This document shows, one piece after another, positions 1 to 49,921 of a stretch of 49,921 nucleotides of DNA. Below the pieces are notes generated by a model. The model worked only from the letters and a program-made list of their open reading frames with translations. It was not told the DNA's origin and ran no database searches. The stretch's first letter is position 1. Each line of letters opens with the position of its first letter. Origin of the DNA: a virus; IMG/VR virus record IMGVR_UViG_3300006805_000042, positions 1 through 49,921 of that record; one strand, written 5' to 3'. A program made the translations under genes and the position numbers.

Positions 1-48
1 AGACAAAACATCGAGAAGGTTAAGAACGGAGATTTGGATATTGTATAA
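1..48 (+). CDS. C-terminal end of an upstream gene (partial)
   Basis: Reading frame 1 is open from the window edge and ends at a TAA at 46-48, giving the tail RQNIEKVKNGDLDIV. The next gene begins immediately after, in the same close-packed style as the rest of the block. Only 15 residues are visible, so an open frame by chance cannot be excluded and no function can be given. Confidence 0.4.
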   Translation, partial: RQNIEKVKNGDLDIV

Positions 49-58
49 GGTTGGTGGG

Positions 59-295
59 GTGAAGACCCTCTACACCTCATCCTTCACCCACCGAACCATC
101 ACCTTCATGATCCATCGACACGAAAAAGGGTGGATGGTCTCCCAAGACGGGATCCGTCTCCAAGTCCTGGACTTCCCACTGAAGCCCAAAGCCATCAAAC
201 ACTTCACCACCGAACTGGACCGGCTAGTCCCTGACGACAGCCGGCTCCGTAACCTAGTAGAGGAATGTAAGCGTGAAAATCACATCGGAAGTTGA
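59..295 (+). CDS. Small hypothetical phage protein
   Basis: About 78 residues from a GTG at 59, preceded by AAGG with 8-nt spacing; a TTG at 41 with GGAG upstream would add six residues and overlap the previous stop. The product is basic and rich in Thr, His and Arg, with no membrane segment and no motif I recognise. Its last 23 bases overlap the next gene, so the two are probably translationally coupled. It belongs to the block of small unknown genes that runs to 3269. Confidence 0.65.
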   Translation: MKTLYTSSFTHRTITFMIHRHEKGWMVSQDGIRLQVLDFPLKPKAIKHFTTELDRLVPDDSRLRNLVEECKRENHIGS

Positions 296-515
296 AGAGA
301 CCGGTCCCATACTGCGGTTTTCCCAACTGGAGGAAGACGTTTTGTATGAAATCATTTCTGACAACTACAGGGGATACGTCGTGACTTGTCCAGGTTTTGA
401 TCTTATGTATAGCATTTCGCCCAAGGTAATGGGTTGGAGAGAGATGTCTAATTCACTTCTCTTTCTATTTCGCCGCCTCCCCCCTGGCTTCAAAGTCATC
501 ATCGAGCAGGAGTAA
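273..515 (+). CDS. Small hypothetical phage protein
   Basis: An 80-residue product starting at GTG 273, chosen because GAGG lies 9 nt upstream. It overlaps the end of the previous gene by 23 bases. The C-terminal half is hydrophobic and aromatic (SNSLLFLFRRLPPGFKVII) but reads more like a folded beta/alpha domain than a membrane helix. No family recognised. Confidence 0.7.
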   Translation: MKITSEVEETGPILRFSQLEEDVLYEIISDNYRGYVVTCPGFDLMYSISPKVMGWREMSNSLLFLFRRLPPGFKVIIEQE

Positions 516-521
516 ACGAAA

Positions 522-764
522 ATGCAGGTTAGTGTCACAGCCGACCACATCGATAAGGGGATCCCTCACTGTGGGGATCGATGCCCTGTAGCTCTTGCCT
601 TGAACGACGCCGGTCTCGCGGAGGTATTCGTCGGGCTCTATGAAATCTGTTACACTGAAGGAGAATTAGCAACACCTGTCGTAGTCCAACACTTCATCAA
701 AGCGTTTGATGAGGATGACAAAGCAGTAAAGCCGTTTAGCTTTAACTTGGAGTCGGTACTGTGA
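522..764 (+). CDS. Small phage protein with HI-x(2)-G / C-PVALAL motif
   Basis: 80 residues from ATG 522, with a purine-rich AGGAGTAAACGAAA stretch upstream that includes AGGAG. The N-terminal half has the pattern DHIDKGIPHCGDRCPVALAL, which I associate with short conserved phage proteins of unknown role; two Cys residues flank an Arg-Cys-Pro turn. It overlaps the next gene by 4 bases (GTGA). Function unknown. Confidence 0.75.
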   Translation: MQVSVTADHIDKGIPHCGDRCPVALALNDAGLAEVFVGLYEICYTEGELATPVVVQHFIKAFDEDDKAVKPFSFNLESVL

Positions 765-1153
765 AGTTCACCAAGCAACAGACATTCGACATTGTAGTCA
801 AGGGCCTAGCAGCGCAGGGGTTTGAGCGGGCTCTAGCTACCGATTCCTACAGTAGTTGCATGTATCGAGACGACAAGGGTCGTAAGTGTGCTGCGGGCCA
901 GCTCATCCCTGACGAGCTCTATAACCCGGAGATGGAGAAGATGGGATCGATTTGTTACATCTTTGATGACGATTTCGATAGAGACAGATACTCCTTGTAC
1001 GAGTTATCCGGACTTGTAGAGCACGATCGGAAGCTACTGATTGATTTACAGGATGCTCATGATCTTTCCATGGGTTCAACCGTCGATCGAGACGCGCTTC
1101 TCCGTGTCGCAGTCAAGCATGAACTTACCATCCCTCAGGAGCTCGCAGAATGA
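761..1153 (+). CDS. Hypothetical phage protein (KCAAGQLIPDE-type)
   Basis: 130 residues from a GTG whose last bases overlap the previous stop as GTGA. The region CMYRDDKGRKCAAGQLIPDE resembles a family of phage and bacterial proteins of unknown function that share a Cys-x-(Y/V)-R ... K-C-A-x-G-x-L-I-P-D core. The remainder is acidic and helical. It ends four bases into the next start codon, so the gene is part of a coupled run. Confidence 0.75.
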   Translation: MKFTKQQTFDIVVKGLAAQGFERALATDSYSSCMYRDDKGRKCAAGQLIPDELYNPEMEKMGSICYIFDDDFDRDRYSLYELSGLVEHDRKLLIDLQDAHDLSMGSTVDRDALLRVAVKHELTIPQELAE

Positions 1154-1614
1154 AGATCGCCAACTACCGCAAGAACGGCTTCTACCTTGTCCCTAGCAAG
1201 GCAGAGCTGGACACACTCCCTCCCGGCCCTTACACCTTGAAGGGTACCAGGGACAAGCTGTGCTTTGAGCAAGCTCCATCCGGTGTGGTCTTTGGCAAGG
1301 ATCACACACTGAAGGTTCGTCACACCTATGACCTGGAACTGTTCGGTCTCACCAAGTGCGAGTTCAAGGTCGCAACCAGCTTTAAGGGTTTCGTCGTAAC
1401 CATTCCATCCCTACGTGAGCCTGTAGGCAAGTTCGTACCGTTCGCACCCAAACCCCGTGTCGATAAGCCTGTCCTTGATCTGGCTGGCCTCCTCCGTGAG
1501 CTTCGAACCCAGATCAAGGATGAGAATGTAGAGTTTGCATTGGAAGACGGCTTCCCTGTCATCTATCGACAGGTCCGGGGGAGGATCAGCTACGATGGAG
1601 CTAGGTATGTGTAG
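1150..1614 (+). CDS. Hypothetical phage protein
   Basis: 154 residues starting at the ATGA overlap with the previous gene. Composition is that of a mixed alpha/beta soluble protein; a basic, Pro-rich linker (PFAPKPRVDKPVLD) at about residues 97-110 separates a beta-rich N-terminal part from a short helical C-terminal part. No motif recognised. Overlapping minus-strand frames were discarded because this frame carries the coupled start and stop. Confidence 0.75.
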   Translation: MKIANYRKNGFYLVPSKAELDTLPPGPYTLKGTRDKLCFEQAPSGVVFGKDHTLKVRHTYDLELFGLTKCEFKVATSFKGFVVTIPSLREPVGKFVPFAPKPRVDKPVLDLAGLLRELRTQIKDENVEFALEDGFPVIYRQVRGRISYDGARYV

Positions 1615-1786
1615 CGTCGTATACGTCATTTACCTCGGCGTAGACCTGCCATATGGGGAAACTCGGGTGGTCTATTCACCGATAGTGGGGTTTGATGAGA
1701 TTTTGGACAGTTGTCATCGTCCATCGGAGTCAATTCGAAATCACATCGGTCCCTACCCCTGGCTAGACGATGAACTCCTCTCGTGA
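1607..1786 (+). CDS. Small hypothetical phage protein
   Basis: 59 residues from ATG 1607, which sits in an 8-base overlap with the previous stop and has GGAG 6 nt upstream. An in-frame ATG at 1595 with GGGGGAGG upstream is an equally good start and adds four residues. The product begins with a hydrophobic strand (SVVYVIYLGVDL) and is acidic at the C-terminus. Unknown function. Confidence 0.6.
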   Translation: MCSVVYVIYLGVDLPYGETRVVYSPIVGFDEILDSCHRPSESIRNHIGPYPWLDDELLS

Positions 1787-2045
1787 CGACCTAGCCGCCT
1801 ACATCTTTCCTGAGCTCTGGGCTTACTGGTCAACCCAGACAGGAGAGCGAGCTCGACGAAGGAGACAGCGTCTCAGGCGTGACGCCGAGTATCATATCAC
1901 TATGGCCTACTATCAATCGCTTGGCCACTCATGTGTCTCTTGCGGATCCTACCGAGCTGGGGTCTGTGAGGATGAAAGCGACTTCTACGGAACAGTAAGA
2001 ACGAAGCCAACAGATCTCTGCGCCGGTTGGCGATCACGTTCGTAA
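1770..2045 (+). CDS. Small Cys-containing hypothetical protein
   Basis: 91 residues from ATG 1770, overlapping the previous gene by 17 bases. It has an Arg-rich helix (ERARRRRQRLRRDAEY, about residues 26-41) followed by Cys residues spaced C-x2-C-x7-C and a last Cys near the end. This layout could be a small zinc-binding nucleic-acid protein, but that is inference. A non-coding gap with a hairpin follows. Confidence 0.65.
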   Translation: MNSSRDDLAAYIFPELWAYWSTQTGERARRRRQRLRRDAEYHITMAYYQSLGHSCVSCGSYRAGVCEDESDFYGTVRTKPTDLCAGWRSRS

Positions 2046-2055
2046 CCCGGTAATA

Positions 2056-2081
2056 AACCCTGGACTTCACATCCAAGGGTT
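2056..2081 (+). terminator. Hairpin between gene runs, weak terminator candidate
   Basis: AACCCT and GGA pair with TCC and AGGGTT across one bulged A, with a 9-nt loop. There is no T-run after the stem, so intrinsic termination is doubtful; it may instead be an RNA-processing or stability element. It lies in the only gap of the first gene block. Confidence 0.35.
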
Positions 2082-2111
2082 ACCACTTCTCAGCGCAAGG
2101 AGTACACAACG

Positions 2112-2312
2112 ATGAATCTATCTTATGACTACGAGATCTGTGCCCCCAGAAACATCACGGTAAACCCCGACGACTACCTCACGGTAAAGTCTATCGACGA
2201 GTTGATCTATGTCCTTGATGGTGAGCAGTCTGACAGCAGTGTCGACGCTATGGTAGATGAGGATGATGCTGAGGCATTGTGGAAGGAAATTCAGAAGAGG
2301 AAGTCCGCATGA
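2112..2312 (+). CDS. Small acidic protein, first of a tandem paralogous pair
   Basis: 66 residues from ATG 2112, with GCAAGGAG upstream. Strongly acidic. Its C-terminus (VDEDDAEALWKEIQKRKSA) aligns with that of the next gene (VNEDDLQALWAEIVKRRAG), and both carry a DPDW/NPDD-type region near the start, so the two look like products of a tandem duplication. The pair is coupled by an ATGA overlap. Function unknown. Confidence 0.8.
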   Translation: MNLSYDYEICAPRNITVNPDDYLTVKSIDELIYVLDGEQSDSSVDAMVDEDDAEALWKEIQKRKSA

Positions 2313-2509
2313 AGATCCGGTACACCTATTCGGTCGACCCATCAAGCCAACAAGATGTGGACCCCGACTGGTTTAAAGAGTACAGCCACATCGATGATCT
2401 GCGCATTGACCTGACCGATGAGGCACCAGACACGACCATCTACAATATGGTCAACGAAGACGACCTACAGGCCCTGTGGGCAGAAATCGTGAAGAGGAGA
2501 GCGGGATGA
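2309..2509 (+). CDS. Small acidic protein, second of a tandem paralogous pair
   Basis: 66 residues, the same length as its upstream paralogue, from the ATG in the ATGA overlap at 2309; a longer frame back to 2279 is only read-through of the previous gene. Shared features are a short beta-rich N-terminus and the terminal helix with the EDD-x2-ALW-x-EI-x-KR signature. It overlaps the next gene by ATGA as well. Confidence 0.8.
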   Translation: MKIRYTYSVDPSSQQDVDPDWFKEYSHIDDLRIDLTDEAPDTTIYNMVNEDDLQALWAEIVKRRAG

Positions 2510-2994
2510 AACTCTTTTCTTGGTTCAAACCTTCCGAACCTCCCCCACCAAAGCCTCCCTCACGCCAGTTCATTGTCATCACCACACTGGACACAGGACG
2601 GGAGATCCAGTCCGGTGTTATTGAGGACTTAGTGATGTACGATGATTGGGTCTACCCCGCTAAGGCCCGAGCCGACGATCGCGCTTCCGGTATCGCACGA
2701 GATGGAGGTTGGGATGGCGAAGTCTTTTTCCCTCCCCATCGGATCAAACAGACTGAAGTCATGATGCTCGCCGAGGCAGCCGCGTTCCGCAAGGGGTTGG
2801 AGGCGGCAGTGGAGGTGGCGGCCGTGGATTGGGCCGAGCGCTACCGGCTCGTGTGCTTTGAGCTGTGCGAACGCATGGGCATCAAGGCGGACGAAACCAT
2901 AGCCGACAGCGGCGAGGAAGCCTGGATGCTTGTCGGGTACGAGGCGACAACCAAGCAAACCGCCGCCGCCATCCGCGCCCGGAGCTTCCCATGA
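2506..2994 (+). CDS. Hypothetical protein with Pro-rich N-terminus
   Basis: 162 residues from the ATGA overlap at 2506. A short Pro stretch (PSEPPPPKPPS, residues 9-19) is followed by a beta-rich part and then, from about residue 83, an Ala-rich helical part. The DNA for the helical part (about 2752-2990) is clearly richer in G+C than its surroundings, with many GCG/GCC/CGG codons, which hints that this segment has a different origin. No family recognised. Confidence 0.75.
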   Translation: MKLFSWFKPSEPPPPKPPSRQFIVITTLDTGREIQSGVIEDLVMYDDWVYPAKARADDRASGIARDGGWDGEVFFPPHRIKQTEVMMLAEAAAFRKGLEAAVEVAAVDWAERYRLVCFELCERMGIKADETIADSGEEAWMLVGYEATTKQTAAAIRARSFP

Positions 2995-3269
2995 AACGTT
3001 TTAAGAAATTGGCCGAGGGTTGGAGATCGTGTGCGAAGTTTGCAGATCCTGACATCGCCAGAGTTCAACGTAATCATGCCACTCAACTTGAGTCAGTTAT
3101 CACTATAGTCGAAGCGGAACACGACCGACTCAAAGCAGCAGCCAAGGAGTTGTTCGCTCATTCATCAAAACCTCGGAAAGACGATTGGCTTACAGCCGAA
3201 GTCTTTGAGACATACAAAGCAACTTACGCTGAGATGAAGGACCTTCTGGAGGACGCTCAAGCCCCCTGA
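2991..3269 (+). CDS. Small helical hypothetical protein
   Basis: 92 residues from the ATGA overlap at 2991; the frame upstream of this ATG is out-of-frame shadow of the previous gene. Predicted to be almost entirely helical and charged, with a C-terminal segment YAEMKDLLEDAQAP similar in style to the end-helix of the unrelated small gene at 33167 (VHKMKDLLEDALP). It converges with the minus-strand HTH gene and overlaps it by 13 bases. Confidence 0.75.
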   Translation: MKRFKKLAEGWRSCAKFADPDIARVQRNHATQLESVITIVEAEHDRLKAAAKELFAHSSKPRKDDWLTAEVFETYKATYAEMKDLLEDAQAP

Positions 3270-3637
3270 TGACCGTTCACTCCCATCTTCCTCTGAGCAT
3301 CTACGATGGCGTTCCGCAGCTTCCCCGGCCTGAGCGTAGCCAGAATCATCTCGTCTGCCTCATCCGCAACGATGAGACCGTCCGCCGAGGAACTGATCGT
3401 CTGATCCCGGATAAGCTGATGGATACGAGCGGCACTGACACCCCGAGCTTTAGCATATTCACTAATGCTAATACCACACTCCTTCTTTTCCGGGGGTTGC
3501 TCCTGTAGGGAAATCCCGAGCTCGGCCAGTTCAGCCAGACACTTCTCGATCCGTGCCGTCGCTGCGTTCAGTAGGTCTTCCGCCGCATCCCTTTCCTCGT
3601 AAGCCTCACCAAGCGCCTTAAGAATCGATCCGATCAT
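3257..3637 (-). CDS. HTH DNA-binding protein with N-terminal coiled coil
   Basis: 126 residues from ATG 3637, chosen because GGAAGGGA stands about 8 nt upstream on the minus strand; longer starts at 3670 and 3694 exist. Residues about 2-50 form a heptad-like coiled coil. Residues about 54-95 (ISISEYAKARGVSAARIHQL and following) read as a helix-turn-helix of the excisionase/MerR type, followed by a VADEAD segment. It is the only minus-strand gene before 42277 and diverges from the gene at 3746, which fits a regulator acting on the intergenic region. Target unknown. Confidence 0.75.
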   Translation of the reverse strand: MIGSILKALGEAYEERDAAEDLLNAATARIEKCLAELAELGISLQEQPPEKKECGISISEYAKARGVSAARIHQLIRDQTISSSADGLIVADEADEMILATLRPGKLRNAIVDAQRKMGVNGHQGA

Positions 3638-3707
3638 GGGACATTCCCTTCCAGTTTGGAAGACCTCCATAAACCTTATCCCGGAGAGGGGCAACCATCA
3701 TGACAGC

Positions 3708-3725
3708 GTGGTCGCACGTCACCAC
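3708..3725. promoter_or_regulatory. Short dyad in divergent intergenic region
   Basis: GTGGT and ACCAC form a 5-bp dyad separated by 8 bases, 70-90 bases upstream of the minus-strand HTH gene and 20 bases before the plus-strand gene at 3746. The position suits an operator for the HTH protein, but a dyad this short is weak evidence. Confidence 0.25.
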
Positions 3726-3745
3726 ACATGAAGTAAGATGATATA

Positions 3746-4042
3746 ATGCAAACCCTCCACATCCCTGCCTCTCGCACCGTGATCACAGAACCCAACGAGC
3801 AACCTAACGGCACCTGGAGCCAGTCTATCCAGGTGTTCCTGGACGATGGCCACCGTAGCCTGGACCTCGTACTTTATTCCCCCCTTCGTCAATCCCTTAT
3901 TCCAGCAGGAGACCACCGTGGTCCAGACGTCATTGAAGCCCGCCCGGAAGCTGATTCACCAGATCGAGATGCGAGCTCGCCGGGACCGGCAGAGAAGCCG
4001 CGCACCTTCCCAGAACTTCTATTGGAATTCGCCGAAGCGTGA
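3746..4042 (+). CDS. Hypothetical protein, acidic and Pro-rich C-terminus
   Basis: 98 residues from ATG 3746. The first half looks like a beta-rich fold (GTWSQSIQVFLDDG) and the second is an acidic Pro-rich tail ending in a short helix. A second frame, 3846-4085, overlaps most of it and also reads plausibly (79 residues, basic, ending TAATG into the next gene). Only one is likely to be the main product and I cannot settle which. No clear ribosome binding site precedes either. Confidence 0.5.
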   Translation: MQTLHIPASRTVITEPNEQPNGTWSQSIQVFLDDGHRSLDLVLYSPLRQSLIPAGDHRGPDVIEARPEADSPDRDASSPGPAEKPRTFPELLLEFAEA

Positions 4043-4084
4043 GGGGTATTATAAGCCTAACGTCGTTAAGTCGAGGAGAACCTA

Positions 4085-4288
4085 ATGAGCGGACCATATA
4101 ATTGGTACATAAAGAACGTACAGTGCCGAAACGAATTAGGTCGCGAAGTATTGATACATGATTTCGGTAGGCGTTCACCAGTTTTAACAGAGCAGCGTTT
4201 AGCCTACCTACTCAATGAAGCCTACAACCGAGGTCGACGTGATCTTTGTAATGAGTTGAGCGTGTTTTTAGGGGATGTACAGAAATGA
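4085..4288 (+). CDS. Small hypothetical phage protein
   Basis: 67 residues from ATG 4085 with a strong GAGGAG 6 nt upstream. Contains an Arg-rich central part (NEAYNRGRRDLCNEL) that suggests a helical nucleic-acid or protein contact surface. Ends in an ATGA overlap with the next gene. No family recognised. Confidence 0.75.
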   Translation: MSGPYNWYIKNVQCRNELGREVLIHDFGRRSPVLTEQRLAYLLNEAYNRGRRDLCNELSVFLGDVQK

Positions 4289-4554
4289 TCTCTGAAAACG
4301 ACCCACGTTTAAAGTTCGTGCCAATAGAGAAGGCTTCTATCCCACCCAACGGTCTTATTGAGCATTTGAAAGATCACTGGTGGGTTGCTCACCATACGAA
4401 GGGGTTGGTGTTCTGGACTTTTCAGGGTATGGACTGCCCACAATGCAATTCTAATGAAAGTATAACGCGACGCTTGAGCAATAGGTACCCGTGGGCAAGG
4501 GTGGTGTTCGTTCCATCAGTCTTCCGACGTATCAACCCTTCGGATTATGTGTGA
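4285..4554 (+). CDS. Small hypothetical protein with CPQC motif
   Basis: 89 residues from the ATGA overlap at 4285. A C-P-Q-C pair lies at about residues 52-55 after an aromatic stretch (DHWWVAHHTKGLVFWTF). A thioredoxin-like or zinc-ribbon half-site is possible but the length is too short to claim either. It is directly coupled (TGATG) to pnuC. Confidence 0.7.
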   Translation: MISENDPRLKFVPIEKASIPPNGLIEHLKDHWWVAHHTKGLVFWTFQGMDCPQCNSNESITRRLSNRYPWARVVFVPSVFRRINPSDYV

Positions 4555-5144
4555 TGAACAACCTAGAAATACTCGGCGCCGTCCTGGGTGTCCTGAATGT
4601 ATGGCTCATCCAGCGCAGGAGTATGTGGAACTACCCCTTTGGTATCGCAATGGTTGTCTGCTACTTCTACGTCTTCAAGGAGTACGGGCTGTACTCGGAC
4701 ATGCTACTCCAGGTATTCTACTTCGTCGTTCAGTTCTATGGACTCTATAATTGGTGGAACAATCGTGAGCCGGATGGCCTTGTTCAGATCGAGTGGATGC
4801 CCAACCAAACCCGATGGTTTGCTGCGGGCTACACCGTAGTAGGTATCCTTCTCCTTGGGTGGATTATGTCCACCATGCAAGGTGTGCAGGCCCCCTATTG
4901 GGATGCAACCGTAGCTGGGCTCAGTGTGACCGCTCAGTTTCTGTTATCTCGTCGCTGGATCGAGAATTGGATTTTGTGGATCACGGTCGATCTAATTGCC
5001 ATCCCACTTTACTACAGTAGAGACCTAACCTCAACTACGGTTCTCTACGTCATCTTCCTTGGTCTGGCTTCCTATGGCTTCTTCAGTTGGTATAAATCAT
5101 ATGACTCGCGGAATGGTCCTCGGAAAGTTCATGCCTCCTCATAA
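4554..5144 (+). CDS. pnuC: PnuC-type nicotinamide riboside transporter
   Basis: 196 residues from ATG 4554 (TGATG overlap); the frame upstream is not used. It is a membrane protein with about six or seven hydrophobic helices and the family features W-N-Y-P-F-G-I near residue 24, YSDMLLQVFYF-x-V-Q-x-YG, and IENWILWITVDL near the end. PnuC proteins import nicotinamide riboside by facilitated diffusion, driven by phosphorylation inside the cell. The gene overlaps nadR by 44 bases, so importer and kinase are made together. This gives the phage its own NAD precursor uptake. High confidence from motifs and neighbour. Confidence 0.93.
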   Translation: MNNLEILGAVLGVLNVWLIQRRSMWNYPFGIAMVVCYFYVFKEYGLYSDMLLQVFYFVVQFYGLYNWWNNREPDGLVQIEWMPNQTRWFAAGYTVVGILLLGWIMSTMQGVQAPYWDATVAGLSVTAQFLLSRRWIENWILWITVDLIAIPLYYSRDLTSTTVLYVIFLGLASYGFFSWYKSYDSRNGPRKVHASS

Positions 5145-6066
5145 TGGGCATCGATTGATGTGTGAGTTCGCCTCGGACTATGTCGATGAACTCACCATCT
5201 TAGTGTGTTCTATGCCGGATGAACCTATCAGCGGGAAACTCCGCTACCAATGGATGAAGGAGTTGTTTCCACAGTGTCGTGTTCTTCATCTTGATCGTGT
5301 CGTTCCGCAGGAACCAAGTGAAGCTTCTAATTTCTGGGAGATTTGGAAGGACATCGTTGAGGAGTTTCATCCCGAGCCAATTGACTACTGGTTCGCTTCC
5401 GAACCCTACGGCCACAAGATGGCTGAGATCACAGACTCAGTCTTTGTCCCTGTGGATCCCAAACGTCTAACTGTAGAGATGTCTGGTACGGTAGCCAGAG
5501 AAGACATCTACAAAGCTTGGTGGAATCTAACACCGCCTGTTAGAGCGCACTATGTTAAGGATGTATGTGTATTCGGTCCCGAAAGTTCGGGTAAATCGAC
5601 TCTAGCCTTAGCCTTGGCCAAGACGTTGGACACCACATTGGTGCCTGAATATGGCCGCATTTACACAGAAGAGTTTGGGGCGGATAATCTTACCGAAGCT
5701 GACCTCCGCAAGATTGTACTAGGTCACCAGTTGCTGACTAAGGCGTCACGCAAAATCGCTAACAGAATCCTTATTTCTGATACTGATCCGGTGATGACCT
5801 GCGTATGGTCTGAAATGCTGCTGGGCTCTAACTCGATCGATGTTCAATCTGATGTCGACCTATACCTACTCTGTGACATTGATATACCATGGGTGGACGA
5901 TGGCACCCGTTACTTCTCTGATGAAAATGATCGGCGTAGGTTCTACGATCGATGCGAACAAGAGTTGATCAGACGTAACTTACCCTACATAAAGGTAAGT
6001 GGAACCCTTGAACAGAGGTTGAGAACTTCTATGAAAGCAATTCGTAATTTGGAGGTAGTTCGATGA
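5101..6066 (+). CDS. nadR: NadR-like NMN adenylyltransferase / ribosylnicotinamide kinase
   Basis: 321 residues from ATG 5101, inside the end of pnuC; ATG 5113 is an alternative. Residues 8-17 (GKFMPPHNGH) form the nucleotidyltransferase signature with the HxGH-type His, and residues 159-167 (GPESSGKST) are the Walker A of the C-terminal kinase. Together these make NMN and then NAD+ from imported nicotinamide riboside. There is no N-terminal HTH, unlike enterobacterial NadR, so it should be purely enzymatic. It is coupled upstream to pnuC and downstream by ATGA. Confidence 0.93.
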   Translation: MTRGMVLGKFMPPHNGHRLMCEFASDYVDELTILVCSMPDEPISGKLRYQWMKELFPQCRVLHLDRVVPQEPSEASNFWEIWKDIVEEFHPEPIDYWFASEPYGHKMAEITDSVFVPVDPKRLTVEMSGTVAREDIYKAWWNLTPPVRAHYVKDVCVFGPESSGKSTLALALAKTLDTTLVPEYGRIYTEEFGADNLTEADLRKIVLGHQLLTKASRKIANRILISDTDPVMTCVWSEMLLGSNSIDVQSDVDLYLLCDIDIPWVDDGTRYFSDENDRRRFYDRCEQELIRRNLPYIKVSGTLEQRLRTSMKAIRNLEVVR

Positions 6067-6395
6067 TCACCGTAAGCCGTACCTTCGAGACTGCAGAAGA
6101 CGCTGCTGCGTGGCTCAAGGGGCCAGAGCCTGCACCCGCAGCGGTGAGAGCCGGCCCGGTGACGGAGGAGGAAGTAAATCGTGCTGTCGATCGGTACTTC
6201 CCTCATAGGGCGGGCATTCCTGGCTCTGTGCGCGACACCCTCACCGACTTCCTCAATAACCGTGGCATCAGCACCGAGCCCGCTGAATTCACCAAGGAAC
6301 AGATCAACAACGCTTGGAGGGAATATTATCTATACCCCGGCTGTGAACACGATCGCATGCACGCCGCCCTCCGTGCTGCGGGGGCCCGGCCATGA
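6063..6395 (+). CDS. Hypothetical protein after nadR
   Basis: 110 residues from the ATGA overlap at 6063. The N-terminus (FETAEDAAAWLKG) is helical, followed by a short Ala/Pro linker and a helical charged C-terminus ending in His/Arg-rich sequence. Nothing shows an enzymatic role; being in the same transcript as pnuC-nadR does not prove a link. Ends in ATGA into a micro-gene. Confidence 0.7.
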   Translation: MITVSRTFETAEDAAAWLKGPEPAPAAVRAGPVTEEEVNRAVDRYFPHRAGIPGSVRDTLTDFLNNRGISTEPAEFTKEQINNAWREYYLYPGCEHDRMHAALRAAGARP

Positions 6396-6457
6396 TTCTC
6401 CTCGCTCTAATCGTTCTATCTCTCTTCGGTTGTTATCTTGCTTGGAGGATTGGGTAG
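6392..6457 (+). CDS. 21-residue membrane micro-protein
   Basis: The ATG in an ATGA overlap at 6392 opens MILLALIVLSLFGCYLAWRIG, one hydrophobic helix with a positively charged end, and its stop TAG is directly followed by the next ATG. The ribosome binding site of the next gene (GGAGG) lies inside this ORF. LFGC loosely resembles a lipobox, but there are too few residues afterwards for a lipoprotein. The tight placement between two starts argues that it is translated. Confidence 0.6.
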   Translation: MILLALIVLSLFGCYLAWRIG

Positions 6458-6655
6458 ATGGCTCCCTACCTCACAACACCAGTACCTGTAATGGAGCTCT
6501 TCATCGCTCTCGATAAACAGAAGTACCACTATAGCCACGCAGAGCCGGGTGGGAAGGTAGTAGTCAGGAATAAGGACGATGATGTAATAGTGGTGTACGT
6601 AAATGCTGAAAAGAGGGATTGCGTAACACTGAGGGCGAAGCATGACTCGATTTGA
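6458..6655 (+). CDS. Small hypothetical phage protein
   Basis: 65 residues from ATG 6458, with GGAGG 9 nt upstream inside the micro-gene before it. Reads as a compact beta-rich protein (GGKVVVRNKDDDVIVVYVN). No family recognised. Confidence 0.75.
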   Translation: MAPYLTTPVPVMELFIALDKQKYHYSHAEPGGKVVVRNKDDDVIVVYVNAEKRDCVTLRAKHDSI

Positions 6656-6667
6656 GGACAACAACTG

Positions 6668-6964
6668 ATGACCCTAACCATCAACGTGACCTATGACGAG
6701 GATCCTATCGTCACCCTAACCGCCTCCCACGACGGCTATTGCTACGCCTGGAAGTTCGGTGGGAAGCTTTATGAGTTCGACTGCTACGATGGCGCATACT
6801 GTGATGGGGTCGAGCTCGACATCACAGGACTTCCTGATAAGGATGGCCAGTCAATCTGGAGTATCGTTGATCCAGATGGATACACCCTGACAATGTCCGA
6901 GCCCGTAGACTTCGACCTGGGCTTCCTAACCGAGGACGATGCAGCAAGAATGGTGCTCCGATGA
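6668..6964 (+). CDS. Acidic hypothetical protein
   Basis: 98 residues from ATG 6668, preceded by GAGGA about 9 nt upstream. The protein is very acidic and rich in beta-strand pattern with several aromatic residues (DGYCYAWKFGGKLYEFDCYDG). Highly acidic small phage proteins often mimic DNA or bind host basic proteins, but nothing here proves it. It is coupled by ATGA to a membrane protein. Confidence 0.75.
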   Translation: MTLTINVTYDEDPIVTLTASHDGYCYAWKFGGKLYEFDCYDGAYCDGVELDITGLPDKDGQSIWSIVDPDGYTLTMSEPVDFDLGFLTEDDAARMVLR

Positions 6965-7311
6965 ACGAAGAAATCATGACCAAGATGGGAGAGCTGGCTG
7001 TCAAATTCGGGCAGCCAGTGTTGGATGTCACGCTGTTTGCTGCTAGGGTGGAGGCCGCGCAGAATATCGTTACCGGCATTATATTTCTGCTCTTTAGTAT
7101 CGCTTCTGTTACTTGGGCAATCACGCGAATGCCACGAGGCTGGATTTTCGATAGTGACGGAGATGTTCACCCCGGCGTTTTGGGGGTGGTCTTCTTTGGG
7201 GTGTTTGTCTTTGTTGGTGGTCTGTCTAGTTTCATTACACTTTGTTCCGTCATCAACTGGGTAGGTCTCTGGCACCCCGAGGTCTACCTCGCATCGAAGG
7301 TTTTGTTCTGA
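6961..7311 (+). CDS. Two-helix membrane protein
   Basis: 116 residues from the ATGA overlap at 6961. Two hydrophobic helices are visible at about residues 38-58 (NIVTGIIFLLFSIASVTWAI) and 73-98 (VLGVVFFGVFVFVGGLSSFI), with a short acidic loop between. Fits an inner membrane protein of unknown role. The gene overlaps the next one by one base pair (TGATG). Confidence 0.75.
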   Translation: MNEEIMTKMGELAVKFGQPVLDVTLFAARVEAAQNIVTGIIFLLFSIASVTWAITRMPRGWIFDSDGDVHPGVLGVVFFGVFVFVGGLSSFITLCSVINWVGLWHPEVYLASKVLF

Positions 7312-7511
7312 TGAAAGCTTGGGAGCTTATCAATATTCTTAGCGAAGTCTCACCGCAGACGGAGGTTGTCGTACGCATCGGTCATCATAATTACGATCGA
7401 GCAGAGGCTAGTCGCGTTCAGGTTTACTTCGACGGTAGAAGCTTCTATGAGATAGGATCACTTGTTGGTGGTAAAGATCTAGACTATATAGAGGTTGTCG
7501 TCGTAAACTAA
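7311..7511 (+). CDS. Small hypothetical protein (LINILSEVSPQTEVVVR-type)
   Basis: 66 residues from ATG 7311 (TGATG overlap); the longer frame from 7242 is read-through of the upstream gene. The opening pattern, a helix followed by a P-x-T-E-V-V-V-R strand, is common in short conserved phage proteins of unknown function. It is the last gene before the 210-base non-coding region. Confidence 0.75.
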   Translation: MKAWELINILSEVSPQTEVVVRIGHHNYDRAEASRVQVYFDGRSFYEIGSLVGGKDLDYIEVVVVN

Positions 7512-7524
7512 TCAATCGCCGACT

Positions 7525-7650
7525 TGGACTACATCATAGAGTGTGCGAGATAAAGCCATAGGATTACCTATGATCCCACTGTTCAGGGAAATAAGCAGAG
7601 AGGGTTAATCGACCTCGAACGCAAGAACAGACCCTCTATGATGTAGTCCA
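7525..7650. other. Structured non-coding element closed by a 17-bp inverted repeat
   Basis: TGGACTACATCATAGAG at 7525-7541 is the exact reverse complement of 7634-7650. Between the arms lie a perfect 6-bp hairpin with a 4-base loop (CATAGG atta CCTATG, 7557-7572) and a 4-bp hairpin GAGG/CCTC (7600-7616), so the whole folds as a multi-branched structure. GCTTTTC follows the right arm. It separates the early gene block from the fibre genes and has no plausible ORF; it may be a small RNA, a terminator for the block, or a DNA-level site. Confidence 0.6.
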
Positions 7651-7721
7651 GCTTTTCACTGTTGAATTACTAGCCAGCACACACCATCTAAAAGCTATTG
7701 CCTTTAGGTGGAAAATAATTC

Positions 7722-9065
7722 GTGACAAATAAGACCATCTTGGAGTTCGATACCACAACAGATCCTCTGTTCCTTCTCGCAACTGACGGGGACGGACTGA
7801 CGCGGAAAGCCAACGTCACCCAAACGGTATCGAATGTCTTCGATCAGTTGTCCGTCCCCGACATGGTCAATGCTGCCCAGCAGTCGGCCCTAGACGCGAG
7901 TGATGCAGCAGAGCTCGCCACCCAAGAAGCCAGTGCCCCCAAAGGTACACTACTCCCCTCTGGCAACTACTCGTCTCTACATTATTCTGAGGTAGCCAAG
8001 GACACGGCCCGTGCCGCATCTTCTCTCACCGAGAAGATTATAGGTAATTCCGTCGCCTCCCCTTATACTCTCACGGCCGCCGACAAGAATATGTGTCTGG
8101 TCTTCACGAGATCGACACCCCTAACCGTTATCTGTCCCCTCAATTGGCATAATGATCCAGCACTGGATGGTTCTCCATCCCAGGCTTGGGTAGACTGTGT
8201 TCGTCTTGGTTCGGGTCTCATCACCTTCACCAATGAATCCTCAACGTCGGTTCTCACACCCACCGTTATTGCTCGTGACGACTTCGTCTACAACACGTCA
8301 GTCCCCCTCCCTCCTGCCTACACCGGTAATCATACTCTAACCGTCCCTGCCGGCACCGGACGGAAGTTCTGGGCTGCTCTCTTCACCATCTATGAGTCCA
8401 ACAAGACGGGAAGGTCGGCTACTCTAACGGCCACCAATGTTACTGGACTGACGAAGAACATCTCGGATACGTCAACGGGTAACTATGCAGAGACTTCGGT
8501 GAGCCCACTCCCGGTCGCTGTGTGGTCTGGCTCTCTCGCCGACTCGGACACCTCAACCACCGTCGCCATGACTGTGACACCCGACGCCGATCCACATTCT
8601 TATGTGCTCTATGTCGGTGTTGTTTCCAATGGTGCTGCCGTAACCGGTGCCGTAGCAAACAGTTCTACCGACAATGCGCCCTCTGTGGACCGAACCATTA
8701 CCACGACCATTGATAAGTCGATGGTTATCTTTGGTATGAATATACAGGGTGGTGATACTCAGCCTTTGACCCTGACTGGCCCAGGTACGCAGCGTTTCAA
8801 TGGTCGCACCGGTTCCAGAGGTGTAAAGGATTTCGGTTTTGTATTGGGCGACCACTATGCCCCCACGGCCGGGAACTTCACCTACACCATGACATCTGAT
8901 CAGTCAGATCAGAGAGCCAGTTTCGCGATCATTATTACCCCCAACACGGGAACTCTCGTCGCGTCCACACTGCTTGCTCCAGACGGCGCTACTCTATCGG
9001 CCGCTGGGAAATGCTGCACCATTAGAGCTCGCTCCGATGGCACCTCATTTATCAAGCAGGGCTGA
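7722..9065 (+). CDS. Phage fibre or virion surface protein
   Basis: 447 residues from GTG 7722 with AGGTGG 10 nt upstream. The first 110 residues, with an Ala-rich helix (QQSALDASDAAELATQEAS), resemble the N-terminal attachment region of tail fibres, followed by a region like the GDxVxLxAADxG-type shaft/fibre domains (SPYTLTAADKNMCLVF). The rest is Ser/Thr/Val-rich beta structure. It lies directly upstream of the large spike gene on the same strand, far from the other tail genes at 43.7-49.9 kb. Receptor binding is inferred, not shown. Confidence 0.7.
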   Translation: MTNKTILEFDTTTDPLFLLATDGDGLTRKANVTQTVSNVFDQLSVPDMVNAAQQSALDASDAAELATQEASAPKGTLLPSGNYSSLHYSEVAKDTARAASSLTEKIIGNSVASPYTLTAADKNMCLVFTRSTPLTVICPLNWHNDPALDGSPSQAWVDCVRLGSGLITFTNESSTSVLTPTVIARDDFVYNTSVPLPPAYTGNHTLTVPAGTGRKFWAALFTIYESNKTGRSATLTATNVTGLTKNISDTSTGNYAETSVSPLPVAVWSGSLADSDTSTTVAMTVTPDADPHSYVLYVGVVSNGAAVTGAVANSSTDNAPSVDRTITTTIDKSMVIFGMNIQGGDTQPLTLTGPGTQRFNGRTGSRGVKDFGFVLGDHYAPTAGNFTYTMTSDQSDQRASFAIIITPNTGTLVASTLLAPDGATLSAAGKCCTIRARSDGTSFIKQG

Positions 9066-9070
9066 CAGAG

Positions 9071-12000
9071 ATGCCAGCACCTTTCGTTCTCGTCTCCCCC
9101 CGCCTGATGGCTGGAGCCACTGACACCACAGCGGCACCTGTCACTCCCGAGCTGCCGGTCCTGAACATCACGGTCAAGGTCGACTCCCTCATCCGCCTTC
9201 CGGGTGATCCCGTCGTTGCCACCGTAGTGGTGAACCGTACGGTCAATTCGGACGTGAGTTGTTCTGTCCCTTGGTCGATCCTAGGCACCGGCACCAATCC
9301 GGTAACGTCAGCCTATTTCATCGGATCCGTCTTCCCTTCCGGCACCATCTCATTTGGGATCGGGGAGACCTCAAAGACCGTTACCTTCTCTCTTTCTGCG
9401 GGCTCGCGTCCGAGTTTCGAGATGACAGGCAGGTTCCGCCTCGGTGTACCAACGGGAGCTAAGCTCGGAGCAACCAGCTTCTTTGATTTCTACCTGTTGT
9501 CGCCCCTCACCTTCCCCACCAGGGTTGATGCCGCTGAACCGGGTTGGGTAAACATCCCGACCTACGCCACTTCTCCAGGCAAGGTTCTGTTCTCGACCGT
9601 TGCCGACATGACGACGGCTGTCTCTTCAGCCACGGCTGGCAGCACCATGGTGCTCACCACCAACTTGGACGCTGGGGGCGCTACCTTCACCCTCGACGCA
9701 GAGGGCACGACCGCTGATCCGATCTTTCTCAGAGGCAACAGTGACAAGAAGGCGAGCTTCCCTGAGCTCAGCAATGCCACCATCATCTGCACGGGCCAGC
9801 GGTGGGTCATTTGCAACTTGCGGCTCAAGAACGTCCGCATTCTCGTGCGCTCATCCTCTTACACGGAGATCAAGCAGAACCGCTTCTACTTCTATTCTGA
9901 TGGTGGTGCCACTAAAGGTGCGATCGTATTCGAGAGCACGAGCACTTCCAGATACACCCACATTTACGGCAACGACTTCATTGGCTCAACCGACGCCCCT
10001 TTCAAGCGGTCGGCTATCTTTGGTGGTGCGCTCACTGGTGGGGTCTTCTATAAGTATGTGTGGGTCCGAAAGAATCTCTTTAAGGGTTTCACGGATGACC
10101 CGACTGTAGCCAACAGCGCGATCATGATCGGCCCGAACGATCATGACTCCCTAACCGACGCACACTTCTACGTCGCTGAGAATCTGTTTCTCGATTATAT
10201 CGGTGTAGGCTATGTCGTCGATACAGGTTCAGCGGGTGTCGCATGCTTCGATAATACATTCGAAGCGAAGACCTCGACCTCGAAGCAGTGGCTGCGTATT
10301 CGCCAGGGTTGCACCAAGCCCACTCAAGCAACAGGTAACATCATCGATGGGAATATGTGGACCGCTCCAGTTGGGTCCACTACTGACCTCGGTGGTATCT
10401 CCATCGCGGACGGTTTCACGGTTGTCGTTAACAATTGGGCTTGTCTCCTAGCCTCCGCTGCATCACCAATAGCCACCTCCCCTTCTGCAACGGCAAAGAT
10501 CGCCCTGGCTCGCGGGTCGCTAGATTGGACGGGTTGGCCAGACAACTATGCCGACGCCCCCGCTGGACGAGCTTGGCCAAACTGCGCCTACGCTTATGTG
10601 GGCGGTAATCATATCCCAATTGTGGTCGGTGACGCTACTACTCGACCTTGGCTGACTTCTGATACTCTAGTGAAGACGGCCAATCTCTTTGTAGCGCCTA
10701 ACGATACAGCGAGGGCTGATCGCAATTCGTCGATCACTTATGGTCCTTCTCATTCCCTCTCAGACGTCGTAAACAGTGCCGTTATTTCACAAGCATCATT
10801 CACTCGAATTCCTACCAGACGAACGGAAGCCAACACTGGTTGGGGTCTCCTCTCGGGTCTCTCTTACCCAATTCCGGCGATCAATTATTCCCTTGATACC
10901 TTTTCCAATACGGCTAAGGCGCAGAATCTTACCGCTGCTTATGAGGGTCCAACCCCTCTCACCCTGACTATTGTTTCAGCACCCGCTCATGGTACCACCT
11001 CGATCTCCGGCGGCACGCTCACGTTCACACCATCCACGGGCTACGTTGGTTCAGACACGCTGACGTACCGCCTGACGGATGCTGAGGGAACCTACGTCGA
11101 AGGTGTGATCACCTACACGGTAGCCGGGCTCACGCTCACCGTGGCAGCTCCCGCCGACGTTAGTGAGGGCAACAGCGGCACGAAGACGATTCGTTTCGTC
11201 GTCACCAAGAGTGGTGGTACCGGATCCTGCTCAGCAACCTGGACCTTGACTGGTGGTGTGAATGCCGCCGACTTCCAGTCTGGGCAGGCATTCTCTGGGA
11301 CGGTCACCTTTGCTTCCGGTGACACGACCAAGAACATCGACTTCACTCTGAAGGGCGACACTGACCCTGAAGATAATGAGCAGATGACAGTGACCCTGTC
11401 TGCTCCATCAAGCTGTGCGCTCGGTACTCCCTACTTCGGTACCACCTCGATCCTGAATGATGATACCGCAGCACTGGGTGGGCGTCTCTATAACCCTCCT
11501 CACGGACCTGCTTCTACGTCCGATGTTGTGACGTGGCTGATCACCGACCCCTACCCTGGTGATGGCAACTGGACCAAGTATCTTCTGATTGTTCTTCCGC
11601 CGTCCGCCACCCAGCTTCGTATTCAGAAGCAAACCTTGAAATACAAGGGGGTGTTCATTATCGGCGGGAAGATGAATCTCGTTGGTAATCAGAATTGCAC
11701 CTTCCAGGGCAAGACGGAAGCTCTCCCCGGTGATCCTGGTAATGTGTTCCACCTGAACTTCACTACTACTGATATGCCATCGGGGCTCATCGGCAATTAC
11801 AATGGTGATCCTGGCGACGGTCGTCCATTCATTTGGATCGACGGCGTTGATATGGATAGCTGTTGGGCTGTCGACGACGTCATGGGCACCAAGCAATCAT
11901 GCTGGTGGGGTGACTTCTTCAGCTTTGGTACGAAGACTCCTTCTGATAGCGGTAAGAACAAGTGGGTCGACGTCTATCTTCTGCGTCATCGGATCAAGAA

Positions 12001-12733
12001 CGGTTTCTATTTCGGTAACCTGCAAGAGATCACAGGCTCGCTTGGCCACTCCGACATCATGCAGAATAACAATGCGCAGATTCGGAGCCTGAACGTTTGG
12101 AAGTGTGACCATAAGCATTTCGGTCAAGGTTTCTTTGCTGGCTCGGGTGCTTACACTCTTCCCAATGATGGATGGTGGGAGATCTCAGATTGTGTGTTCC
12201 GTCGCCCCCCGAAGTCCTCGAAGGTTTACTCCTCATCGCAGACTCCAACGTGGAATCCAATCCAGGCGGTGGATAACTCCTGCAACCCAGATGTGATCGT
12301 GCACACGACGACGCAGTATGAGGGACCAACAATCGATGTCCAGCCTGGGGAATATTATGCTGTTCTTCTGGGTCCGCGTAACTACTTCGAGTTCCCAAGC
12401 GCCGTTGACAACTCGATCAATTGCCTGGGCATCGGCCTCATGGGCTACAGCATTTACGGGACGACCCAGAAGGTAAGCAGGAATTATTCTACTCGCGTGA
12501 TGACCGTTGGTGTCTCTGATATGTGCGTGACGCATGACCCGCCGTTCCATAAATACCCATATGTGGGCAAGACCGGCGCAGGGGGGCCATTCAACAGAGC
12601 CGCTGGCTTCTATACTCGCTCATGTGGAATGAGCGTACCTTCTACGGCTCCTCTCACCGAAGCTGAAGTTGGTCTCTCTCGTCGGATCACCACCGCAGCC
12701 GACCTGCTCACCTACATCTCGTCGGGGACTTAA
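9071..12733 (+). CDS. Large multidomain tail spike/fibre protein with Calx-beta and beta-helix regions
   Basis: 1220 residues from ATG 9071. Visible parts: a Calx-beta-like domain near residues 28-130 (ITVKVDSLIRLPGDPV, GETSKTVTFSLS); a probable right-handed beta-helix near 170-470 with a chondroitinase/alginate-lyase-like opening (ADPIFLRGNSDKKASF); a cadherin/Ig-like repeat near 623-680 (PAHGTTSISGGTLTFTPSTG); a second Calx-beta near 690-795 (DVSEGNSGTKTIRFVV, DTDPEDNEQMTVTLS); and a second beta-helix near 830-1145 resembling pectate lyases. Such proteins bind or degrade host surface polysaccharide. Catalytic residues cannot be assigned from sequence alone. Confidence 0.8.
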   Translation: MPAPFVLVSPRLMAGATDTTAAPVTPELPVLNITVKVDSLIRLPGDPVVATVVVNRTVNSDVSCSVPWSILGTGTNPVTSAYFIGSVFPSGTISFGIGETSKTVTFSLSAGSRPSFEMTGRFRLGVPTGAKLGATSFFDFYLLSPLTFPTRVDAAEPGWVNIPTYATSPGKVLFSTVADMTTAVSSATAGSTMVLTTNLDAGGATFTLDAEGTTADPIFLRGNSDKKASFPELSNATIICTGQRWVICNLRLKNVRILVRSSSYTEIKQNRFYFYSDGGATKGAIVFESTSTSRYTHIYGNDFIGSTDAPFKRSAIFGGALTGGVFYKYVWVRKNLFKGFTDDPTVANSAIMIGPNDHDSLTDAHFYVAENLFLDYIGVGYVVDTGSAGVACFDNTFEAKTSTSKQWLRIRQGCTKPTQATGNIIDGNMWTAPVGSTTDLGGISIADGFTVVVNNWACLLASAASPIATSPSATAKIALARGSLDWTGWPDNYADAPAGRAWPNCAYAYVGGNHIPIVVGDATTRPWLTSDTLVKTANLFVAPNDTARADRNSSITYGPSHSLSDVVNSAVISQASFTRIPTRRTEANTGWGLLSGLSYPIPAINYSLDTFSNTAKAQNLTAAYEGPTPLTLTIVSAPAHGTTSISGGTLTFTPSTGYVGSDTLTYRLTDAEGTYVEGVITYTVAGLTLTVAAPADVSEGNSGTKTIRFVVTKSGGTGSCSATWTLTGGVNAADFQSGQAFSGTVTFASGDTTKNIDFTLKGDTDPEDNEQMTVTLSAPSSCALGTPYFGTTSILNDDTAALGGRLYNPPHGPASTSDVVTWLITDPYPGDGNWTKYLLIVLPPSATQLRIQKQTLKYKGVFIIGGKMNLVGNQNCTFQGKTEALPGDPGNVFHLNFTTTDMPSGLIGNYNGDPGDGRPFIWIDGVDMDSCWAVDDVMGTKQSCWWGDFFSFGTKTPSDSGKNKWVDVYLLRHRIKNGFYFGNLQEITGSLGHSDIMQNNNAQIRSLNVWKCDHKHFGQGFFAGSGAYTLPNDGWWEISDCVFRRPPKSSKVYSSSQTPTWNPIQAVDNSCNPDVIVHTTTQYEGPTIDVQPGEYYAVLLGPRNYFEFPSAVDNSINCLGIGLMGYSIYGTTQKVSRNYSTRVMTVGVSDMCVTHDPPFHKYPYVGKTGAGGPFNRAAGFYTRSCGMSVPSTAPLTEAEVGLSRRITTAADLLTYISSGT

Positions 12734-12734
12734 G

Positions 12735-12953
12735 ATGCCTGATTTTACCAGGAAGTTGGAGCGGGCACTGGCAGCCGACGATGTTGTCAAGATCGCAGAG
12801 AGCAAGACCCTCGATGTCATAATGGGTATCCCAAAGTGGATCGTGCTTGGTTATCTCCTCTATCAACTGGAGAAGGATGGTGGTCGTTGGAAGGGTGATG
12901 CTCTTCCAGGTAGGTCGGTGAAGTTAGCTAAAAACTTGGCTGAGTTAGAATAA
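12735..12953 (+). CDS. Small protein downstream of the spike gene
   Basis: 72 residues from ATG 12735, one base after the spike stop, with GGGGA upstream. Amphipathic helices (RKLERALAADDVVKIAE, IVLGYLLYQLEKDG) dominate; a membrane helix is possible at residues 32-47 but short. Could be a chaperone or partner of the preceding spike by position; no family recognised. Confidence 0.7.
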   Translation: MPDFTRKLERALAADDVVKIAESKTLDVIMGIPKWIVLGYLLYQLEKDGGRWKGDALPGRSVKLAKNLAELE

Positions 12954-12982
12954 TACTTGTTCGTTATTAGTTCATAAATTGT

Positions 12983-13000
12983 TCAAACTATGGTGTTTGA
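12983..13000. promoter_or_regulatory. Dyad upstream of the HNH gene
   Basis: TCAAAC and GTTTGA form a perfect 6-bp dyad around a 6-base spacer in an AT-rich gap. It could be an operator or a small hairpin. No convincing -35/-10 pair could be assigned in the 80-base gap. Confidence 0.25.
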
Positions 13001-13033
13001 CCACCAAATTAGACTGCACATTGAGGCAGCTAG

Positions 13034-13639
13034 TTGGTGGTCGTGTTGGATATTATTACTCGTAAAGAAGCTAAAGCTTTAGGATTGAAGAGATATTTTA
13101 CAGGCAAGCCTTGTAAGCATGGGCATGTTTGTGAGCGGCAGGTAAGTAGTAAAGGTTGTGTAGAGTGTGAGAGTCATCGGAACAACTCGGGAGAGCGTCG
13201 GGAGCGACGCAGGGAGAGCCTCCGTAAGTGGATCCTAAATAATTACGAGCAATACCTTGAGAATTCCCGCAGATGGAGACAAACCAATCCGGTGCGGCAT
13301 AGAGAGAATTGCCGAAAGTGGCGTCAAGTTAATCGAGATATACATCATGAGAACTGTCGCAGGTGGCAGCAAGCCAATCGGGGACGATGTCGGGAACGTG
13401 ACGCCGCCCGCCGGACACTTAAGCTCCAAGCCTATCCCTCCTGGGTAGACCGTACTGAGATAGCAAGGATCTATGAAGCGTGCCCTCCAGGGTACCACGT
13501 AGACCATGAGATTCCTCTGAACCACCCACTGGTTTGTGGGCTGCATGTTCCAGCAAACCTAAAGCCAATTCCTGCAAGGGAGAATCTATCAAAAAGAAAC
13601 TCTTTTAATCCTGAAACGTATGTTCACACATTTCCTTAA
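13034..13639 (+). CDS. HNH homing-type endonuclease
   Basis: 201 residues from TTG 13034, preceded by GAGG at 7-nt spacing; GTG 13037, GTG 13043 or TTG 13046 are alternatives. The N-terminus has a Cys/His cluster (KPCKHGHVCERQ ... GCVEC), the middle has a repeated Arg-rich unit (EN-x-R-x-WRQ-x-N, about four copies), and the C-terminus carries the nuclease core VDHEIPLNHP ... LKPIPARENLSKRN. This is a free-standing selfish endonuclease. The gene is more AT-rich than its neighbours, and its stop codon lies inside the long hairpin at 13633. Likely a recent insertion. Confidence 0.88.
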   Translation: MVVVLDIITRKEAKALGLKRYFTGKPCKHGHVCERQVSSKGCVECESHRNNSGERRERRRESLRKWILNNYEQYLENSRRWRQTNPVRHRENCRKWRQVNRDIHHENCRRWQQANRGRCRERDAARRTLKLQAYPSWVDRTEIARIYEACPPGYHVDHEIPLNHPLVCGLHVPANLKPIPARENLSKRNSFNPETYVHTFP

Positions 13640-13695
13640 TGTAAGCTTCGTACTACATAATCAGACGATATGTAGTACGAAGCTTACATTAAGGA
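13633..13695. repeat. 27-bp perfect hairpin containing the HNH stop codon
   Basis: Bases 13633-13659 are the exact reverse complement of 13669-13695, with a 9-base loop. The left arm contains the TAA of the HNH gene, and the right arm carries AAGGA followed by GCTAGAT. The same string GGAGCTAGAT recurs at 13781-13790, where it is the ribosome binding site of the next gene. No T-run follows. It may end or protect the HNH transcript, or be a footprint of the insertion. Confidence 0.8.
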
Positions 13696-13743
13696 GCTAG
13701 ATCTATCATAATAAGTCTGCGAACTCTTGAAATCTGACACAAC

Positions 13744-13773
13744 AAGTGGCTTCTGTATCAGCAGGAGCCACTT
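13744..13773 (+). terminator. 12-bp hairpin, terminator or leader structure
   Basis: AAGTGGCTTCTG pairs with CAGGAGCCACTT (one G-T pair) around a 6-base loop. It sits between the HNH hairpin and the next gene and leaves that gene's own GGAG free. The run after the stem is only TTC, so it is a weak intrinsic terminator at best. Confidence 0.45.
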
Positions 13774-13788
13774 TCACGTAGGAGCTAG

Positions 13789-14112
13789 ATGATGGCTAAA
13801 CACCTCGTTCGTGTGGACTTTATCCAAGATGATAAGTATGGACTAAACGGTAATCTTTCGGATGCAATAGAATTTCTTCGAGAGGCTTTGGAGCGAATCC
13901 CAGAGGAGTTTCGTTCCAGCGCGAGGCTTGAGCTTGATATAGAGTATCCTTACGGAGGTGAGGAGATACGCATTAGAATTGTATACTGGAGACCGATGAC
14001 CAGGGAGGAGCTTAAGCATAGACGCGATTTAGAGAAGGCACAGAGGGAGCTCAGAGATAGCCAGGAGAAAGAGGAGTTGAAGCGTCTTAAAGCGAAGTAT
14101 GGTGATATATGA
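13789..14112 (+). CDS. Hypothetical protein with C-terminal coiled coil
   Basis: 107 residues from the first of two adjacent ATG codons (13789, 13792), with GGAG 5-8 nt upstream. A mixed alpha/beta N-terminal domain (residues 1-68, with LREALERIPEEF) is followed by a charged coiled coil (EKAQRELRDSQEKEELKRLK). Coupled by ATGA to the next small gene. No function recognised. Confidence 0.75.
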   Translation: MMAKHLVRVDFIQDDKYGLNGNLSDAIEFLREALERIPEEFRSSARLELDIEYPYGGEEIRIRIVYWRPMTREELKHRRDLEKAQRELRDSQEKEELKRLKAKYGDI

Positions 14113-14276
14113 GAGCCACCCTCCTCGATCTGATAGCCGGGGGTCGTCTCCAGATCCTCATAGAACCCGACTGGCACCCCTCCGAGCCTGGGACCCACGT
14201 CTGGCTGAGCTTCGATGGGGAGCTTATTCACTCGATCCCCCTGTCGGAGGATGATACAGATGAGTCTCATAACTGA
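14109..14276 (+). CDS. 55-residue hypothetical protein
   Basis: Opens at the ATGA overlap (14109) and reads MRATLLDLIAGGRLQILIEP and onward to a TGA at 14274. Composition (GTHVWLSFDGELIHSIPL) is that of a small beta-rich protein and codon use matches the neighbours. GGAGG near its end serves as ribosome binding site for the next gene. No family recognised. Confidence 0.7.
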   Translation: MRATLLDLIAGGRLQILIEPDWHPSEPGTHVWLSFDGELIHSIPLSEDDTDESHN

Positions 14277-14445
14277 GATCCACCGTGGAGATGAACCAAT
14301 AACAGTGGAATTCGAGGTTGACCTGCGCAACTGGGAGCTGACGTACTCTGATATCCCTCTAACCAGCGATGAGGTTGACGAATTGCTGGATTTGGCATAC
14401 GTTACAGAAGGTTACGCGGAGCGGGAATACCAGCCACTCCGCTAA
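14260..14445 (+). CDS. Small acidic hypothetical protein
   Basis: 61 residues from ATG 14260, selected because GGAGG is about 9 nt upstream; in-frame ATG 14251 overlaps that site and is less likely. It overlaps the previous gene by 17 bases. Acidic, with a helix LTSDEVDELLDLAY in the middle. Function unknown. Confidence 0.7.
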   Translation: MSLITEIHRGDEPITVEFEVDLRNWELTYSDIPLTSDEVDELLDLAYVTEGYAEREYQPLR

Positions 14446-14466
14446 TATCAACGAAGCGAGGACTAA

Positions 14467-14697
14467 ATGGAAGATTCTAAAAGCCTCGCTCTCAGCGAAA
14501 CAAAATTAATTCGTGGGCTGGCCAAGGGCTTAATCGCAGAGCTCGAATCCAAGTATGATCTGACTCAGTCAGACGCTGCCCGCGAACTGCGAGGGTACCT
14601 TTCCTTATTCCGGCAGGCCGAACTCTATCTCACGGGTTCCGATCGCGAGAGAATCCAGAGACTTATAAACCAAATGCACCTAGTTCCAAGGGATTAG
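14467..14697 (+). CDS. Small helical hypothetical protein
   Basis: 76 residues from ATG 14467 with GAGGA upstream. Nearly all helix, with alternating charged and hydrophobic residues that suggest a dimer or bundle. It is the last gene before the lysogeny module. Confidence 0.7.
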   Translation: MEDSKSLALSETKLIRGLAKGLIAELESKYDLTQSDAARELRGYLSLFRQAELYLTGSDRERIQRLINQMHLVPRD

Positions 14698-14711
14698 GGC
14701 ATTTAAACGAT

Positions 14712-14754
14712 TTAACATCATGGAATTGTCATTGACCTCCCAGCGGTTAACATC
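14712..14754. repeat. Paired TTAACATC direct repeats upstream of the xis-like gene
   Basis: TTAACATC occurs at 14712-14719 and 14747-14754, 35 bases apart, in the 108-base gap ahead of the excisionase-like gene. Spaced copies in this position could be binding sites for the HTH proteins of the module. An 8-mer pair may also be chance. Confidence 0.3.
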
Positions 14755-14805
14755 CAGTTAGCCCCTACGGCGGTGGAACCAGAACCTCTAGGGTTGTAAA
14801 GAAGA

Positions 14806-15105
14806 ATGTCAAACTTCGTTGACGCAGGTGTCGTTGCGCGACACCTTGGACTGACACGCCGATCGATCCTGCATTACGCGAAGACCGGACGAATACCCTC
14901 CCTCAGGGTCGGTAGGCATTGGCGTTTTTCTATCGCTGCGGTCGTGGAGTTTGTCGCGTGTCCACTCACATCTACAGACGTAAAGGCAGTCGCTACTGGC
15001 AAGCTCGGCTCACTCGATCCGATGGATCTTACCACCGGGTCTCTACGGAGTCGCCTGATGAAGGTGAGGCGCAACGCATTGCGGAACTCCTCCAGCAGGA
15101 GTTAA
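14806..15105 (+). CDS. Excisionase-like helix-turn-helix protein
   Basis: 99 residues from ATG 14806. Residues 4-50 match the AlpA/Xis class of HTH domain: DAGVVARHLGLTRRSILHYA, then RIPSLRVGRHWRFS and a final helix AAVVEFVA. Residues after about 51 lie in the alternative frame of the integrase gene and look non-globular. The overlap with int is about 148 bases, unusually long. A -1 shift near the end of the HTH domain would fuse it to the integrase. Role inferred: directionality factor or regulator of integration. Confidence 0.75.
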   Translation: MSNFVDAGVVARHLGLTRRSILHYAKTGRIPSLRVGRHWRFSIAAVVEFVACPLTSTDVKAVATGKLGSLDPMDLTTGSLRSRLMKVRRNALRNSSSRS

Positions 15106-16025
15106 CCGATAGTGAGGCCCCTGGTGGGTTGCTCTTTTCCCAGGCCCACGAGCGGTACATCCAGGCAGCGTTGCTGAAACCCAACACGATAAGGAGTTAC
15201 ACAAGCTCGTATCGTACAATCCTGAAATTTCTGGGAGATTTCACACTCTCTTCCCTGAAAACTGAAAGCATTCATCACTATATAAGGAATAGGATTGCCA
15301 AGGTCTCGCACGCTAGAATCAAGCGCGATCTCAGCTACCTATCATCCATGTACAACTGGTGGTGCCTGCAACCCGATGGACCTCGTGACAACCCTGTACG
15401 CCAACTCAACCGCAGGCAGTTTGGATTACGGGAAAGCAAACCCCGTACCAAGTGGCTCACGGAGGAGTTGTTCGAGCATCTGCTGGCCTGTGCGGAGAGC
15501 CCGGTCTATCGGGCGATCCTCATCCTGGCGGTGGAGACAGGAATGAGGCAGTCCGAGATCCTAGGTTTAACACGATCTGAGGTGGACTTACGTCGGCGGA
15601 GAGTGGTCCTAGGCAATCTGAGTGGAGCTCGAACCAAGAGCTCCAAGTCCAGGATCATCCCACTGACTCCGAGGGCACTGGAAGCACTCTCCAGCACACT
15701 CATGACACACAGAGCAGATCACGTATTCCGTGGGTCACGCTTGGGGTTACCGATGACCCGTGTGAATTGGTGGTGGCCCCAACTCTGCACCAAGGCTGGG
15801 ATTACCAACTTTCGGTTTCATGATCTGCGACATACCTTCACCTCTTGGGCAAGCCAACGGGGAGTCGAGGAGCGGGTCCTACAGCAGCTCCTTGGACATT
15901 CGACCAGATCTCTCACTCACAGGTATGCCCATCTACGCAGTGAAGACCTGGAACAAGCTATTCAAAAGTTCACGGATGGCACACTTTCTGACACACATGC
16001 TGAGGATCGGGCCAGCGATGAATAA
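14958..16025 (+). CDS. int: Tyrosine recombinase (phage integrase)
   Basis: 355 residues from GTG 14958, chosen because GGAG lies 8 nt upstream and the sequence MSTHIYRRKGSRYWQARL is a typical integrase arm-binding start; a TTG at 14919 gives a longer frame. A SAM-like core-binding domain (residues about 55-150) is followed by the catalytic domain with R in TGMRQSE, H-x-x-R in HDLRHTF, H in LLGHS and the nucleophile Tyr in HRYAH. It catalyses integration at the adjacent attP, whose core starts 30 bases after the stop codon. Confidence 0.95.
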   Translation: MSTHIYRRKGSRYWQARLTRSDGSYHRVSTESPDEGEAQRIAELLQQELTDSEAPGGLLFSQAHERYIQAALLKPNTIRSYTSSYRTILKFLGDFTLSSLKTESIHHYIRNRIAKVSHARIKRDLSYLSSMYNWWCLQPDGPRDNPVRQLNRRQFGLRESKPRTKWLTEELFEHLLACAESPVYRAILILAVETGMRQSEILGLTRSEVDLRRRRVVLGNLSGARTKSSKSRIIPLTPRALEALSSTLMTHRADHVFRGSRLGLPMTRVNWWWPQLCTKAGITNFRFHDLRHTFTSWASQRGVEERVLQQLLGHSTRSLTHRYAHLRSEDLEQAIQKFTDGTLSDTHAEDRASDE

Positions 16026-16041
16026 AAAAATACGAGGCGGA

Positions 16042-16161
16042 TCAAGGGGTTGGTTGGAGGCCCGGGCCGGAATCGAACCGACGTGCAAGGATTTGCAGTT
16101 AGCGGCTAGTGTGCCCTGTCTGCAACGATTAGGGGTCGAAGCCAGCGTTTTCAAGGGGTTG
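16042..16161. other. attP: attP site: 3' half of tRNA-Cys flanked by 11-bp direct repeats
   Basis: Read on the minus strand, 16099-16055 is the 3' part of a tRNA-Cys: anticodon loop with GCA, a 4-base variable loop, T arm GTCGG/TTCGATT/CCGGC, acceptor strand CCGGGCC, the U73 discriminator typical of Cys, and CCA. The 5' half of a tRNA is absent. TCAAGGGGTTG occurs at 16042-16052 and 16151-16161, flanking the core as arm-type sites would. With the integrase ending at 16025 this is a classical int-attP arrangement, and the host target should be a tRNA-Cys gene that the insertion restores. Confidence 0.88.
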
Positions 16162-16195
16162 TACCAGCAGTACATTCAACTAGGAGCAGGTTCGC

Positions 16196-16213
16196 GTGAC
16201 ACATATGTGTTAC
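16196..16213. promoter_or_regulatory. 18-bp palindrome covering the repressor ribosome-binding region
   Basis: GTGACACATATGTGTTAC is palindromic except for one base pair and ends 5 bases before the ATG of the two-HTH protein, exactly where a Shine-Dalgarno sequence would be. No other ribosome binding site is visible. The likely reading is an operator by which the HTH protein controls its own gene. Confidence 0.5.
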
Positions 16214-16217
16214 TCCC

Positions 16218-16694
16218 ATGAGCAGGACCCCAAGCCCAGCCATCAAAGAACGCAACGCTGCCATCTGCAAAGAGTGGCAGTCAGGCAAGATCGGGCCTAA
16301 GGCCCTTGCCGACAAATATGGGGTCTCACCCCAAACCATCAGAGTCGTTCTGCGTGATTCGGGAGAGCGGTCAACTCGAAAAGGGGGCTGTCCAGGAGGT
16401 GTGGAGCACCCCGCTGCCATCTATGACAAGCCTACGCTTTCTCAACTGCACGTTCATGCAGGGGCTAGGTTCAACGACTACGTCTGGCGCGTGACCAAGG
16501 AGCGTATCACCGACGTAGCTGTCCAATTGAACATCTCATCACAGCTCCTTACCCTCTTCCGATTGGGCCTTGGTGACCCAACCCTGAGTCAGCTTATGCG
16601 TATTGCCGGGTATATGGGTGTACAACTGCACGAGCTGATCGATCCAACCTATGACATCAAACCACCACCCAAAAAGGGATCGGATGCTGATTGA
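16218..16694 (+). CDS. Putative repressor with two HTH regions
   Basis: 158 residues from ATG 16218. Residues about 8-50 (NAAICKEWQSGKIGPKALAD, KYGVSPQTIRVVLRDSG) form a resolvase/Hin-type HTH; residues about 90-145 (DVAVQLNISSQLLTLFRLG, PTLSQLMRIAGYMGV) read as a Cro/C1-like HTH. A Lys/Pro-rich tail ends the protein. There is no LexA-type peptidase region. Position next to int/attP and behind a palindrome suggests control of lysogeny. It overlaps the next gene by 11 bases. Confidence 0.75.
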   Translation: MSRTPSPAIKERNAAICKEWQSGKIGPKALADKYGVSPQTIRVVLRDSGERSTRKGGCPGGVEHPAAIYDKPTLSQLHVHAGARFNDYVWRVTKERITDVAVQLNISSQLLTLFRLGLGDPTLSQLMRIAGYMGVQLHELIDPTYDIKPPPKKGSDAD

Positions 16695-16863
16695 ATCTGC
16701 GGTCAGATATTTCACACTAGCCAAGCTGTATCACTCGAAAGACGATGAGGGGAAACGTACGCTATGTCGCGGAATCATCACGATAGCCGCTGGTAGCGAA
16801 CCCAATTGTCACATAAAGCGTAGATACCTAAGGCTCAGAGAAAAAGGATTATACCGTGCCTAA
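16684..16863 (+). CDS. Small basic hypothetical protein
   Basis: 59 residues from ATG 16684, with AAGGGA 5-8 nt upstream; the frame upstream of this ATG is shadow of the previous gene. Basic, with a C-terminal Arg/Lys-rich helix (IKRRYLRLREKGLYRA). It overlaps the next gene by 8 bases. Function unknown. Confidence 0.7.
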   Translation: MLIESAVRYFTLAKLYHSKDDEGKRTLCRGIITIAAGSEPNCHIKRRYLRLREKGLYRA

Positions 16864-17548
16864 TGTACCCTATTTCGGGATCCACACTACCCCCCATGGT
16901 ATATCCTTCTTAGAGCAGCAGAAGACACCCCGCGCGGGTTCAACTCGTCGAGAACCCACCGCAACCAATGCGTTGGGTATGAGCCTGACTTCCCCGTTCC
17001 GCGTGAGACCGGCCGGGGACATTCGACACTGCCCTCACGACATCAGGATCAACGAGGCCGCACCTGCGTCTCATCACTGGGAGGCGTTCTGCGAGATGGT
17101 GGAGGATGATCCCCTCCTCCAGGCTCTCCTCCCGGTACCGAGAACACCAAACCGACTGGTGTTCTCGTACCACTGGCCTAACTGCGCCGAGGTACTAGCC
17201 CTTCTAAGTAAGATGTCGGCACCCCTCGAACCGGTGGTCAAGACTATCTATAACATCACGGCTCGACAGGCTGCTGCTCAACTGGAGATTACCAATGTGC
17301 AGCCCTTGGTCCTCGTCGATGCAATGTCGATGCACATCGAGAAGCTGGAGCAGATGGCAGCGGGAGCGTGGGGCAAGCCTCGCAACCTGATCGTCATCGG
17401 GCGGGAGCAGATGATCCCGCCTCCAGCCTTCAAGGTAGTGGAGACTAAATTAGCTAACCGTGAACTAAGCGATTTGATCGAGCTCCCTTGGGAGAGGATC
17501 GGAGGAACGGTGGCCAGGAAGGTGATGCGGGGAGAATGGAAAATTTAA
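16856..17548 (+). CDS. Hypothetical protein upstream of the helicase
   Basis: 230 residues from GTG 16856, with AAAAAGGA about 8 nt upstream. The N-terminal 60 residues look poorly ordered; the rest is helical with hydrophobic strands (NLIVIGREQMIPPP). No motif recognised. It overlaps the helicase gene by 13 bases, which suggests a replication-linked role, perhaps a helicase partner; this is inference from position only. Confidence 0.75.
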   Translation: MPNVPYFGIHTTPHGISFLEQQKTPRAGSTRREPTATNALGMSLTSPFRVRPAGDIRHCPHDIRINEAAPASHHWEAFCEMVEDDPLLQALLPVPRTPNRLVFSYHWPNCAEVLALLSKMSAPLEPVVKTIYNITARQAAAQLEITNVQPLVLVDAMSMHIEKLEQMAAGAWGKPRNLIVIGREQMIPPPAFKVVETKLANRELSDLIELPWERIGGTVARKVMRGEWKI

Positions 17549-18927
17549 GAGAATATCAGATAGCCGACCTGTCCCTGATGATGAAGCTCCCGAGGTGTGT
17601 CAACGCTTCGGAGCCAGGGACAGGGAAGACCGCACCTTCCTGCGTCTATTCCCACTACCGGACCAAGGATGATAACAGCCGGTTTGTGTGGGTTCAGCCG
17701 TCGAGCCTGCTCCAGAAGAACCTGATCGAAATGACTAGGTTCACGCCGCTTACCACCGACGAGCTCGTGATCATCAAGGGAACCCCGAAGCAGAAGCTGG
17801 CTCAGATCGAGTCAGGTGCTCGGGGTTTTTTTATGACCGCCGAGGCTCTGGCCAGCTACGGCCCCCGGCTCAAGGAGCTCTACACAATCAGTCTCGTCGT
17901 GATCGACGAGTCGCATATGCTTTACAAGGGGCATGAATCAAAGCGCACTCAAGCTCTGTACCAGTTCATGAGAACCACACCTTATTTGGTGTTCATGTCG
18001 GGTACCATCATCCAAGGAAATCTCACAGCCTTCTACCCTGTGGCCCACCTCCTGGAGCCCCGTCTGTACGGCAACTTTGCCGCCTTTCGAGCCTATCACG
18101 AATGGACGGATAATTATGGGAACGTCCTAGGCTGGCGAAACACCGAGAAGATCGCCAAGATCATGGGTCTCTTCGGCTGGAGGCGCACCTTCGCTGAAAC
18201 CTACGGAGAGCAGGAGAAGGTGGTCATCGTCGAGGAGGTTGAAATGAACCCTCGACAGAAGAAAGCCTATCTCACCTTCGAGAAGGATGCCCTCCTTGAG
18301 CTCGAAGACAGCTACCTCGATGGTAGCATTCCAGGCGTCAATCAGATACGCGCGAGGCAGATTCTTGCGCACCCGCACGAAATCAGCAACCCACTAGACG
18401 GAATTGAGAGCGTAGTCGGTGACGAGCCGACCGCCAAGGATGAACGGTTGGAGGTGCTGGCCACCGACCATCTCCGTAATGGTACCCCGTTCGTGGTGTT
18501 TGCTGTCTTCACCCGAGAGGTCGAGCGGATCCACAGACTGCTCTCCAGTCTAGGTCTACAAGGTGGAGTGATCCATGGTCAGAAGAGCTTCGCTGAGAGA
18601 GGAAGGGTAGACCAGGACTTCCAAGCGGGTCGCATCCAATATATCGTAGCAACACCTCCCACGGCGTCGGTTGGTTTCAACTGGCAGCACTGGGGTCCAG
18701 ATGGAAAGGAGGTCGACCACATCATCTTCTGCAGCCTGAATTACAATGACGATGACTTCGTTCAGGCTTACATGCGCGTGGTGAGAGGGGTTCGGAAGAC
18801 GGTACTTCGTATCACCATCCTGAAATACAACGCCAAGGTGGAGGACAGGATCTACGAGATCGTACGGAAGAAGTCCGCGACAGTGAATAAGATCGATCCA
18901 ACAAGGGAACTAATCACTATTCATTAG
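17536..18927 (+). CDS. SNF2/superfamily 2 DNA helicase
   Basis: 463 residues from ATG 17536 with GGGGAG directly upstream; the longer frame to 17488 is read-through. Motifs: Walker A EPGTGKT at residues 26-32, DEAH-type box DESH near 122-125, SGT (motif III) near 154, and motif VI QAYMRVVRG near 409. The Q-motif-like opening REYQIADLSLMMKLPRCVNA matches SNF2-type phage helicases. Probably unwinds or remodels DNA during replication or recombination. A terminator follows, so it ends a transcription unit. Confidence 0.9.
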   Translation: MENLREYQIADLSLMMKLPRCVNASEPGTGKTAPSCVYSHYRTKDDNSRFVWVQPSSLLQKNLIEMTRFTPLTTDELVIIKGTPKQKLAQIESGARGFFMTAEALASYGPRLKELYTISLVVIDESHMLYKGHESKRTQALYQFMRTTPYLVFMSGTIIQGNLTAFYPVAHLLEPRLYGNFAAFRAYHEWTDNYGNVLGWRNTEKIAKIMGLFGWRRTFAETYGEQEKVVIVEEVEMNPRQKKAYLTFEKDALLELEDSYLDGSIPGVNQIRARQILAHPHEISNPLDGIESVVGDEPTAKDERLEVLATDHLRNGTPFVVFAVFTREVERIHRLLSSLGLQGGVIHGQKSFAERGRVDQDFQAGRIQYIVATPPTASVGFNWQHWGPDGKEVDHIIFCSLNYNDDDFVQAYMRVVRGVRKTVLRITILKYNAKVEDRIYEIVRKKSATVNKIDPTRELITIH

Positions 18928-18953
18928 TAGATCATAAACCACTTCGACCCAGG

Positions 18954-18982
18954 CCCGGCGTTGTAAAAGCGTCGGGTCTTTC
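18954..18982 (+). terminator. Intrinsic terminator after the helicase gene
   Basis: CCCGGCG pairs with CGTCGGG (one G-T pair) around a 9-base loop, followed by TCTTTCC. It lies 26 bases after the helicase stop and 55 bases before the next start. Confidence 0.7.
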
Positions 18983-19036
18983 CATATCTAAAGCTCAACC
19001 ACAAACCGTAAACTTGAACCTAAGGACTGAAAACTA

Positions 19037-19714
19037 ATGGCTATGGATATTAACGACATCATGGCAGTCGCCCAGGCCGCTGCCGTCAATGCAGCGGTCC
19101 CTGCTACTGCCACTCAGGCAACGCAGGTTGCTACTCGGGGTCATGACTTGACCCTGGACGACGTCCTCTCCTCTGGCCTTGCAGTCGATGACTGGTTGAA
19201 GGTCGGCTATAATGGCATGGCCCTTGGCTCTGAAGACAAGGTCTTGTTCGATGAGATGATCGTCAATATCGACCTGACCGAGGTTGTTCCTTACCAGATG
19301 GTTAAGTATGGCCCTCAGGGTGGACAGCCTACTTATAAGAAAACTCGCGATGGTGTTACTGTCGTTGGGGGTGGTTCCTGGACCGATGTTCTGGCCCAGG
19401 CAGCCCGTGTGACGGGGAAGGAAGCGCAGGTTTATACTGCCGTCGATATCCCAATGGAGGTTACGGAGGACTTTGTTGTTAACGGCAAGGTTCTTGCTGA
19501 GGCTGGTACGATGATTGGTCACACCACTTCTACGACCAACTTCAAGCTTTTCAAGGCATACCTCCGAGACTGCAACAAGAAGGGTTGGAAGACTAAGACT
19601 GTGCGTACTAAGCTCGGCCACGTTTCTCGGGCTGAGAATGGTTTCAAGTGGGGGATTATCTCGTTCACCCCCTTGGATGTCGCAGGTATCGAGACGGTTG
19701 CTCAGGCTGCGTAA
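19037..19714 (+). CDS. Abundant-type DNA-binding candidate between two terminators
   Basis: 225 residues from ATG 19037 with AAGGA about 10 nt upstream. The N-terminus is a low-complexity Ala/Thr helix (VAQAAAVNAAVPATATQATQ). The middle (YNGMALG, LTEVVPYQMVKYG, PTYKKTRDG, GGGSWTDVL) looks beta-rich with exposed aromatic and basic residues, as in single-strand DNA-binding proteins. Being flanked by two terminators and placed among replication genes fits a highly made replication protein. SSB function is inference; I recognise no family motif with certainty. Confidence 0.75.
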   Translation: MAMDINDIMAVAQAAAVNAAVPATATQATQVATRGHDLTLDDVLSSGLAVDDWLKVGYNGMALGSEDKVLFDEMIVNIDLTEVVPYQMVKYGPQGGQPTYKKTRDGVTVVGGGSWTDVLAQAARVTGKEAQVYTAVDIPMEVTEDFVVNGKVLAEAGTMIGHTTSTTNFKLFKAYLRDCNKKGWKTKTVRTKLGHVSRAENGFKWGIISFTPLDVAGIETVAQAA

Positions 19715-19724
19715 CTAAGGATCT

Positions 19725-19764
19725 GGATTATCTCGCATCTTACATGCGAGATAATCCCTTCTTT
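19725..19764 (+). terminator. Strong intrinsic terminator
   Basis: A perfect 14-bp stem (GGATTATCTCGCAT with its complement) and a 5-base loop, followed by CTTCTTTC. It starts 10 bases after the preceding stop codon. Confidence 0.85.
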
Positions 19765-19799
19765 CTATCTCTTCTAATCTTCCACTCAACAAAAGCCAA

Positions 19800-20078
19800 C
19801 TGAAACGACTAAGGGCCAGAGAGTATGTCTGGCTCTATCTAGTCACTCACCCCTGTGCTCACTGTGGCGAGGCGGATCCGATCGTTCTAGAATTCGATCA
19901 CTTGGATCAAGCGACCAAGACGGCGAACATTTCCACACTGGTATCGAACGGAAATGGATTAGAGAAGATCCAATCCGAGATCGATAAGTGCAGGGTCCTT
20001 TGTTGTAACTGCCACCGCCGCCACACCGTCGAACAGTTGGGTCATTACAGATCACTGGATAGGGAGTTTGTATGTTAG
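19800..20078 (+). CDS. HNH endonuclease lacking a standard start codon
   Basis: The frame is open from 19755 to a TAG at 20076 and encodes a clear HNH protein: KRLRAREYVWLYL, THPCAHCGEADPIVLEFDHL, STLVSNG, EIDKCRVLCCNCHRRHT. There is no ATG, GTG or TTG before the conserved part; CTG at 19800 is the best placed codon, without a ribosome binding site. The frame begins just behind a terminator. Either a rare start is used or the start was lost and the gene is decaying. Its end overlaps the methyltransferase start by 7 bases, which argues that the reading frame is or was translated. Confidence 0.7.
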   Translation: MKRLRAREYVWLYLVTHPCAHCGEADPIVLEFDHLDQATKTANISTLVSNGNGLEKIQSEIDKCRVLCCNCHRRHTVEQLGHYRSLDREFVC

Positions 20079-20653
20079 ATCCCGCTATGACCGGTCAGTA
20101 CGACTACAAGCGTGAGGAGCTTGATCATTATCCCACACCTAGGGAAGTCACTATTGCATTGATGGGTTATCTTCATCTTCAACGTACGGATGAGATTTGG
20201 GAACCTGCATGTGGAACCGGATCGATGTCCGAAGTCCTTGAAACTTATGCCCCTACTATCTCATCAGATATCAAGGACTATGGTTTTGGATGTTCAGGAA
20301 TTGACTTCTTTGATATGAGTGGTCCGCCAGTAAACACTATAAATCACATAGTTACGAACCCGCCTTATGGGGATATCGCGGAAAAATTCGTGCGTCATGC
20401 TATCAAGCTTATGCAGCCACACGATGGTACTGTCGCAATGTTGATGCGTAATGAATGGGATTGCGCCAAATCACGTAGAGACCTCTTTAATGAGATGCCA
20501 TTTCACTCCAAGCTCGTACTAACTTGGCGTCCTCGTTGGATCGCAGGGAGCACAGGTGCGCCGCGCCACAATTACGCTTGGTATATTTGGAAGTGGTTCT
20601 GTGGCTATAAGCCCGAGCCCCGCATCTTCCACGTAGCTAAACCCTCATGCTGA
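20072..20653 (+). CDS. DNA N6-adenine-type methyltransferase
   Basis: 193 residues from ATG 20072 with AGGGAG upstream. SAM-binding motif I is EPACGTGSM (about residues 44-52) and the catalytic motif IV is NPPY (about 97-100), with the opening HYPTPREVT typical of phage DNA methyltransferases. It probably methylates adenine in phage DNA, giving protection from host restriction or marking its own DNA; recognition sequence unknown. No restriction enzyme partner is visible. Ends 7 bases into the next gene. Confidence 0.88.
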   Translation: MLDPAMTGQYDYKREELDHYPTPREVTIALMGYLHLQRTDEIWEPACGTGSMSEVLETYAPTISSDIKDYGFGCSGIDFFDMSGPPVNTINHIVTNPPYGDIAEKFVRHAIKLMQPHDGTVAMLMRNEWDCAKSRRDLFNEMPFHSKLVLTWRPRWIAGSTGAPRHNYAWYIWKWFCGYKPEPRIFHVAKPSC

Positions 20654-21357
20654 GATTGATCGACGGCCAAAATTTCATGAGAAGGAGACTAGACTCCGAT
20701 CTCACCGGCCTAGTCCCTCGCAATATATTCTCTAACGCCAAGGACACCGATCTCTGGGTATGGGATGCACCTGACGGCAACGCGCGTCGTCGCTCTATCT
20801 ATCCCGAGTACAAGATGGGTCGCCCTAAGACTCCCGACGACATCAGGGCCACCGTCCAATTCGTGAAGGAGTTGCTGGTACACACAAGCGCGATGCAGGT
20901 CACTGTGCCTGGGTACGAGGCGGACGATGTGATTGCGACCTTCGCCAAGTCTGTGAGTGAGTGTCACATTGTAAGCAATGACAGTGACTATCTGGCGCTG
21001 GGTGTGCCTTGTGATGCTAAGCCGATCCCAGGTGTAGAGCCGAAGTATGTTAGATTGTACAAGACTTTGGTAGGGGATAGTGCGGACAATATCCCAGGTT
21101 TGAAGGGGTTTGGGCCGAAGTCGTTTGAGAAGATTGATAAGGAGTATGTTCAACGGATCTTTACACATGGTGCATATTACATGCTAGATGACGATCCAGC
21201 TAGACAGAAAATCTTGGATAACTTCTTTGAACTCCACAGGTACTGGCAAATCACTGGCTTCTTCGACGTGCCGCTCGATCAAATCCAACAGCATCTCTCG
21301 GTTGGAGTGCCCAACTTCGATAAGGGAGATGCTATGCTTAGGAGTTATCTGCAATGA
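20647..21357 (+). CDS. 5'-3' exonuclease (FEN/PIN family)
   Basis: 236 residues from ATG 20647. Metal-binding acidic residues lie in LIDGQNFMRR, the YEADDVIATF motif and SNDSDYLAL; the helix-hairpin-helix part is LVGDSADNIPGLKGFGPKS. This is the stand-alone version of the PolA N-terminal nuclease and would remove RNA primers or flaps with the polymerase encoded just downstream, which lacks this domain. Confidence 0.93.
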   Translation: MLRLIDGQNFMRRRLDSDLTGLVPRNIFSNAKDTDLWVWDAPDGNARRRSIYPEYKMGRPKTPDDIRATVQFVKELLVHTSAMQVTVPGYEADDVIATFAKSVSECHIVSNDSDYLALGVPCDAKPIPGVEPKYVRLYKTLVGDSADNIPGLKGFGPKSFEKIDKEYVQRIFTHGAYYMLDDDPARQKILDNFFELHRYWQITGFFDVPLDQIQQHLSVGVPNFDKGDAMLRSYLQ

Positions 21358-21575
21358 GTAAGCTCACGATACGATACACCTCCGATGATTATGAATGTGA
21401 GGACTGTGGCCCACTCACCTATGATCGCATGATCATAACCGACGAGTTTGGTGTGACTTGGTTTGATGATGGAGGGGATGATCACCTCAATGGCGGTCTT
21501 CTTTCTAATCTGATGCCCTACGAGCTCGCCTATAAGATCCTCCAGGGTCTCGGCTATGAGGTGGAGATTAAGTGA
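21354..21575 (+). CDS. Small acidic hypothetical protein
   Basis: 73 residues from the ATGA overlap at 21354. Acidic, with C-E-D-C near residues 15-18 and a hydrophobic C-terminal helix (MPYELAYKILQGLGYEVEIK). It is coupled to both neighbours (ATGA, GTGA). Function unknown. Confidence 0.75.
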   Translation: MSKLTIRYTSDDYECEDCGPLTYDRMIITDEFGVTWFDDGGDDHLNGGLLSNLMPYELAYKILQGLGYEVEIK

Positions 21576-22033
21576 AAAAGACGGTTGAGGAGCGCTTCTG
21601 GGAGAAGGTCGATATCCGTGGGCCTGACGATTGTTGGGAGTGGATAAGTCATAAATTTAAGCGAGGTTATGGAAAATTCTATTTGAATGGTCAACACACA
21701 TACGCGCACAGATATATTTTCACACGACAAGGTATTCTATTATCAACAAGTGATAGCGTGTGTCATACTTGTGATAATCCTTCTTGTGTCAATCCTAGAC
21801 ACTTAATTCTAGCTGACCAAACGTATAATATACGTGATTGTGTACGTAAAGGTCGTCACAAACCCTCAGGAATAAAAGGTTCGGCGTCATCTAATGCAAA
21901 ACTTTCTGAAGATATAGTACGAGCAATTAGATCAGATCCACGTACTGATCAAGAACTCGCTCTATGTTATGGAGTTCGTTACCAAACAATCTATAAGGTT
22001 CGAAGAAATATCACTTGGGCACATGTCGCATGA
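21572..22033 (+). CDS. HNH endonuclease with C-terminal HTH
   Basis: 153 residues from the GTG in a GTGA overlap. The first half is an HNH_3-type nuclease: FWEKVDIRGPDDCWEWISH, TYAHRYIFTRQG, VCHTCDNPSCVNPRHL. The C-terminal part (LSEDIVRAIRSD, ELALCYGVRYQTIYKVRRN) is a DNA-binding HTH seen in free-standing homing endonucleases. The DNA is visibly more AT-rich than the flanking exonuclease and polymerase genes, indicating insertion between them. Confidence 0.92.
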   Translation: MKKTVEERFWEKVDIRGPDDCWEWISHKFKRGYGKFYLNGQHTYAHRYIFTRQGILLSTSDSVCHTCDNPSCVNPRHLILADQTYNIRDCVRKGRHKPSGIKGSASSNAKLSEDIVRAIRSDPRTDQELALCYGVRYQTIYKVRRNITWAHVA

Positions 22034-24654
22034 ACTCAACTATTCCTCTCCTCCTGGATGCCAGAAGCTACACTTCTCTAGCCCCTCAAATTGAGGCCGA
22101 ACTCAGCACCGCTGGGTTCATTGGGATCGATATCGAGACGGATAACCATAGGCGTCACGCGGGACTGGAGCAGTACAACAACAAGACCCGACTAGTGTTC
22201 GATCAGCGTAGGCAGGATCTCTGTGGGGCTTCGCTTCACATCGATGGATCCCCATACTCATACTACGCAAACTTCCTTCACGCCGACGTTGAGAACCGGA
22301 TACCGTTCCATCTATTCGCCAAGCTTCTTGAGAAGCGTAACCCGACCTCAACCTACATTGCTCATAATGCTCCGTTCGAACTTACGGTGTTGGAGAACAC
22401 CCACGGTCTGATCCTGGATCCTATCATTTGTTCCCTTCAAATGATGGTCTCAGCGGTATCACCAGATGAGTATGACATTGGTGACTTCGTCGCTGCTGGT
22501 TTGGGTGGCATTGGTGCACTCCTACCTGAGTTATTTCGTCTTGCGAGTACATATGATGGTAACCGTGATAGTCTGACAGTCGCTCAAATAGAGTTGATGA
22601 ACAAGATCACGGCAAAGGAGTCTGAGGCGAAGTTTTCCTATAATGGCTATGTCCGTGATATCTGCATCGGATATGCTCTCAAGAAATGTGTTAAGTCACT
22701 CTTCAACTATTCAATGGTCACGTATGAAGAGGTGCTGGGTAAGCGCTCTGGTATGCGTCAACTAACCGGTGATGAGGTAGTTGGGTACGGATGTGACGAC
22801 GCTTTCTGGTGTGTGAAGGTCTTTCATGCAGCGCTCGATAAGATGATGAAGGTGAACCCTGGTTTGGTCCAGACCTTCATCGATACCGAGAACCGTATGG
22901 TGCCCATCTACGCTAATGTGTGGAAGGAGGGTCTGTCTGTCAATCTCAAGGAGATCAAGAGCAAGCGAGATGAAGAGCGGTCAAACTATGCCGCTGCGTT
23001 GAGGACGCTACGTGAAGGCATTCGAGGGCTTCTACCCTTTCCCACTATCCCGAACAAATCTCTTGCTGAGCGCGACGCTTGGTATGCAAAAAACTCGAAG
23101 GGTTATCGGTCCTCTATCGAAAGCTGGGCGCTTCTGGACAGTTCCTCGGACGATTTCACTGAGGCGCTGCGAGCTAGGGGTGCTGTCCCTAATGCCTGGG
23201 CCACCGAACGGTCGGTCAAGCAGCCTGATGGACCGAACTTCTCGCACTATATGCCGCAGCGCGTGCTCCTTTACGATCTGATCGGAGCTAAGCTCATCAT
23301 CTCGGATGGTAAGACAAGCTCTGATGGTGAGGCCCGTGGTAAGATCCGTGAGGAACTGACGAATCCCGCAGCCCTCAAGATCGTGTCCGCGCTTACCGAG
23401 ATGGCAAGCATCGATACCAGGATGAAGCTGTTCCTCACGCCCTATGAACAGCTTACAGATCCTGAGAGCCTGAGAATGTATCCGGTCCTGACATCCAAAC
23501 TGGCTTCCCGCCGCATGGCTATGTCAGCACCCAACGGGAATCAGCTCAGTAAACGTGGCGATGGAACTTATGTCCGTGGCTTCTATCAGGGTGATTACGA
23601 TGATCACATCGTTGTCTCTTTAGATTGGTCCGGTATCGAGCTGGTGGAGATTGGAGAGTTCTCCCAGGACCCCAGCTTCGTCGAAGCTTTTGGTCAGCTA
23701 CCTCACAAGGACCTACACGCTGGTGCTGCTGCCAGTGTTCTGAAGGTGAAGTTTCCAGATATCACCTTGGATCTGTTCAAGCGTCTACCCTCGATGTGTG
23801 AGGAAGAAGCTTGTGACCTCATCAACCCTGGCATCCTCCTAAATATCAAAGGGGAGATGATGCAGCCAGGGAAAGCGTACTCCTACTGGCGCACAGAAAT
23901 TGGCAAGGGGGCCAACTTTAATGCGTATTATAGTGGTGCTCTATCAACCGTAGGGCAACGCCTAGGATGGACCACTGAGCAGATGTGGGCTGCCACTGAG
24001 CTGTTTTGGGAGAAATTCCAAGTAGCAAAGCAGTGGCGCGATGATGTTATCAACAAGTGTATGACTGATGGGTATGTGCAACTCCCTGATGGTCACCGAC
24101 GCACACGGTTTGAAGCCACACACGAATGGCGCCGTTTGTGGAACGCTAAGATGGCTCACTTCAACAACCAGGGTGTTCAAGCATTCTGGAACGAGATCGC
24201 CAATAAGATCCAGCGTCGGGCTAAGAATCAGGCGGTCAATTCTCTAGTGCAGGGTACGTGCAGTACGATCGCCAAGCGGTCCATTCTTCGGGTTGAGGAT
24301 AGGTTTAAGGCACTAGGTTGGAGTAAGCGTGATGTTAGGTTCATGCTCCCAAACCATGATGAGCTTATATACAGTGCTCACCATAGCCTAGTACCTCAGG
24401 TCGTAAAGGAGGTTCATCAGATCATGTGCTCCCACCCAGACATCTTCAAGGTCATGAAGCTCGATGCAAGCCCCTCGATCGGACTGAGCTTCGAGCCATG
24501 GCACCGAACCAAGGCACCATTTGGGCAGATCGAGCTCTATGAGTGCCCAGAACTCCCTGGGGTTCGTGAGACCGGACGGTTGACCGATGCTGGGGTCCAG
24601 GATGTGGTTGATTACCTCATGCAGGGAAGAGAAGAGTGGAAGCGAGCCGCTTGA
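22030..24654 (+). CDS. DNA polymerase, family A
   Basis: 874 residues from the ATGA overlap at 22030. An N-terminal 3'-5' proofreading domain begins with GIDIETD (about residue 35) and includes IAHNAPFELTVLE. Polymerase motif A is LDWSGIELVEIGEFS (about 530), motif B is RTEIGKGANFNAYYSG (about 620) and motif C is NHDELIY (about 775). There is no 5'-3' exonuclease domain; that activity is encoded at 20647. This is the replicative polymerase. Its stop overlaps the next gene. Confidence 0.96.
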   Translation: MNSTIPLLLDARSYTSLAPQIEAELSTAGFIGIDIETDNHRRHAGLEQYNNKTRLVFDQRRQDLCGASLHIDGSPYSYYANFLHADVENRIPFHLFAKLLEKRNPTSTYIAHNAPFELTVLENTHGLILDPIICSLQMMVSAVSPDEYDIGDFVAAGLGGIGALLPELFRLASTYDGNRDSLTVAQIELMNKITAKESEAKFSYNGYVRDICIGYALKKCVKSLFNYSMVTYEEVLGKRSGMRQLTGDEVVGYGCDDAFWCVKVFHAALDKMMKVNPGLVQTFIDTENRMVPIYANVWKEGLSVNLKEIKSKRDEERSNYAAALRTLREGIRGLLPFPTIPNKSLAERDAWYAKNSKGYRSSIESWALLDSSSDDFTEALRARGAVPNAWATERSVKQPDGPNFSHYMPQRVLLYDLIGAKLIISDGKTSSDGEARGKIREELTNPAALKIVSALTEMASIDTRMKLFLTPYEQLTDPESLRMYPVLTSKLASRRMAMSAPNGNQLSKRGDGTYVRGFYQGDYDDHIVVSLDWSGIELVEIGEFSQDPSFVEAFGQLPHKDLHAGAAASVLKVKFPDITLDLFKRLPSMCEEEACDLINPGILLNIKGEMMQPGKAYSYWRTEIGKGANFNAYYSGALSTVGQRLGWTTEQMWAATELFWEKFQVAKQWRDDVINKCMTDGYVQLPDGHRRTRFEATHEWRRLWNAKMAHFNNQGVQAFWNEIANKIQRRAKNQAVNSLVQGTCSTIAKRSILRVEDRFKALGWSKRDVRFMLPNHDELIYSAHHSLVPQVVKEVHQIMCSHPDIFKVMKLDASPSIGLSFEPWHRTKAPFGQIELYECPELPGVRETGRLTDAGVQDVVDYLMQGREEWKRAA

Positions 24655-24887
24655 AACCACCACTTGAAACGGATGAATGGCCCAAACCCCCCCGACATTC
24701 CAAGGGAACGAAGAAGTTTGTACTTGAGTATCGACTACGGCTTCGAGATAGTAAGATTCGTGTCACCGGGTTCTTTCATCGATGGAGAACCTACTGGACT
24801 CGGTACAACACCGAGAAAGCTCGTGCCCAGGCTCTAGAAACCTTGAACCAGAAAGATAATTTGTTCGAATATCGCATTCCTGATTAG
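24636..24887 (+). CDS. Small basic protein after the polymerase
   Basis: 83 residues from GTG 24636, overlapping the polymerase end by 19 bases, with AGGGAAGAG upstream; TTG 24651 (TTGA overlap) is an alternative. Strongly basic with aromatic residues (RVTGFFHRWRTYWTRYN), which suits nucleic-acid binding. No family recognised. Confidence 0.65.
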   Translation: MEASRLKPPLETDEWPKPPRHSKGTKKFVLEYRLRLRDSKIRVTGFFHRWRTYWTRYNTEKARAQALETLNQKDNLFEYRIPD

Positions 24888-24963
24888 ATAACGAACTCTC
24901 GACAGAACAACAGAAACTGCTAAATCTTGGCTCAGGAATCCACAGCAAGAGAGATCTCTATCC

Positions 24964-25176
24964 ATGGAACTTTCGATCCACGAACTGAAGCAGCTCCTCC
25001 GTCTGATGAACACTCCTGGTATCGAGACGGTGGATCTGGAAGCGATGGTGAAGGAGTTGAGCGACGATGATGAGGGTAGTCTGGACGACTACTCGGACGA
25101 CGAGCTCGACGATGCAGTAGCCTATCGACAGAGGCAGATAGCTGAGACCAGAAAAGAATTTAAAGTTGTTTCTTGA
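24964..25176 (+). CDS. Small acidic helical protein
   Basis: 70 residues from ATG 24964 with GAGAG upstream. The centre is a dense acidic run (DDDEGSLDDYSDDELDD) between two amphipathic helices. Acidic phage proteins of this kind may mimic DNA, but this is only compositional. It is preceded by 76 and followed by 49 non-coding bases. Confidence 0.7.
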   Translation: MELSIHELKQLLRLMNTPGIETVDLEAMVKELSDDDEGSLDDYSDDELDDAVAYRQRQIAETRKEFKVVS

Positions 25177-25225
25177 TACTATAACAAACCCTTCCTAAAC
25201 TTCTATCTACCACTATCTTCCTTGT

Positions 25226-25645
25226 ATGAGCAGGAACTCCGGTAAAGCCAGTGAAGCAGCGTTCGTAACTCGATACCGAAAGCTTGGTAAGCGGTGTTAC
25301 GTCTACAGGTTCCGCGATATGAGCGACCTGTTCGGGATAAATGGGGGCAAAAGGTTCAAGCTTCCGCCCCTCCCTTCCGACTTCCTGGTTGTCCACAACG
25401 GAGCGGTTCAATTCGCCGAGGTGAAGTCCACCCAGGACCCACGCGCTTTCCGATTTAGCATGTTGAGCAAGGACCAATGGGCAGCCGCCGTTAAGATCAC
25501 GGCTGCCCTTGGTACCTACATGATCTACGTGCATAATCTGCTGAGCGATACTTGGTACAAGGTTCCCTTCTCATACTGTGTATTAACAAAAGACGCGGGA
25601 ATGAACTCGTTGTCTTGGACAGAAATGGGTCAGTTCCAGTGGTAG
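25226..25645 (+). CDS. PD-(D/E)XK nuclease, RecU/VRR-like
   Basis: 139 residues from ATG 25226; no clear ribosome binding site. The catalytic pattern is PSDFLVVHNGAVQFAEVKST: Asp in PSD, then E-V-K after a strand, as in Holliday junction resolvase-like and archaeal-type nucleases. The opening SGKASEAAF with a conserved Glu also fits. Probably resolves branched DNA during recombination or packaging. It overlaps the DEDDh gene by 7 bases. Confidence 0.82.
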   Translation: MSRNSGKASEAAFVTRYRKLGKRCYVYRFRDMSDLFGINGGKRFKLPPLPSDFLVVHNGAVQFAEVKSTQDPRAFRFSMLSKDQWAAAVKITAALGTYMIYVHNLLSDTWYKVPFSYCVLTKDAGMNSLSWTEMGQFQW

Positions 25646-26205
25646 AGTTTCCTGATATCCAAATTGACATTGAGACCACAGGTCTACGTCCAGATCGATG
25701 TGCCATTATTCAAATCGGTGCGGTCAAGTTCAACTATGAGAACGAGACTGTAGACGGAGGTTTCTTTAACCGATCCATGCACATGCCACCCCATCGATAC
25801 TGGGATCCAGAAACGAGGGTTTGGTGGTCTAAGCGTAAAGACGTCTATGAAGACATCATGCGTAGGGCGGAAGATCCTCGTACCGTGATGCAGGACTTCG
25901 CTGACTGGGTTGGTTATGGGCACAGCGAACCCCTGAGATTCTGGGCTAAGCCCATTAGCTTCGACAGTGCGTTCATCGAGAGCTACCTACATGACTACAG
26001 CATACCATCACCATTCTCCCACAGACATGCCACCGACCTGATGAGTTTCATCAAAGGCGCTCGGGGCAATATGGACGTTAACTCAGTGTATAGAGAGTGT
26101 CCAATGGAAGGAACGGCGCACAACGCCCTGTTCGATGCCCTCTATCAGATAAAGCTTGTCTTTTATGTTAAGTCAACCCTTAGCAAGGTAACGAAAGATG
26201 CGTAG
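25639..26205 (+). CDS. DEDDh 3'-5' exonuclease
   Basis: 188 residues from GTG 25639, chosen because it starts just before the first motif and overlaps the previous stop; the upstream frame to 25552 is read-through. Catalytic residues: D10 and E12 in IDIETTG, Asp in ISFDSAF, and His/Asp in AHNALFDA. These proteins trim DNA or RNA 3' ends; the similar architecture to epsilon/RNase T suggests proofreading or repair. It overlaps the membrane cassette by 8 bases. Confidence 0.88.
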   Translation: MVEFPDIQIDIETTGLRPDRCAIIQIGAVKFNYENETVDGGFFNRSMHMPPHRYWDPETRVWWSKRKDVYEDIMRRAEDPRTVMQDFADWVGYGHSEPLRFWAKPISFDSAFIESYLHDYSIPSPFSHRHATDLMSFIKGARGNMDVNSVYRECPMEGTAHNALFDALYQIKLVFYVKSTLSKVTKDA

Positions 26206-26737
26206 TCTCTGCTTCGCCTACACCTCCCTGCTCAACATCGCGGGGTTCGGGTTCCTCTTCGCCGCTTACTGGGCTGGGTGGTTGATTCCACTGTTCAGGG
26301 ACGATAACACTTACGTCGTCTATGGAATCGTCGCCCTGTTTCTAGTAGGTCTCATCGACTGTTGGATCAAATCATGGAGGCTGTCCCGCTGGGAGGCTAT
26401 CCCCCTGGCTGTCCACCACGGTGTGGATAAGAACACGCTGCTGAAGGAGCGTTTCGACCACATGATGTCCCTCCCCTATTGGCTGTCCACCGAGGTTGCC
26501 ATGCTCGGGATGATCGGAACCTTCGTGGGTATCATCATCGCAGCCTCCCATCTGGATCCGAGCCTTCTGAACGATGCGGCTTCAGCTACACCCGCAATGG
26601 CAGAGTTCCTGAAGGAGACGATTGCAAGCTTCGGTAAGTCCATGGTTGGTGCCTCCCTGGCTCTGTGGCTCGCTGCTGATCTCTACATCTTGAACTCTCG
26701 TGCCTTCGACATCCGTAACTCAGAGGTGGCAGCATGA
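26198..26737 (+). CDS. MotA/TolQ/ExbB-like proton channel subunit
   Basis: 179 residues from ATG 26198. Four hydrophobic helices are visible at about 10-32, 39-57, 98-116 and 144-163. The last two carry the family signature: MLGMIGTFVGIIIAA and FGKSMVGASLALWLAADL. MotA/ExbB-type proteins form proton-driven motors with a MotB/ExbD partner, which is encoded two genes downstream (26912). Cytoplasmic part between helices 2 and 3 is short compared with MotA and similar to ExbB/TolQ. Role in the phage unknown: see findings. Confidence 0.82.
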   Translation: MRSLCFAYTSLLNIAGFGFLFAAYWAGWLIPLFRDDNTYVVYGIVALFLVGLIDCWIKSWRLSRWEAIPLAVHHGVDKNTLLKERFDHMMSLPYWLSTEVAMLGMIGTFVGIIIAASHLDPSLLNDAASATPAMAEFLKETIASFGKSMVGASLALWLAADLYILNSRAFDIRNSEVAA

Positions 26738-26919
26738 AGCCGTTTCCTTGGTTGCGCGAACTAATTTGGTGGTGGGGCATAGGGGTCGTCGTTTATGGCA
26801 TCGGCTACCTAGCTACAGGCCACTTCGTATTGACGGACTTGCTGGTGAACCCGACCATGTTTTGGATCATTAATTGGCTGGGCTATCATCAATGTGTAGA
26901 GGTCCATCGAGATGTTTAG
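26734..26919 (+). CDS. Small two-helix membrane protein of the cassette
   Basis: 61 residues from the ATGA overlap at 26734. Trp-rich start (LRELIWWWGIGVVVYGIGYL) followed by a second hydrophobic stretch (NPTMFWIINWLGYH). It overlaps the ExbD-like gene by 8 bases, so the channel subunits and this protein are made together. No family recognised. Confidence 0.78.
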   Translation: MKPFPWLRELIWWWGIGVVVYGIGYLATGHFVLTDLLVNPTMFWIINWLGYHQCVEVHRDV

Positions 26920-27514
26920 CTCCAGACGGAACGCCATCATCTTTGCTGATATGCTGTTCCTCATGATGGTAACTGCTATCATGATTGCCTTCTTCACTCT
27001 CCCGTTGGTCAACCCCAAAGCCAAGGCAGAGAAGGATGACACAAGCTCGCCACCCGGTGTTGTGTCCGTCGAGGTCATCTGGCCGCCTTCCATGGACGCG
27101 GACATTGATCTCTGGGTCCAAGCACCGGGTGATGTGCCGGTAGGCTACTCGAACAAGGGAGGTGCCATCTTCAATCTCCTCCGCGATGACCTCGGGAACA
27201 TGCTCGATCTTAGTGGTCTGAACTACGAGAACGCCTACTCACGCGGGGTCTATGCCGGAAGGTATATCGTCAACCTGCACTTCTACCGAAATCGCGCGGG
27301 TGTAGCGATTGTTCCTGTCAAGGTCTTCGTCAGTGTCAAGAACGAGACCAACGGAACGATGAAGAAGATCCTGATGAGTGAGGTCAAGATGGACGCTGAA
27401 GGCAAGGAGGTTACTGTGTTCCGCTTCGAGCTCGATGATAAGGGTGAGCTCGTTAAGGGCAGTGTCGACCAGTTGCAGACTGAACTCAGGACGTATAAGG
27501 GACGAGTTAAATGA
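26912..27514 (+). CDS. ExbD/MotB-like protein with DIDLWV beta-domain
   Basis: 200 residues from ATG 26912. One membrane helix near residues 10-32 carries an Asp (FADMLFLMMVTAIMIAFF), as in ExbD, TolR and MotB, where this Asp takes part in proton flow. The periplasmic part is a beta-domain with ADIDLWVQAPGDVPVGYSN, GGAIFNLLRDDLG, NYENAYSRGVYAGRYIVNLH and a second part PVKVFVSVKNE. I do not know a named function for this domain; it is not the peptidoglycan-binding OmpA domain of MotB. Partner of 26198 by order and size. Confidence 0.75.
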   Translation: MFSSRRNAIIFADMLFLMMVTAIMIAFFTLPLVNPKAKAEKDDTSSPPGVVSVEVIWPPSMDADIDLWVQAPGDVPVGYSNKGGAIFNLLRDDLGNMLDLSGLNYENAYSRGVYAGRYIVNLHFYRNRAGVAIVPVKVFVSVKNETNGTMKKILMSEVKMDAEGKEVTVFRFELDDKGELVKGSVDQLQTELRTYKGRVK

Positions 27515-27624
27515 ACGTGGTGATAGGGCTTCTTGGGGTTCTGTTTGTTGGCCTCAAACTTACAGGTTACATTGATTGGAGCTGGTGGCTGGTCACGCTT
27601 CCGTTCTGGTGGGCTTGGCTCTAG
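27511..27624 (+). CDS. 37-residue Trp-rich membrane protein
   Basis: From the ATGA overlap it reads MNVVIGLLGVLFVGLKLTGY, then IDWSWWLVTLPFWWAWL. Two short helices separated by a L-T-G-x-I-x-W-S-W-W motif. I recall short phage and bacterial membrane proteins of this pattern but no assigned function. Coupled translation and codon use support it being real. Confidence 0.75.
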   Translation: MNVVIGLLGVLFVGLKLTGYIDWSWWLVTLPFWWAWL

Positions 27625-27731
27625 CTGCTAGTATCTTTCTCATTGGGTGTATTGCAGTTGGATCTGCTGCGGTTCTCAGTGGTACGAAACCGAAGATTAC
27701 TTGCAGAGTAACTCGGGGTGGGAAGCGATGA
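27585..27731 (+). CDS. 48-residue membrane protein overlapping its neighbour
   Basis: Frame from GTG 27585 to TGA 27731 encodes one clear membrane helix (VLVGLALAASIFLIGCIAVG) and a basic tail KPKITCRVTRGGKR. It overlaps the previous gene by 40 bases and the next by ATGA. Start is uncertain: GTG 27609 or TTG 27615 would shorten it. The ATGA end junction is the main evidence that it is translated. Confidence 0.6.
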   Translation: MAGHASVLVGLALAASIFLIGCIAVGSAAVLSGTKPKITCRVTRGGKR

Positions 27732-27922
27732 CACTAGGTTCCGTAGAACGTGAAGCTTTGAAGCGCGCGATGGAACTTATCAATCTTCATCTGTTTGCGG
27801 ATCGGATTGTGATCTCAGAGGGGACTGTAGGTGGTCCACATCCGTCGAGGTTCCGAGTGAGGCTCATCATCAAGGAAAAGGTTACTGAAACCATTGAGCA
27901 AACAGTATTGAAGGATCTGTAG
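27728..27922 (+). CDS. Small soluble protein in the membrane cassette
   Basis: 64 residues from the ATGA overlap at 27728; the longer frame to 27647 is shadow of the previous gene. An N-terminal helix (VEREALKRAMELINLH) is followed by a basic beta hairpin (PSRFRVRLIIKEKVT). It has no membrane helix, unlike its neighbours. Function unknown. Confidence 0.72.
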   Translation: MTLGSVEREALKRAMELINLHLFADRIVISEGTVGGPHPSRFRVRLIIKEKVTETIEQTVLKDL

Positions 27923-27924
27923 TC

Positions 27925-28422
27925 ATGATCACACCCTACTTCCTCATCTCTCTTACTCTCCTCATCGCCGTAGCTGCTTTCGGATGTGCGTTTTCCAAGC
28001 GTGTGATCCCGATCCTTCTCCTCGTTGCTCTCTTCATTCCCGTCTCCTACGGTGCAGTCTCCTCCCTTATGGGTAAGCCGAAGCCAGTGCGGTTGGAGTG
28101 GGCCAAGCCCCGTGTCGAGGAAGCCTTGGTGGTAGGCTCTGTGATCCGGGAGGGGGTCGGTATCTTCGTTTACATCCTCCTTCCTGGTGAGGTCGAGCCC
28201 ATGTCTTACGTGCTCCCTTGGAATGAACAGGCAGCAGAGCAGTTACAGAAGGCTGAAGCCAAGTCGGCACAATCCGGCAAGAAGGGAGCAATGGTAAAGC
28301 TACCCTTCGAGATGAGCTTGGATCCGAGTGTTCCTAGGTTTTACGATCTACCGCAGCCGCAGATGCCAGAGAAGCAACCTCCGGTTGAAGATAAGCCAAT
28401 GGTTTTGGAGAGGTCTACGTGA
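27925..28422 (+). CDS. Membrane-anchored protein with LPW domain
   Basis: 165 residues from ATG 27925, two bases after the previous stop. Two N-terminal hydrophobic helices (FLISLTLLIAVAAFGCAF; VIPILLLVALFIPVSYGAV) are followed by a soluble domain: KPVRLEWAKP-RVEEALVVGS, GIFVYILLPGEVEPMSYVLP, WNEQAAEQLQKAEAKSAQ. The end is Pro-rich. I associate this arrangement with proteins found next to ExbB/ExbD-like pairs in other phages, from memory only. Likely part of the same complex. Confidence 0.75.
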   Translation: MITPYFLISLTLLIAVAAFGCAFSKRVIPILLLVALFIPVSYGAVSSLMGKPKPVRLEWAKPRVEEALVVGSVIREGVGIFVYILLPGEVEPMSYVLPWNEQAAEQLQKAEAKSAQSGKKGAMVKLPFEMSLDPSVPRFYDLPQPQMPEKQPPVEDKPMVLERST

Positions 28423-28589
28423 ATCTGAAAATACACTTTTGGGCCGGCTACTGTACGGCACTAGCCTGTCTGATCCTGATCCCAGTCGAACTTACATGGA
28501 CATATGCCCTTGCGATGACCCTAGGTTGCTTCCTATTCGATGTGGGACTTACTAAGTGCATTGAATACGCAAATCGGAAGGTGACGTGA
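28419..28589 (+). CDS. 56-residue two-helix membrane protein
   Basis: GTG 28419 in a GTGA overlap opens MNLKIHFWAGYCTALACLIL and continues to a TGA that overlaps the GTG of the SbcD-like gene. Two short hydrophobic segments and a basic end (IEYANRKVT). It closes the membrane cassette and links it directly to the recombination nuclease. Confidence 0.7.
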   Translation: MNLKIHFWAGYCTALACLILIPVELTWTYALAMTLGCFLFDVGLTKCIEYANRKVT

Positions 28590-29563
28590 TCAACATCAAC
28601 GGCTTGAGCATCAAGCTCCTAGGCGATCCACACATTGGAAAGACCTTCAAGAATGGCGTCCCGCTTCACCGTCGTGGTGAGCGGGAAGCCTCACAAATGG
28701 AGACCTTTCGTAAGTCTTTTATGTGGAATGACGAGTTCGATATTCACATCAACCTAGGAGATCTTTTTGATAAGCCTTATGTCCCAACTGAGTTGATCCT
28801 TCAGACCGCAGAGACATACTTGTGGGCAGCGAAGCATCGACGATACACGCAGTTCATCGTCATCGCTGGTAATCACGAGCGACACAAAGACCTGGAGAAG
28901 CGCTCCGGGTTTGATGTGTTTAAAGCTATCGTCGCTTCGGTTCCGAATATCAGAGTGATCGAGGAGCCTGAGGTTATCACCTTTACGACAAACGATAGCC
29001 GGAAGGATTTGAGGATTGGGTTCGTTCCTTGGCATCCCGTGAAGACCGCTGAGGAGATGGTTCGTTCACTCAACCGAGGGATCGACACCCTGTGTGCACA
29101 TTTTGATATTCACCCCCTGAGTGATCCACATAACATGATCCCAACGAAGCTAATGGCTGAGCTCGGGATCACTACCTATTACGGGGGCCACGACCACCTC
29201 CCACGCATCGAGACCAGAGACGGTGTCACCATCAACGTAGTCGGCTCGATGCAGCCTTACTCTCACTCGGAGGATCCTGATGAAAGACTCTACGTGACCC
29301 GCGATCTCGATACCGTACGTGCTGATCCTTCTCGCTACCACGACAAATGTCTTCGGATCGAACTCGGCCCTGGAGAGAAGCTGGACTTCGACATCGATTG
29401 TCTGCAACTCACCTTGAAGAAGGCAGGTGTTGAGGAGGAAGACATCTCGGTTCAGATGGATGAGTTCAATCTGGACCGGTTGTTGGAGGAGAGCCTAGTG
29501 GACATCGACGAGGGTATCGGAATGTTGGTTAGAGACAAGTATCAAGAATTGAGGAGTCGGTGA
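28586..29563 (+). CDS. sbcD: SbcD/Mre11-like nuclease subunit (T4 gp47 type)
   Basis: 325 residues from GTG 28586 (GTGA overlap). Phosphoesterase motifs in order: GDPHIG (about 13-18), GDLFDK (about 58), GNHER (about 95), and GGHDHL (about 200). The domain after them (YHDKCLRIELGPGEKLDFD) matches the capping region. With the SbcC-like ATPase at 30267 it would form the nuclease that processes DNA ends and recombination intermediates. Confidence 0.92.
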   Translation: MININGLSIKLLGDPHIGKTFKNGVPLHRRGEREASQMETFRKSFMWNDEFDIHINLGDLFDKPYVPTELILQTAETYLWAAKHRRYTQFIVIAGNHERHKDLEKRSGFDVFKAIVASVPNIRVIEEPEVITFTTNDSRKDLRIGFVPWHPVKTAEEMVRSLNRGIDTLCAHFDIHPLSDPHNMIPTKLMAELGITTYYGGHDHLPRIETRDGVTINVVGSMQPYSHSEDPDERLYVTRDLDTVRADPSRYHDKCLRIELGPGEKLDFDIDCLQLTLKKAGVEEEDISVQMDEFNLDRLLEESLVDIDEGIGMLVRDKYQELRSR

Positions 29564-29667
29564 TGCGTGACATTCATATCCCCTCTACCGAGGAGATCCT
29601 AGCCGGTGTAGCCTTCATCTTCGTGGCGGGAGCTGCGGCTGGTGCTTTGCTGGTGTACCTCCTGTGA
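29563..29667 (+). CDS. 34-residue single-helix membrane protein
   Basis: TGATG overlap after the SbcD-like gene opens MRDIHIPSTEEILAGVAFIF followed by VAGAAAGALLVYLL. A short polar N-terminus and one helix. Ends GTGA into the next micro-gene. Coupling at both ends is the reason to call it. Confidence 0.65.
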   Translation: MRDIHIPSTEEILAGVAFIFVAGAAAGALLVYLL

Positions 29668-29756
29668 TCATCATAGGTCTCTTATTAATGGTGATTGTGG
29701 TGGCTATGCTGGTAGTCAGTGGATTAATCCTTTATGAGATTTGGAGGGGTTGGTAA
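29664..29756 (+). CDS. 30-residue membrane micro-protein
   Basis: GTGA overlap opens MIIIGLLLMVIVVAMLVVSG, then LILYEIWRGW; stop TAA overlaps the next ATG. Single hydrophobic helix with a charged Trp-containing end, similar in size to the 21-residue protein at 6392. GGAGGGG inside its end serves the following gene. Confidence 0.65.
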   Translation: MIIIGLLLMVIVVAMLVVSGLILYEIWRGW

Positions 29757-30265
29757 TGACCATCTGGTTCACCGCAGATACCCACTTCGGTCACGCTAAC
29801 ATCATCAAGTATTGTAACCGTCCATTCTCCTCTGCGGAGGAGATGGATAGAACAATGATCAACAATTGGAATGAGCGGGTTAAGCCTGATGATACAGTCT
29901 ATCACTTAGGTGACTTCTCGTTTAAGACAGCACACCGGTATACCGATCGTCTGAATGGAAACATCAAGTTCCTTTGGGGTAACCACGACAGCCGATCCCA
30001 GGTCGAGCGCAACGTCGAGCTTCTGGGTCACTATCACGAGCTAGAGCTGAACGGACAACTTATCGTTCTCTGTCACTACAAGTTTGAGGTATGGAACTGT
30101 TCTCATCGTGGGGCGCTGCACTTCTACGGACACTCCCACGGCACGCTTGCAGGAGATAGTCAGTGTGTGGATGTTGGGGTTGATAACTTCGATTTCGCTC
30201 CGGTAACGCTGGAACAGATACGGAAGCGGTTGACGACACATTGGAAAAGGAAGGATATGTTTTAG
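29756..30265 (+). CDS. Calcineurin-like metallophosphoesterase
   Basis: 169 residues from ATG 29756 (TAATG). Motifs: ADTHFGH (7-13), HLGDFS (about 50), GNHDSR (about 75), CHYKF (about 107) and YGHSHG (about 123). The short single-domain form is the YfcE/phage type, with likely activity on cyclic or phosphodiester substrates, not a DNA-end nuclease. It stands between the SbcD-like and SbcC-like genes. Confidence 0.88.
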   Translation: MTIWFTADTHFGHANIIKYCNRPFSSAEEMDRTMINNWNERVKPDDTVYHLGDFSFKTAHRYTDRLNGNIKFLWGNHDSRSQVERNVELLGHYHELELNGQLIVLCHYKFEVWNCSHRGALHFYGHSHGTLAGDSQCVDVGVDNFDFAPVTLEQIRKRLTTHWKRKDMF

Positions 30266-30266
30266 C

Positions 30267-32240
30267 GTGATCAGATCCCTAAAGTATGAAGTCACCTTCC
30301 CCTCCACGGGGAAGACCCTTTCAAACGAATTGACCTTTGATCTTGGTATGACTGCCATAGTCGGTGCCAACGGCAGGGGCAAGACTCTGATTGTGGAGAT
30401 GATACGTTATGCACTCTATGGATCAAAGGCTCTCCGTGGACAGGCTTCCGACTACTCCAACCTGAAGGTGGAACTCTACTGGGACACTCTCTTCGTTCTT
30501 CGTAACGGGACCAGAGCTGTCCTCTATCGTGATGGAATCGAGATCGCAGTCGGGACCAAGGCCGTCAACGCGAAGATCGTTGAGATCCTAGGCTTCCCCC
30601 TAGATGTCTTCGATGTGGCGTGCTCCGTCAACCAGGGCAACATCGCGGCCCTCTCCTCCATGCTTCCGTCAGAGCGGAAGCAGATGGTCGATAATGTGTC
30701 GGGCATGACCTTTCTTGTCGAGCTCGGTAAGTGGGCGAACGATCAGGCCAAGGACGAGGGTACGCGCGCCGAGGCTCTTGAGGGTGTCCTGGTCAAGCCG
30801 GTAGAGCCGAGTAGGCCAGAGGGCTACCGTATTAGTCATCTAATCGAGAAGCACGTAAACAACCTTGAAGCCCTCGTTCACGAGATGAGCCAGCTCCAGG
30901 GCTGGCTCTCTGTGCCCCGTAGCCCCCCTGTGGAGCCCGTCAGGCCCGCCTTCACAGAAAGCCTAGACGAGCTCGAGGCCCTGGTCTCTGCCCGCGCTGC
31001 TGTGGTCGCAGAGCGGGCTGCTGTGGAAGCCAGTCTGAAGAGGTTGCCGCCGGCACCGAAGGTCGTTCTCCCAGAGGACGCTGAGGCTCAGCTCGATGCG
31101 TGGGACAGGTGGCAGGAGAGAGATACCTTTCTACGTCGCAATCCTGTAGCACTGTGCAGTCAGAAGGACATCGAGGACTCCGAGACCAACCTGAAAATTG
31201 ATAAGCGCGACAGCCTTAAGCGTGACATTGAAGCTCACTTCAAAGGCTGCCCAAACTGTGGCTTCGATCTCAGCGGCAGTCACGTTGACGAAATGCGAAA
31301 GGAGCTAGAACTCCTTGGTCCCTTACCCACAACTAAGTCAGGGTCTGAACTCACTCGAAGCCAGATAGACGAGAATGTCCGTCGAATCGAAAACTGGAAC
31401 ACTCTCTCACAAGATCCCGTATGGCTGGCACTGGATGAGGGTCCGTTTAGATTAACTTCACCACCGTTCACCCGCAAGGACATCGACAACGCTAGGTTTG
31501 AGAAGGAGCGCGCTGAGCTCACCACCAAGCTTGCCAGCTTCGTGATCCCAGTCGATAGGTCGCCCGATCTTCGTGCTCTGCACATCTATCAGATCGCGCA
31601 AGAGACCTATGCGCAAGCAACCGAGGCTTACGCGCAATATCTCATTGAACGCGCAACTAAGGAACAGCGACTGGAGGAGCTGAAACCCCTCACCTCGAAC
31701 CTTCCCACGTTGAAGGTCGAGCTCGAACTGGCCCGCGCCTATGAGAGGGACCTCGCTAACTACACCAAGGCTAAGGCCCTCTACGATACCAAGCTCGCTG
31801 AGGTGACTGCGCTCCGCAGCAGCGAGGCCAACTGGCGCAAGGTCAAGGCAGCCCTTGACGAGTTGCGCGCAAAGGTGAAGAGCTATCTCGTCCCTGCCCT
31901 GTCCAGGGTAGCCTCCTCCCTGTTGTGGAAGATGACTGGAGGAAAGCGCACGGAAGTATTGGTCAACGACGACTTCGACTTGTTCGTTGATAACCAGCCG
32001 GTCCGCACACTGAGCGGTGCAGAGAAGGCGATTGCCAACATCGCTTTGCGGATTGCATTGGGTCAGATCCTGACTTGTCGGGCTTTTCCCTTCCTTGCAC
32101 TCGATGAGTTCGATGAGGCCCTAGATGCAGAATGGAGTGAGAGTACGGCTGAAGCTATCCGGTCGCTGACAGGTAGCATTGCACAGATCTTCGTTGTGTC
32201 ACACAAGGATCCACTCGCGGATTCGTACATAAGGCTATGA
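30267..32240 (+). CDS. sbcC: SbcC/Rad50-like ATPase (T4 gp46 type)
   Basis: 657 residues from GTG 30267. Walker A GANGRGKT near residue 33-40, long coiled-coil region with a zinc-hook CPNCGFDLS near 327, ABC signature LSGAEKAIANIALRIALG near 580, and Walker B FLALDEFDEALD near 608, followed by VVSHKD. Works with the SbcD-like protein. The coiled coils are short compared with bacterial SbcC, as is usual in phages. It ends ATGA into the next gene. Confidence 0.94.
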   Translation: MIRSLKYEVTFPSTGKTLSNELTFDLGMTAIVGANGRGKTLIVEMIRYALYGSKALRGQASDYSNLKVELYWDTLFVLRNGTRAVLYRDGIEIAVGTKAVNAKIVEILGFPLDVFDVACSVNQGNIAALSSMLPSERKQMVDNVSGMTFLVELGKWANDQAKDEGTRAEALEGVLVKPVEPSRPEGYRISHLIEKHVNNLEALVHEMSQLQGWLSVPRSPPVEPVRPAFTESLDELEALVSARAAVVAERAAVEASLKRLPPAPKVVLPEDAEAQLDAWDRWQERDTFLRRNPVALCSQKDIEDSETNLKIDKRDSLKRDIEAHFKGCPNCGFDLSGSHVDEMRKELELLGPLPTTKSGSELTRSQIDENVRRIENWNTLSQDPVWLALDEGPFRLTSPPFTRKDIDNARFEKERAELTTKLASFVIPVDRSPDLRALHIYQIAQETYAQATEAYAQYLIERATKEQRLEELKPLTSNLPTLKVELELARAYERDLANYTKAKALYDTKLAEVTALRSSEANWRKVKAALDELRAKVKSYLVPALSRVASSLLWKMTGGKRTEVLVNDDFDLFVDNQPVRTLSGAEKAIANIALRIALGQILTCRAFPFLALDEFDEALDAEWSESTAEAIRSLTGSIAQIFVVSHKDPLADSYIRL

Positions 32241-32488
32241 GGATGAAACTATCTGACACCACAATTCCCCAACTTAGTGTATTTGGTGATCTTCCACCTT
32301 GGAGGATCGCTAACCTCTTAACACAGTTCAAGGAGGACTACCCCGAGGGCAAGGTTCGGCCCCGCAACTGCGTCATCTACGGCCCTGTTGAAGAGGACCC
32401 CAACATACCTTACGTTGCCATCTACCGTACGGTAGGCGGCTCAATCGTTATGAGGAAGTGTGAAGATGAAGATAGCTCTGATCAGTGA
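32237..32488 (+). CDS. Small hypothetical protein
   Basis: 83 residues from the ATGA overlap at 32237. Sequence FKEDYPEGKVRPRNCVIYGP, IPYVAIYRTVGGSIV reads as a compact alpha/beta protein, acidic at the end. It overlaps the next phosphoesterase by 23 bases. Unknown function. Confidence 0.72.
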   Translation: MRMKLSDTTIPQLSVFGDLPPWRIANLLTQFKEDYPEGKVRPRNCVIYGPVEEDPNIPYVAIYRTVGGSIVMRKCEDEDSSDQ

Positions 32489-33170
32489 CCTACATGGTGC
32501 ACCACCTCCCCCGATTGAGGAGGAGGAGGAGGTGGACATCGTTCTAGCGGCGGGAGATATAGACACGGGCGAACTCGGCCACACTGTCTTAACGGACGCC
32601 TACGGTGACATTCCAGTTATCACAATTGCTGGTAATCACGAGTTCTACGGATCCTGGCATATTGATATACGCCACTCGCTTGGCGTCTACCCTGGTTACA
32701 CTGAGCGTGAGGACGTTGGCCTGGGAGACATCCGCCTTCTAGCCTGCACCCTCTGGACCGACTTCAACTTGTACGGTGATCAGGCCAAAGCAATGGTTGA
32801 GGGATTATACGGATTGAACGACTTCCGTATGATCCGAGGGTGGTCTCCAAAAAGGCAGTTGGAGGTACATAAGATTTCCTTGCGTTGGCTTGAGGCCAAG
32901 CTCAAGGAGCCATTCGATGGTAAAACAATCGTCATGACCCACCACTGTCCCTCCCACCTCTCAGTGAACCCAAAGTATGGCTGCGATCCACTCAACGCCT
33001 GCTTTGCTTCTAACCTTGACTACTTGTTCCCTCACGTCGATCTGTGGGTTCACGGTCATACACACACTCCCTTTGATTACACGGTCGGAAGATGCCGAGT
33101 GGTGTGTAACCCGATGGGATACAAAGGCGAGAACCCAGGTCCTTATAAAGCGAAGGTGATCACACTATGA
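32466..33170 (+). CDS. Calcineurin-like metallophosphoesterase (third in region)
   Basis: 234 residues from ATG 32466, preferred over GTG 32460 because GAGGA lies 9 nt upstream. Motifs: LISDLHG (4-10), AAGDID (about 30), GNHEFY (about 56), THHCPSH (about 159) and VHGHTHTP (about 196). A charged insert (IEEEEEVD) stands between the first two motifs. The motif order and short length fit the general phosphodiesterase class; substrate not predictable. ATGA overlap with the next gene. Confidence 0.88.
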   Translation: MKIALISDLHGAPPPPIEEEEEVDIVLAAGDIDTGELGHTVLTDAYGDIPVITIAGNHEFYGSWHIDIRHSLGVYPGYTEREDVGLGDIRLLACTLWTDFNLYGDQAKAMVEGLYGLNDFRMIRGWSPKRQLEVHKISLRWLEAKLKEPFDGKTIVMTHHCPSHLSVNPKYGCDPLNACFASNLDYLFPHVDLWVHGHTHTPFDYTVGRCRVVCNPMGYKGENPGPYKAKVITL

Positions 33171-33355
33171 CGGCTTATGAAGGCTTGCTGCTATTGGAGA
33201 AGGACACAAAGTATTATGCCCTTGCGAGGGATTTGATCATACTAGTTCATAAGATGAAGGATCTGCTCGAAGACGCATTACCGCGTATTGAGTCGAACTA
33301 TCTCGATGATATCGACGCTGAAATCGAAATACTACTGAAGACCGAGTTTTCCTAG
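33167..33355 (+). CDS. Small helical acidic protein
   Basis: 62 residues from the ATGA overlap at 33167. All-helical pattern (YYALARDLIILVHKMKDLLE; DDIDAEIEILLK) with acidic surface. It closes the SbcCD operon; a 73-base gap with a regulatory hairpin follows. Confidence 0.72.
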   Translation: MTAYEGLLLLEKDTKYYALARDLIILVHKMKDLLEDALPRIESNYLDDIDAEIEILLKTEFS

Positions 33356-33396
33356 TTCTTTATCTAGTAACAAATACTCGTAATTAAGCTATCAGT

Positions 33397-33432
33397 ACAT
33401 ACATCATTCCCTAGAAAGGGTTTGATGTATGT
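33397..33432 (+). promoter_or_regulatory. Hairpin covering the ribosome binding site and start of the 33429 gene
   Basis: ACATACATCA pairs with TGATGTATGT (10 bp), then a TT/TT internal loop, CCCT with AGGG and an AGAA loop. The 3' arm contains the Shine-Dalgarno AAAGGG and the ATG at 33429. Folding of the leader would block translation, as in an RNA thermometer or a protein-bound leader. Confidence 0.7.
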
Positions 33433-33761
33433 CGATTTCTCGTCTTCAGCAGCGACTAGACTTGTCCCGTCCATTGACGGGAACAGAGAAGCAGGATCTC
33501 TATGATCTTGCAAATAGATCCGTGGACCCCAAGACGGTAGGCAAGGAACGCCTCCGTAAGTGGGCCATCGCCTGTAGGCCCGTGATGGGGCAGTGGAATA
33601 ATCAGGATCAAGTCATCATCAACGCTCGCTATGGCCACGACCAAGGCTGGGGTGTGATGTTCACCGAGACCACTGCCGAGTGGGTGATCCTGTATTATCA
33701 GCCACATATCCACAGGGTCAAGAGGAAGCCTTATTTCAATACCCCAGCACAGGAAGACTAA
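33429..33761 (+). CDS. Hypothetical protein upstream of thyX
   Basis: 110 residues from ATG 33429, with AAAGGG 8 nt upstream. The N-terminus is helical (RLQQRLDLSRPLTGTEKQDL), the C-terminus beta-rich (GWGVMFTETTAEWVILYYQP). Coupled by TAATG to thyX and preceded by a start-covering hairpin, which would control both. No family recognised. Confidence 0.75.
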   Translation: MSISRLQQRLDLSRPLTGTEKQDLYDLANRSVDPKTVGKERLRKWAIACRPVMGQWNNQDQVIINARYGHDQGWGVMFTETTAEWVILYYQPHIHRVKRKPYFNTPAQED

Positions 33762-34579
33762 TGACCATCTCAGCCAAGGTAATCCTGGATAGCATCTCGC
33801 CTGATGGACTCCGGTTGACTACACTTCAGCTTCGGTATCCGCGCTTCATCCATGCGGAGTTCCTGACCCACCGTGTGTTCTCTAGGAACTCGTCAAGCTC
33901 CAGGGCCATCCCTGTTGAGCGTCTGATCCAGGATGTGATCGATGACCCAGCGATGCCGATCCACTGGGGAAAGAACCAGAAGGGTATGCAGGCTGAGGAG
34001 GAACTAGAGGGCCTGGATCTAGCTCTTGCCAAATCCGCGTGGCAAAATGCGTGTGATGATGCAGTACGACATGCCCATGCTCTGCGTATTAGGGGAGCAC
34101 ACAAGCAGATCGTGAACCGCATTCTCGAACCATTTGCGCATATCTCCACCGTAGTTACAGCCACCGAGTTTAGCAACTTCTTCGACCTTCGCCTCCACAA
34201 GGACGCTCAGCCTGAGATCCAACTCCTGGCACAACATATGTGGGGTGCTATGGTCCAGACGGATCCGCAGTTTCTCCACCACGGTGAGTGGCACCTACCC
34301 TACATTACGGAGCAGGACGACGCACCTCTGCACGAGCTGAAGAAGGCTAGTGCTGCTCGGTGTGCGCGTGTGAGTTATCTCACTCACGAGGGCAAGACAC
34401 CGAACCTTGATGCAGACCTAGCTCTCTATGATCGCTTGATCACCAGCGAGCCCGCCCACGCCTCTCCGGTAGAGCACATAGCGACTCCTGACGTTGCTAC
34501 GAAGAATGGGTGGGAGAACCCTCACCTCCATGGTAACTTTAGGGGGTGGCAACAGTGGAGAAAGGTACTACAACTATGA
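33761..34579 (+). CDS. thyX: FAD-dependent thymidylate synthase ThyX
   Basis: 272 residues from ATG 33761 (TAATG overlap); the longer frame to 33680 is shadow. The signature near residues 35-50 reads THRVFSRNSSSSRAIPVER, the RHR-x7-S motif form seen in phage ThyX. Further conserved parts: WQNACDDA, FSNFFDLRLHKDAQPEIQLLA and PVEHIATP. Makes dTMP from dUMP, using FAD and methylene-tetrahydrofolate, for phage DNA synthesis. Fits with the reductase and nucleotide hydrolases downstream. Confidence 0.93.
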   Translation: MTISAKVILDSISPDGLRLTTLQLRYPRFIHAEFLTHRVFSRNSSSSRAIPVERLIQDVIDDPAMPIHWGKNQKGMQAEEELEGLDLALAKSAWQNACDDAVRHAHALRIRGAHKQIVNRILEPFAHISTVVTATEFSNFFDLRLHKDAQPEIQLLAQHMWGAMVQTDPQFLHHGEWHLPYITEQDDAPLHELKKASAARCARVSYLTHEGKTPNLDADLALYDRLITSEPAHASPVEHIATPDVATKNGWENPHLHGNFRGWQQWRKVLQL

Positions 34580-34743
34580 CACCAGAACTTCGTAAGGCTA
34601 TTGCGTTGGTAATTTTGGCAGATGAAACAAGCTTGCATCACTCTGCTGCCGGAAATGTAAATTCCGCCACTGTGTCGCGGATCATGCTCTCCCTTCATAT
34701 TCAAGCACTGAAGAAACTAGTCGAGACGGTAGCAGAGAGGTAA
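34576..34743 (+). CDS. Small protein overlapping the tRNA-Cys gene
   Basis: 55 residues from the ATGA overlap at 34576. Helical, ending VETVAER. Its last 21 bases lie inside the tRNA-Cys gene, so the tRNA 5' end and this reading frame share sequence. The reading frame may have been extended when the tRNA was captured. Unknown function. Confidence 0.55.
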   Translation: MTPELRKAIALVILADETSLHHSAAGNVNSATVSRIMLSLHIQALKKLVETVAER

Positions 34744-34797
34744 TGCGTCAGACTGCAAATCTGAAGATCGGCGGTTCGATCCCGCCCCATCTCTCCA
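34723..34797 (+). tRNA. tRNA-Cys (GCA)
   Basis: 75 bases with CCA encoded. Acceptor GAGACGG/CCATCTC has one C-A mismatch, anticodon arm TCAGA-CTGCAAA-TCTGA, T arm GGCGG-TTCGATC-CCGCC, and the U73 discriminator. Same isoacceptor as the partial tRNA-Cys in attP but clearly different in sequence, so it would not be confused with the host target by simple homology. Confidence 0.93.
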
Positions 34798-34798
34798 A

Positions 34799-34872
34799 TG
34801 CCAGATCGTCTAACGGTAGGACATGAGGTTTTGGCCCTCACAATCTAGGTTCGAACCCTAGTCTGGCAACCA
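34799..34872 (+). tRNA. tRNA-Gln (TTG)
   Basis: 74 bases with CCA encoded. Acceptor TGCCAGA/TCTGGCA perfect, D stem GTC/GAC, anticodon arm TGAGG-TTTTGGC-CCTCA, T arm CTAGG-TTCGAAC-CCTAG. One base from tRNA-Cys, so the two are transcribed together. Confidence 0.95.
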
Positions 34873-34904
34873 ATCTAGTTCCTTAACTATTAATAAAACC
34901 TTCC

Positions 34905-34950
34905 CTCCTTGGTCTGTAGACCCACCTATACGAGACCACAGACCAAGGAG
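34905..34950 (+). promoter_or_regulatory. 13-bp hairpin covering the ribosome binding site of the HD gene
   Basis: CTCCTTGGTCTGT at 34905-34917 pairs perfectly with 34938-34950, with a 20-base loop. The 3' arm ends in AAGGAG, the Shine-Dalgarno of the gene at 34962. Folding would hide it. The stem could also end transcription of the tRNA pair, but no T-run follows. Confidence 0.7.
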
Positions 34951-34961
34951 ATCTACCTACC

Positions 34962-35540
34962 ATGATTGGTACCCTCTCAGGGAAGCTACTCGATCCCTTC
35001 AAGTTGTCTCCAGCAGACATCGATATCGAGGAAGTTGCCCACTCGCTTGCCCAGCAGAACCGATACACGGGACACACCAAGTTTCCGCTGTCAGTGGCAC
35101 AACACTCCACTCTGCTATCGAGGAATGTCCCTCGACACCTAGCATTCGCCGCTCTCCTCCACGATGGTCCTGAGTACCTAATCCAGGATATTGCGTATCC
35201 AATCAAGAGCCGCTTGGAGGGATATCAGGAAATCGAGGATATCGTTACCGGTGTCTTCGTTCTGAAGTTCGGTCTCACCTTCTCAGATCTCGAAGCGGTC
35301 AAGGAATACGATCGACGCATCTGTGTGGACGAGATCAATCAGCTCTGTGCCTTCCCTCCATCTAAAGGTCTTAAGCCTCTTCGGATCGGCAAGATCCGTG
35401 AGATGGACTGGCGCGACGCCCGCGACGAGTTCCTGGACCGGTTCTACGAGCTCTACGATGGTGAGGACGACTCAGGAGGTGGTCCTACGGATGCCAGTGC
35501 CTTCATGAGCGTTGATAGCTTTATGGGAGCTTTGGCATGA
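34962..35540 (+). CDS. HD-domain phosphohydrolase, YfbR-like
   Basis: 192 residues from ATG 34962. HD-type metal sites: SVAQHS (first His), ALLHDGPEYLIQDI (HD pair) and a distal Asp in YDRRICVDEIN. The opening NRYTGHTKFPLSVAQH is typical of phage HD proteins related to 5'-deoxynucleotidase YfbR, which removes phosphate from dNMPs. Adjacent DUF5664-like and MazG-like genes support a dNTP-pool role. ATGA overlap with the next gene. Confidence 0.86.
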   Translation: MIGTLSGKLLDPFKLSPADIDIEEVAHSLAQQNRYTGHTKFPLSVAQHSTLLSRNVPRHLAFAALLHDGPEYLIQDIAYPIKSRLEGYQEIEDIVTGVFVLKFGLTFSDLEAVKEYDRRICVDEINQLCAFPPSKGLKPLRIGKIREMDWRDARDEFLDRFYELYDGEDDSGGGPTDASAFMSVDSFMGALA

Positions 35541-36397
35541 GTGACTCTCGTAGTTGGGCGGCTGATGAAGAGGAGCGGACCAGAGCCGTGGTTGTGGCTA
35601 TCGGTGGTTACTGCTATTGTCGGGTGAATTACCAAGGACAAGCCGTTGGAGAATGCGATCGTTCGGATTACTCTTGTAAAGAAGCGGGTAAATGTCTTTA
35701 CTCCTCGCATCTAAAACGAGGCTCGGCTTCAGCAGCGACTTCTGTCGCTGACTCTAACCCAAACACATGCCGTGAAGTCCCCTCTCTTAGCGATATGATC
35801 ATAGGTCCTGGTCCAATCATACCATCAACCCCGGAGCCACCAGCCTTTGAATCCTGTGCCGATTGCTGGACCTCTGATTGTCTATCTCAAGGTTGTTGCG
35901 AGAAGACGTTGGGACCTCCACAACCAGCGGAAGCTCCTGTCTACGAAGCTGATGCTCTCATTGACGAGCTTCCTATAAGTGAAGCTGGCCGCAAGGTTGC
36001 ACAAATGCCGAGCTCCAATCCTGGAGCCACCTGGATCCGAGACGCCAAGAAGTTCGAAGGAAAGCCTCAGGCCGCTCAAGTGATCCAGGGGTTCGCCCTC
36101 GCTCTCCAGGCTGTGATCGAGGTGTCCACCTTCGGATTTGGAAAGCACACAGCCCCTGCCCGCGAGAAGCTTATCCGTGAGGAGGGAGCTACACCTGAGC
36201 AGGCTGCTCAGGCCATCTCCTTCAACAACTGGCAGAACGGCACCATCGAAACCTACGACGACGCCAAGATGCGCCACATCATAGCCCGTATGTTGGGTGA
36301 AGAGAGAGCGAGTGATAGCGGGTTGAAACACCGTGCGCACGAAGCTTGGAACGCACTGGCGGCCCTCACCTTGGAGATCATGAATGACCCCCTCTGA
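35537..36397 (+). CDS. DUF5664-like (dATP/dGTP diphosphohydrolase N-terminal type) protein with Cys-rich N-terminus
   Basis: 286 residues from the ATGA overlap. Residues about 1-130 hold many Cys (GGYCYCRVNYQG, YSCKEAGKCLYSSH, CADCWTSDCLSQGCC), probably zinc-binding. Residues about 190-280 match the DUF5664 pattern: VIEVSTFGFGKH, FNNWQNGTIETYDDAKMRHI, SGLKHRAHEAWNALAALTLE. That family is annotated as a dATP/dGTP diphosphohydrolase domain. The Cys-rich extension is unusual and could be a regulatory or DNA-binding part. Confidence 0.78.
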   Translation: MSDSRSWAADEEERTRAVVVAIGGYCYCRVNYQGQAVGECDRSDYSCKEAGKCLYSSHLKRGSASAATSVADSNPNTCREVPSLSDMIIGPGPIIPSTPEPPAFESCADCWTSDCLSQGCCEKTLGPPQPAEAPVYEADALIDELPISEAGRKVAQMPSSNPGATWIRDAKKFEGKPQAAQVIQGFALALQAVIEVSTFGFGKHTAPAREKLIREEGATPEQAAQAISFNNWQNGTIETYDDAKMRHIIARMLGEERASDSGLKHRAHEAWNALAALTLEIMNDPL

Positions 36398-36863
36398 ATA
36401 CATGACCGCTGCGCTCCGTACGAAGTCTGATGCGTTCTACACGGACAAAGTGCCATACTGGAAGGCTGAGCAGACTATCTACCCTGTGCTCAACTATGCC
36501 GATCTGATCGACGAGATCAAGAAGGGTCTCTTCTACGGGAAGGAGACTCCACACCTCGATAAGATCGAAGACACGGGCTACTACGCCGCTCGGGTCTACT
36601 GGAAGGAACCAGATGTGGTGCATGGGATCCTTGGTGTCTTCACGGAGGCCAAGGAGCTCGTCGATGAGATGATGTACATTGATCTCGATCGGAAGGCTGT
36701 GCTGGGAGAGGTTGGAGACCTGTTGTGGTATGTGGCTCTCCTCTTGAAGGCTCTGGATACCACGTTCGAGGAAGTCATGGAGGGTAATATCGATAAGTTG
36801 AAGAAGAGGTATCCAGAAAAGTTCAGCGAGGCATTGGCTTTGGAGAGGATGGATATTAGTTAG
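36384..36863 (+). CDS. MazG-like nucleotide pyrophosphohydrolase
   Basis: 159 residues from ATG 36384, overlapping the previous stop by 14 bases, with GGAG upstream. The metal-binding helices read TEAKELVDEMM and VLGEVGDLLWYVALL (E-x2-E ... E-x2-D), the hallmark of all-alpha NTP pyrophosphatases. Likely hydrolyses unwanted (d)NTPs or signalling nucleotides. Last gene before the hairpin-controlled reductase. Confidence 0.88.
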   Translation: MTPSEYMTAALRTKSDAFYTDKVPYWKAEQTIYPVLNYADLIDEIKKGLFYGKETPHLDKIEDTGYYAARVYWKEPDVVHGILGVFTEAKELVDEMMYIDLDRKAVLGEVGDLLWYVALLLKALDTTFEEVMEGNIDKLKKRYPEKFSEALALERMDIS

Positions 36864-36919
36864 TCGGTAATGAACCACATGAAGTAAAAGGAGGGGGTGA
36901 TCAAGTCGCTCCCTCCACC

Positions 36920-36963
36920 CATATATAACCTTCACCCCAGATACACATTCGAGGTTATATATG
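36920..36963 (+). promoter_or_regulatory. 12-bp hairpin covering the ribonucleotide reductase start codon
   Basis: CATATATAACCT at 36920-36931 pairs perfectly with 36952-36963, with a 20-base loop. The 3' arm includes AGG of the ribosome binding site and the ATG at 36961. A second hairpin (GGAGGG with CCCTCC, 36892-36916) precedes it. The AT-rich stem would melt easily, so temperature or a bound factor could gate translation. Confidence 0.72.
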
Positions 36964-39900
36964 GACCTGTTTCAAAACATGATCCATCAGAGCCGTTATG
37001 CTCGATGGAGACCGGATCTTGGCCGTCGTGAAACTTGGAATGAGACTGTTACACGATACTTTGACTTCTTCCAGGATCATCTCGAAGAGAAATGCAAATA
37101 CACTCTGAGTCCGTCACTTCGTTCCGAGCTCCAGGAGGGTGTCGAGAACTTCCACTTCCTACCCTCGATGCGAGCTTTGATGACTGCTGGCCCTGCTCTG
37201 GCTCGCTGTAACGTCGCCGGCTACAACTGTGCCTACGTTCCGATTGACCACCCTAGGGCCTTCGATGAGGCCATGTACATTCTGATGTGTGGTACTGGGG
37301 TTGGGTTCTCCGTCGAGCGTCAGTGTGTGGCTCAGCTCCCATCAGTAGCTGAGAGCTTCGAGAAGAGCAGCACCACCATCGTGGTGGACGACAGCAAGGA
37401 AGGTTGGTCCAAGGCATACCGAGAGCTCATTGCGATGCTCTATGCTGGACAGATCCCCGCCTGGGACATGAGCAAGGTGCGCCCTGCTGGGGCTCCCCTG
37501 AAGACATTCGGTGGGCGAGCCTCGGGGCCAGCTCCCCTCGACGATCTGTTCCGCTTCACCGTTAAGAAGTTTCGTGACGCGCATGGCCGTAGGTTGAGCA
37601 GTTTGGAATGCCACGATCTCATGTGCAAGATCGGTGAGATCGTTGTGGTCGGGGGTGTGAGACGGTGTTTGCCGTCAGACGCTCCGGTAGCTTTAACCAC
37701 CGGGACCAAGCCTATAAGCCAAGTGGAGCCGGGGGATGTGGTAGTTACTGGCGGTAAAACCGCCAGGGTTGTTGCATCAGGTCCGTCTGGTAAAAAAGCA
37801 ATCTTGAAGATTAAACACCGCTTCGGTGAGCTTGCATGCACACCAGAGCACCGAGTTGCAGTGTTTAATGCCGTCGACTCATACGCATTCAAGGCCGCAG
37901 CAGATCTCAAGGTTGGCGATCGACTGGTATGGGACGGTGCAGGATATGAAGGTCAACACACGGAACTACCGGCGTTTGATGAAGTCCTTCACTTCAATTC
38001 AAAGATCTTCAACATCCCGGAGCTGACGCCTCGCGTAGCTTGGTTGTTTGGATTGATTCACGGAAACGGCTACATAGGTGATCAGACGATTGAGATTGCT
38101 CATCACATCGATCATCTAGAAACCTTGGAAGAAGCAAACATTATCTTCGAAGATTGTTTTGGTCTGAGTGGCGCTTATGGTTCAGACGGTAGAGAAGGTA
38201 ATGGCGCACGTCTCCGTGTGTTCTCGGCCCCGTTTGCTCGGTGGCTAAAGACGCATCTTAAGGTGCCAAATGAGCCCATACGTGTTCCGGAGTTTATAAT
38301 GAACGCCTTGCAACCGATCAGGTCGGCGTATTTGGCTGGATTGTTTGATAGCGACGGACGCTCACGTAAAGACAAGGTAATTGAACAGGTAACAACAATT
38401 TACCCGGAGTATGAGGACGACCTTGTAGTTCTTCTAGCATCATTGGGTATAGGGTGTTCTCGTCATTTTACCTGCAACGATAGGCGACGCGCTGCGGGTG
38501 AGAAAGCCAAGGACGCTCACGGACTGTTCATCGTCGGCAGACTTAACCGTAAGAAGTGGCTGGATCTCGTTAGTCCACACATCCGAACGGGTAAATTGGT
38601 TGATATCGACGCTTTCGGCAGTCCTATAGACTTTACGTTTCCCGTAGCATTTATTGGGGGACGTTCGGGATATCGGGCTATGAATAATATTACAGCCTCT
38701 GCGTTGGAGATGAACCCTAATGGGTATCTACCGACTCCGGTGGTTAGTGTGGAGCCGTGGGGTGAGGTTGAGACCTGGGATATTGAGGTAGAGGAACTTC
38801 ATCAATTTACAACGTGTGGTATCGTTGTGCACAACAGTGCCCTCCTATCTCTCTCGAACCTCAGCGACGACCGCATGCGCTACGCTAAGTCCGGGCAATG
38901 GTGGGAGAGTGAGCCTCAGCGATCTCTGGCAAACAACTCGGTTGCATACACGGAGAAGCCAGAGATCGGTCTCTTCATGAAGGAGTGGTTGTCACTCTAT
39001 GAATCCAAGAGCGGCGAGCGGGGTATCTTCAATAGAGAAGCGGCAAGAAAGCAGATACTTAGGACAGACCGACGAGATCCAGATCATGAATGGGGATCTA
39101 ATCCTTGCCTAGAAATCCTACTTAGACCTAATCAGTTCTGTAATCTTTCAACCACTGTTTGTAGAATGGAAGATGACTTCGTCTCGCTGTCCTGGAAGAC
39201 GGAGATGGCGACCCTCCTTGGGACCTTCCAGAGCACACTCACGAACTTCAAGTATCTTCGCAAAGTCTGGCAGCGCAACACAGAGGAGGAGCGTCTTCTA
39301 GGTGTCTCCCTCACCGGGATCATGGGAAGCACTATACGCGACTTCTCGGGTGAGGCTCTGTCAGATCTGCGCTCAGGTGTGGTCGCACGTAACAAGCGCA
39401 TGGCCTCGGAACTCGGGATTCCACAAAGCACGGCCACTACGTGCGTGAAGCCTGAGGGGACGACATCCCAGTTAGTTTATAGCCCATCTGGTATGCACGC
39501 CGACTTCGCTTCATATTATGTGAGGACCGTGCGTCAAGACAACAAAGACCCAATGACGGAGTTCATGAAGGACCAAAGCTTCCCGAACGAGCCTTGTGTG
39601 ACGAAGCCAAATGACACGACGATCTTTTCGTTTCCTCGCAAGGCTTCCGCCGGTTCCACAACACGAGATGATATGACTGCGATCCAGCAGTTAGAGATGT
39701 GGTTGAAGTTCAAGACTCACTGGTGTGAGCACACTCCTTCGGTGACCATCACAGTTCGTGAGCACGAGTGGCTGGAGGTGGGTGCGTGGGTGTACGCTCG
39801 GTTTGATGATGTCACTGGCGTAAGCTTTCTGCCCCACACTGACCACATCTACCGACAGGCCCCGTACCAGGAGTGCACAAAGGAGGAATACGAAGCGTTG

Positions 39901-40017
39901 CTAGAGAGGATGCCAAAGGAGATCGATTTCCGTTGGATGAGTGTCTACGAAGGAGGAGAGGATAAGACCGTAGGTTCCCAAACGCTTGCCTGCACCAGTG
40001 GAGGTTGTGAGATATGA
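36961..40017 (+). CDS. nrdJ: Class II (B12-dependent) ribonucleotide reductase with intein
   Basis: 1018 residues from ATG 36961, of which 390 are an intein; the mature enzyme would have about 628. Extein features: AGYNCAYVPID with the reducing Cys, CGTGVGFSVER, NPCLEILLRPNQFCNL with the catalytic N-C-E set, and the C-terminal redox pair CTSGGC. The monomeric RTPR-like form reduces NTPs using adenosylcobalamin, so it works with or without oxygen. The intein interrupts VGGVRR-SALLSLS, a conserved active-site-proximal segment. Confidence 0.93.
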   Translation: MDLFQNMIHQSRYARWRPDLGRRETWNETVTRYFDFFQDHLEEKCKYTLSPSLRSELQEGVENFHFLPSMRALMTAGPALARCNVAGYNCAYVPIDHPRAFDEAMYILMCGTGVGFSVERQCVAQLPSVAESFEKSSTTIVVDDSKEGWSKAYRELIAMLYAGQIPAWDMSKVRPAGAPLKTFGGRASGPAPLDDLFRFTVKKFRDAHGRRLSSLECHDLMCKIGEIVVVGGVRRCLPSDAPVALTTGTKPISQVEPGDVVVTGGKTARVVASGPSGKKAILKIKHRFGELACTPEHRVAVFNAVDSYAFKAAADLKVGDRLVWDGAGYEGQHTELPAFDEVLHFNSKIFNIPELTPRVAWLFGLIHGNGYIGDQTIEIAHHIDHLETLEEANIIFEDCFGLSGAYGSDGREGNGARLRVFSAPFARWLKTHLKVPNEPIRVPEFIMNALQPIRSAYLAGLFDSDGRSRKDKVIEQVTTIYPEYEDDLVVLLASLGIGCSRHFTCNDRRRAAGEKAKDAHGLFIVGRLNRKKWLDLVSPHIRTGKLVDIDAFGSPIDFTFPVAFIGGRSGYRAMNNITASALEMNPNGYLPTPVVSVEPWGEVETWDIEVEELHQFTTCGIVVHNSALLSLSNLSDDRMRYAKSGQWWESEPQRSLANNSVAYTEKPEIGLFMKEWLSLYESKSGERGIFNREAARKQILRTDRRDPDHEWGSNPCLEILLRPNQFCNLSTTVCRMEDDFVSLSWKTEMATLLGTFQSTLTNFKYLRKVWQRNTEEERLLGVSLTGIMGSTIRDFSGEALSDLRSGVVARNKRMASELGIPQSTATTCVKPEGTTSQLVYSPSGMHADFASYYVRTVRQDNKDPMTEFMKDQSFPNEPCVTKPNDTTIFSFPRKASAGSTTRDDMTAIQQLEMWLKFKTHWCEHTPSVTITVREHEWLEVGAWVYARFDDVTGVSFLPHTDHIYRQAPYQECTKEEYEALLERMPKEIDFRWMSVYEGGEDKTVGSQTLACTSGGCEI
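37666..38835 (+). mobile_element. Intein with LAGLIDADG endonuclease inside the reductase
   Basis: Residues 236-625 of the reductase. Block A begins with Cys1 (CLPSDAPVALTTGTKPIS), block B has ACTPEHRV, and the C-terminal end is TWDIEVEELHQFTTCGIVVHN, followed by Ser as the first C-extein residue, so splicing residues are intact. The two endonuclease motifs are LFGLIHGNGYI and YLAGLFDSDGR. In the first, the usual catalytic Asp is Asn, so DNA cutting may be lost while splicing persists. Codon use is more AT-rich than the host gene. Confidence 0.93.
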
Positions 40018-40193
40018 CCGACCCAACGCAGGAGTTTCTTCGTGAATGTTTTGAGTATGACCTAGAGACGGGGATCGTTTTGTGGAAAGTCCGTCCTATG
40101 GGTCATTTCAAAAATCACGGTATCTGTAAAGCTATAAACAACCGCCAAGCTGGAAAGTTAGCAGGTCAGTCTAATGCCACCAAAAGTGCTTAA
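40014..40193 (+). pseudogene. Truncated HNH endonuclease
   Basis: 59 residues from the ATGA overlap at 40014. LRECFEYDLETGIVLWKVRP, then GHFKNHGICKAINNRQAGKL match the N-terminal part of HNH homing endonucleases (DP-x-TG-x-L-x-WK pattern), but the frame stops before the nuclease core. The following gene overlaps its end. A deletion remnant, or a small regulatory leftover. Confidence 0.75.
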
Positions 40194-40443
40194 TAAACAC
40201 TTCCATGATGTCACCGCGGGGGCAATCTATGTTGGACGACCAAGCAAGTGGGGTAATCCATTCGTGGTGGGTGTGCATGGTTCCAGGGAAGAAGTCGTTT
40301 TCCTGTACACTAAGTATTTACTCTCTAATACCAAGTTGATGTCTAAGATACGTAGTTTACGCGGTAAGGATCTGGTGTGTTGGTGTTCACCAGAGTTATG
40401 TCATGCGGATGTTCTTCTTTCACTAGCGAATGGAGAGGTTTAA
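40174..40443 (+). CDS. DUF4326 family protein
   Basis: 89 residues from ATG 40174, overlapping the HNH remnant by 20 bases. Family hallmarks are IYVGRPSKWGNPFVVG, an internal helix, and LRGKDLVCWCSPELCHADVL with the C-W-C and C-H-A-D parts. Function of the family is unknown; a metal or nucleotide-binding role has been suggested by its conserved Cys and His. Overlaps the next ATG by one base. Confidence 0.85.
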   Translation: MPPKVLNKHFHDVTAGAIYVGRPSKWGNPFVVGVHGSREEVVFLYTKYLLSNTKLMSKIRSLRGKDLVCWCSPELCHADVLLSLANGEV

Positions 40444-40691
40444 TGCCTATCTACAAGATCGATGGATCTGAGACGATCGTTCGTAATATGACGATCTACG
40501 TTGAAGCAGAGAATGCTGATGAGGCAGAGAGGTGGGCTGCTGGGATTGATAGTTGGGAGGATATCCAAAGTTGCATCGTCCATTATGATGAGGTAGTGGA
40601 TGGTGACATAGATGAGGTGACCAAGGTTAGCCGAGGCGCTTGGGGAAAATCGCATAAGACCAAGTGGAAAGATGGGGTTGCTATCACGTAG
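40443..40691 (+). CDS. Small hypothetical protein
   Basis: 82 residues from ATG 40443 (TTTAATG junction) with GGAGAGG upstream; the frame back to 40377 is shadow of the DUF4326 gene. Helix-strand pattern with acidic centre (EAENADEAERWAAGI). No family recognised. Confidence 0.72.
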   Translation: MPIYKIDGSETIVRNMTIYVEAENADEAERWAAGIDSWEDIQSCIVHYDEVVDGDIDEVTKVSRGAWGKSHKTKWKDGVAIT

Positions 40692-40730
40692 GCTCGTGCC
40701 TACATAAGCTAGGTTCCCTGGTAAGGATCC

Positions 40731-40781
40731 GGGGGGTTGGGATTGACCCACTGCTGGCTTGCCTTCAGCCCCCAACCCCTC
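40731..40781 (+). other. G-rich hairpin upstream of the tRNA cluster
   Basis: GGGGTTGGG at 40733-40741 pairs with CCCAACCCC at 40771-40779 (11 bp with flanking pairs), around a 29-base loop. Part of a 107-base gap with no ORF. It may be a processing or termination structure ahead of the tRNAs; no complete tRNA fold could be made from it. Confidence 0.4.
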
Positions 40782-40798
40782 ACCTATATACCTCTAAC

Positions 40799-40872
40799 GG
40801 GAGGGACGCCTGGGCAGCGGTCCATGTCTGTAAAACATTCGAGCGTAGGTTCGATTCCTACCTCTCCCACCA
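40799..40872 (+). tRNA. tRNA-Tyr (GTA), short variable arm
   Basis: 74 bases with CCA encoded. Acceptor GGGAGGG/CTCTCCC, anticodon arm CATGT-CTGTAAA-ACATT (one C-T mismatch), T arm GTAGG-TTCGATT-CCTAC. Position 8 is A instead of U, and the variable loop is 5 bases, whereas bacterial tRNA-Tyr usually has a long variable arm. Identity follows from the anticodon only. Confidence 0.75.
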
Positions 40873-40877
40873 CCTAC

Positions 40878-40953
40878 GCCACGGTAGCCCAACGGCAGAG
40901 GCACAAGTCTTAGGAACTTGTCAGTGTCAGTTCGAATCTGACTCGTGGTACCA
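40878..40953 (+). tRNA. tRNA-Leu (TAG), short variable arm
   Basis: 76 bases with CCA encoded. Acceptor GCCACGG/TCGTGGT with two G-T pairs, anticodon arm CAAGT-CTTAGGA-ACTTG, T arm GTCAG-TTCGAAT-CTGAC. Reads the CUA codon. The 5-base variable loop is unusual for Leu. The D-arm segment TAGCCCAACGGCAGAGGC is identical in the next tRNA. Confidence 0.82.
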
Positions 40954-40959
40954 CTTTTT

Positions 40960-41036
40960 GCCTGCGTAGCCCAACGGCAGAGGCCGCTGATTCAAAGACA
41001 GTAAAAGTGTAGGTTCGAATCCTACCGCAGGCACCA
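40960..41036 (+). tRNA. tRNA-Leu (CAA), short variable arm
   Basis: 77 bases with CCA encoded. Acceptor GCCTGCG/CGCAGGC perfect, T arm GTAGG-TTCGAAT-CCTAC. The anticodon arm GCTGA-TTCAAAG-ACAGT has an A-A mismatch at the loop base, so the anticodon call CAA is less certain. Shares its D arm with the preceding tRNA, indicating a tandem duplication. Confidence 0.78.
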
Positions 41037-41103
41037 CACCCCACCTTCAGTGCGACAAAATGCCCGATGTTCAACCTGTAGGAGAGGTTCTACCGGTGGG
41101 TTG

Positions 41104-41289
41104 GTGGAGAACGTAGTACGGGTGGACTTCCGACAACCCTCACGGGTTAAATGCAACAAGGAGACTAAGACGTGGGCCAGTGCTTGGTACGAATATCTCG
41201 ATGTGCTCTGGAAACTGCAGCGCGAGGGATTGCTAGATTTATCGAGCACTCACGAAGGTAAGCCGAGAGAGTTCATCGGACGTCCCTAA
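41104..41289 (+). CDS. Small basic protein after the tRNAs
   Basis: 61 residues from GTG 41104; TTG 41101 or GTG 41050 are alternatives and none has a good ribosome binding site. Sequence VENVVRVDFRQPSRV, then a Trp/Tyr-rich helix (TWASAWYEYLDVLWKLQ). A strong palindromic terminator follows the stop codon. No family recognised. Confidence 0.55.
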   Translation: MENVVRVDFRQPSRVKCNKETKTWASAWYEYLDVLWKLQREGLLDLSSTHEGKPREFIGRP

Positions 41290-41292
41290 ACC

Positions 41293-41329
41293 AGAGAGCC
41301 TAGGAAATTTCCTAGGCTCTCTTCCTTTG
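41293..41329. terminator. Palindromic terminator
   Basis: A perfect 30-base palindrome, AGAGAGCCTAGG with its complement around AAATTT, followed by TCCTTTG. It can act in both directions and closes the long plus-strand operon and tRNA cluster. Confidence 0.85.
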
Positions 41330-41397
41330 TGGTATTTCTCATAGACAGAATCTACAATCTCGCTACCATCCGCCTTCCGCAACTGGAAGGATCCAAG

Positions 41398-42117
41398 ATG
41401 TTAAAACCGCTCGCCCTCGCGCTATCCCTAGCCCCTCTGCCGGTCATAGCCAAAGACCTACCTCCTGGTATCACCACCCCCGCCCGTCTCAAGGTCGGAG
41501 AAGCTGGTTACTACAACGGAGGCGTGTGGAACTATCGAGGCGACGTGGACGCTTACAAAAGCTGGCTTCCCAAAGGACTGAGCCTTGGATTCGAGGTTCA
41601 CAGCTTTTGTCAAGATGTGGCTATCAAGCTATATGACCGCAGGTTCCGTCTCCTTCGATCCAGCTTCCAGGCTGCAGATCCACAGAATGCGTGGGTGGAA
41701 TATACCGCGACCTACGAGGGCGGCTACTACGTCCAGGTGATCGATCGAACCCCTCCTGGAAGAGACTGCTCCAAGGACACCGTCTACAACCTCATCGCTG
41801 CACCATCCTGCTCACCAACGCGTAAGACAAAGTGCACCCTTCCTGGCTCGGGAGTCATTCGGGCTGCAACCGATAAAGACTGGTACCGGTTCAGTATCTC
41901 ATCCCCCGGCACCTATCGAGTCCAAGCTAGTGGAGTAAATTGGTTCGTACCTGGGATCCTCTCCCTCAGACGCGCTGATACATCCGTTATCAAGGAAGCC
42001 AATGATAGTGCGGAGGCTTACCTCACACCTGGAAACTATTTCGTAGCGCTGCGTATGCCGCAGTTGACTTATCCAACCCAATACCATATTGAGCTAGTAG
42101 CTCTCCCTCAGCACTAA
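41398..42117 (+). CDS. Secreted protein with two PPC-like domains
   Basis: 239 residues from ATG 41398, with GGAAGGA upstream; the longer frame from 41329 has no such site. A signal peptide (MLKPLALALSLAPLPVIA, cleavage after A) is followed by two similar beta-domains beginning near DVDAYKSWLPKGLSLGFEV and DKDWYRFSISSPGTYRVQ, the pattern of bacterial pre-peptidase C-terminal domains. Pairs of Cys suit an oxidising periplasm. It is not part of a lysis or tail operon, so it may be a lysogeny or surface-modifying gene. Confidence 0.78.
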   Translation: MLKPLALALSLAPLPVIAKDLPPGITTPARLKVGEAGYYNGGVWNYRGDVDAYKSWLPKGLSLGFEVHSFCQDVAIKLYDRRFRLLRSSFQAADPQNAWVEYTATYEGGYYVQVIDRTPPGRDCSKDTVYNLIAAPSCSPTRKTKCTLPGSGVIRAATDKDWYRFSISSPGTYRVQASGVNWFVPGILSLRRADTSVIKEANDSAEAYLTPGNYFVALRMPQLTYPTQYHIELVALPQH

Positions 42118-42131
42118 CAGGAGAGCATGAT

Positions 42132-42293
42132 ATGGTTAAGCTAGGTTGGCATCATTGGTTCGCGTGGCATCCCGTCGTTATCGACGGGAAACGCTTCTGG
42201 TGGCTTGTTGTTGAACGGAAGCTACGCTTGGGTACCTCCGGCGAGCCTAAGACAGTCTGGGATTACCGACTGCCCCTTACTCCGATACCGTGA
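42132..42293 (+). CDS. 53-residue Trp-rich phage protein
   Basis: ATG 42132, with AGGAGAG upstream, opens MVKLGWHHWFAWHPVVIDGK, then RFWWLVVERK and ends TVWDYRLPLTPIP. Trp/His-rich short proteins of this pattern occur in many phages. It converges with the minus-strand genes and overlaps the first of them by 17 bases. Confidence 0.75.
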   Translation: MVKLGWHHWFAWHPVVIDGKRFWWLVVERKLRLGTSGEPKTVWDYRLPLTPIP

Positions 42294-42792
42294 TTTTCAT
42301 TAACTTCGAGGTACCCCACCAACCGTTCTCACAGGCTTGGTCCTGCGGCACAATCTGGTTGGTGAAGAAGGCTAGGATGTCCTCTTTGGGGACGTCCTTC
42401 GGACGTATGAGAAGACCCACTACCGGCGGGCGCCTTCCAATCTTCACGTCCTTCAAGACGTTACGTCCAGTCTGAGGGCCAATACCTTTCATTGGTCCAC
42501 TCAGAAGATCTATCGTGACATCCACGCGTCCACGCTTCGTCTCCAAACCACGCTCGATCCAAACGACCGGACAGTTGGTAAGGTTCTTACCTCCTGTGGT
42601 CTGGAACATCATCGTGTCCTCATCAACCCAAACCACTTTTGCTCCTGGATCGAGTTCCAATGGGGGCATCGTGGTGATGTGACTGTAGTTGGTCATGACG
42701 GGTACGAGGAAACAGAACGCCACCAGTGCCAGGACGATATAGGTGATATAATTTGTGGTGCGGGTATACACTTTCTTGCTTATCGGAACCAT
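42277..42792 (-). CDS. Membrane-anchored hypothetical protein
   Basis: 171 residues from ATG 42792. An N-terminal membrane helix (YITYIVLALVAFCFLVPVM, about residues 15-33) is followed by a beta-rich periplasmic-side domain with DEDTMMFQTTGGKNLTNCPV and VGLLIRPKDVPKEDILAFF. It is the last gene of the minus-strand lysis/tail operon and overlaps its upstream neighbour by 13 bases. Role unknown; a lysis accessory or superinfection function is possible by position. Confidence 0.75.
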   Translation of the reverse strand: MVPISKKVYTRTTNYITYIVLALVAFCFLVPVMTNYSHITTMPPLELDPGAKVVWVDEDTMMFQTTGGKNLTNCPVVWIERGLETKRGRVDVTIDLLSGPMKGIGPQTGRNVLKDVKIGRRPPVVGLLIRPKDVPKEDILAFFTNQIVPQDQACENGWWGTSKLMKITVSE

Positions 42793-43136
42793 CGGGGGAT
42801 CAGTTCGGTTGATTGCGTTATCGCGTCACCAAGCTTGTCAGACCACAACATTACCAGAATAACAACACCGCTGGCCAGATTCCTAATGTGATTATTTCGA
42901 TAGGTCCTAATTAAAGTCTCATCGCGCAGCTTTTCTTCGACCGTAGTAAGACGCTTACTCACTGTGTCCAATTGGGTCACGACTGTAGATAGGGTCTCAG
43001 TGACTCTCTCCATGGTGTTTGCTGCCTGCCCAAACTGACCAATGAGCGTTTCCTGTTGATCAAGATCCTTGCTGAAATGCTCTTGGTTGGTCTCTAGTCT
43101 GGTGACCCGAGACTCGATTGATGGGCTAGGGCTCAC
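42780..43136 (-). CDS. Coiled-coil protein with C-terminal membrane helix, holin candidate
   Basis: 118 residues from GTG 43136. Long heptad coiled coil (residues 10-80; TRLETNQEHFSKDLDQQETL) followed by one membrane helix (NLASGVVILVMLWSDKLGD) close to the C-terminus. This tail-anchored layout is seen in some phage holins and in the gpHXlysis type proteins. It lies directly after the spanin genes, so lysis is the best guess. Confidence 0.68.
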   Translation of the reverse strand: MSPSPSIESRVTRLETNQEHFSKDLDQQETLIGQFGQAANTMERVTETLSTVVTQLDTVSKRLTTVEEKLRDETLIRTYRNNHIRNLASGVVILVMLWSDKLGDAITQSTELIPRWFR

Positions 43137-43398
43137 TGAGGATCTTCGCCACGGAATTCAGTTTCTGCCGGCAGTCTTCTCCTGCCTTATCCACCCGAGC
43201 GAGTTGGTCCATGAGATCGACCTGCGTCTCTATCTCGCCGTTAGGGGTTGGGCGAGGCTGGCACTTTAGGAGCTGGGGAGACACTGCTGGGCTTCGATAC
43301 TCGATCTTTACCAACGGTTCCTGGGGTGCCATACAGGAGCTCAAGCCCATCACGGACAGCAGGAGCAATAGGGCCATCAGCCCCGGTCTTGCGCGCAC
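43126..43398 (-). CDS. Outer-membrane spanin (Rz1-like lipoprotein)
   Basis: 90 residues from GTG 43398; ATG 43377 is an alternative. Signal peptide LLLLLSVMGLSS is followed by the lipobox Cys (LSSC), then a Pro-containing linker. The gene starts inside the Rz-like gene in another frame and extends past its end, the classical Rz/Rz1 arrangement. It would sit in the outer membrane and bind the inner spanin to fuse the membranes at lysis. Confidence 0.85.
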   Translation of the reverse strand: MRARPGLMALLLLLSVMGLSSCMAPQEPLVKIEYRSPAVSPQLLKCQPRPTPNGEIETQVDLMDQLARVDKAGEDCRQKLNSVAKILSEP

Positions 43399-43693
43399 GG
43401 TTCATTCTCCTCTGAATCTCATCTGCCACTTGGGCTGTCTTGTTCTGCTCCTCCTCAACGCGGTCCAACTCCTTCTGCTGCTGAGCCTGAAACAAGGCCA
43501 TCTTTCGAATGGCCTCAGCGTTGGCTAAGGCGGTCGCGGTAGCAGACTCCAGGTTCGTCTGTGTGACAGCGAGCTCGGATCGTAGATGGTTGTTCTGAAC
43601 CTTCACGAACCAGATCCCACAGACAAGACTGGCGCAGAGAGCTAGAGGGAGCATCCAGCGATGTGTGAGGATGAACGAGATGAAGCCTAGCAT
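43241..43693 (-). CDS. Inner-membrane spanin (Rz-like)
   Basis: 150 residues from ATG 43693. N-terminal signal anchor (WMLPLALCASLVCGIWFV) followed by a long coiled coil (about residues 32-100) and a Pro-rich end (SKPSSVSPAPKVPASPNP). This is the size and layout of Rz. Contains the start of the Rz1-like gene. Works with it in the final step of lysis. Confidence 0.86.
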   Translation of the reverse strand: MLGFISFILTHRWMLPLALCASLVCGIWFVKVQNNHLRSELAVTQTNLESATATALANAEAIRKMALFQAQQQKELDRVEEEQNKTAQVADEIQRRMNRARKTGADGPIAPAVRDGLELLYGTPGTVGKDRVSKPSSVSPAPKVPASPNP

Positions 43694-45363
43694 CCGCGTA
43701 GCGTCAAGCTGAGTGTTCGTGAGTTGCCGGTGTTGTTCTCTAGATGCAGCTTCATGACGCCGGCAGATCCCTCGACGGAATGCACAATGTTACCAGCGAG
43801 GCCAGTCGGAGCGCCTGTAAGGTCGGCGCGGGCGCTGTGCGCGGTGCAGTTCGCGCCGCCCTGGATTGTCGACGAGATCAACGATCCGGTCACCGTCGGG
43901 CGCAGGCGGAACGAGCCGGAATACAGGCTCTCACCGCTGGTGCCCGAGCACAGAATGTCGAGGATGCACGCGGTCTCGAACTTGGCCGGCACCGGCACGG
44001 TAAAGCAGCGGGCGCGATTGGCCGTCGATGATGTGGTCGTCTTCGTGCAGGTATAGACCCCATCCTGCCAAAGCTGCAGCGTCTCGCTGCCGTCTGTCGG
44101 CCAGGTGATGGTGAGCGTAGCTTTGTCAGAGTTCCTGATGCGGACGACATCGCAAAGAGCAGCGTCAATCAGGATGGCGCCGTAGCGGATATTCGACAGG
44201 TCGCACTCGTCGACCCAAGACAGGGCGACGTCGGTGCTGCCGGAGCTGCTGTACGAACGACCAAGCTTAAGGCCCGTGATTTTGGTCGAGCCAGTATACG
44301 TGCCCTTGCTAGTCTCCAGCGCCGTGTTGTTCTGCCCATCCTGGTGGATGCTGCCGATTTCCATGTCGAACTGCGGGATGCCAGCAGTTGTGGCTTCAAT
44401 GTAGCAAATGGCCCCCGTGGGAGCGCCGATGCCCGTCGCGGCGGCGGAAAGTTTGACTTTACCTACCTTAAAACCGCGAACAATGCCGGCAACGTGGAGC
44501 GCGTGCGCCGCCTGCGTGCCTGTCGTCGGCGTGCCTTGTTCGTGAATTTTAGTGATCCAAGTATCTCGGATCTGATGCGCCGTGCCGTTTATGTAGACGG
44601 CTGGGCCACGGTTCTGCGCGCTGACAACGTGACCTAGATCACAGTCGTTAGTACCTTCTGCGTGCACACCAGACATATAGATGCCCGGGCCGTTGCAACC
44701 AACTATTCGTGATCCACTGTCAAAGAAGATGCGCGCGCCACCGTCGATCAGGATGCCTTGCGTCATCTTGTCAGCGCCGTAGATCGACACCTGCGTATAG
44801 ATGTTGATGTCTTCAGTTTTGCTCGTCGGCGAGAAATGCAGGGCTGCGGTTACTGCGCTGCCAGCAGGATCGCAGGTCAACCCACCATAGATGTAGATGT
44901 GCGCCAGTGAGCATGGATCATCGAACGTCAGCGGCGCCGTCAGATCCCACATCCAACCGCGACCGGTGACGTTGCGGGCGCCCGGCTCGTTGGCATAGGG
45001 CCGGCGAATGACGATCACCTTTGGCCTCTGCGTGTCCATGGCAACGCAGGCTGCTTCCCACTTGGCGTTCAGTGTGCTACCTGGGTAGCTGCAAATGTCA
45101 TGGCAGTTGTTCGCCGGGTCGTGGTGCAGGGTGCTCCCAAGTATAGCAGCCAGTAAAGCAGCGCTGCTACCGTCTGCCATGGCGTCGGTTGCAAGACCAA
45201 TATCGACAGCACCGTTGAGAAAGTTAGAAAACGATGGAATCAGGTTTTGTGGAATCCTCCCTGTTCCACGAGTAGGACTCTCCAGTGTAAGCATAGCGTC
45301 AGTTGGGATATCATCCCAAGGCCCCCCAGCCTGTTCCGCAGTAATCGGTGTCAGATTCGCCAC
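43687..45363 (-). CDS. Tail fibre/spike with beta-helix region
   Basis: 558 residues from GTG 45363 (TAAGTG junction, AAGGA upstream). The first 60 residues (ITAEQAGGPWDDIPTDAMLT, RGTGRIPQNLIPSFSNFL) form a probable particle-attachment part. The middle (about 120-400) shows beta-helix spacing with repeated I-x-G-G and N-x-G-P patterns; the end is a beta-sandwich. The middle and end are much richer in G+C than the N-terminal part, suggesting exchange of the receptor-binding region. Lies beside the lysis genes. Confidence 0.78.
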   Translation of the reverse strand: MANLTPITAEQAGGPWDDIPTDAMLTLESPTRGTGRIPQNLIPSFSNFLNGAVDIGLATDAMADGSSAALLAAILGSTLHHDPANNCHDICSYPGSTLNAKWEAACVAMDTQRPKVIVIRRPYANEPGARNVTGRGWMWDLTAPLTFDDPCSLAHIYIYGGLTCDPAGSAVTAALHFSPTSKTEDINIYTQVSIYGADKMTQGILIDGGARIFFDSGSRIVGCNGPGIYMSGVHAEGTNDCDLGHVVSAQNRGPAVYINGTAHQIRDTWITKIHEQGTPTTGTQAAHALHVAGIVRGFKVGKVKLSAAATGIGAPTGAICYIEATTAGIPQFDMEIGSIHQDGQNNTALETSKGTYTGSTKITGLKLGRSYSSSGSTDVALSWVDECDLSNIRYGAILIDAALCDVVRIRNSDKATLTITWPTDGSETLQLWQDGVYTCTKTTTSSTANRARCFTVPVPAKFETACILDILCSGTSGESLYSGSFRLRPTVTGSLISSTIQGGANCTAHSARADLTGAPTGLAGNIVHSVEGSAGVMKLHLENNTGNSRTLSLTLRGC

Positions 45364-46134
45364 TTATTGTGATCCTTTATCATTGCGGGCCTTGACCCGA
45401 GAGTAAAATGTGTAGGCCACGCCGAACAATGTGAGCGCTACGAAGGCAAATTTAATATACTCGATTTCAATACCTAGGGAGTGCAACTGTGTGTAGGCAA
45501 CGCCGACACTATCAGTCATCTCACTCAGAGCGCTACCCACGATACCGACAGAGGCCAGGATTTGGCCCTGACCTTCTGGGGTCTTACTGACCGGGATGGG
45601 GGCCTTGAACAACGGAGTGACGAAGCGCATGCGCTCAGCCTCTCGTCTGTTGGTCAAACCCTTGTTCTCAACCTTACCATTCTCTGTGGTAATCTTGTTC
45701 CACTTTGGGAACTCAGCAACGGCTCCGCCGAAGTCCCCCGCGTTCAGCTTCTTTAGAAGCTTGGATATCTGGAACGCGGGGGCTCCGACGTTATACACGA
45801 AGGAGACTAGAGCGGCGAACTGATTGTCATTCAGTTCAACCCTCACGAGACGTTGGACCACCTCCTCTCTTGGCTTCAGGTCTTCATTGAGAAGAAGCTC
45901 AGCCTCTTCTCTGGTGATACCGCCGGGGTAGAGAGCGAACGCTTCCTCTTTGGTGCAGTTCGCCTTGGTTAGTCGCTTACCAGTCTTAGGGTCGACAATC
46001 GTGTGACCCCAGCCAATAGTCCAGATCCCGGCCGGACACAGGTAAGGATCAAGGTTGACGGTTGATGGATCACCGTCGCCCAGTCCTTCGTACGCCTTAA
46101 TGAGTTCAATACCAACCTGCGCAACCCGTCTCAT
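45364..46134 (-). CDS. Endolysin (GH24 lysozyme) with C-terminal membrane helix
   Basis: 256 residues from ATG 46134. Lysozyme core: catalytic Glu in KAYEGL, then PYLCPAGIWTIGWGHT, FAALVSFVYNVGAPAF and LTNRREAERMRF. After the enzyme domain (about 170) follow a linker and a membrane helix near residues 228-247 (YIKFAFVALTLFGVAYTFYS). Endolysins with an N-terminal SAR helix are common; a C-terminal anchor is unusual and may control release of the enzyme. Confidence 0.9.
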   Translation of the reverse strand: MRRVAQVGIELIKAYEGLGDGDPSTVNLDPYLCPAGIWTIGWGHTIVDPKTGKRLTKANCTKEEAFALYPGGITREEAELLLNEDLKPREEVVQRLVRVELNDNQFAALVSFVYNVGAPAFQISKLLKKLNAGDFGGAVAEFPKWNKITTENGKVENKGLTNRREAERMRFVTPLFKAPIPVSKTPEGQGQILASVGIVGSALSEMTDSVGVAYTQLHSLGIEIEYIKFAFVALTLFGVAYTFYSRVKARNDKGSQ

Positions 46135-46137
46135 ATT

Positions 46138-46530
46138 CTATATATCAGCGTTCAGGTCAAGACTTTCCACGCTGTGTTTTACATCATAACTCGATTTAGC
46201 TTTACTGATGTCACTCTGAGCGGTTGCTAGTTTCTTACGCAATCGCGAGACCTTGTTCATGATCTGCACTCGCTTGTCGAGAACGAACAAGGCCGTCTCT
46301 TTGAGTGTCTGCTTATAGGTGGCATACTGCACGAGGCACGGATACATCAGTGGATCCGGCTTCTTGTCAACAATGACGGACTGCGCCTCGAACAGAAGCG
46401 AGACGAGCTCCAAGGGTGTAAGATCGAAGAAGCTAAGCTGATCATTGATCTTAGCTTCGATCTCCTCTCGCACCCGATCGCTGCTCTTCTTCTTAATCAC
46501 GCCGAGCTCTTTGGTTAGGTTCAACTTCAT
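46138..46530 (-). CDS. Hypothetical protein of the tail/lysis operon
   Basis: 130 residues from ATG 46530 (ATGA overlap with the upstream gene). Mostly helical and charged with a coiled-coil-like end (KVSRLRKKLATAQSDISKAK). Located between a tail tip accessory gene and the endolysin. Could be a chaperone; no motif recognised. Confidence 0.72.
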   Translation of the reverse strand: MKLNLTKELGVIKKKSSDRVREEIEAKINDQLSFFDLTPLELVSLLFEAQSVIVDKKPDPLMYPCLVQYATYKQTLKETALFVLDKRVQIMNKVSRLRKKLATAQSDISKAKSSYDVKHSVESLDLNADI

Positions 46531-46910
46531 GTCGCGACGACCTGCGTACGAAAGGGAAAGTAGGGCCACTGATTTATCTCAATCTCGTAAGTGTCAGCAT
46601 GGTCGGAAACGAGCTCCAACATATCGGTAGGGGCTTCAAGCATGACCTCATCGATCGAGACCCATAGTTCCTCAGGGAAGTTCATCACGATTGTATCGTA
46701 ACCATCCGCGATCAGCGTTGTCCTATCGGGTTGAGGGATAGTGGGTCGTTCTATGACCTCCCCATCCTTCACATAGAACGTGTTCATGTCCGGGAGTTCG
46801 TCGACCACCACGAGCAGATCCCAGGTGTCGAGCAAACCCCGACAACAATCCACCGCCGCCTCAACTGTGTGGGTGATCCGACCATCCTCGTCGTGAAGAA
46901 CCAGTCTCAT
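46527..46910 (-). CDS. Small protein downstream of the tail tip gene
   Basis: 127 residues from ATG 46910 (ATGA overlap with the J-like gene). Acidic, with MNTFYVKDGEVIERPTIP resembling tail fibre assembly or fibre-associated proteins. Position directly after the J-like gene supports a tail-assembly role, not proven. Confidence 0.72.
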   Translation of the reverse strand: MRLVLHDEDGRITHTVEAAVDCCRGLLDTWDLLVVVDELPDMNTFYVKDGEVIERPTIPQPDRTTLIADGYDTIVMNFPEELWVSIDEVMLEAPTDMLELVSDHADTYEIEINQWPYFPFRTQVVAT

Positions 46911-49900
46911 CGTAGGTACTCCATGATGGTTAGGGTCAGCGGACTTCTCGCGAAGCCCGTTGTTCGTCCAGCGTCCTCATTCCTGGTGGAGGTAATCGTC
47001 AAGTAGTAGTTGCAGGTCTGGGCTACGCCGACAATATCCCGCTTGACCACACAAGGAGTCGAATTCAGTTGTGTTGTAACTAGACCGCCCGAGTCATTAA
47101 AGGACATTGTTTGTGCCCAGACATTGTGGGAGACACTATTGACAACTCCATAGATCGAGATTGTGTAGGTCACGCTGGAATTGAAGCTGCCCTTTGACCA
47201 CGCCTGCGCAAGATAATTGTTAGATGTCGAGGTAAGGGAGAGTAGAACCCTACCCAATCCATTGGTGGAGGTGGTGAAGGCCCCAATGAATACTGTATTG
47301 GTCGTAGTAGCCGAACCAGAAGAAGAGCTAGCACCAGCGACATCAAAGATCGCCATGGTGGTGATGGCTCCGTTCTCGATCGCTTCGGTACCAATGGTTC
47401 CTCCAGCATCAAGAAAATACTCAGGGGTTAGGTTCAGACTTGTCTTGAATGCATCGTAACAAGCAGCACGCCAATATATTCTTCCGCTACCACGAATACT
47501 GAAGGTGGAATCAGGGCCATCGTAGGCAACATTAGCACTACTGGGGGTGAAGCCACTTACCGTCGAGGCATAGAGAAGATAACCTCCGAAGTCAGGTATC
47601 GAGTTCTGTGGTTTGAAGTTGAAGTGCCAAGCCTCGAAGCCCCCTTCGAAGGAGTTACCATTCAAGGCCGCCGGGGGTGGGTTGTAGAAGATAACCGGTG
47701 TGACTGCAGATTCATTTAGGTTCTTGTCGAGGTGCCAGATCCACAAAGCCACGTACCGAACTGCTTGGCCCCCATTGTCCGCTGCATTTGTTGTGAAGCG
47801 GTAGGTGTACTCTGGTGATGTCACATACTCCGTGCGTCGAAGAATGTAGTTAGTGGCATCATTTGAGGTGCGTACCTCCACTCGGTACTTCAGGAAGTAG
47901 GGGTCTGCCTGACCTGGAGCCCAGACTGCCCGTAGGTCGGCAGTGTTGAACTGTGCGGTACCTGTCACCGCGTCTCTGAGATTGATCGGACGTGTGATGA
48001 AGCGAGTCTCACCAACGACCTGATAGTCCAGAATCTCAAGTGGGGAGCTATCGACATTGAAGATATTGACAGCTACGAGACGGAAGTCATAGAGACCCGC
48101 CGGTGGGTTAACCAGCTTGTATTCAGTATCGTTGGCCTCGGCTAGGGTGGCAAAAGCATCTCCGTTCCTTGAGTATTCCAAGCGGTAATGTCGAACCGTA
48201 TTACCTGCGCTCCGATCCCAGCGAAGCATGATGATAGGCGTGTTCACACCGTCCTGGATCTCATATTCGGTAGCTACCCGAAAGTTGCTTGGTTGTGGCG
48301 TTTGCTTCTGATCGAGAAAGCTGTAGTGGGGTGTCTCGATGAACGTGCCATCGTCCACGTACTGCCACTTATACCGGTTGACCTCGATTGCAGTGATCTC
48401 GTAGGCATCACCGTCTGGGTCACTCTCCTTGACCGAAAGGATTCTGAAAGGCTTCGGAAGCCCGAACCCCGTGGTGGACTGCTGCAGTGAGAAGGTGGCG
48501 AACTCAGGCACATCATCAGGGAGCGCAGAATCAAGATACAGGATCTTCTGCAGACCCGCCTCTAGGGGTTCCTGAATACCGATAGTGATGATCTTGTAGG
48601 CGTCAGACGACGTGGGATCCGGCACCTGGAAATTCATCTGGTAGTCGACACCAACTTCCAGATAGACAGGATCCCTGAGGTAGATCAAGCTCTTGTCAGC
48701 AGGATCGGTCGCCATGATGCGACCCGTGAAGCTGAACCCAAGGCGGTTGTCACCCAGCAAGATTACTTGGAAGGGCTCCACAGCAGCACCCAATCGGTTC
48801 GTCTTGAAGGTCACAGTCATCTTCTCAGTGAGGCCAGTGATCAGCTTATAGCGAGCCGACCGGATAGCCTCCTGGAAATTGAGAGCCCCGACTGCAACGA
48901 AGTCCAGCGGCGTGCGCCCGAACTTATCGATGGATTCCTGATTGAAGACCCGACGACGGTCTGTCTCCCAGTTCATTTCTGGATTGGTGAAAGCTACCGT
49001 GATATCGTTGTAGCGCGTGTTGATATCCGAGAAGCTGTAGCTGAACTTCCCGTCTATAACGTTCTCAGGTGTGAAGAGATGAATAGCGTCTTCAGGCTTA
49101 TCAACTCGGATCTTGACAATGCCGTCGCCGCTATCAAACAGGGAGGCATTGAAGGTACCGGCGATGAAGCGGGCCATCTCTTTGCCAGGAGAAGCTTCAG
49201 CCAGTGTGTAGTTGAAGCTGAACCTGGGCTGCATTCCTCCGTTGCCGTTGGGGACGGAGGTCGAGCACCACTTTGACGCTTCGTAGAAATCCCACTTATC
49301 CGCACCTACTTGGTCGTAGGCATTGAGACCATAGCGATCATTGATAATGAAGTCGAAGAGGATCCAGGCTGGATCATCGGTCCAGTCGATCTTGAATGTC
49401 CCGTCCCAGATTCCAGTGTAGGTTCTCTGGGTTGGATTGAAGTTCGACGGGATGTTGATCAGACGACCCTTGTAGATCCCGTAGAACCCGATACCGTTGC
49501 TGAGTTGATTGCTGGCCTTCGTGTTCAGATGCGCGATGGTGGTGTGCGGCCACTCCCATTTGTTGGCACCGTACACCTCCTGGAAACTTTCCCAGGATAC
49601 CTCGCACAGTGAATGAATATCCGTCTCGGACGGGTTGGTCTTCGTAACGCGGATGTCGTAGGTGTCATCTCCAGGTTCGACCGCGAACCTGAACTCCTTC
49701 ACGTAGGTAGATGTCGTCTTACCAGTGATGGTCAGATCGTGGTCATTGAAAGCATCGAACCATTGAGTGCTGCTTGTGTGCTTCCACTCGATCGTGAAAT
49801 TAAAGTGGCCGTCGTAGCTGCCCTTGTCGTTGTTCTCCATCAGAGTCTGGATGACGAAGCGGATGTCGATAAAGGTCAGGTTTGTCCTGACGGTACGACG

Positions 49901-49921
49901 GACAACCGGAGTTCCCTTCTG
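46907..49921 (-). CDS. Tail tip / host-specificity protein J-like (partial at the right edge)
   Basis: The minus-strand frame is open to the window edge, so the true start lies outside; at least 1004 residues are visible. It shows the lambda gpJ layout: an N-terminal tail-tip core (WPHTTIAHLNTKASNQLSNG, WILFDFIINDRYGL, FNASLFDSGDGIVKIRVDKP, RYNDITVAFTNPEMNW) and an FN3-like domain (MLRWDRSAGNTVRHYRLEYS), ending in a beta-rich tail. It binds the host receptor at the tip of a long flexible tail. Its presence shows a siphovirus-type particle. Confidence 0.92.
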   Translation of the reverse strand, partial: QKGTPVVRRTVRTNLTFIDIRFVIQTLMENNDKGSYDGHFNFTIEWKHTSSTQWFDAFNDHDLTITGKTTSTYVKEFRFAVEPGDDTYDIRVTKTNPSETDIHSLCEVSWESFQEVYGANKWEWPHTTIAHLNTKASNQLSNGIGFYGIYKGRLINIPSNFNPTQRTYTGIWDGTFKIDWTDDPAWILFDFIINDRYGLNAYDQVGADKWDFYEASKWCSTSVPNGNGGMQPRFSFNYTLAEASPGKEMARFIAGTFNASLFDSGDGIVKIRVDKPEDAIHLFTPENVIDGKFSYSFSDINTRYNDITVAFTNPEMNWETDRRRVFNQESIDKFGRTPLDFVAVGALNFQEAIRSARYKLITGLTEKMTVTFKTNRLGAAVEPFQVILLGDNRLGFSFTGRIMATDPADKSLIYLRDPVYLEVGVDYQMNFQVPDPTSSDAYKIITIGIQEPLEAGLQKILYLDSALPDDVPEFATFSLQQSTTGFGLPKPFRILSVKESDPDGDAYEITAIEVNRYKWQYVDDGTFIETPHYSFLDQKQTPQPSNFRVATEYEIQDGVNTPIIMLRWDRSAGNTVRHYRLEYSRNGDAFATLAEANDTEYKLVNPPAGLYDFRLVAVNIFNVDSSPLEILDYQVVGETRFITRPINLRDAVTGTAQFNTADLRAVWAPGQADPYFLKYRVEVRTSNDATNYILRRTEYVTSPEYTYRFTTNAADNGGQAVRYVALWIWHLDKNLNESAVTPVIFYNPPPAALNGNSFEGGFEAWHFNFKPQNSIPDFGGYLLYASTVSGFTPSSANVAYDGPDSTFSIRGSGRIYWRAACYDAFKTSLNLTPEYFLDAGGTIGTEAIENGAITTMAIFDVAGASSSSGSATTTNTVFIGAFTTSTNGLGRVLLSLTSTSNNYLAQAWSKGSFNSSVTYTISIYGVVNSVSHNVWAQTMSFNDSGGLVTTQLNSTPCVVKRDIVGVAQTCNYYLTITSTRNEDAGRTTGFARSPLTLTIMEYLR

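Follow-up and report, generated by a model that had tools for sequence, protein, structure and literature searches.

A likely ion-driven inner-membrane motor encoded by a three-gene operon shared between phages and Alphaproteobacteria

Background

Ion-driven inner-membrane motors are few, and Tol, Ton, Mot, gliding and Zorya have each opened a field. The closest described systems are TolQR/TolA (Tol-Pal), ExbBD/TonB, the flagellar stators MotAB/PomAB and the Zorya motor ZorAB. In the channel subunits of the first two, Thr148/Thr181 (ExbB) and Thr145/Thr178 (TolQ) are described as essential (PMC12905483). The long tail of ZorA is required in Zorya (PMC11890865).

The window considered here is the entire 49,921-nucleotide stretch of the IMG/VR virus record IMGVR_UViG_3300006805_000042. 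It contains a set of genes, A-B-C, for which no description of function was found in the literature on ExbB/TolQ-type genes in phages (few subscription papers covered).

Results and discussion

Genomic locus

An earlier note, made from the sequence of the window alone, had described eight overlapping genes at 26198-28589, placed between replication exonucleases and an SbcD-like gene. All eight open reading frames (ORFs) are present, most of them joined by 4-bp ATGA-type overlaps, both flanks are corroborated (Pfam PF16473 and PHROG 100), and the two sequence motifs pointed out in the note lie at the positions given there. The features are as follows (all on the + strand, except the endolysin):

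25552..26205, +, upstream flank, RNase_T/Rv2179c-like 3'-5' exonuclease (Pfam PF16473, 1e-24)
26198..26737, +, gene A, MotA/TolQ/ExbB-type channel subunit, 179 aa (by Pfam, family profile, hhalign and column counts)
26734..26919, +, small hydrophobic ORF between A and B, 61 aa, no family
26912..27514, +, gene B, subunit in ExbD/MotB position, 200 aa (by AlphaFold2 model, invariant Asp13 and relatives)
27511..27624, +, transmembrane (TM) ORF, 37 aa, PHROG 1374, function unknown (match 2.2e-10)
27576..27731, +, TM ORF, 51 aa, no family (ORF call, family scans)
27728..27922, +, soluble ORF, 64 aa, no family; its ATG overlaps the preceding stop (mechanical ORF start at 27647)
27925..28422, +, gene C, assigned as third conserved subunit, 165 aa (by alignment, AlphaFold2 model, topology and co-occurrence with B)
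28419..28589, +, ORF with hydrophobic helices, 56 aa, no family (ORF call, family scans)
28586..29563, +, downstream flank, SbcD-like nuclease subunit (PHROG 100, 2.7e-18)
45364-46134, strand opposite to the operon, endolysin (PHROG scan of window ORFs)

The proposal is confirmed, with two corrections: the conserved core comprises A, B and C only, the small ORFs between them being unconserved, and the set is not restricted to phages. In most loci A directly adjoins or overlaps B; the 61-aa ORF at 26734..26919 is not conserved and probably lies outside this core. The PHROG scan of the window ORFs identified an integrase and the endolysin elsewhere in the window, and provided no function for the cassette. 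A T4-type late promoter was not found upstream of A; this motif is nearly absent from the stretches scanned, and the result is hence uninformative.

Channel subunit A

The MotA/TolQ/ExbB signature noted in 26198 was borne out by Pfam and by structure matches. While the window protein itself remains below the curated cut-off of Pfam MotA_ExbB (PF01618) (0.0079; 16.4 vs 22.9 bits), all 10 first-round phage homologues match this family (best 3.3e-6), and cellular A exceeds the cut-off (38 bits). Among solved structures (PDB), the A family profile matches MotA (8gqy, 1e-9), ZorA (8qyy, 3e-7) and TolQ (8odt, 1.6e-6), and hhalign aligned A over E. coli ExbB across both the GT and AT motifs (1.2e-5). 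These matches indicate that A is a true MotA/TolQ/ExbB homologue. It probably carries four TM helices, a number apparently shared with MotA, its best profile match.

A shares with TolQ and ExbB the signature of the channel fold and the two pore-Thr positions. The positions matching the essential Thr of ExbB/TolQ are columns 108 and 148, represented in the window protein by T108 (codon 26519-26521) and S148 (codon 26639-26641), i.e., Ser instead of Thr at the latter. Across 52 sequences, column 108 contains 44 T and 8 N, and column 148 contains 50 T and 2 S; upon addition of cellular sequences (106 in total), the counts are 91 T, 12 N and 3 K, and 104 T and 2 S, respectively.

Subunit B

The single helix with an Asp, which the earlier note had recognized in 26912, was recovered in an AlphaFold2 model (pLDDT 91.2) consisting of helix 3-33, a linker and an 8-strand beta domain (~51-174). 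Asp13 (codon 26948-26950) is in register with the Asp of TolR and ExbD (P about 0.01) and is present in all 53 representative sequences, nearly all of phage origin. With cells included, it is missing in 14 of 106 sequences, which have an acid about one turn earlier instead; 13 of these belong to one cellular clade (among them L230, merely a mis-extended ORF) and one is another cell sequence.

The Asp helix is thus shared with TolR and ExbD, whereas the outer domain of B differs in being an all-beta sandwich. That this domain takes the place of an OmpA-type domain, as had been proposed, agrees with the model and the Foldseek results: Pfam scans yielded no OmpA match, no such fold appeared among the top Foldseek matches, and a TolR-type structure was absent from the best 50 of them. 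Likewise, no Pfam ExbD match was obtained with the window protein, its phage homologues or the cellular copies, and a PDB fold search with the model returned no significant match. Weak similarity exists to YfaP/DUF2135, comprising a D-x-D-L motif and a G-x-Y-x-V strand (hhalign P 3.5e-4, pairwise profile), but Pfam DUF2135 (PF09906) matches none of 10 B proteins. A B-like domain also occurs in gp284 (671 aa) of Acinetobacter phage ME3 (B profile 1e-6, paired by Foldseek), the genome of which differs in having no MotA_ExbB match anywhere. Kinship with TerD, prompted by a BFVD match named 'tellurium resistant like', was not supported (hhalign P 0.32 against a TerD sequence).

Subunit C

The alignment, the model and the co-occurrence with B indicate that 27925, not recognized as such in the earlier note, is the third conserved subunit of the set. 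Its AlphaFold2 model (pLDDT 85.8) contains two helices (2-23 and 27-48) followed by a small beta-alpha domain. The latter is predicted to be periplasmic, with the topology derived from charge counts only (positive inter-helix loop). Profile and PDB fold searches matched C to no solved structure, and neither B nor C belongs to a Pfam, NCBIfam or PADLOC family. TolQR/TolA and ExbBD/TonB likewise combine two small subunits with a third protein having a periplasmic part; C differs by its two N-terminal helices.

Relation to flagellar stators and Zorya

B differs from its MotAB/PomAB counterpart by the missing OmpA-like peptidoglycan-binding domain; in addition, the operon contains the extra subunit C, and no flagellar or motility neighbours were noticed. 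With Zorya the operon shares the motor class. A Zorya-like defence, in which A and B would register the damage that an incoming phage does to the envelope and set off killing or an attack on DNA, could draw on ZorA being among the closest solved relatives of A, on weak matches of PADLOC ZorA models to A (best 7.5e-9) and on a patchy and mobile distribution. However, only the core of ZorA is matched: A comprises 138-310 aa compared to 480-730 aa in ZorA models and lacks the long tail needed in Zorya. Moreover, an OmpA-like domain is missing from B, neither B nor C is matched by a PADLOC model, and a comparison of neighbours showed no conserved ZorC/D/E-type partner beside the operon, the cellular neighbours being unrelated between genomes. 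Membership in Zorya was rejected on account of the missing ZorA tail and OmpA domain, and a defence function of this type appears improbable.

Co-inheritance of A, B and C

Relatives of B are present in 27 phage records, and B matches were obtained in 63 of 385 alphaproteobacterial genomes (E<=1e-5). The earlier note had held that its reading would fall if the Asp were not conserved or the genes not co-inherited. Conservation of the Asp holds in the phage-weighted set given above, with losses or shifts confined to one cellular clade and one further cell sequence; co-inheritance holds as well, since 94 of the 95 distinct loci have A next to B and about 92 of the 95 have C. The complete set occurs in about 90 distinct loci, ranging from temperate 16-3-like phages to T4-like phages of 150-174 kb, and the operon-bearing phages, many of them unrelated to each other, originate from soil and sea. 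All 54 C-positive genomes among the sampled alphaproteobacterial ones are also B-positive. The distance matrices of A, B and C correlate at 0.84-0.87, a level reached in none of 999 permutations. Chance or mis-called ORFs are ruled out by the profile matches of A, the co-occurrence of A-B-C and the cellular operons.

Phage copies of A are restricted to the membrane core (138-180 aa), as compared to 200-310 aa in cells. Such trimming would suit poison subunits, i.e., phage A and B mixing or competing with host TolQR or ExbBD, thereby inactivating these and blocking Tol- or Ton-dependent entry. A poison would, however, not need the ion-path residues, which are retained; furthermore, A, B and C co-evolve as a unit and stand alone in cells, and therefore work with each other. 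We regard poisoning as very improbable.

Cellular copies and ancestry

Of the 385 alphaproteobacterial genomes sampled, 55 carry this operon free-standing on the chromosome (strong copy; about 14 % of species), small genomes of 1.3-1.8 Mb among them, and every cellular locus examined contains all three genes. A phage-only system is ruled out by these chromosomal operons. Related genomes share the operon's neighbours (L216, L218 and L220; L217 and L221), and the chromosomal copies therefore seem to be stable and passed on vertically. In the phylogenetic tree, phage and cell copies interleave, and the starred branches require a minimum of 4 switches, suggesting that the operon crossed between cells and phages on several occasions.

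Stability, recurring neighbours, occurrence in small genomes and a strong copy in 55 of 385 species would also be compatible with an auxiliary host-function set, performing an ordinary envelope task (nutrient uptake, outer-membrane upkeep) that the phage keeps running during infection. Against this, B was found in only 3 of 200 Rhizobiaceae genomes, all with phage-sized A (135-154 aa), and Rhizobium phages therefore import something their hosts usually lack. An ordinary host task is thus considered rather unlikely.

Genomic context

Several lineages have envelope-directed genes in the neighbourhood of the operon: (i) a secreted trypsin-like protease (28 loci), (ii) a SleB-type cell-wall hydrolase, (iii) an SbmA/BacA transporter, and (iv) a GDP-mannose dehydratase-like gene. 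Neighbours vary by lineage and are replication and repair genes in the window; therefore, an envelope role cannot be read from the context here.

A module for lysis or envelope disruption, helping to rupture the outer membrane when infection ends, could be suggested by an endolysin about 1.7-6 kb from the operon in part of the window's clade, namely the 16-3-like phages and some others, and by the SleB-type hydrolase following C in another group. In other phages with a detected lysozyme, however, it lies about 18-31 kb away, the endolysin of the window is remote and on the other strand, and a lysis module would be odd on bacterial chromosomes. With endolysin proximity limited to part of the phages, a general lysis module was rejected, and a role in lysis is held to be hardly probable.

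Proposed motor

A, B and C very probably constitute a motor; established at the sequence level are the homology of A, the conserved ion-path residues, co-inheritance, the cellular operon and the interleaved ancestry. The three proteins would form a single inner-membrane machine, with five A subunits surrounding the helices of two B subunits, by homology, and C joining this 5:2 assembly. Ions moving down their gradient would be passed on by the Asp of B to the Thr/Ser ring of A; this transfer would make A turn around B, as happens in ExbBD, TolQR, MotAB and ZorAB. Motion may then reach the periplasm via the beta-sandwich domain of B and via C, which together would stand in for the OmpA/TolR-type domain and probably for the TonB/TolA-type transducer.

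The likely target of the motor is the envelope, and the phage copy would most likely act on that of the cell it infects or lysogenizes. As the likeliest benefit for the phage, superinfection exclusion or envelope remodelling may be tentatively proposed; the earlier note had named a block to superinfection, an envelope change during lysogeny or an export step as candidate roles.

Conclusions

On the whole, the operon likely represents a new subfamily of ion-driven inner-membrane motors, self-contained as three genes on alphaproteobacterial chromosomes, exchanged with phages several times and acting on the host envelope. It would add an unannotated motor, with two subunit families new to Pfam, NCBIfam and PADLOC, in roughly one in seven of the alphaproteobacterial species sampled. 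Cultured phages carry the operon (16-3 of Sinorhizobium meliloti, genes p038, p040 and p042; Pootjesviridae), as does the cultured alphaproteobacterium Thalassobaculum litoreum, making direct experiments feasible. One may speculate, with a little less than even confidence, that alongside Ton and Tol there is a third general class of ion-driven envelope motor, which is common in Alphaproteobacteria, has the B beta domain and C as a new output unit, and would have been recruited by unrelated phages to take charge of the infected cell's envelope, e.g., by excluding competitors.

Genomic setting of the cassette

The window is a virus record 49,921 bases long. The earlier note described eight overlapping open reading frames at 26198-28589, and these are present in the sequence. 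Family scans place the cassette where the note had put it, with an RNase_T/Rv2179c-type exonuclease gene on its upstream side and an SbcD-like gene downstream. The features considered here are:

14919-16025, integrase (PHROG scan of the window ORFs)
26198-26737, gene A, MotA/TolQ/ExbB-type
26912-27514, gene B
27925-28422, gene C
45364-46134, minus strand, endolysin (PHROG scan of the window ORFs)

A helicase, a family-A-type DNA polymerase and a thymidylate synthase are also encoded according to the scan of the window ORFs. Given this gene content, including the integrase, the phage is probably temperate. Three metallophosphoesterase-like genes lie inside 5 kb of the window: 28586-29563 (SbcD-like by PHROG), 29741-30265 and 32460-33170 (both resembling this type from sequence alone).

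Motor-type subunits A and B

The window A alone scores slightly below the Pfam MotA_ExbB cut-off (16.4 versus 22.9 bits). All ten of its first homologues match this family (best 3.3e-6), chromosomal homologues exceed the cut-off (38 bits), and a profile of 52 A sequences matches solved MotA, ZorA, TolQ and ExbB chains (1e-9 to 2.5e-3). The MotA/TolQ/ExbB signature claimed for A is thus supported. Alignment with E. coli ExbB (hhalign, 1.2e-5) superposes the GLFGT and ALLAT motifs, such that ExbB Thr148 and Thr181 correspond to T108 (T in 44, N in 8 of the 52 sequences) and position 148 (T in 50, S in 2) of A. The pore Thr residues of ExbB and Asp25 of ExbD (Asp23 of TolR) were termed essential in a recent review (PMC12905483).

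In the model of B (pLDDT 91), a single N-terminal helix (residues 3-33) with Asp13 is joined by a linker to a beta domain of eight strands. The conservation of this Asp expected from the earlier note was borne out in 53 of 53 representative, mostly phage, sequences; its alignment with the corresponding Asp residues of TolR and ExbD covers only 17-18 residues (P about 0.01 each). The aligned Asp is absent from one other sequence and from one cellular clade of mostly 6-9 Mb genomes (L229-L239, L202, L224, L200; L-numbers denote loci from phage contigs or cell genomes), where Val or Ala replaces it; in B proteins of this clade an acidic residue (Asp or Glu) stands about one turn of the helix before this position, and frequently a Lys one turn after it.

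Pfam and NCBIfam scans yielded no family for the outer domain of B and a PDB fold search nothing significant; a profile comparison showed a weak likeness to the YfaP/DUF2135 domain (P 3.5e-4). Eleven residues are invariant in the alignment (W57, D64, D66, L89, D92, G95, E106, R111, G116, N121, T168), indicating that the domain is strongly constrained. Acinetobacter phage ME3 also encodes a B-like beta domain (1e-6), as part of its 671-residue protein ME3_284 (L172:3929-5944, KU935715.1); a MotA_ExbB scan of the whole ME3 genome gave no match, so A is absent there.

C as third partner and co-inheritance in phages

The earlier note listed the 27925 frame as a search target, but missed its role as third conserved partner. 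C is modelled with two N-terminal helices followed by a small beta-alpha domain, predicted from charge counts to lie outside the cytoplasm. Sequence and structure searches with C returned no match.

A scan of viral contigs yielded 105 relatives. The proposed co-inheritance holds: of 95 distinct loci with B, 94 also have A and about 92 have C, 87 of these C proteins falling in the main cluster and 5 in a divergent one. Nine annotated phage records of Rhizobium and Sinorhizobium, drawn from several groups (16-3-like temperate phages, Pootjesviridae, 68-kb and 171-kb phages), all show the order A, B, C. The gap between A and B does not exceed 20 bp at 72 of 93 loci, and at 66 the two genes overlap; for B and C this spacing holds at 51 of 90 loci, the others mostly having small ORFs or homing-endonuclease-like genes in between. 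Pairwise distances among homologues correlate between the three proteins (0.84-0.87), as expected from shared ancestry alone too. Homing-endonuclease genes of the HNH or Seg-like type interrupt the A-B or the B-C junction in several phages:

L002:4547-5089
L004:3258-4016
L007:3249-3986
L117

The cellular operon and its ancestry

Of 385 alphaproteobacterial genomes, 63 match the B profile at 1e-5, and in 55 the match is strong. Searched separately, C is found in 54 of the same 385, all within the 55 strong-B genomes; in the 55th, C adjoins B (2e-7). Every cellular locus read contains complete A-B-C, e.g., in Thalassobaculum litoreum DSM 18839 and relatives; B and C carry no family names. A-B-C resides on bacterial chromosomes (L173-L225, L226-L241, L091-L094), in about 14 % of the sampled alphaproteobacterial species. 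Neighbouring genes are unrelated between lineages, often on the opposite strand, and are shared among close relatives, suggesting that the operon is self-contained and passed on vertically.

At 1e-20, B occurs in 17 of 399 Pseudomonadota genomes. A Parcubacteria MAG harbours the complete operon on a 412-kb contig (L091, JACPBB010000002.1), beside a DegP-like protease gene on the opposite strand. None of the other genomes of its phylum (287 in all) has a B match, and misbinning or transfer may account for this one.

In a quick tree of 113 phage and cell B proteins, two deep groups each contain both, and well supported branches force at least four phage/cell label switches. The window B groups beside mostly cellular proteins (SH-aLRT 93), the closest cell sequence sharing 51 % identity with it; its exact place is unsure due to its long branch.

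Neighbouring genes and possible function

In several phage lineages the operon has envelope-related neighbours. Upstream of A, 28 loci encode a secreted trypsin-like protease (e.g., 16-3-like L001:2274-3173 and L120:6621-7331). Five phage contigs (L160, L162, L163, L166, L167) carry a secreted ClpP-like protein upstream of A and an SbmA/BacA peptide transporter (Pfam 1.6e-124) directly after C. A SleB-type cell-wall hydrolase is found 3' of C in another lineage, and an epimerase-family neighbour was read from its sequence as GDP-mannose dehydratase.

By analogy with ExbBD, TolQR, MotAB and ZorAB, a pentamer of A would surround two B helices, ions would drive relative rotation of A and B, and the output would leave via the beta domain of B and C, both predicted to lie outside the cytoplasm. 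Among possible uses, support of an ordinary host function is ranked second, and a Zorya-like defence and a role in lysis lower. Against late lysis counts that, in T4-like phages and the window, the operon lies amid replication and transcription genes. This placing, together with the envelope-gene neighbours and hosts mostly devoid of the operon (Rhizobium phages deliver it to a family with B in only 3 of 200 Rhizobiaceae genomes), is why envelope remodelling or superinfection exclusion is tentatively ranked first as the benefit that the operon may confer on the phage.
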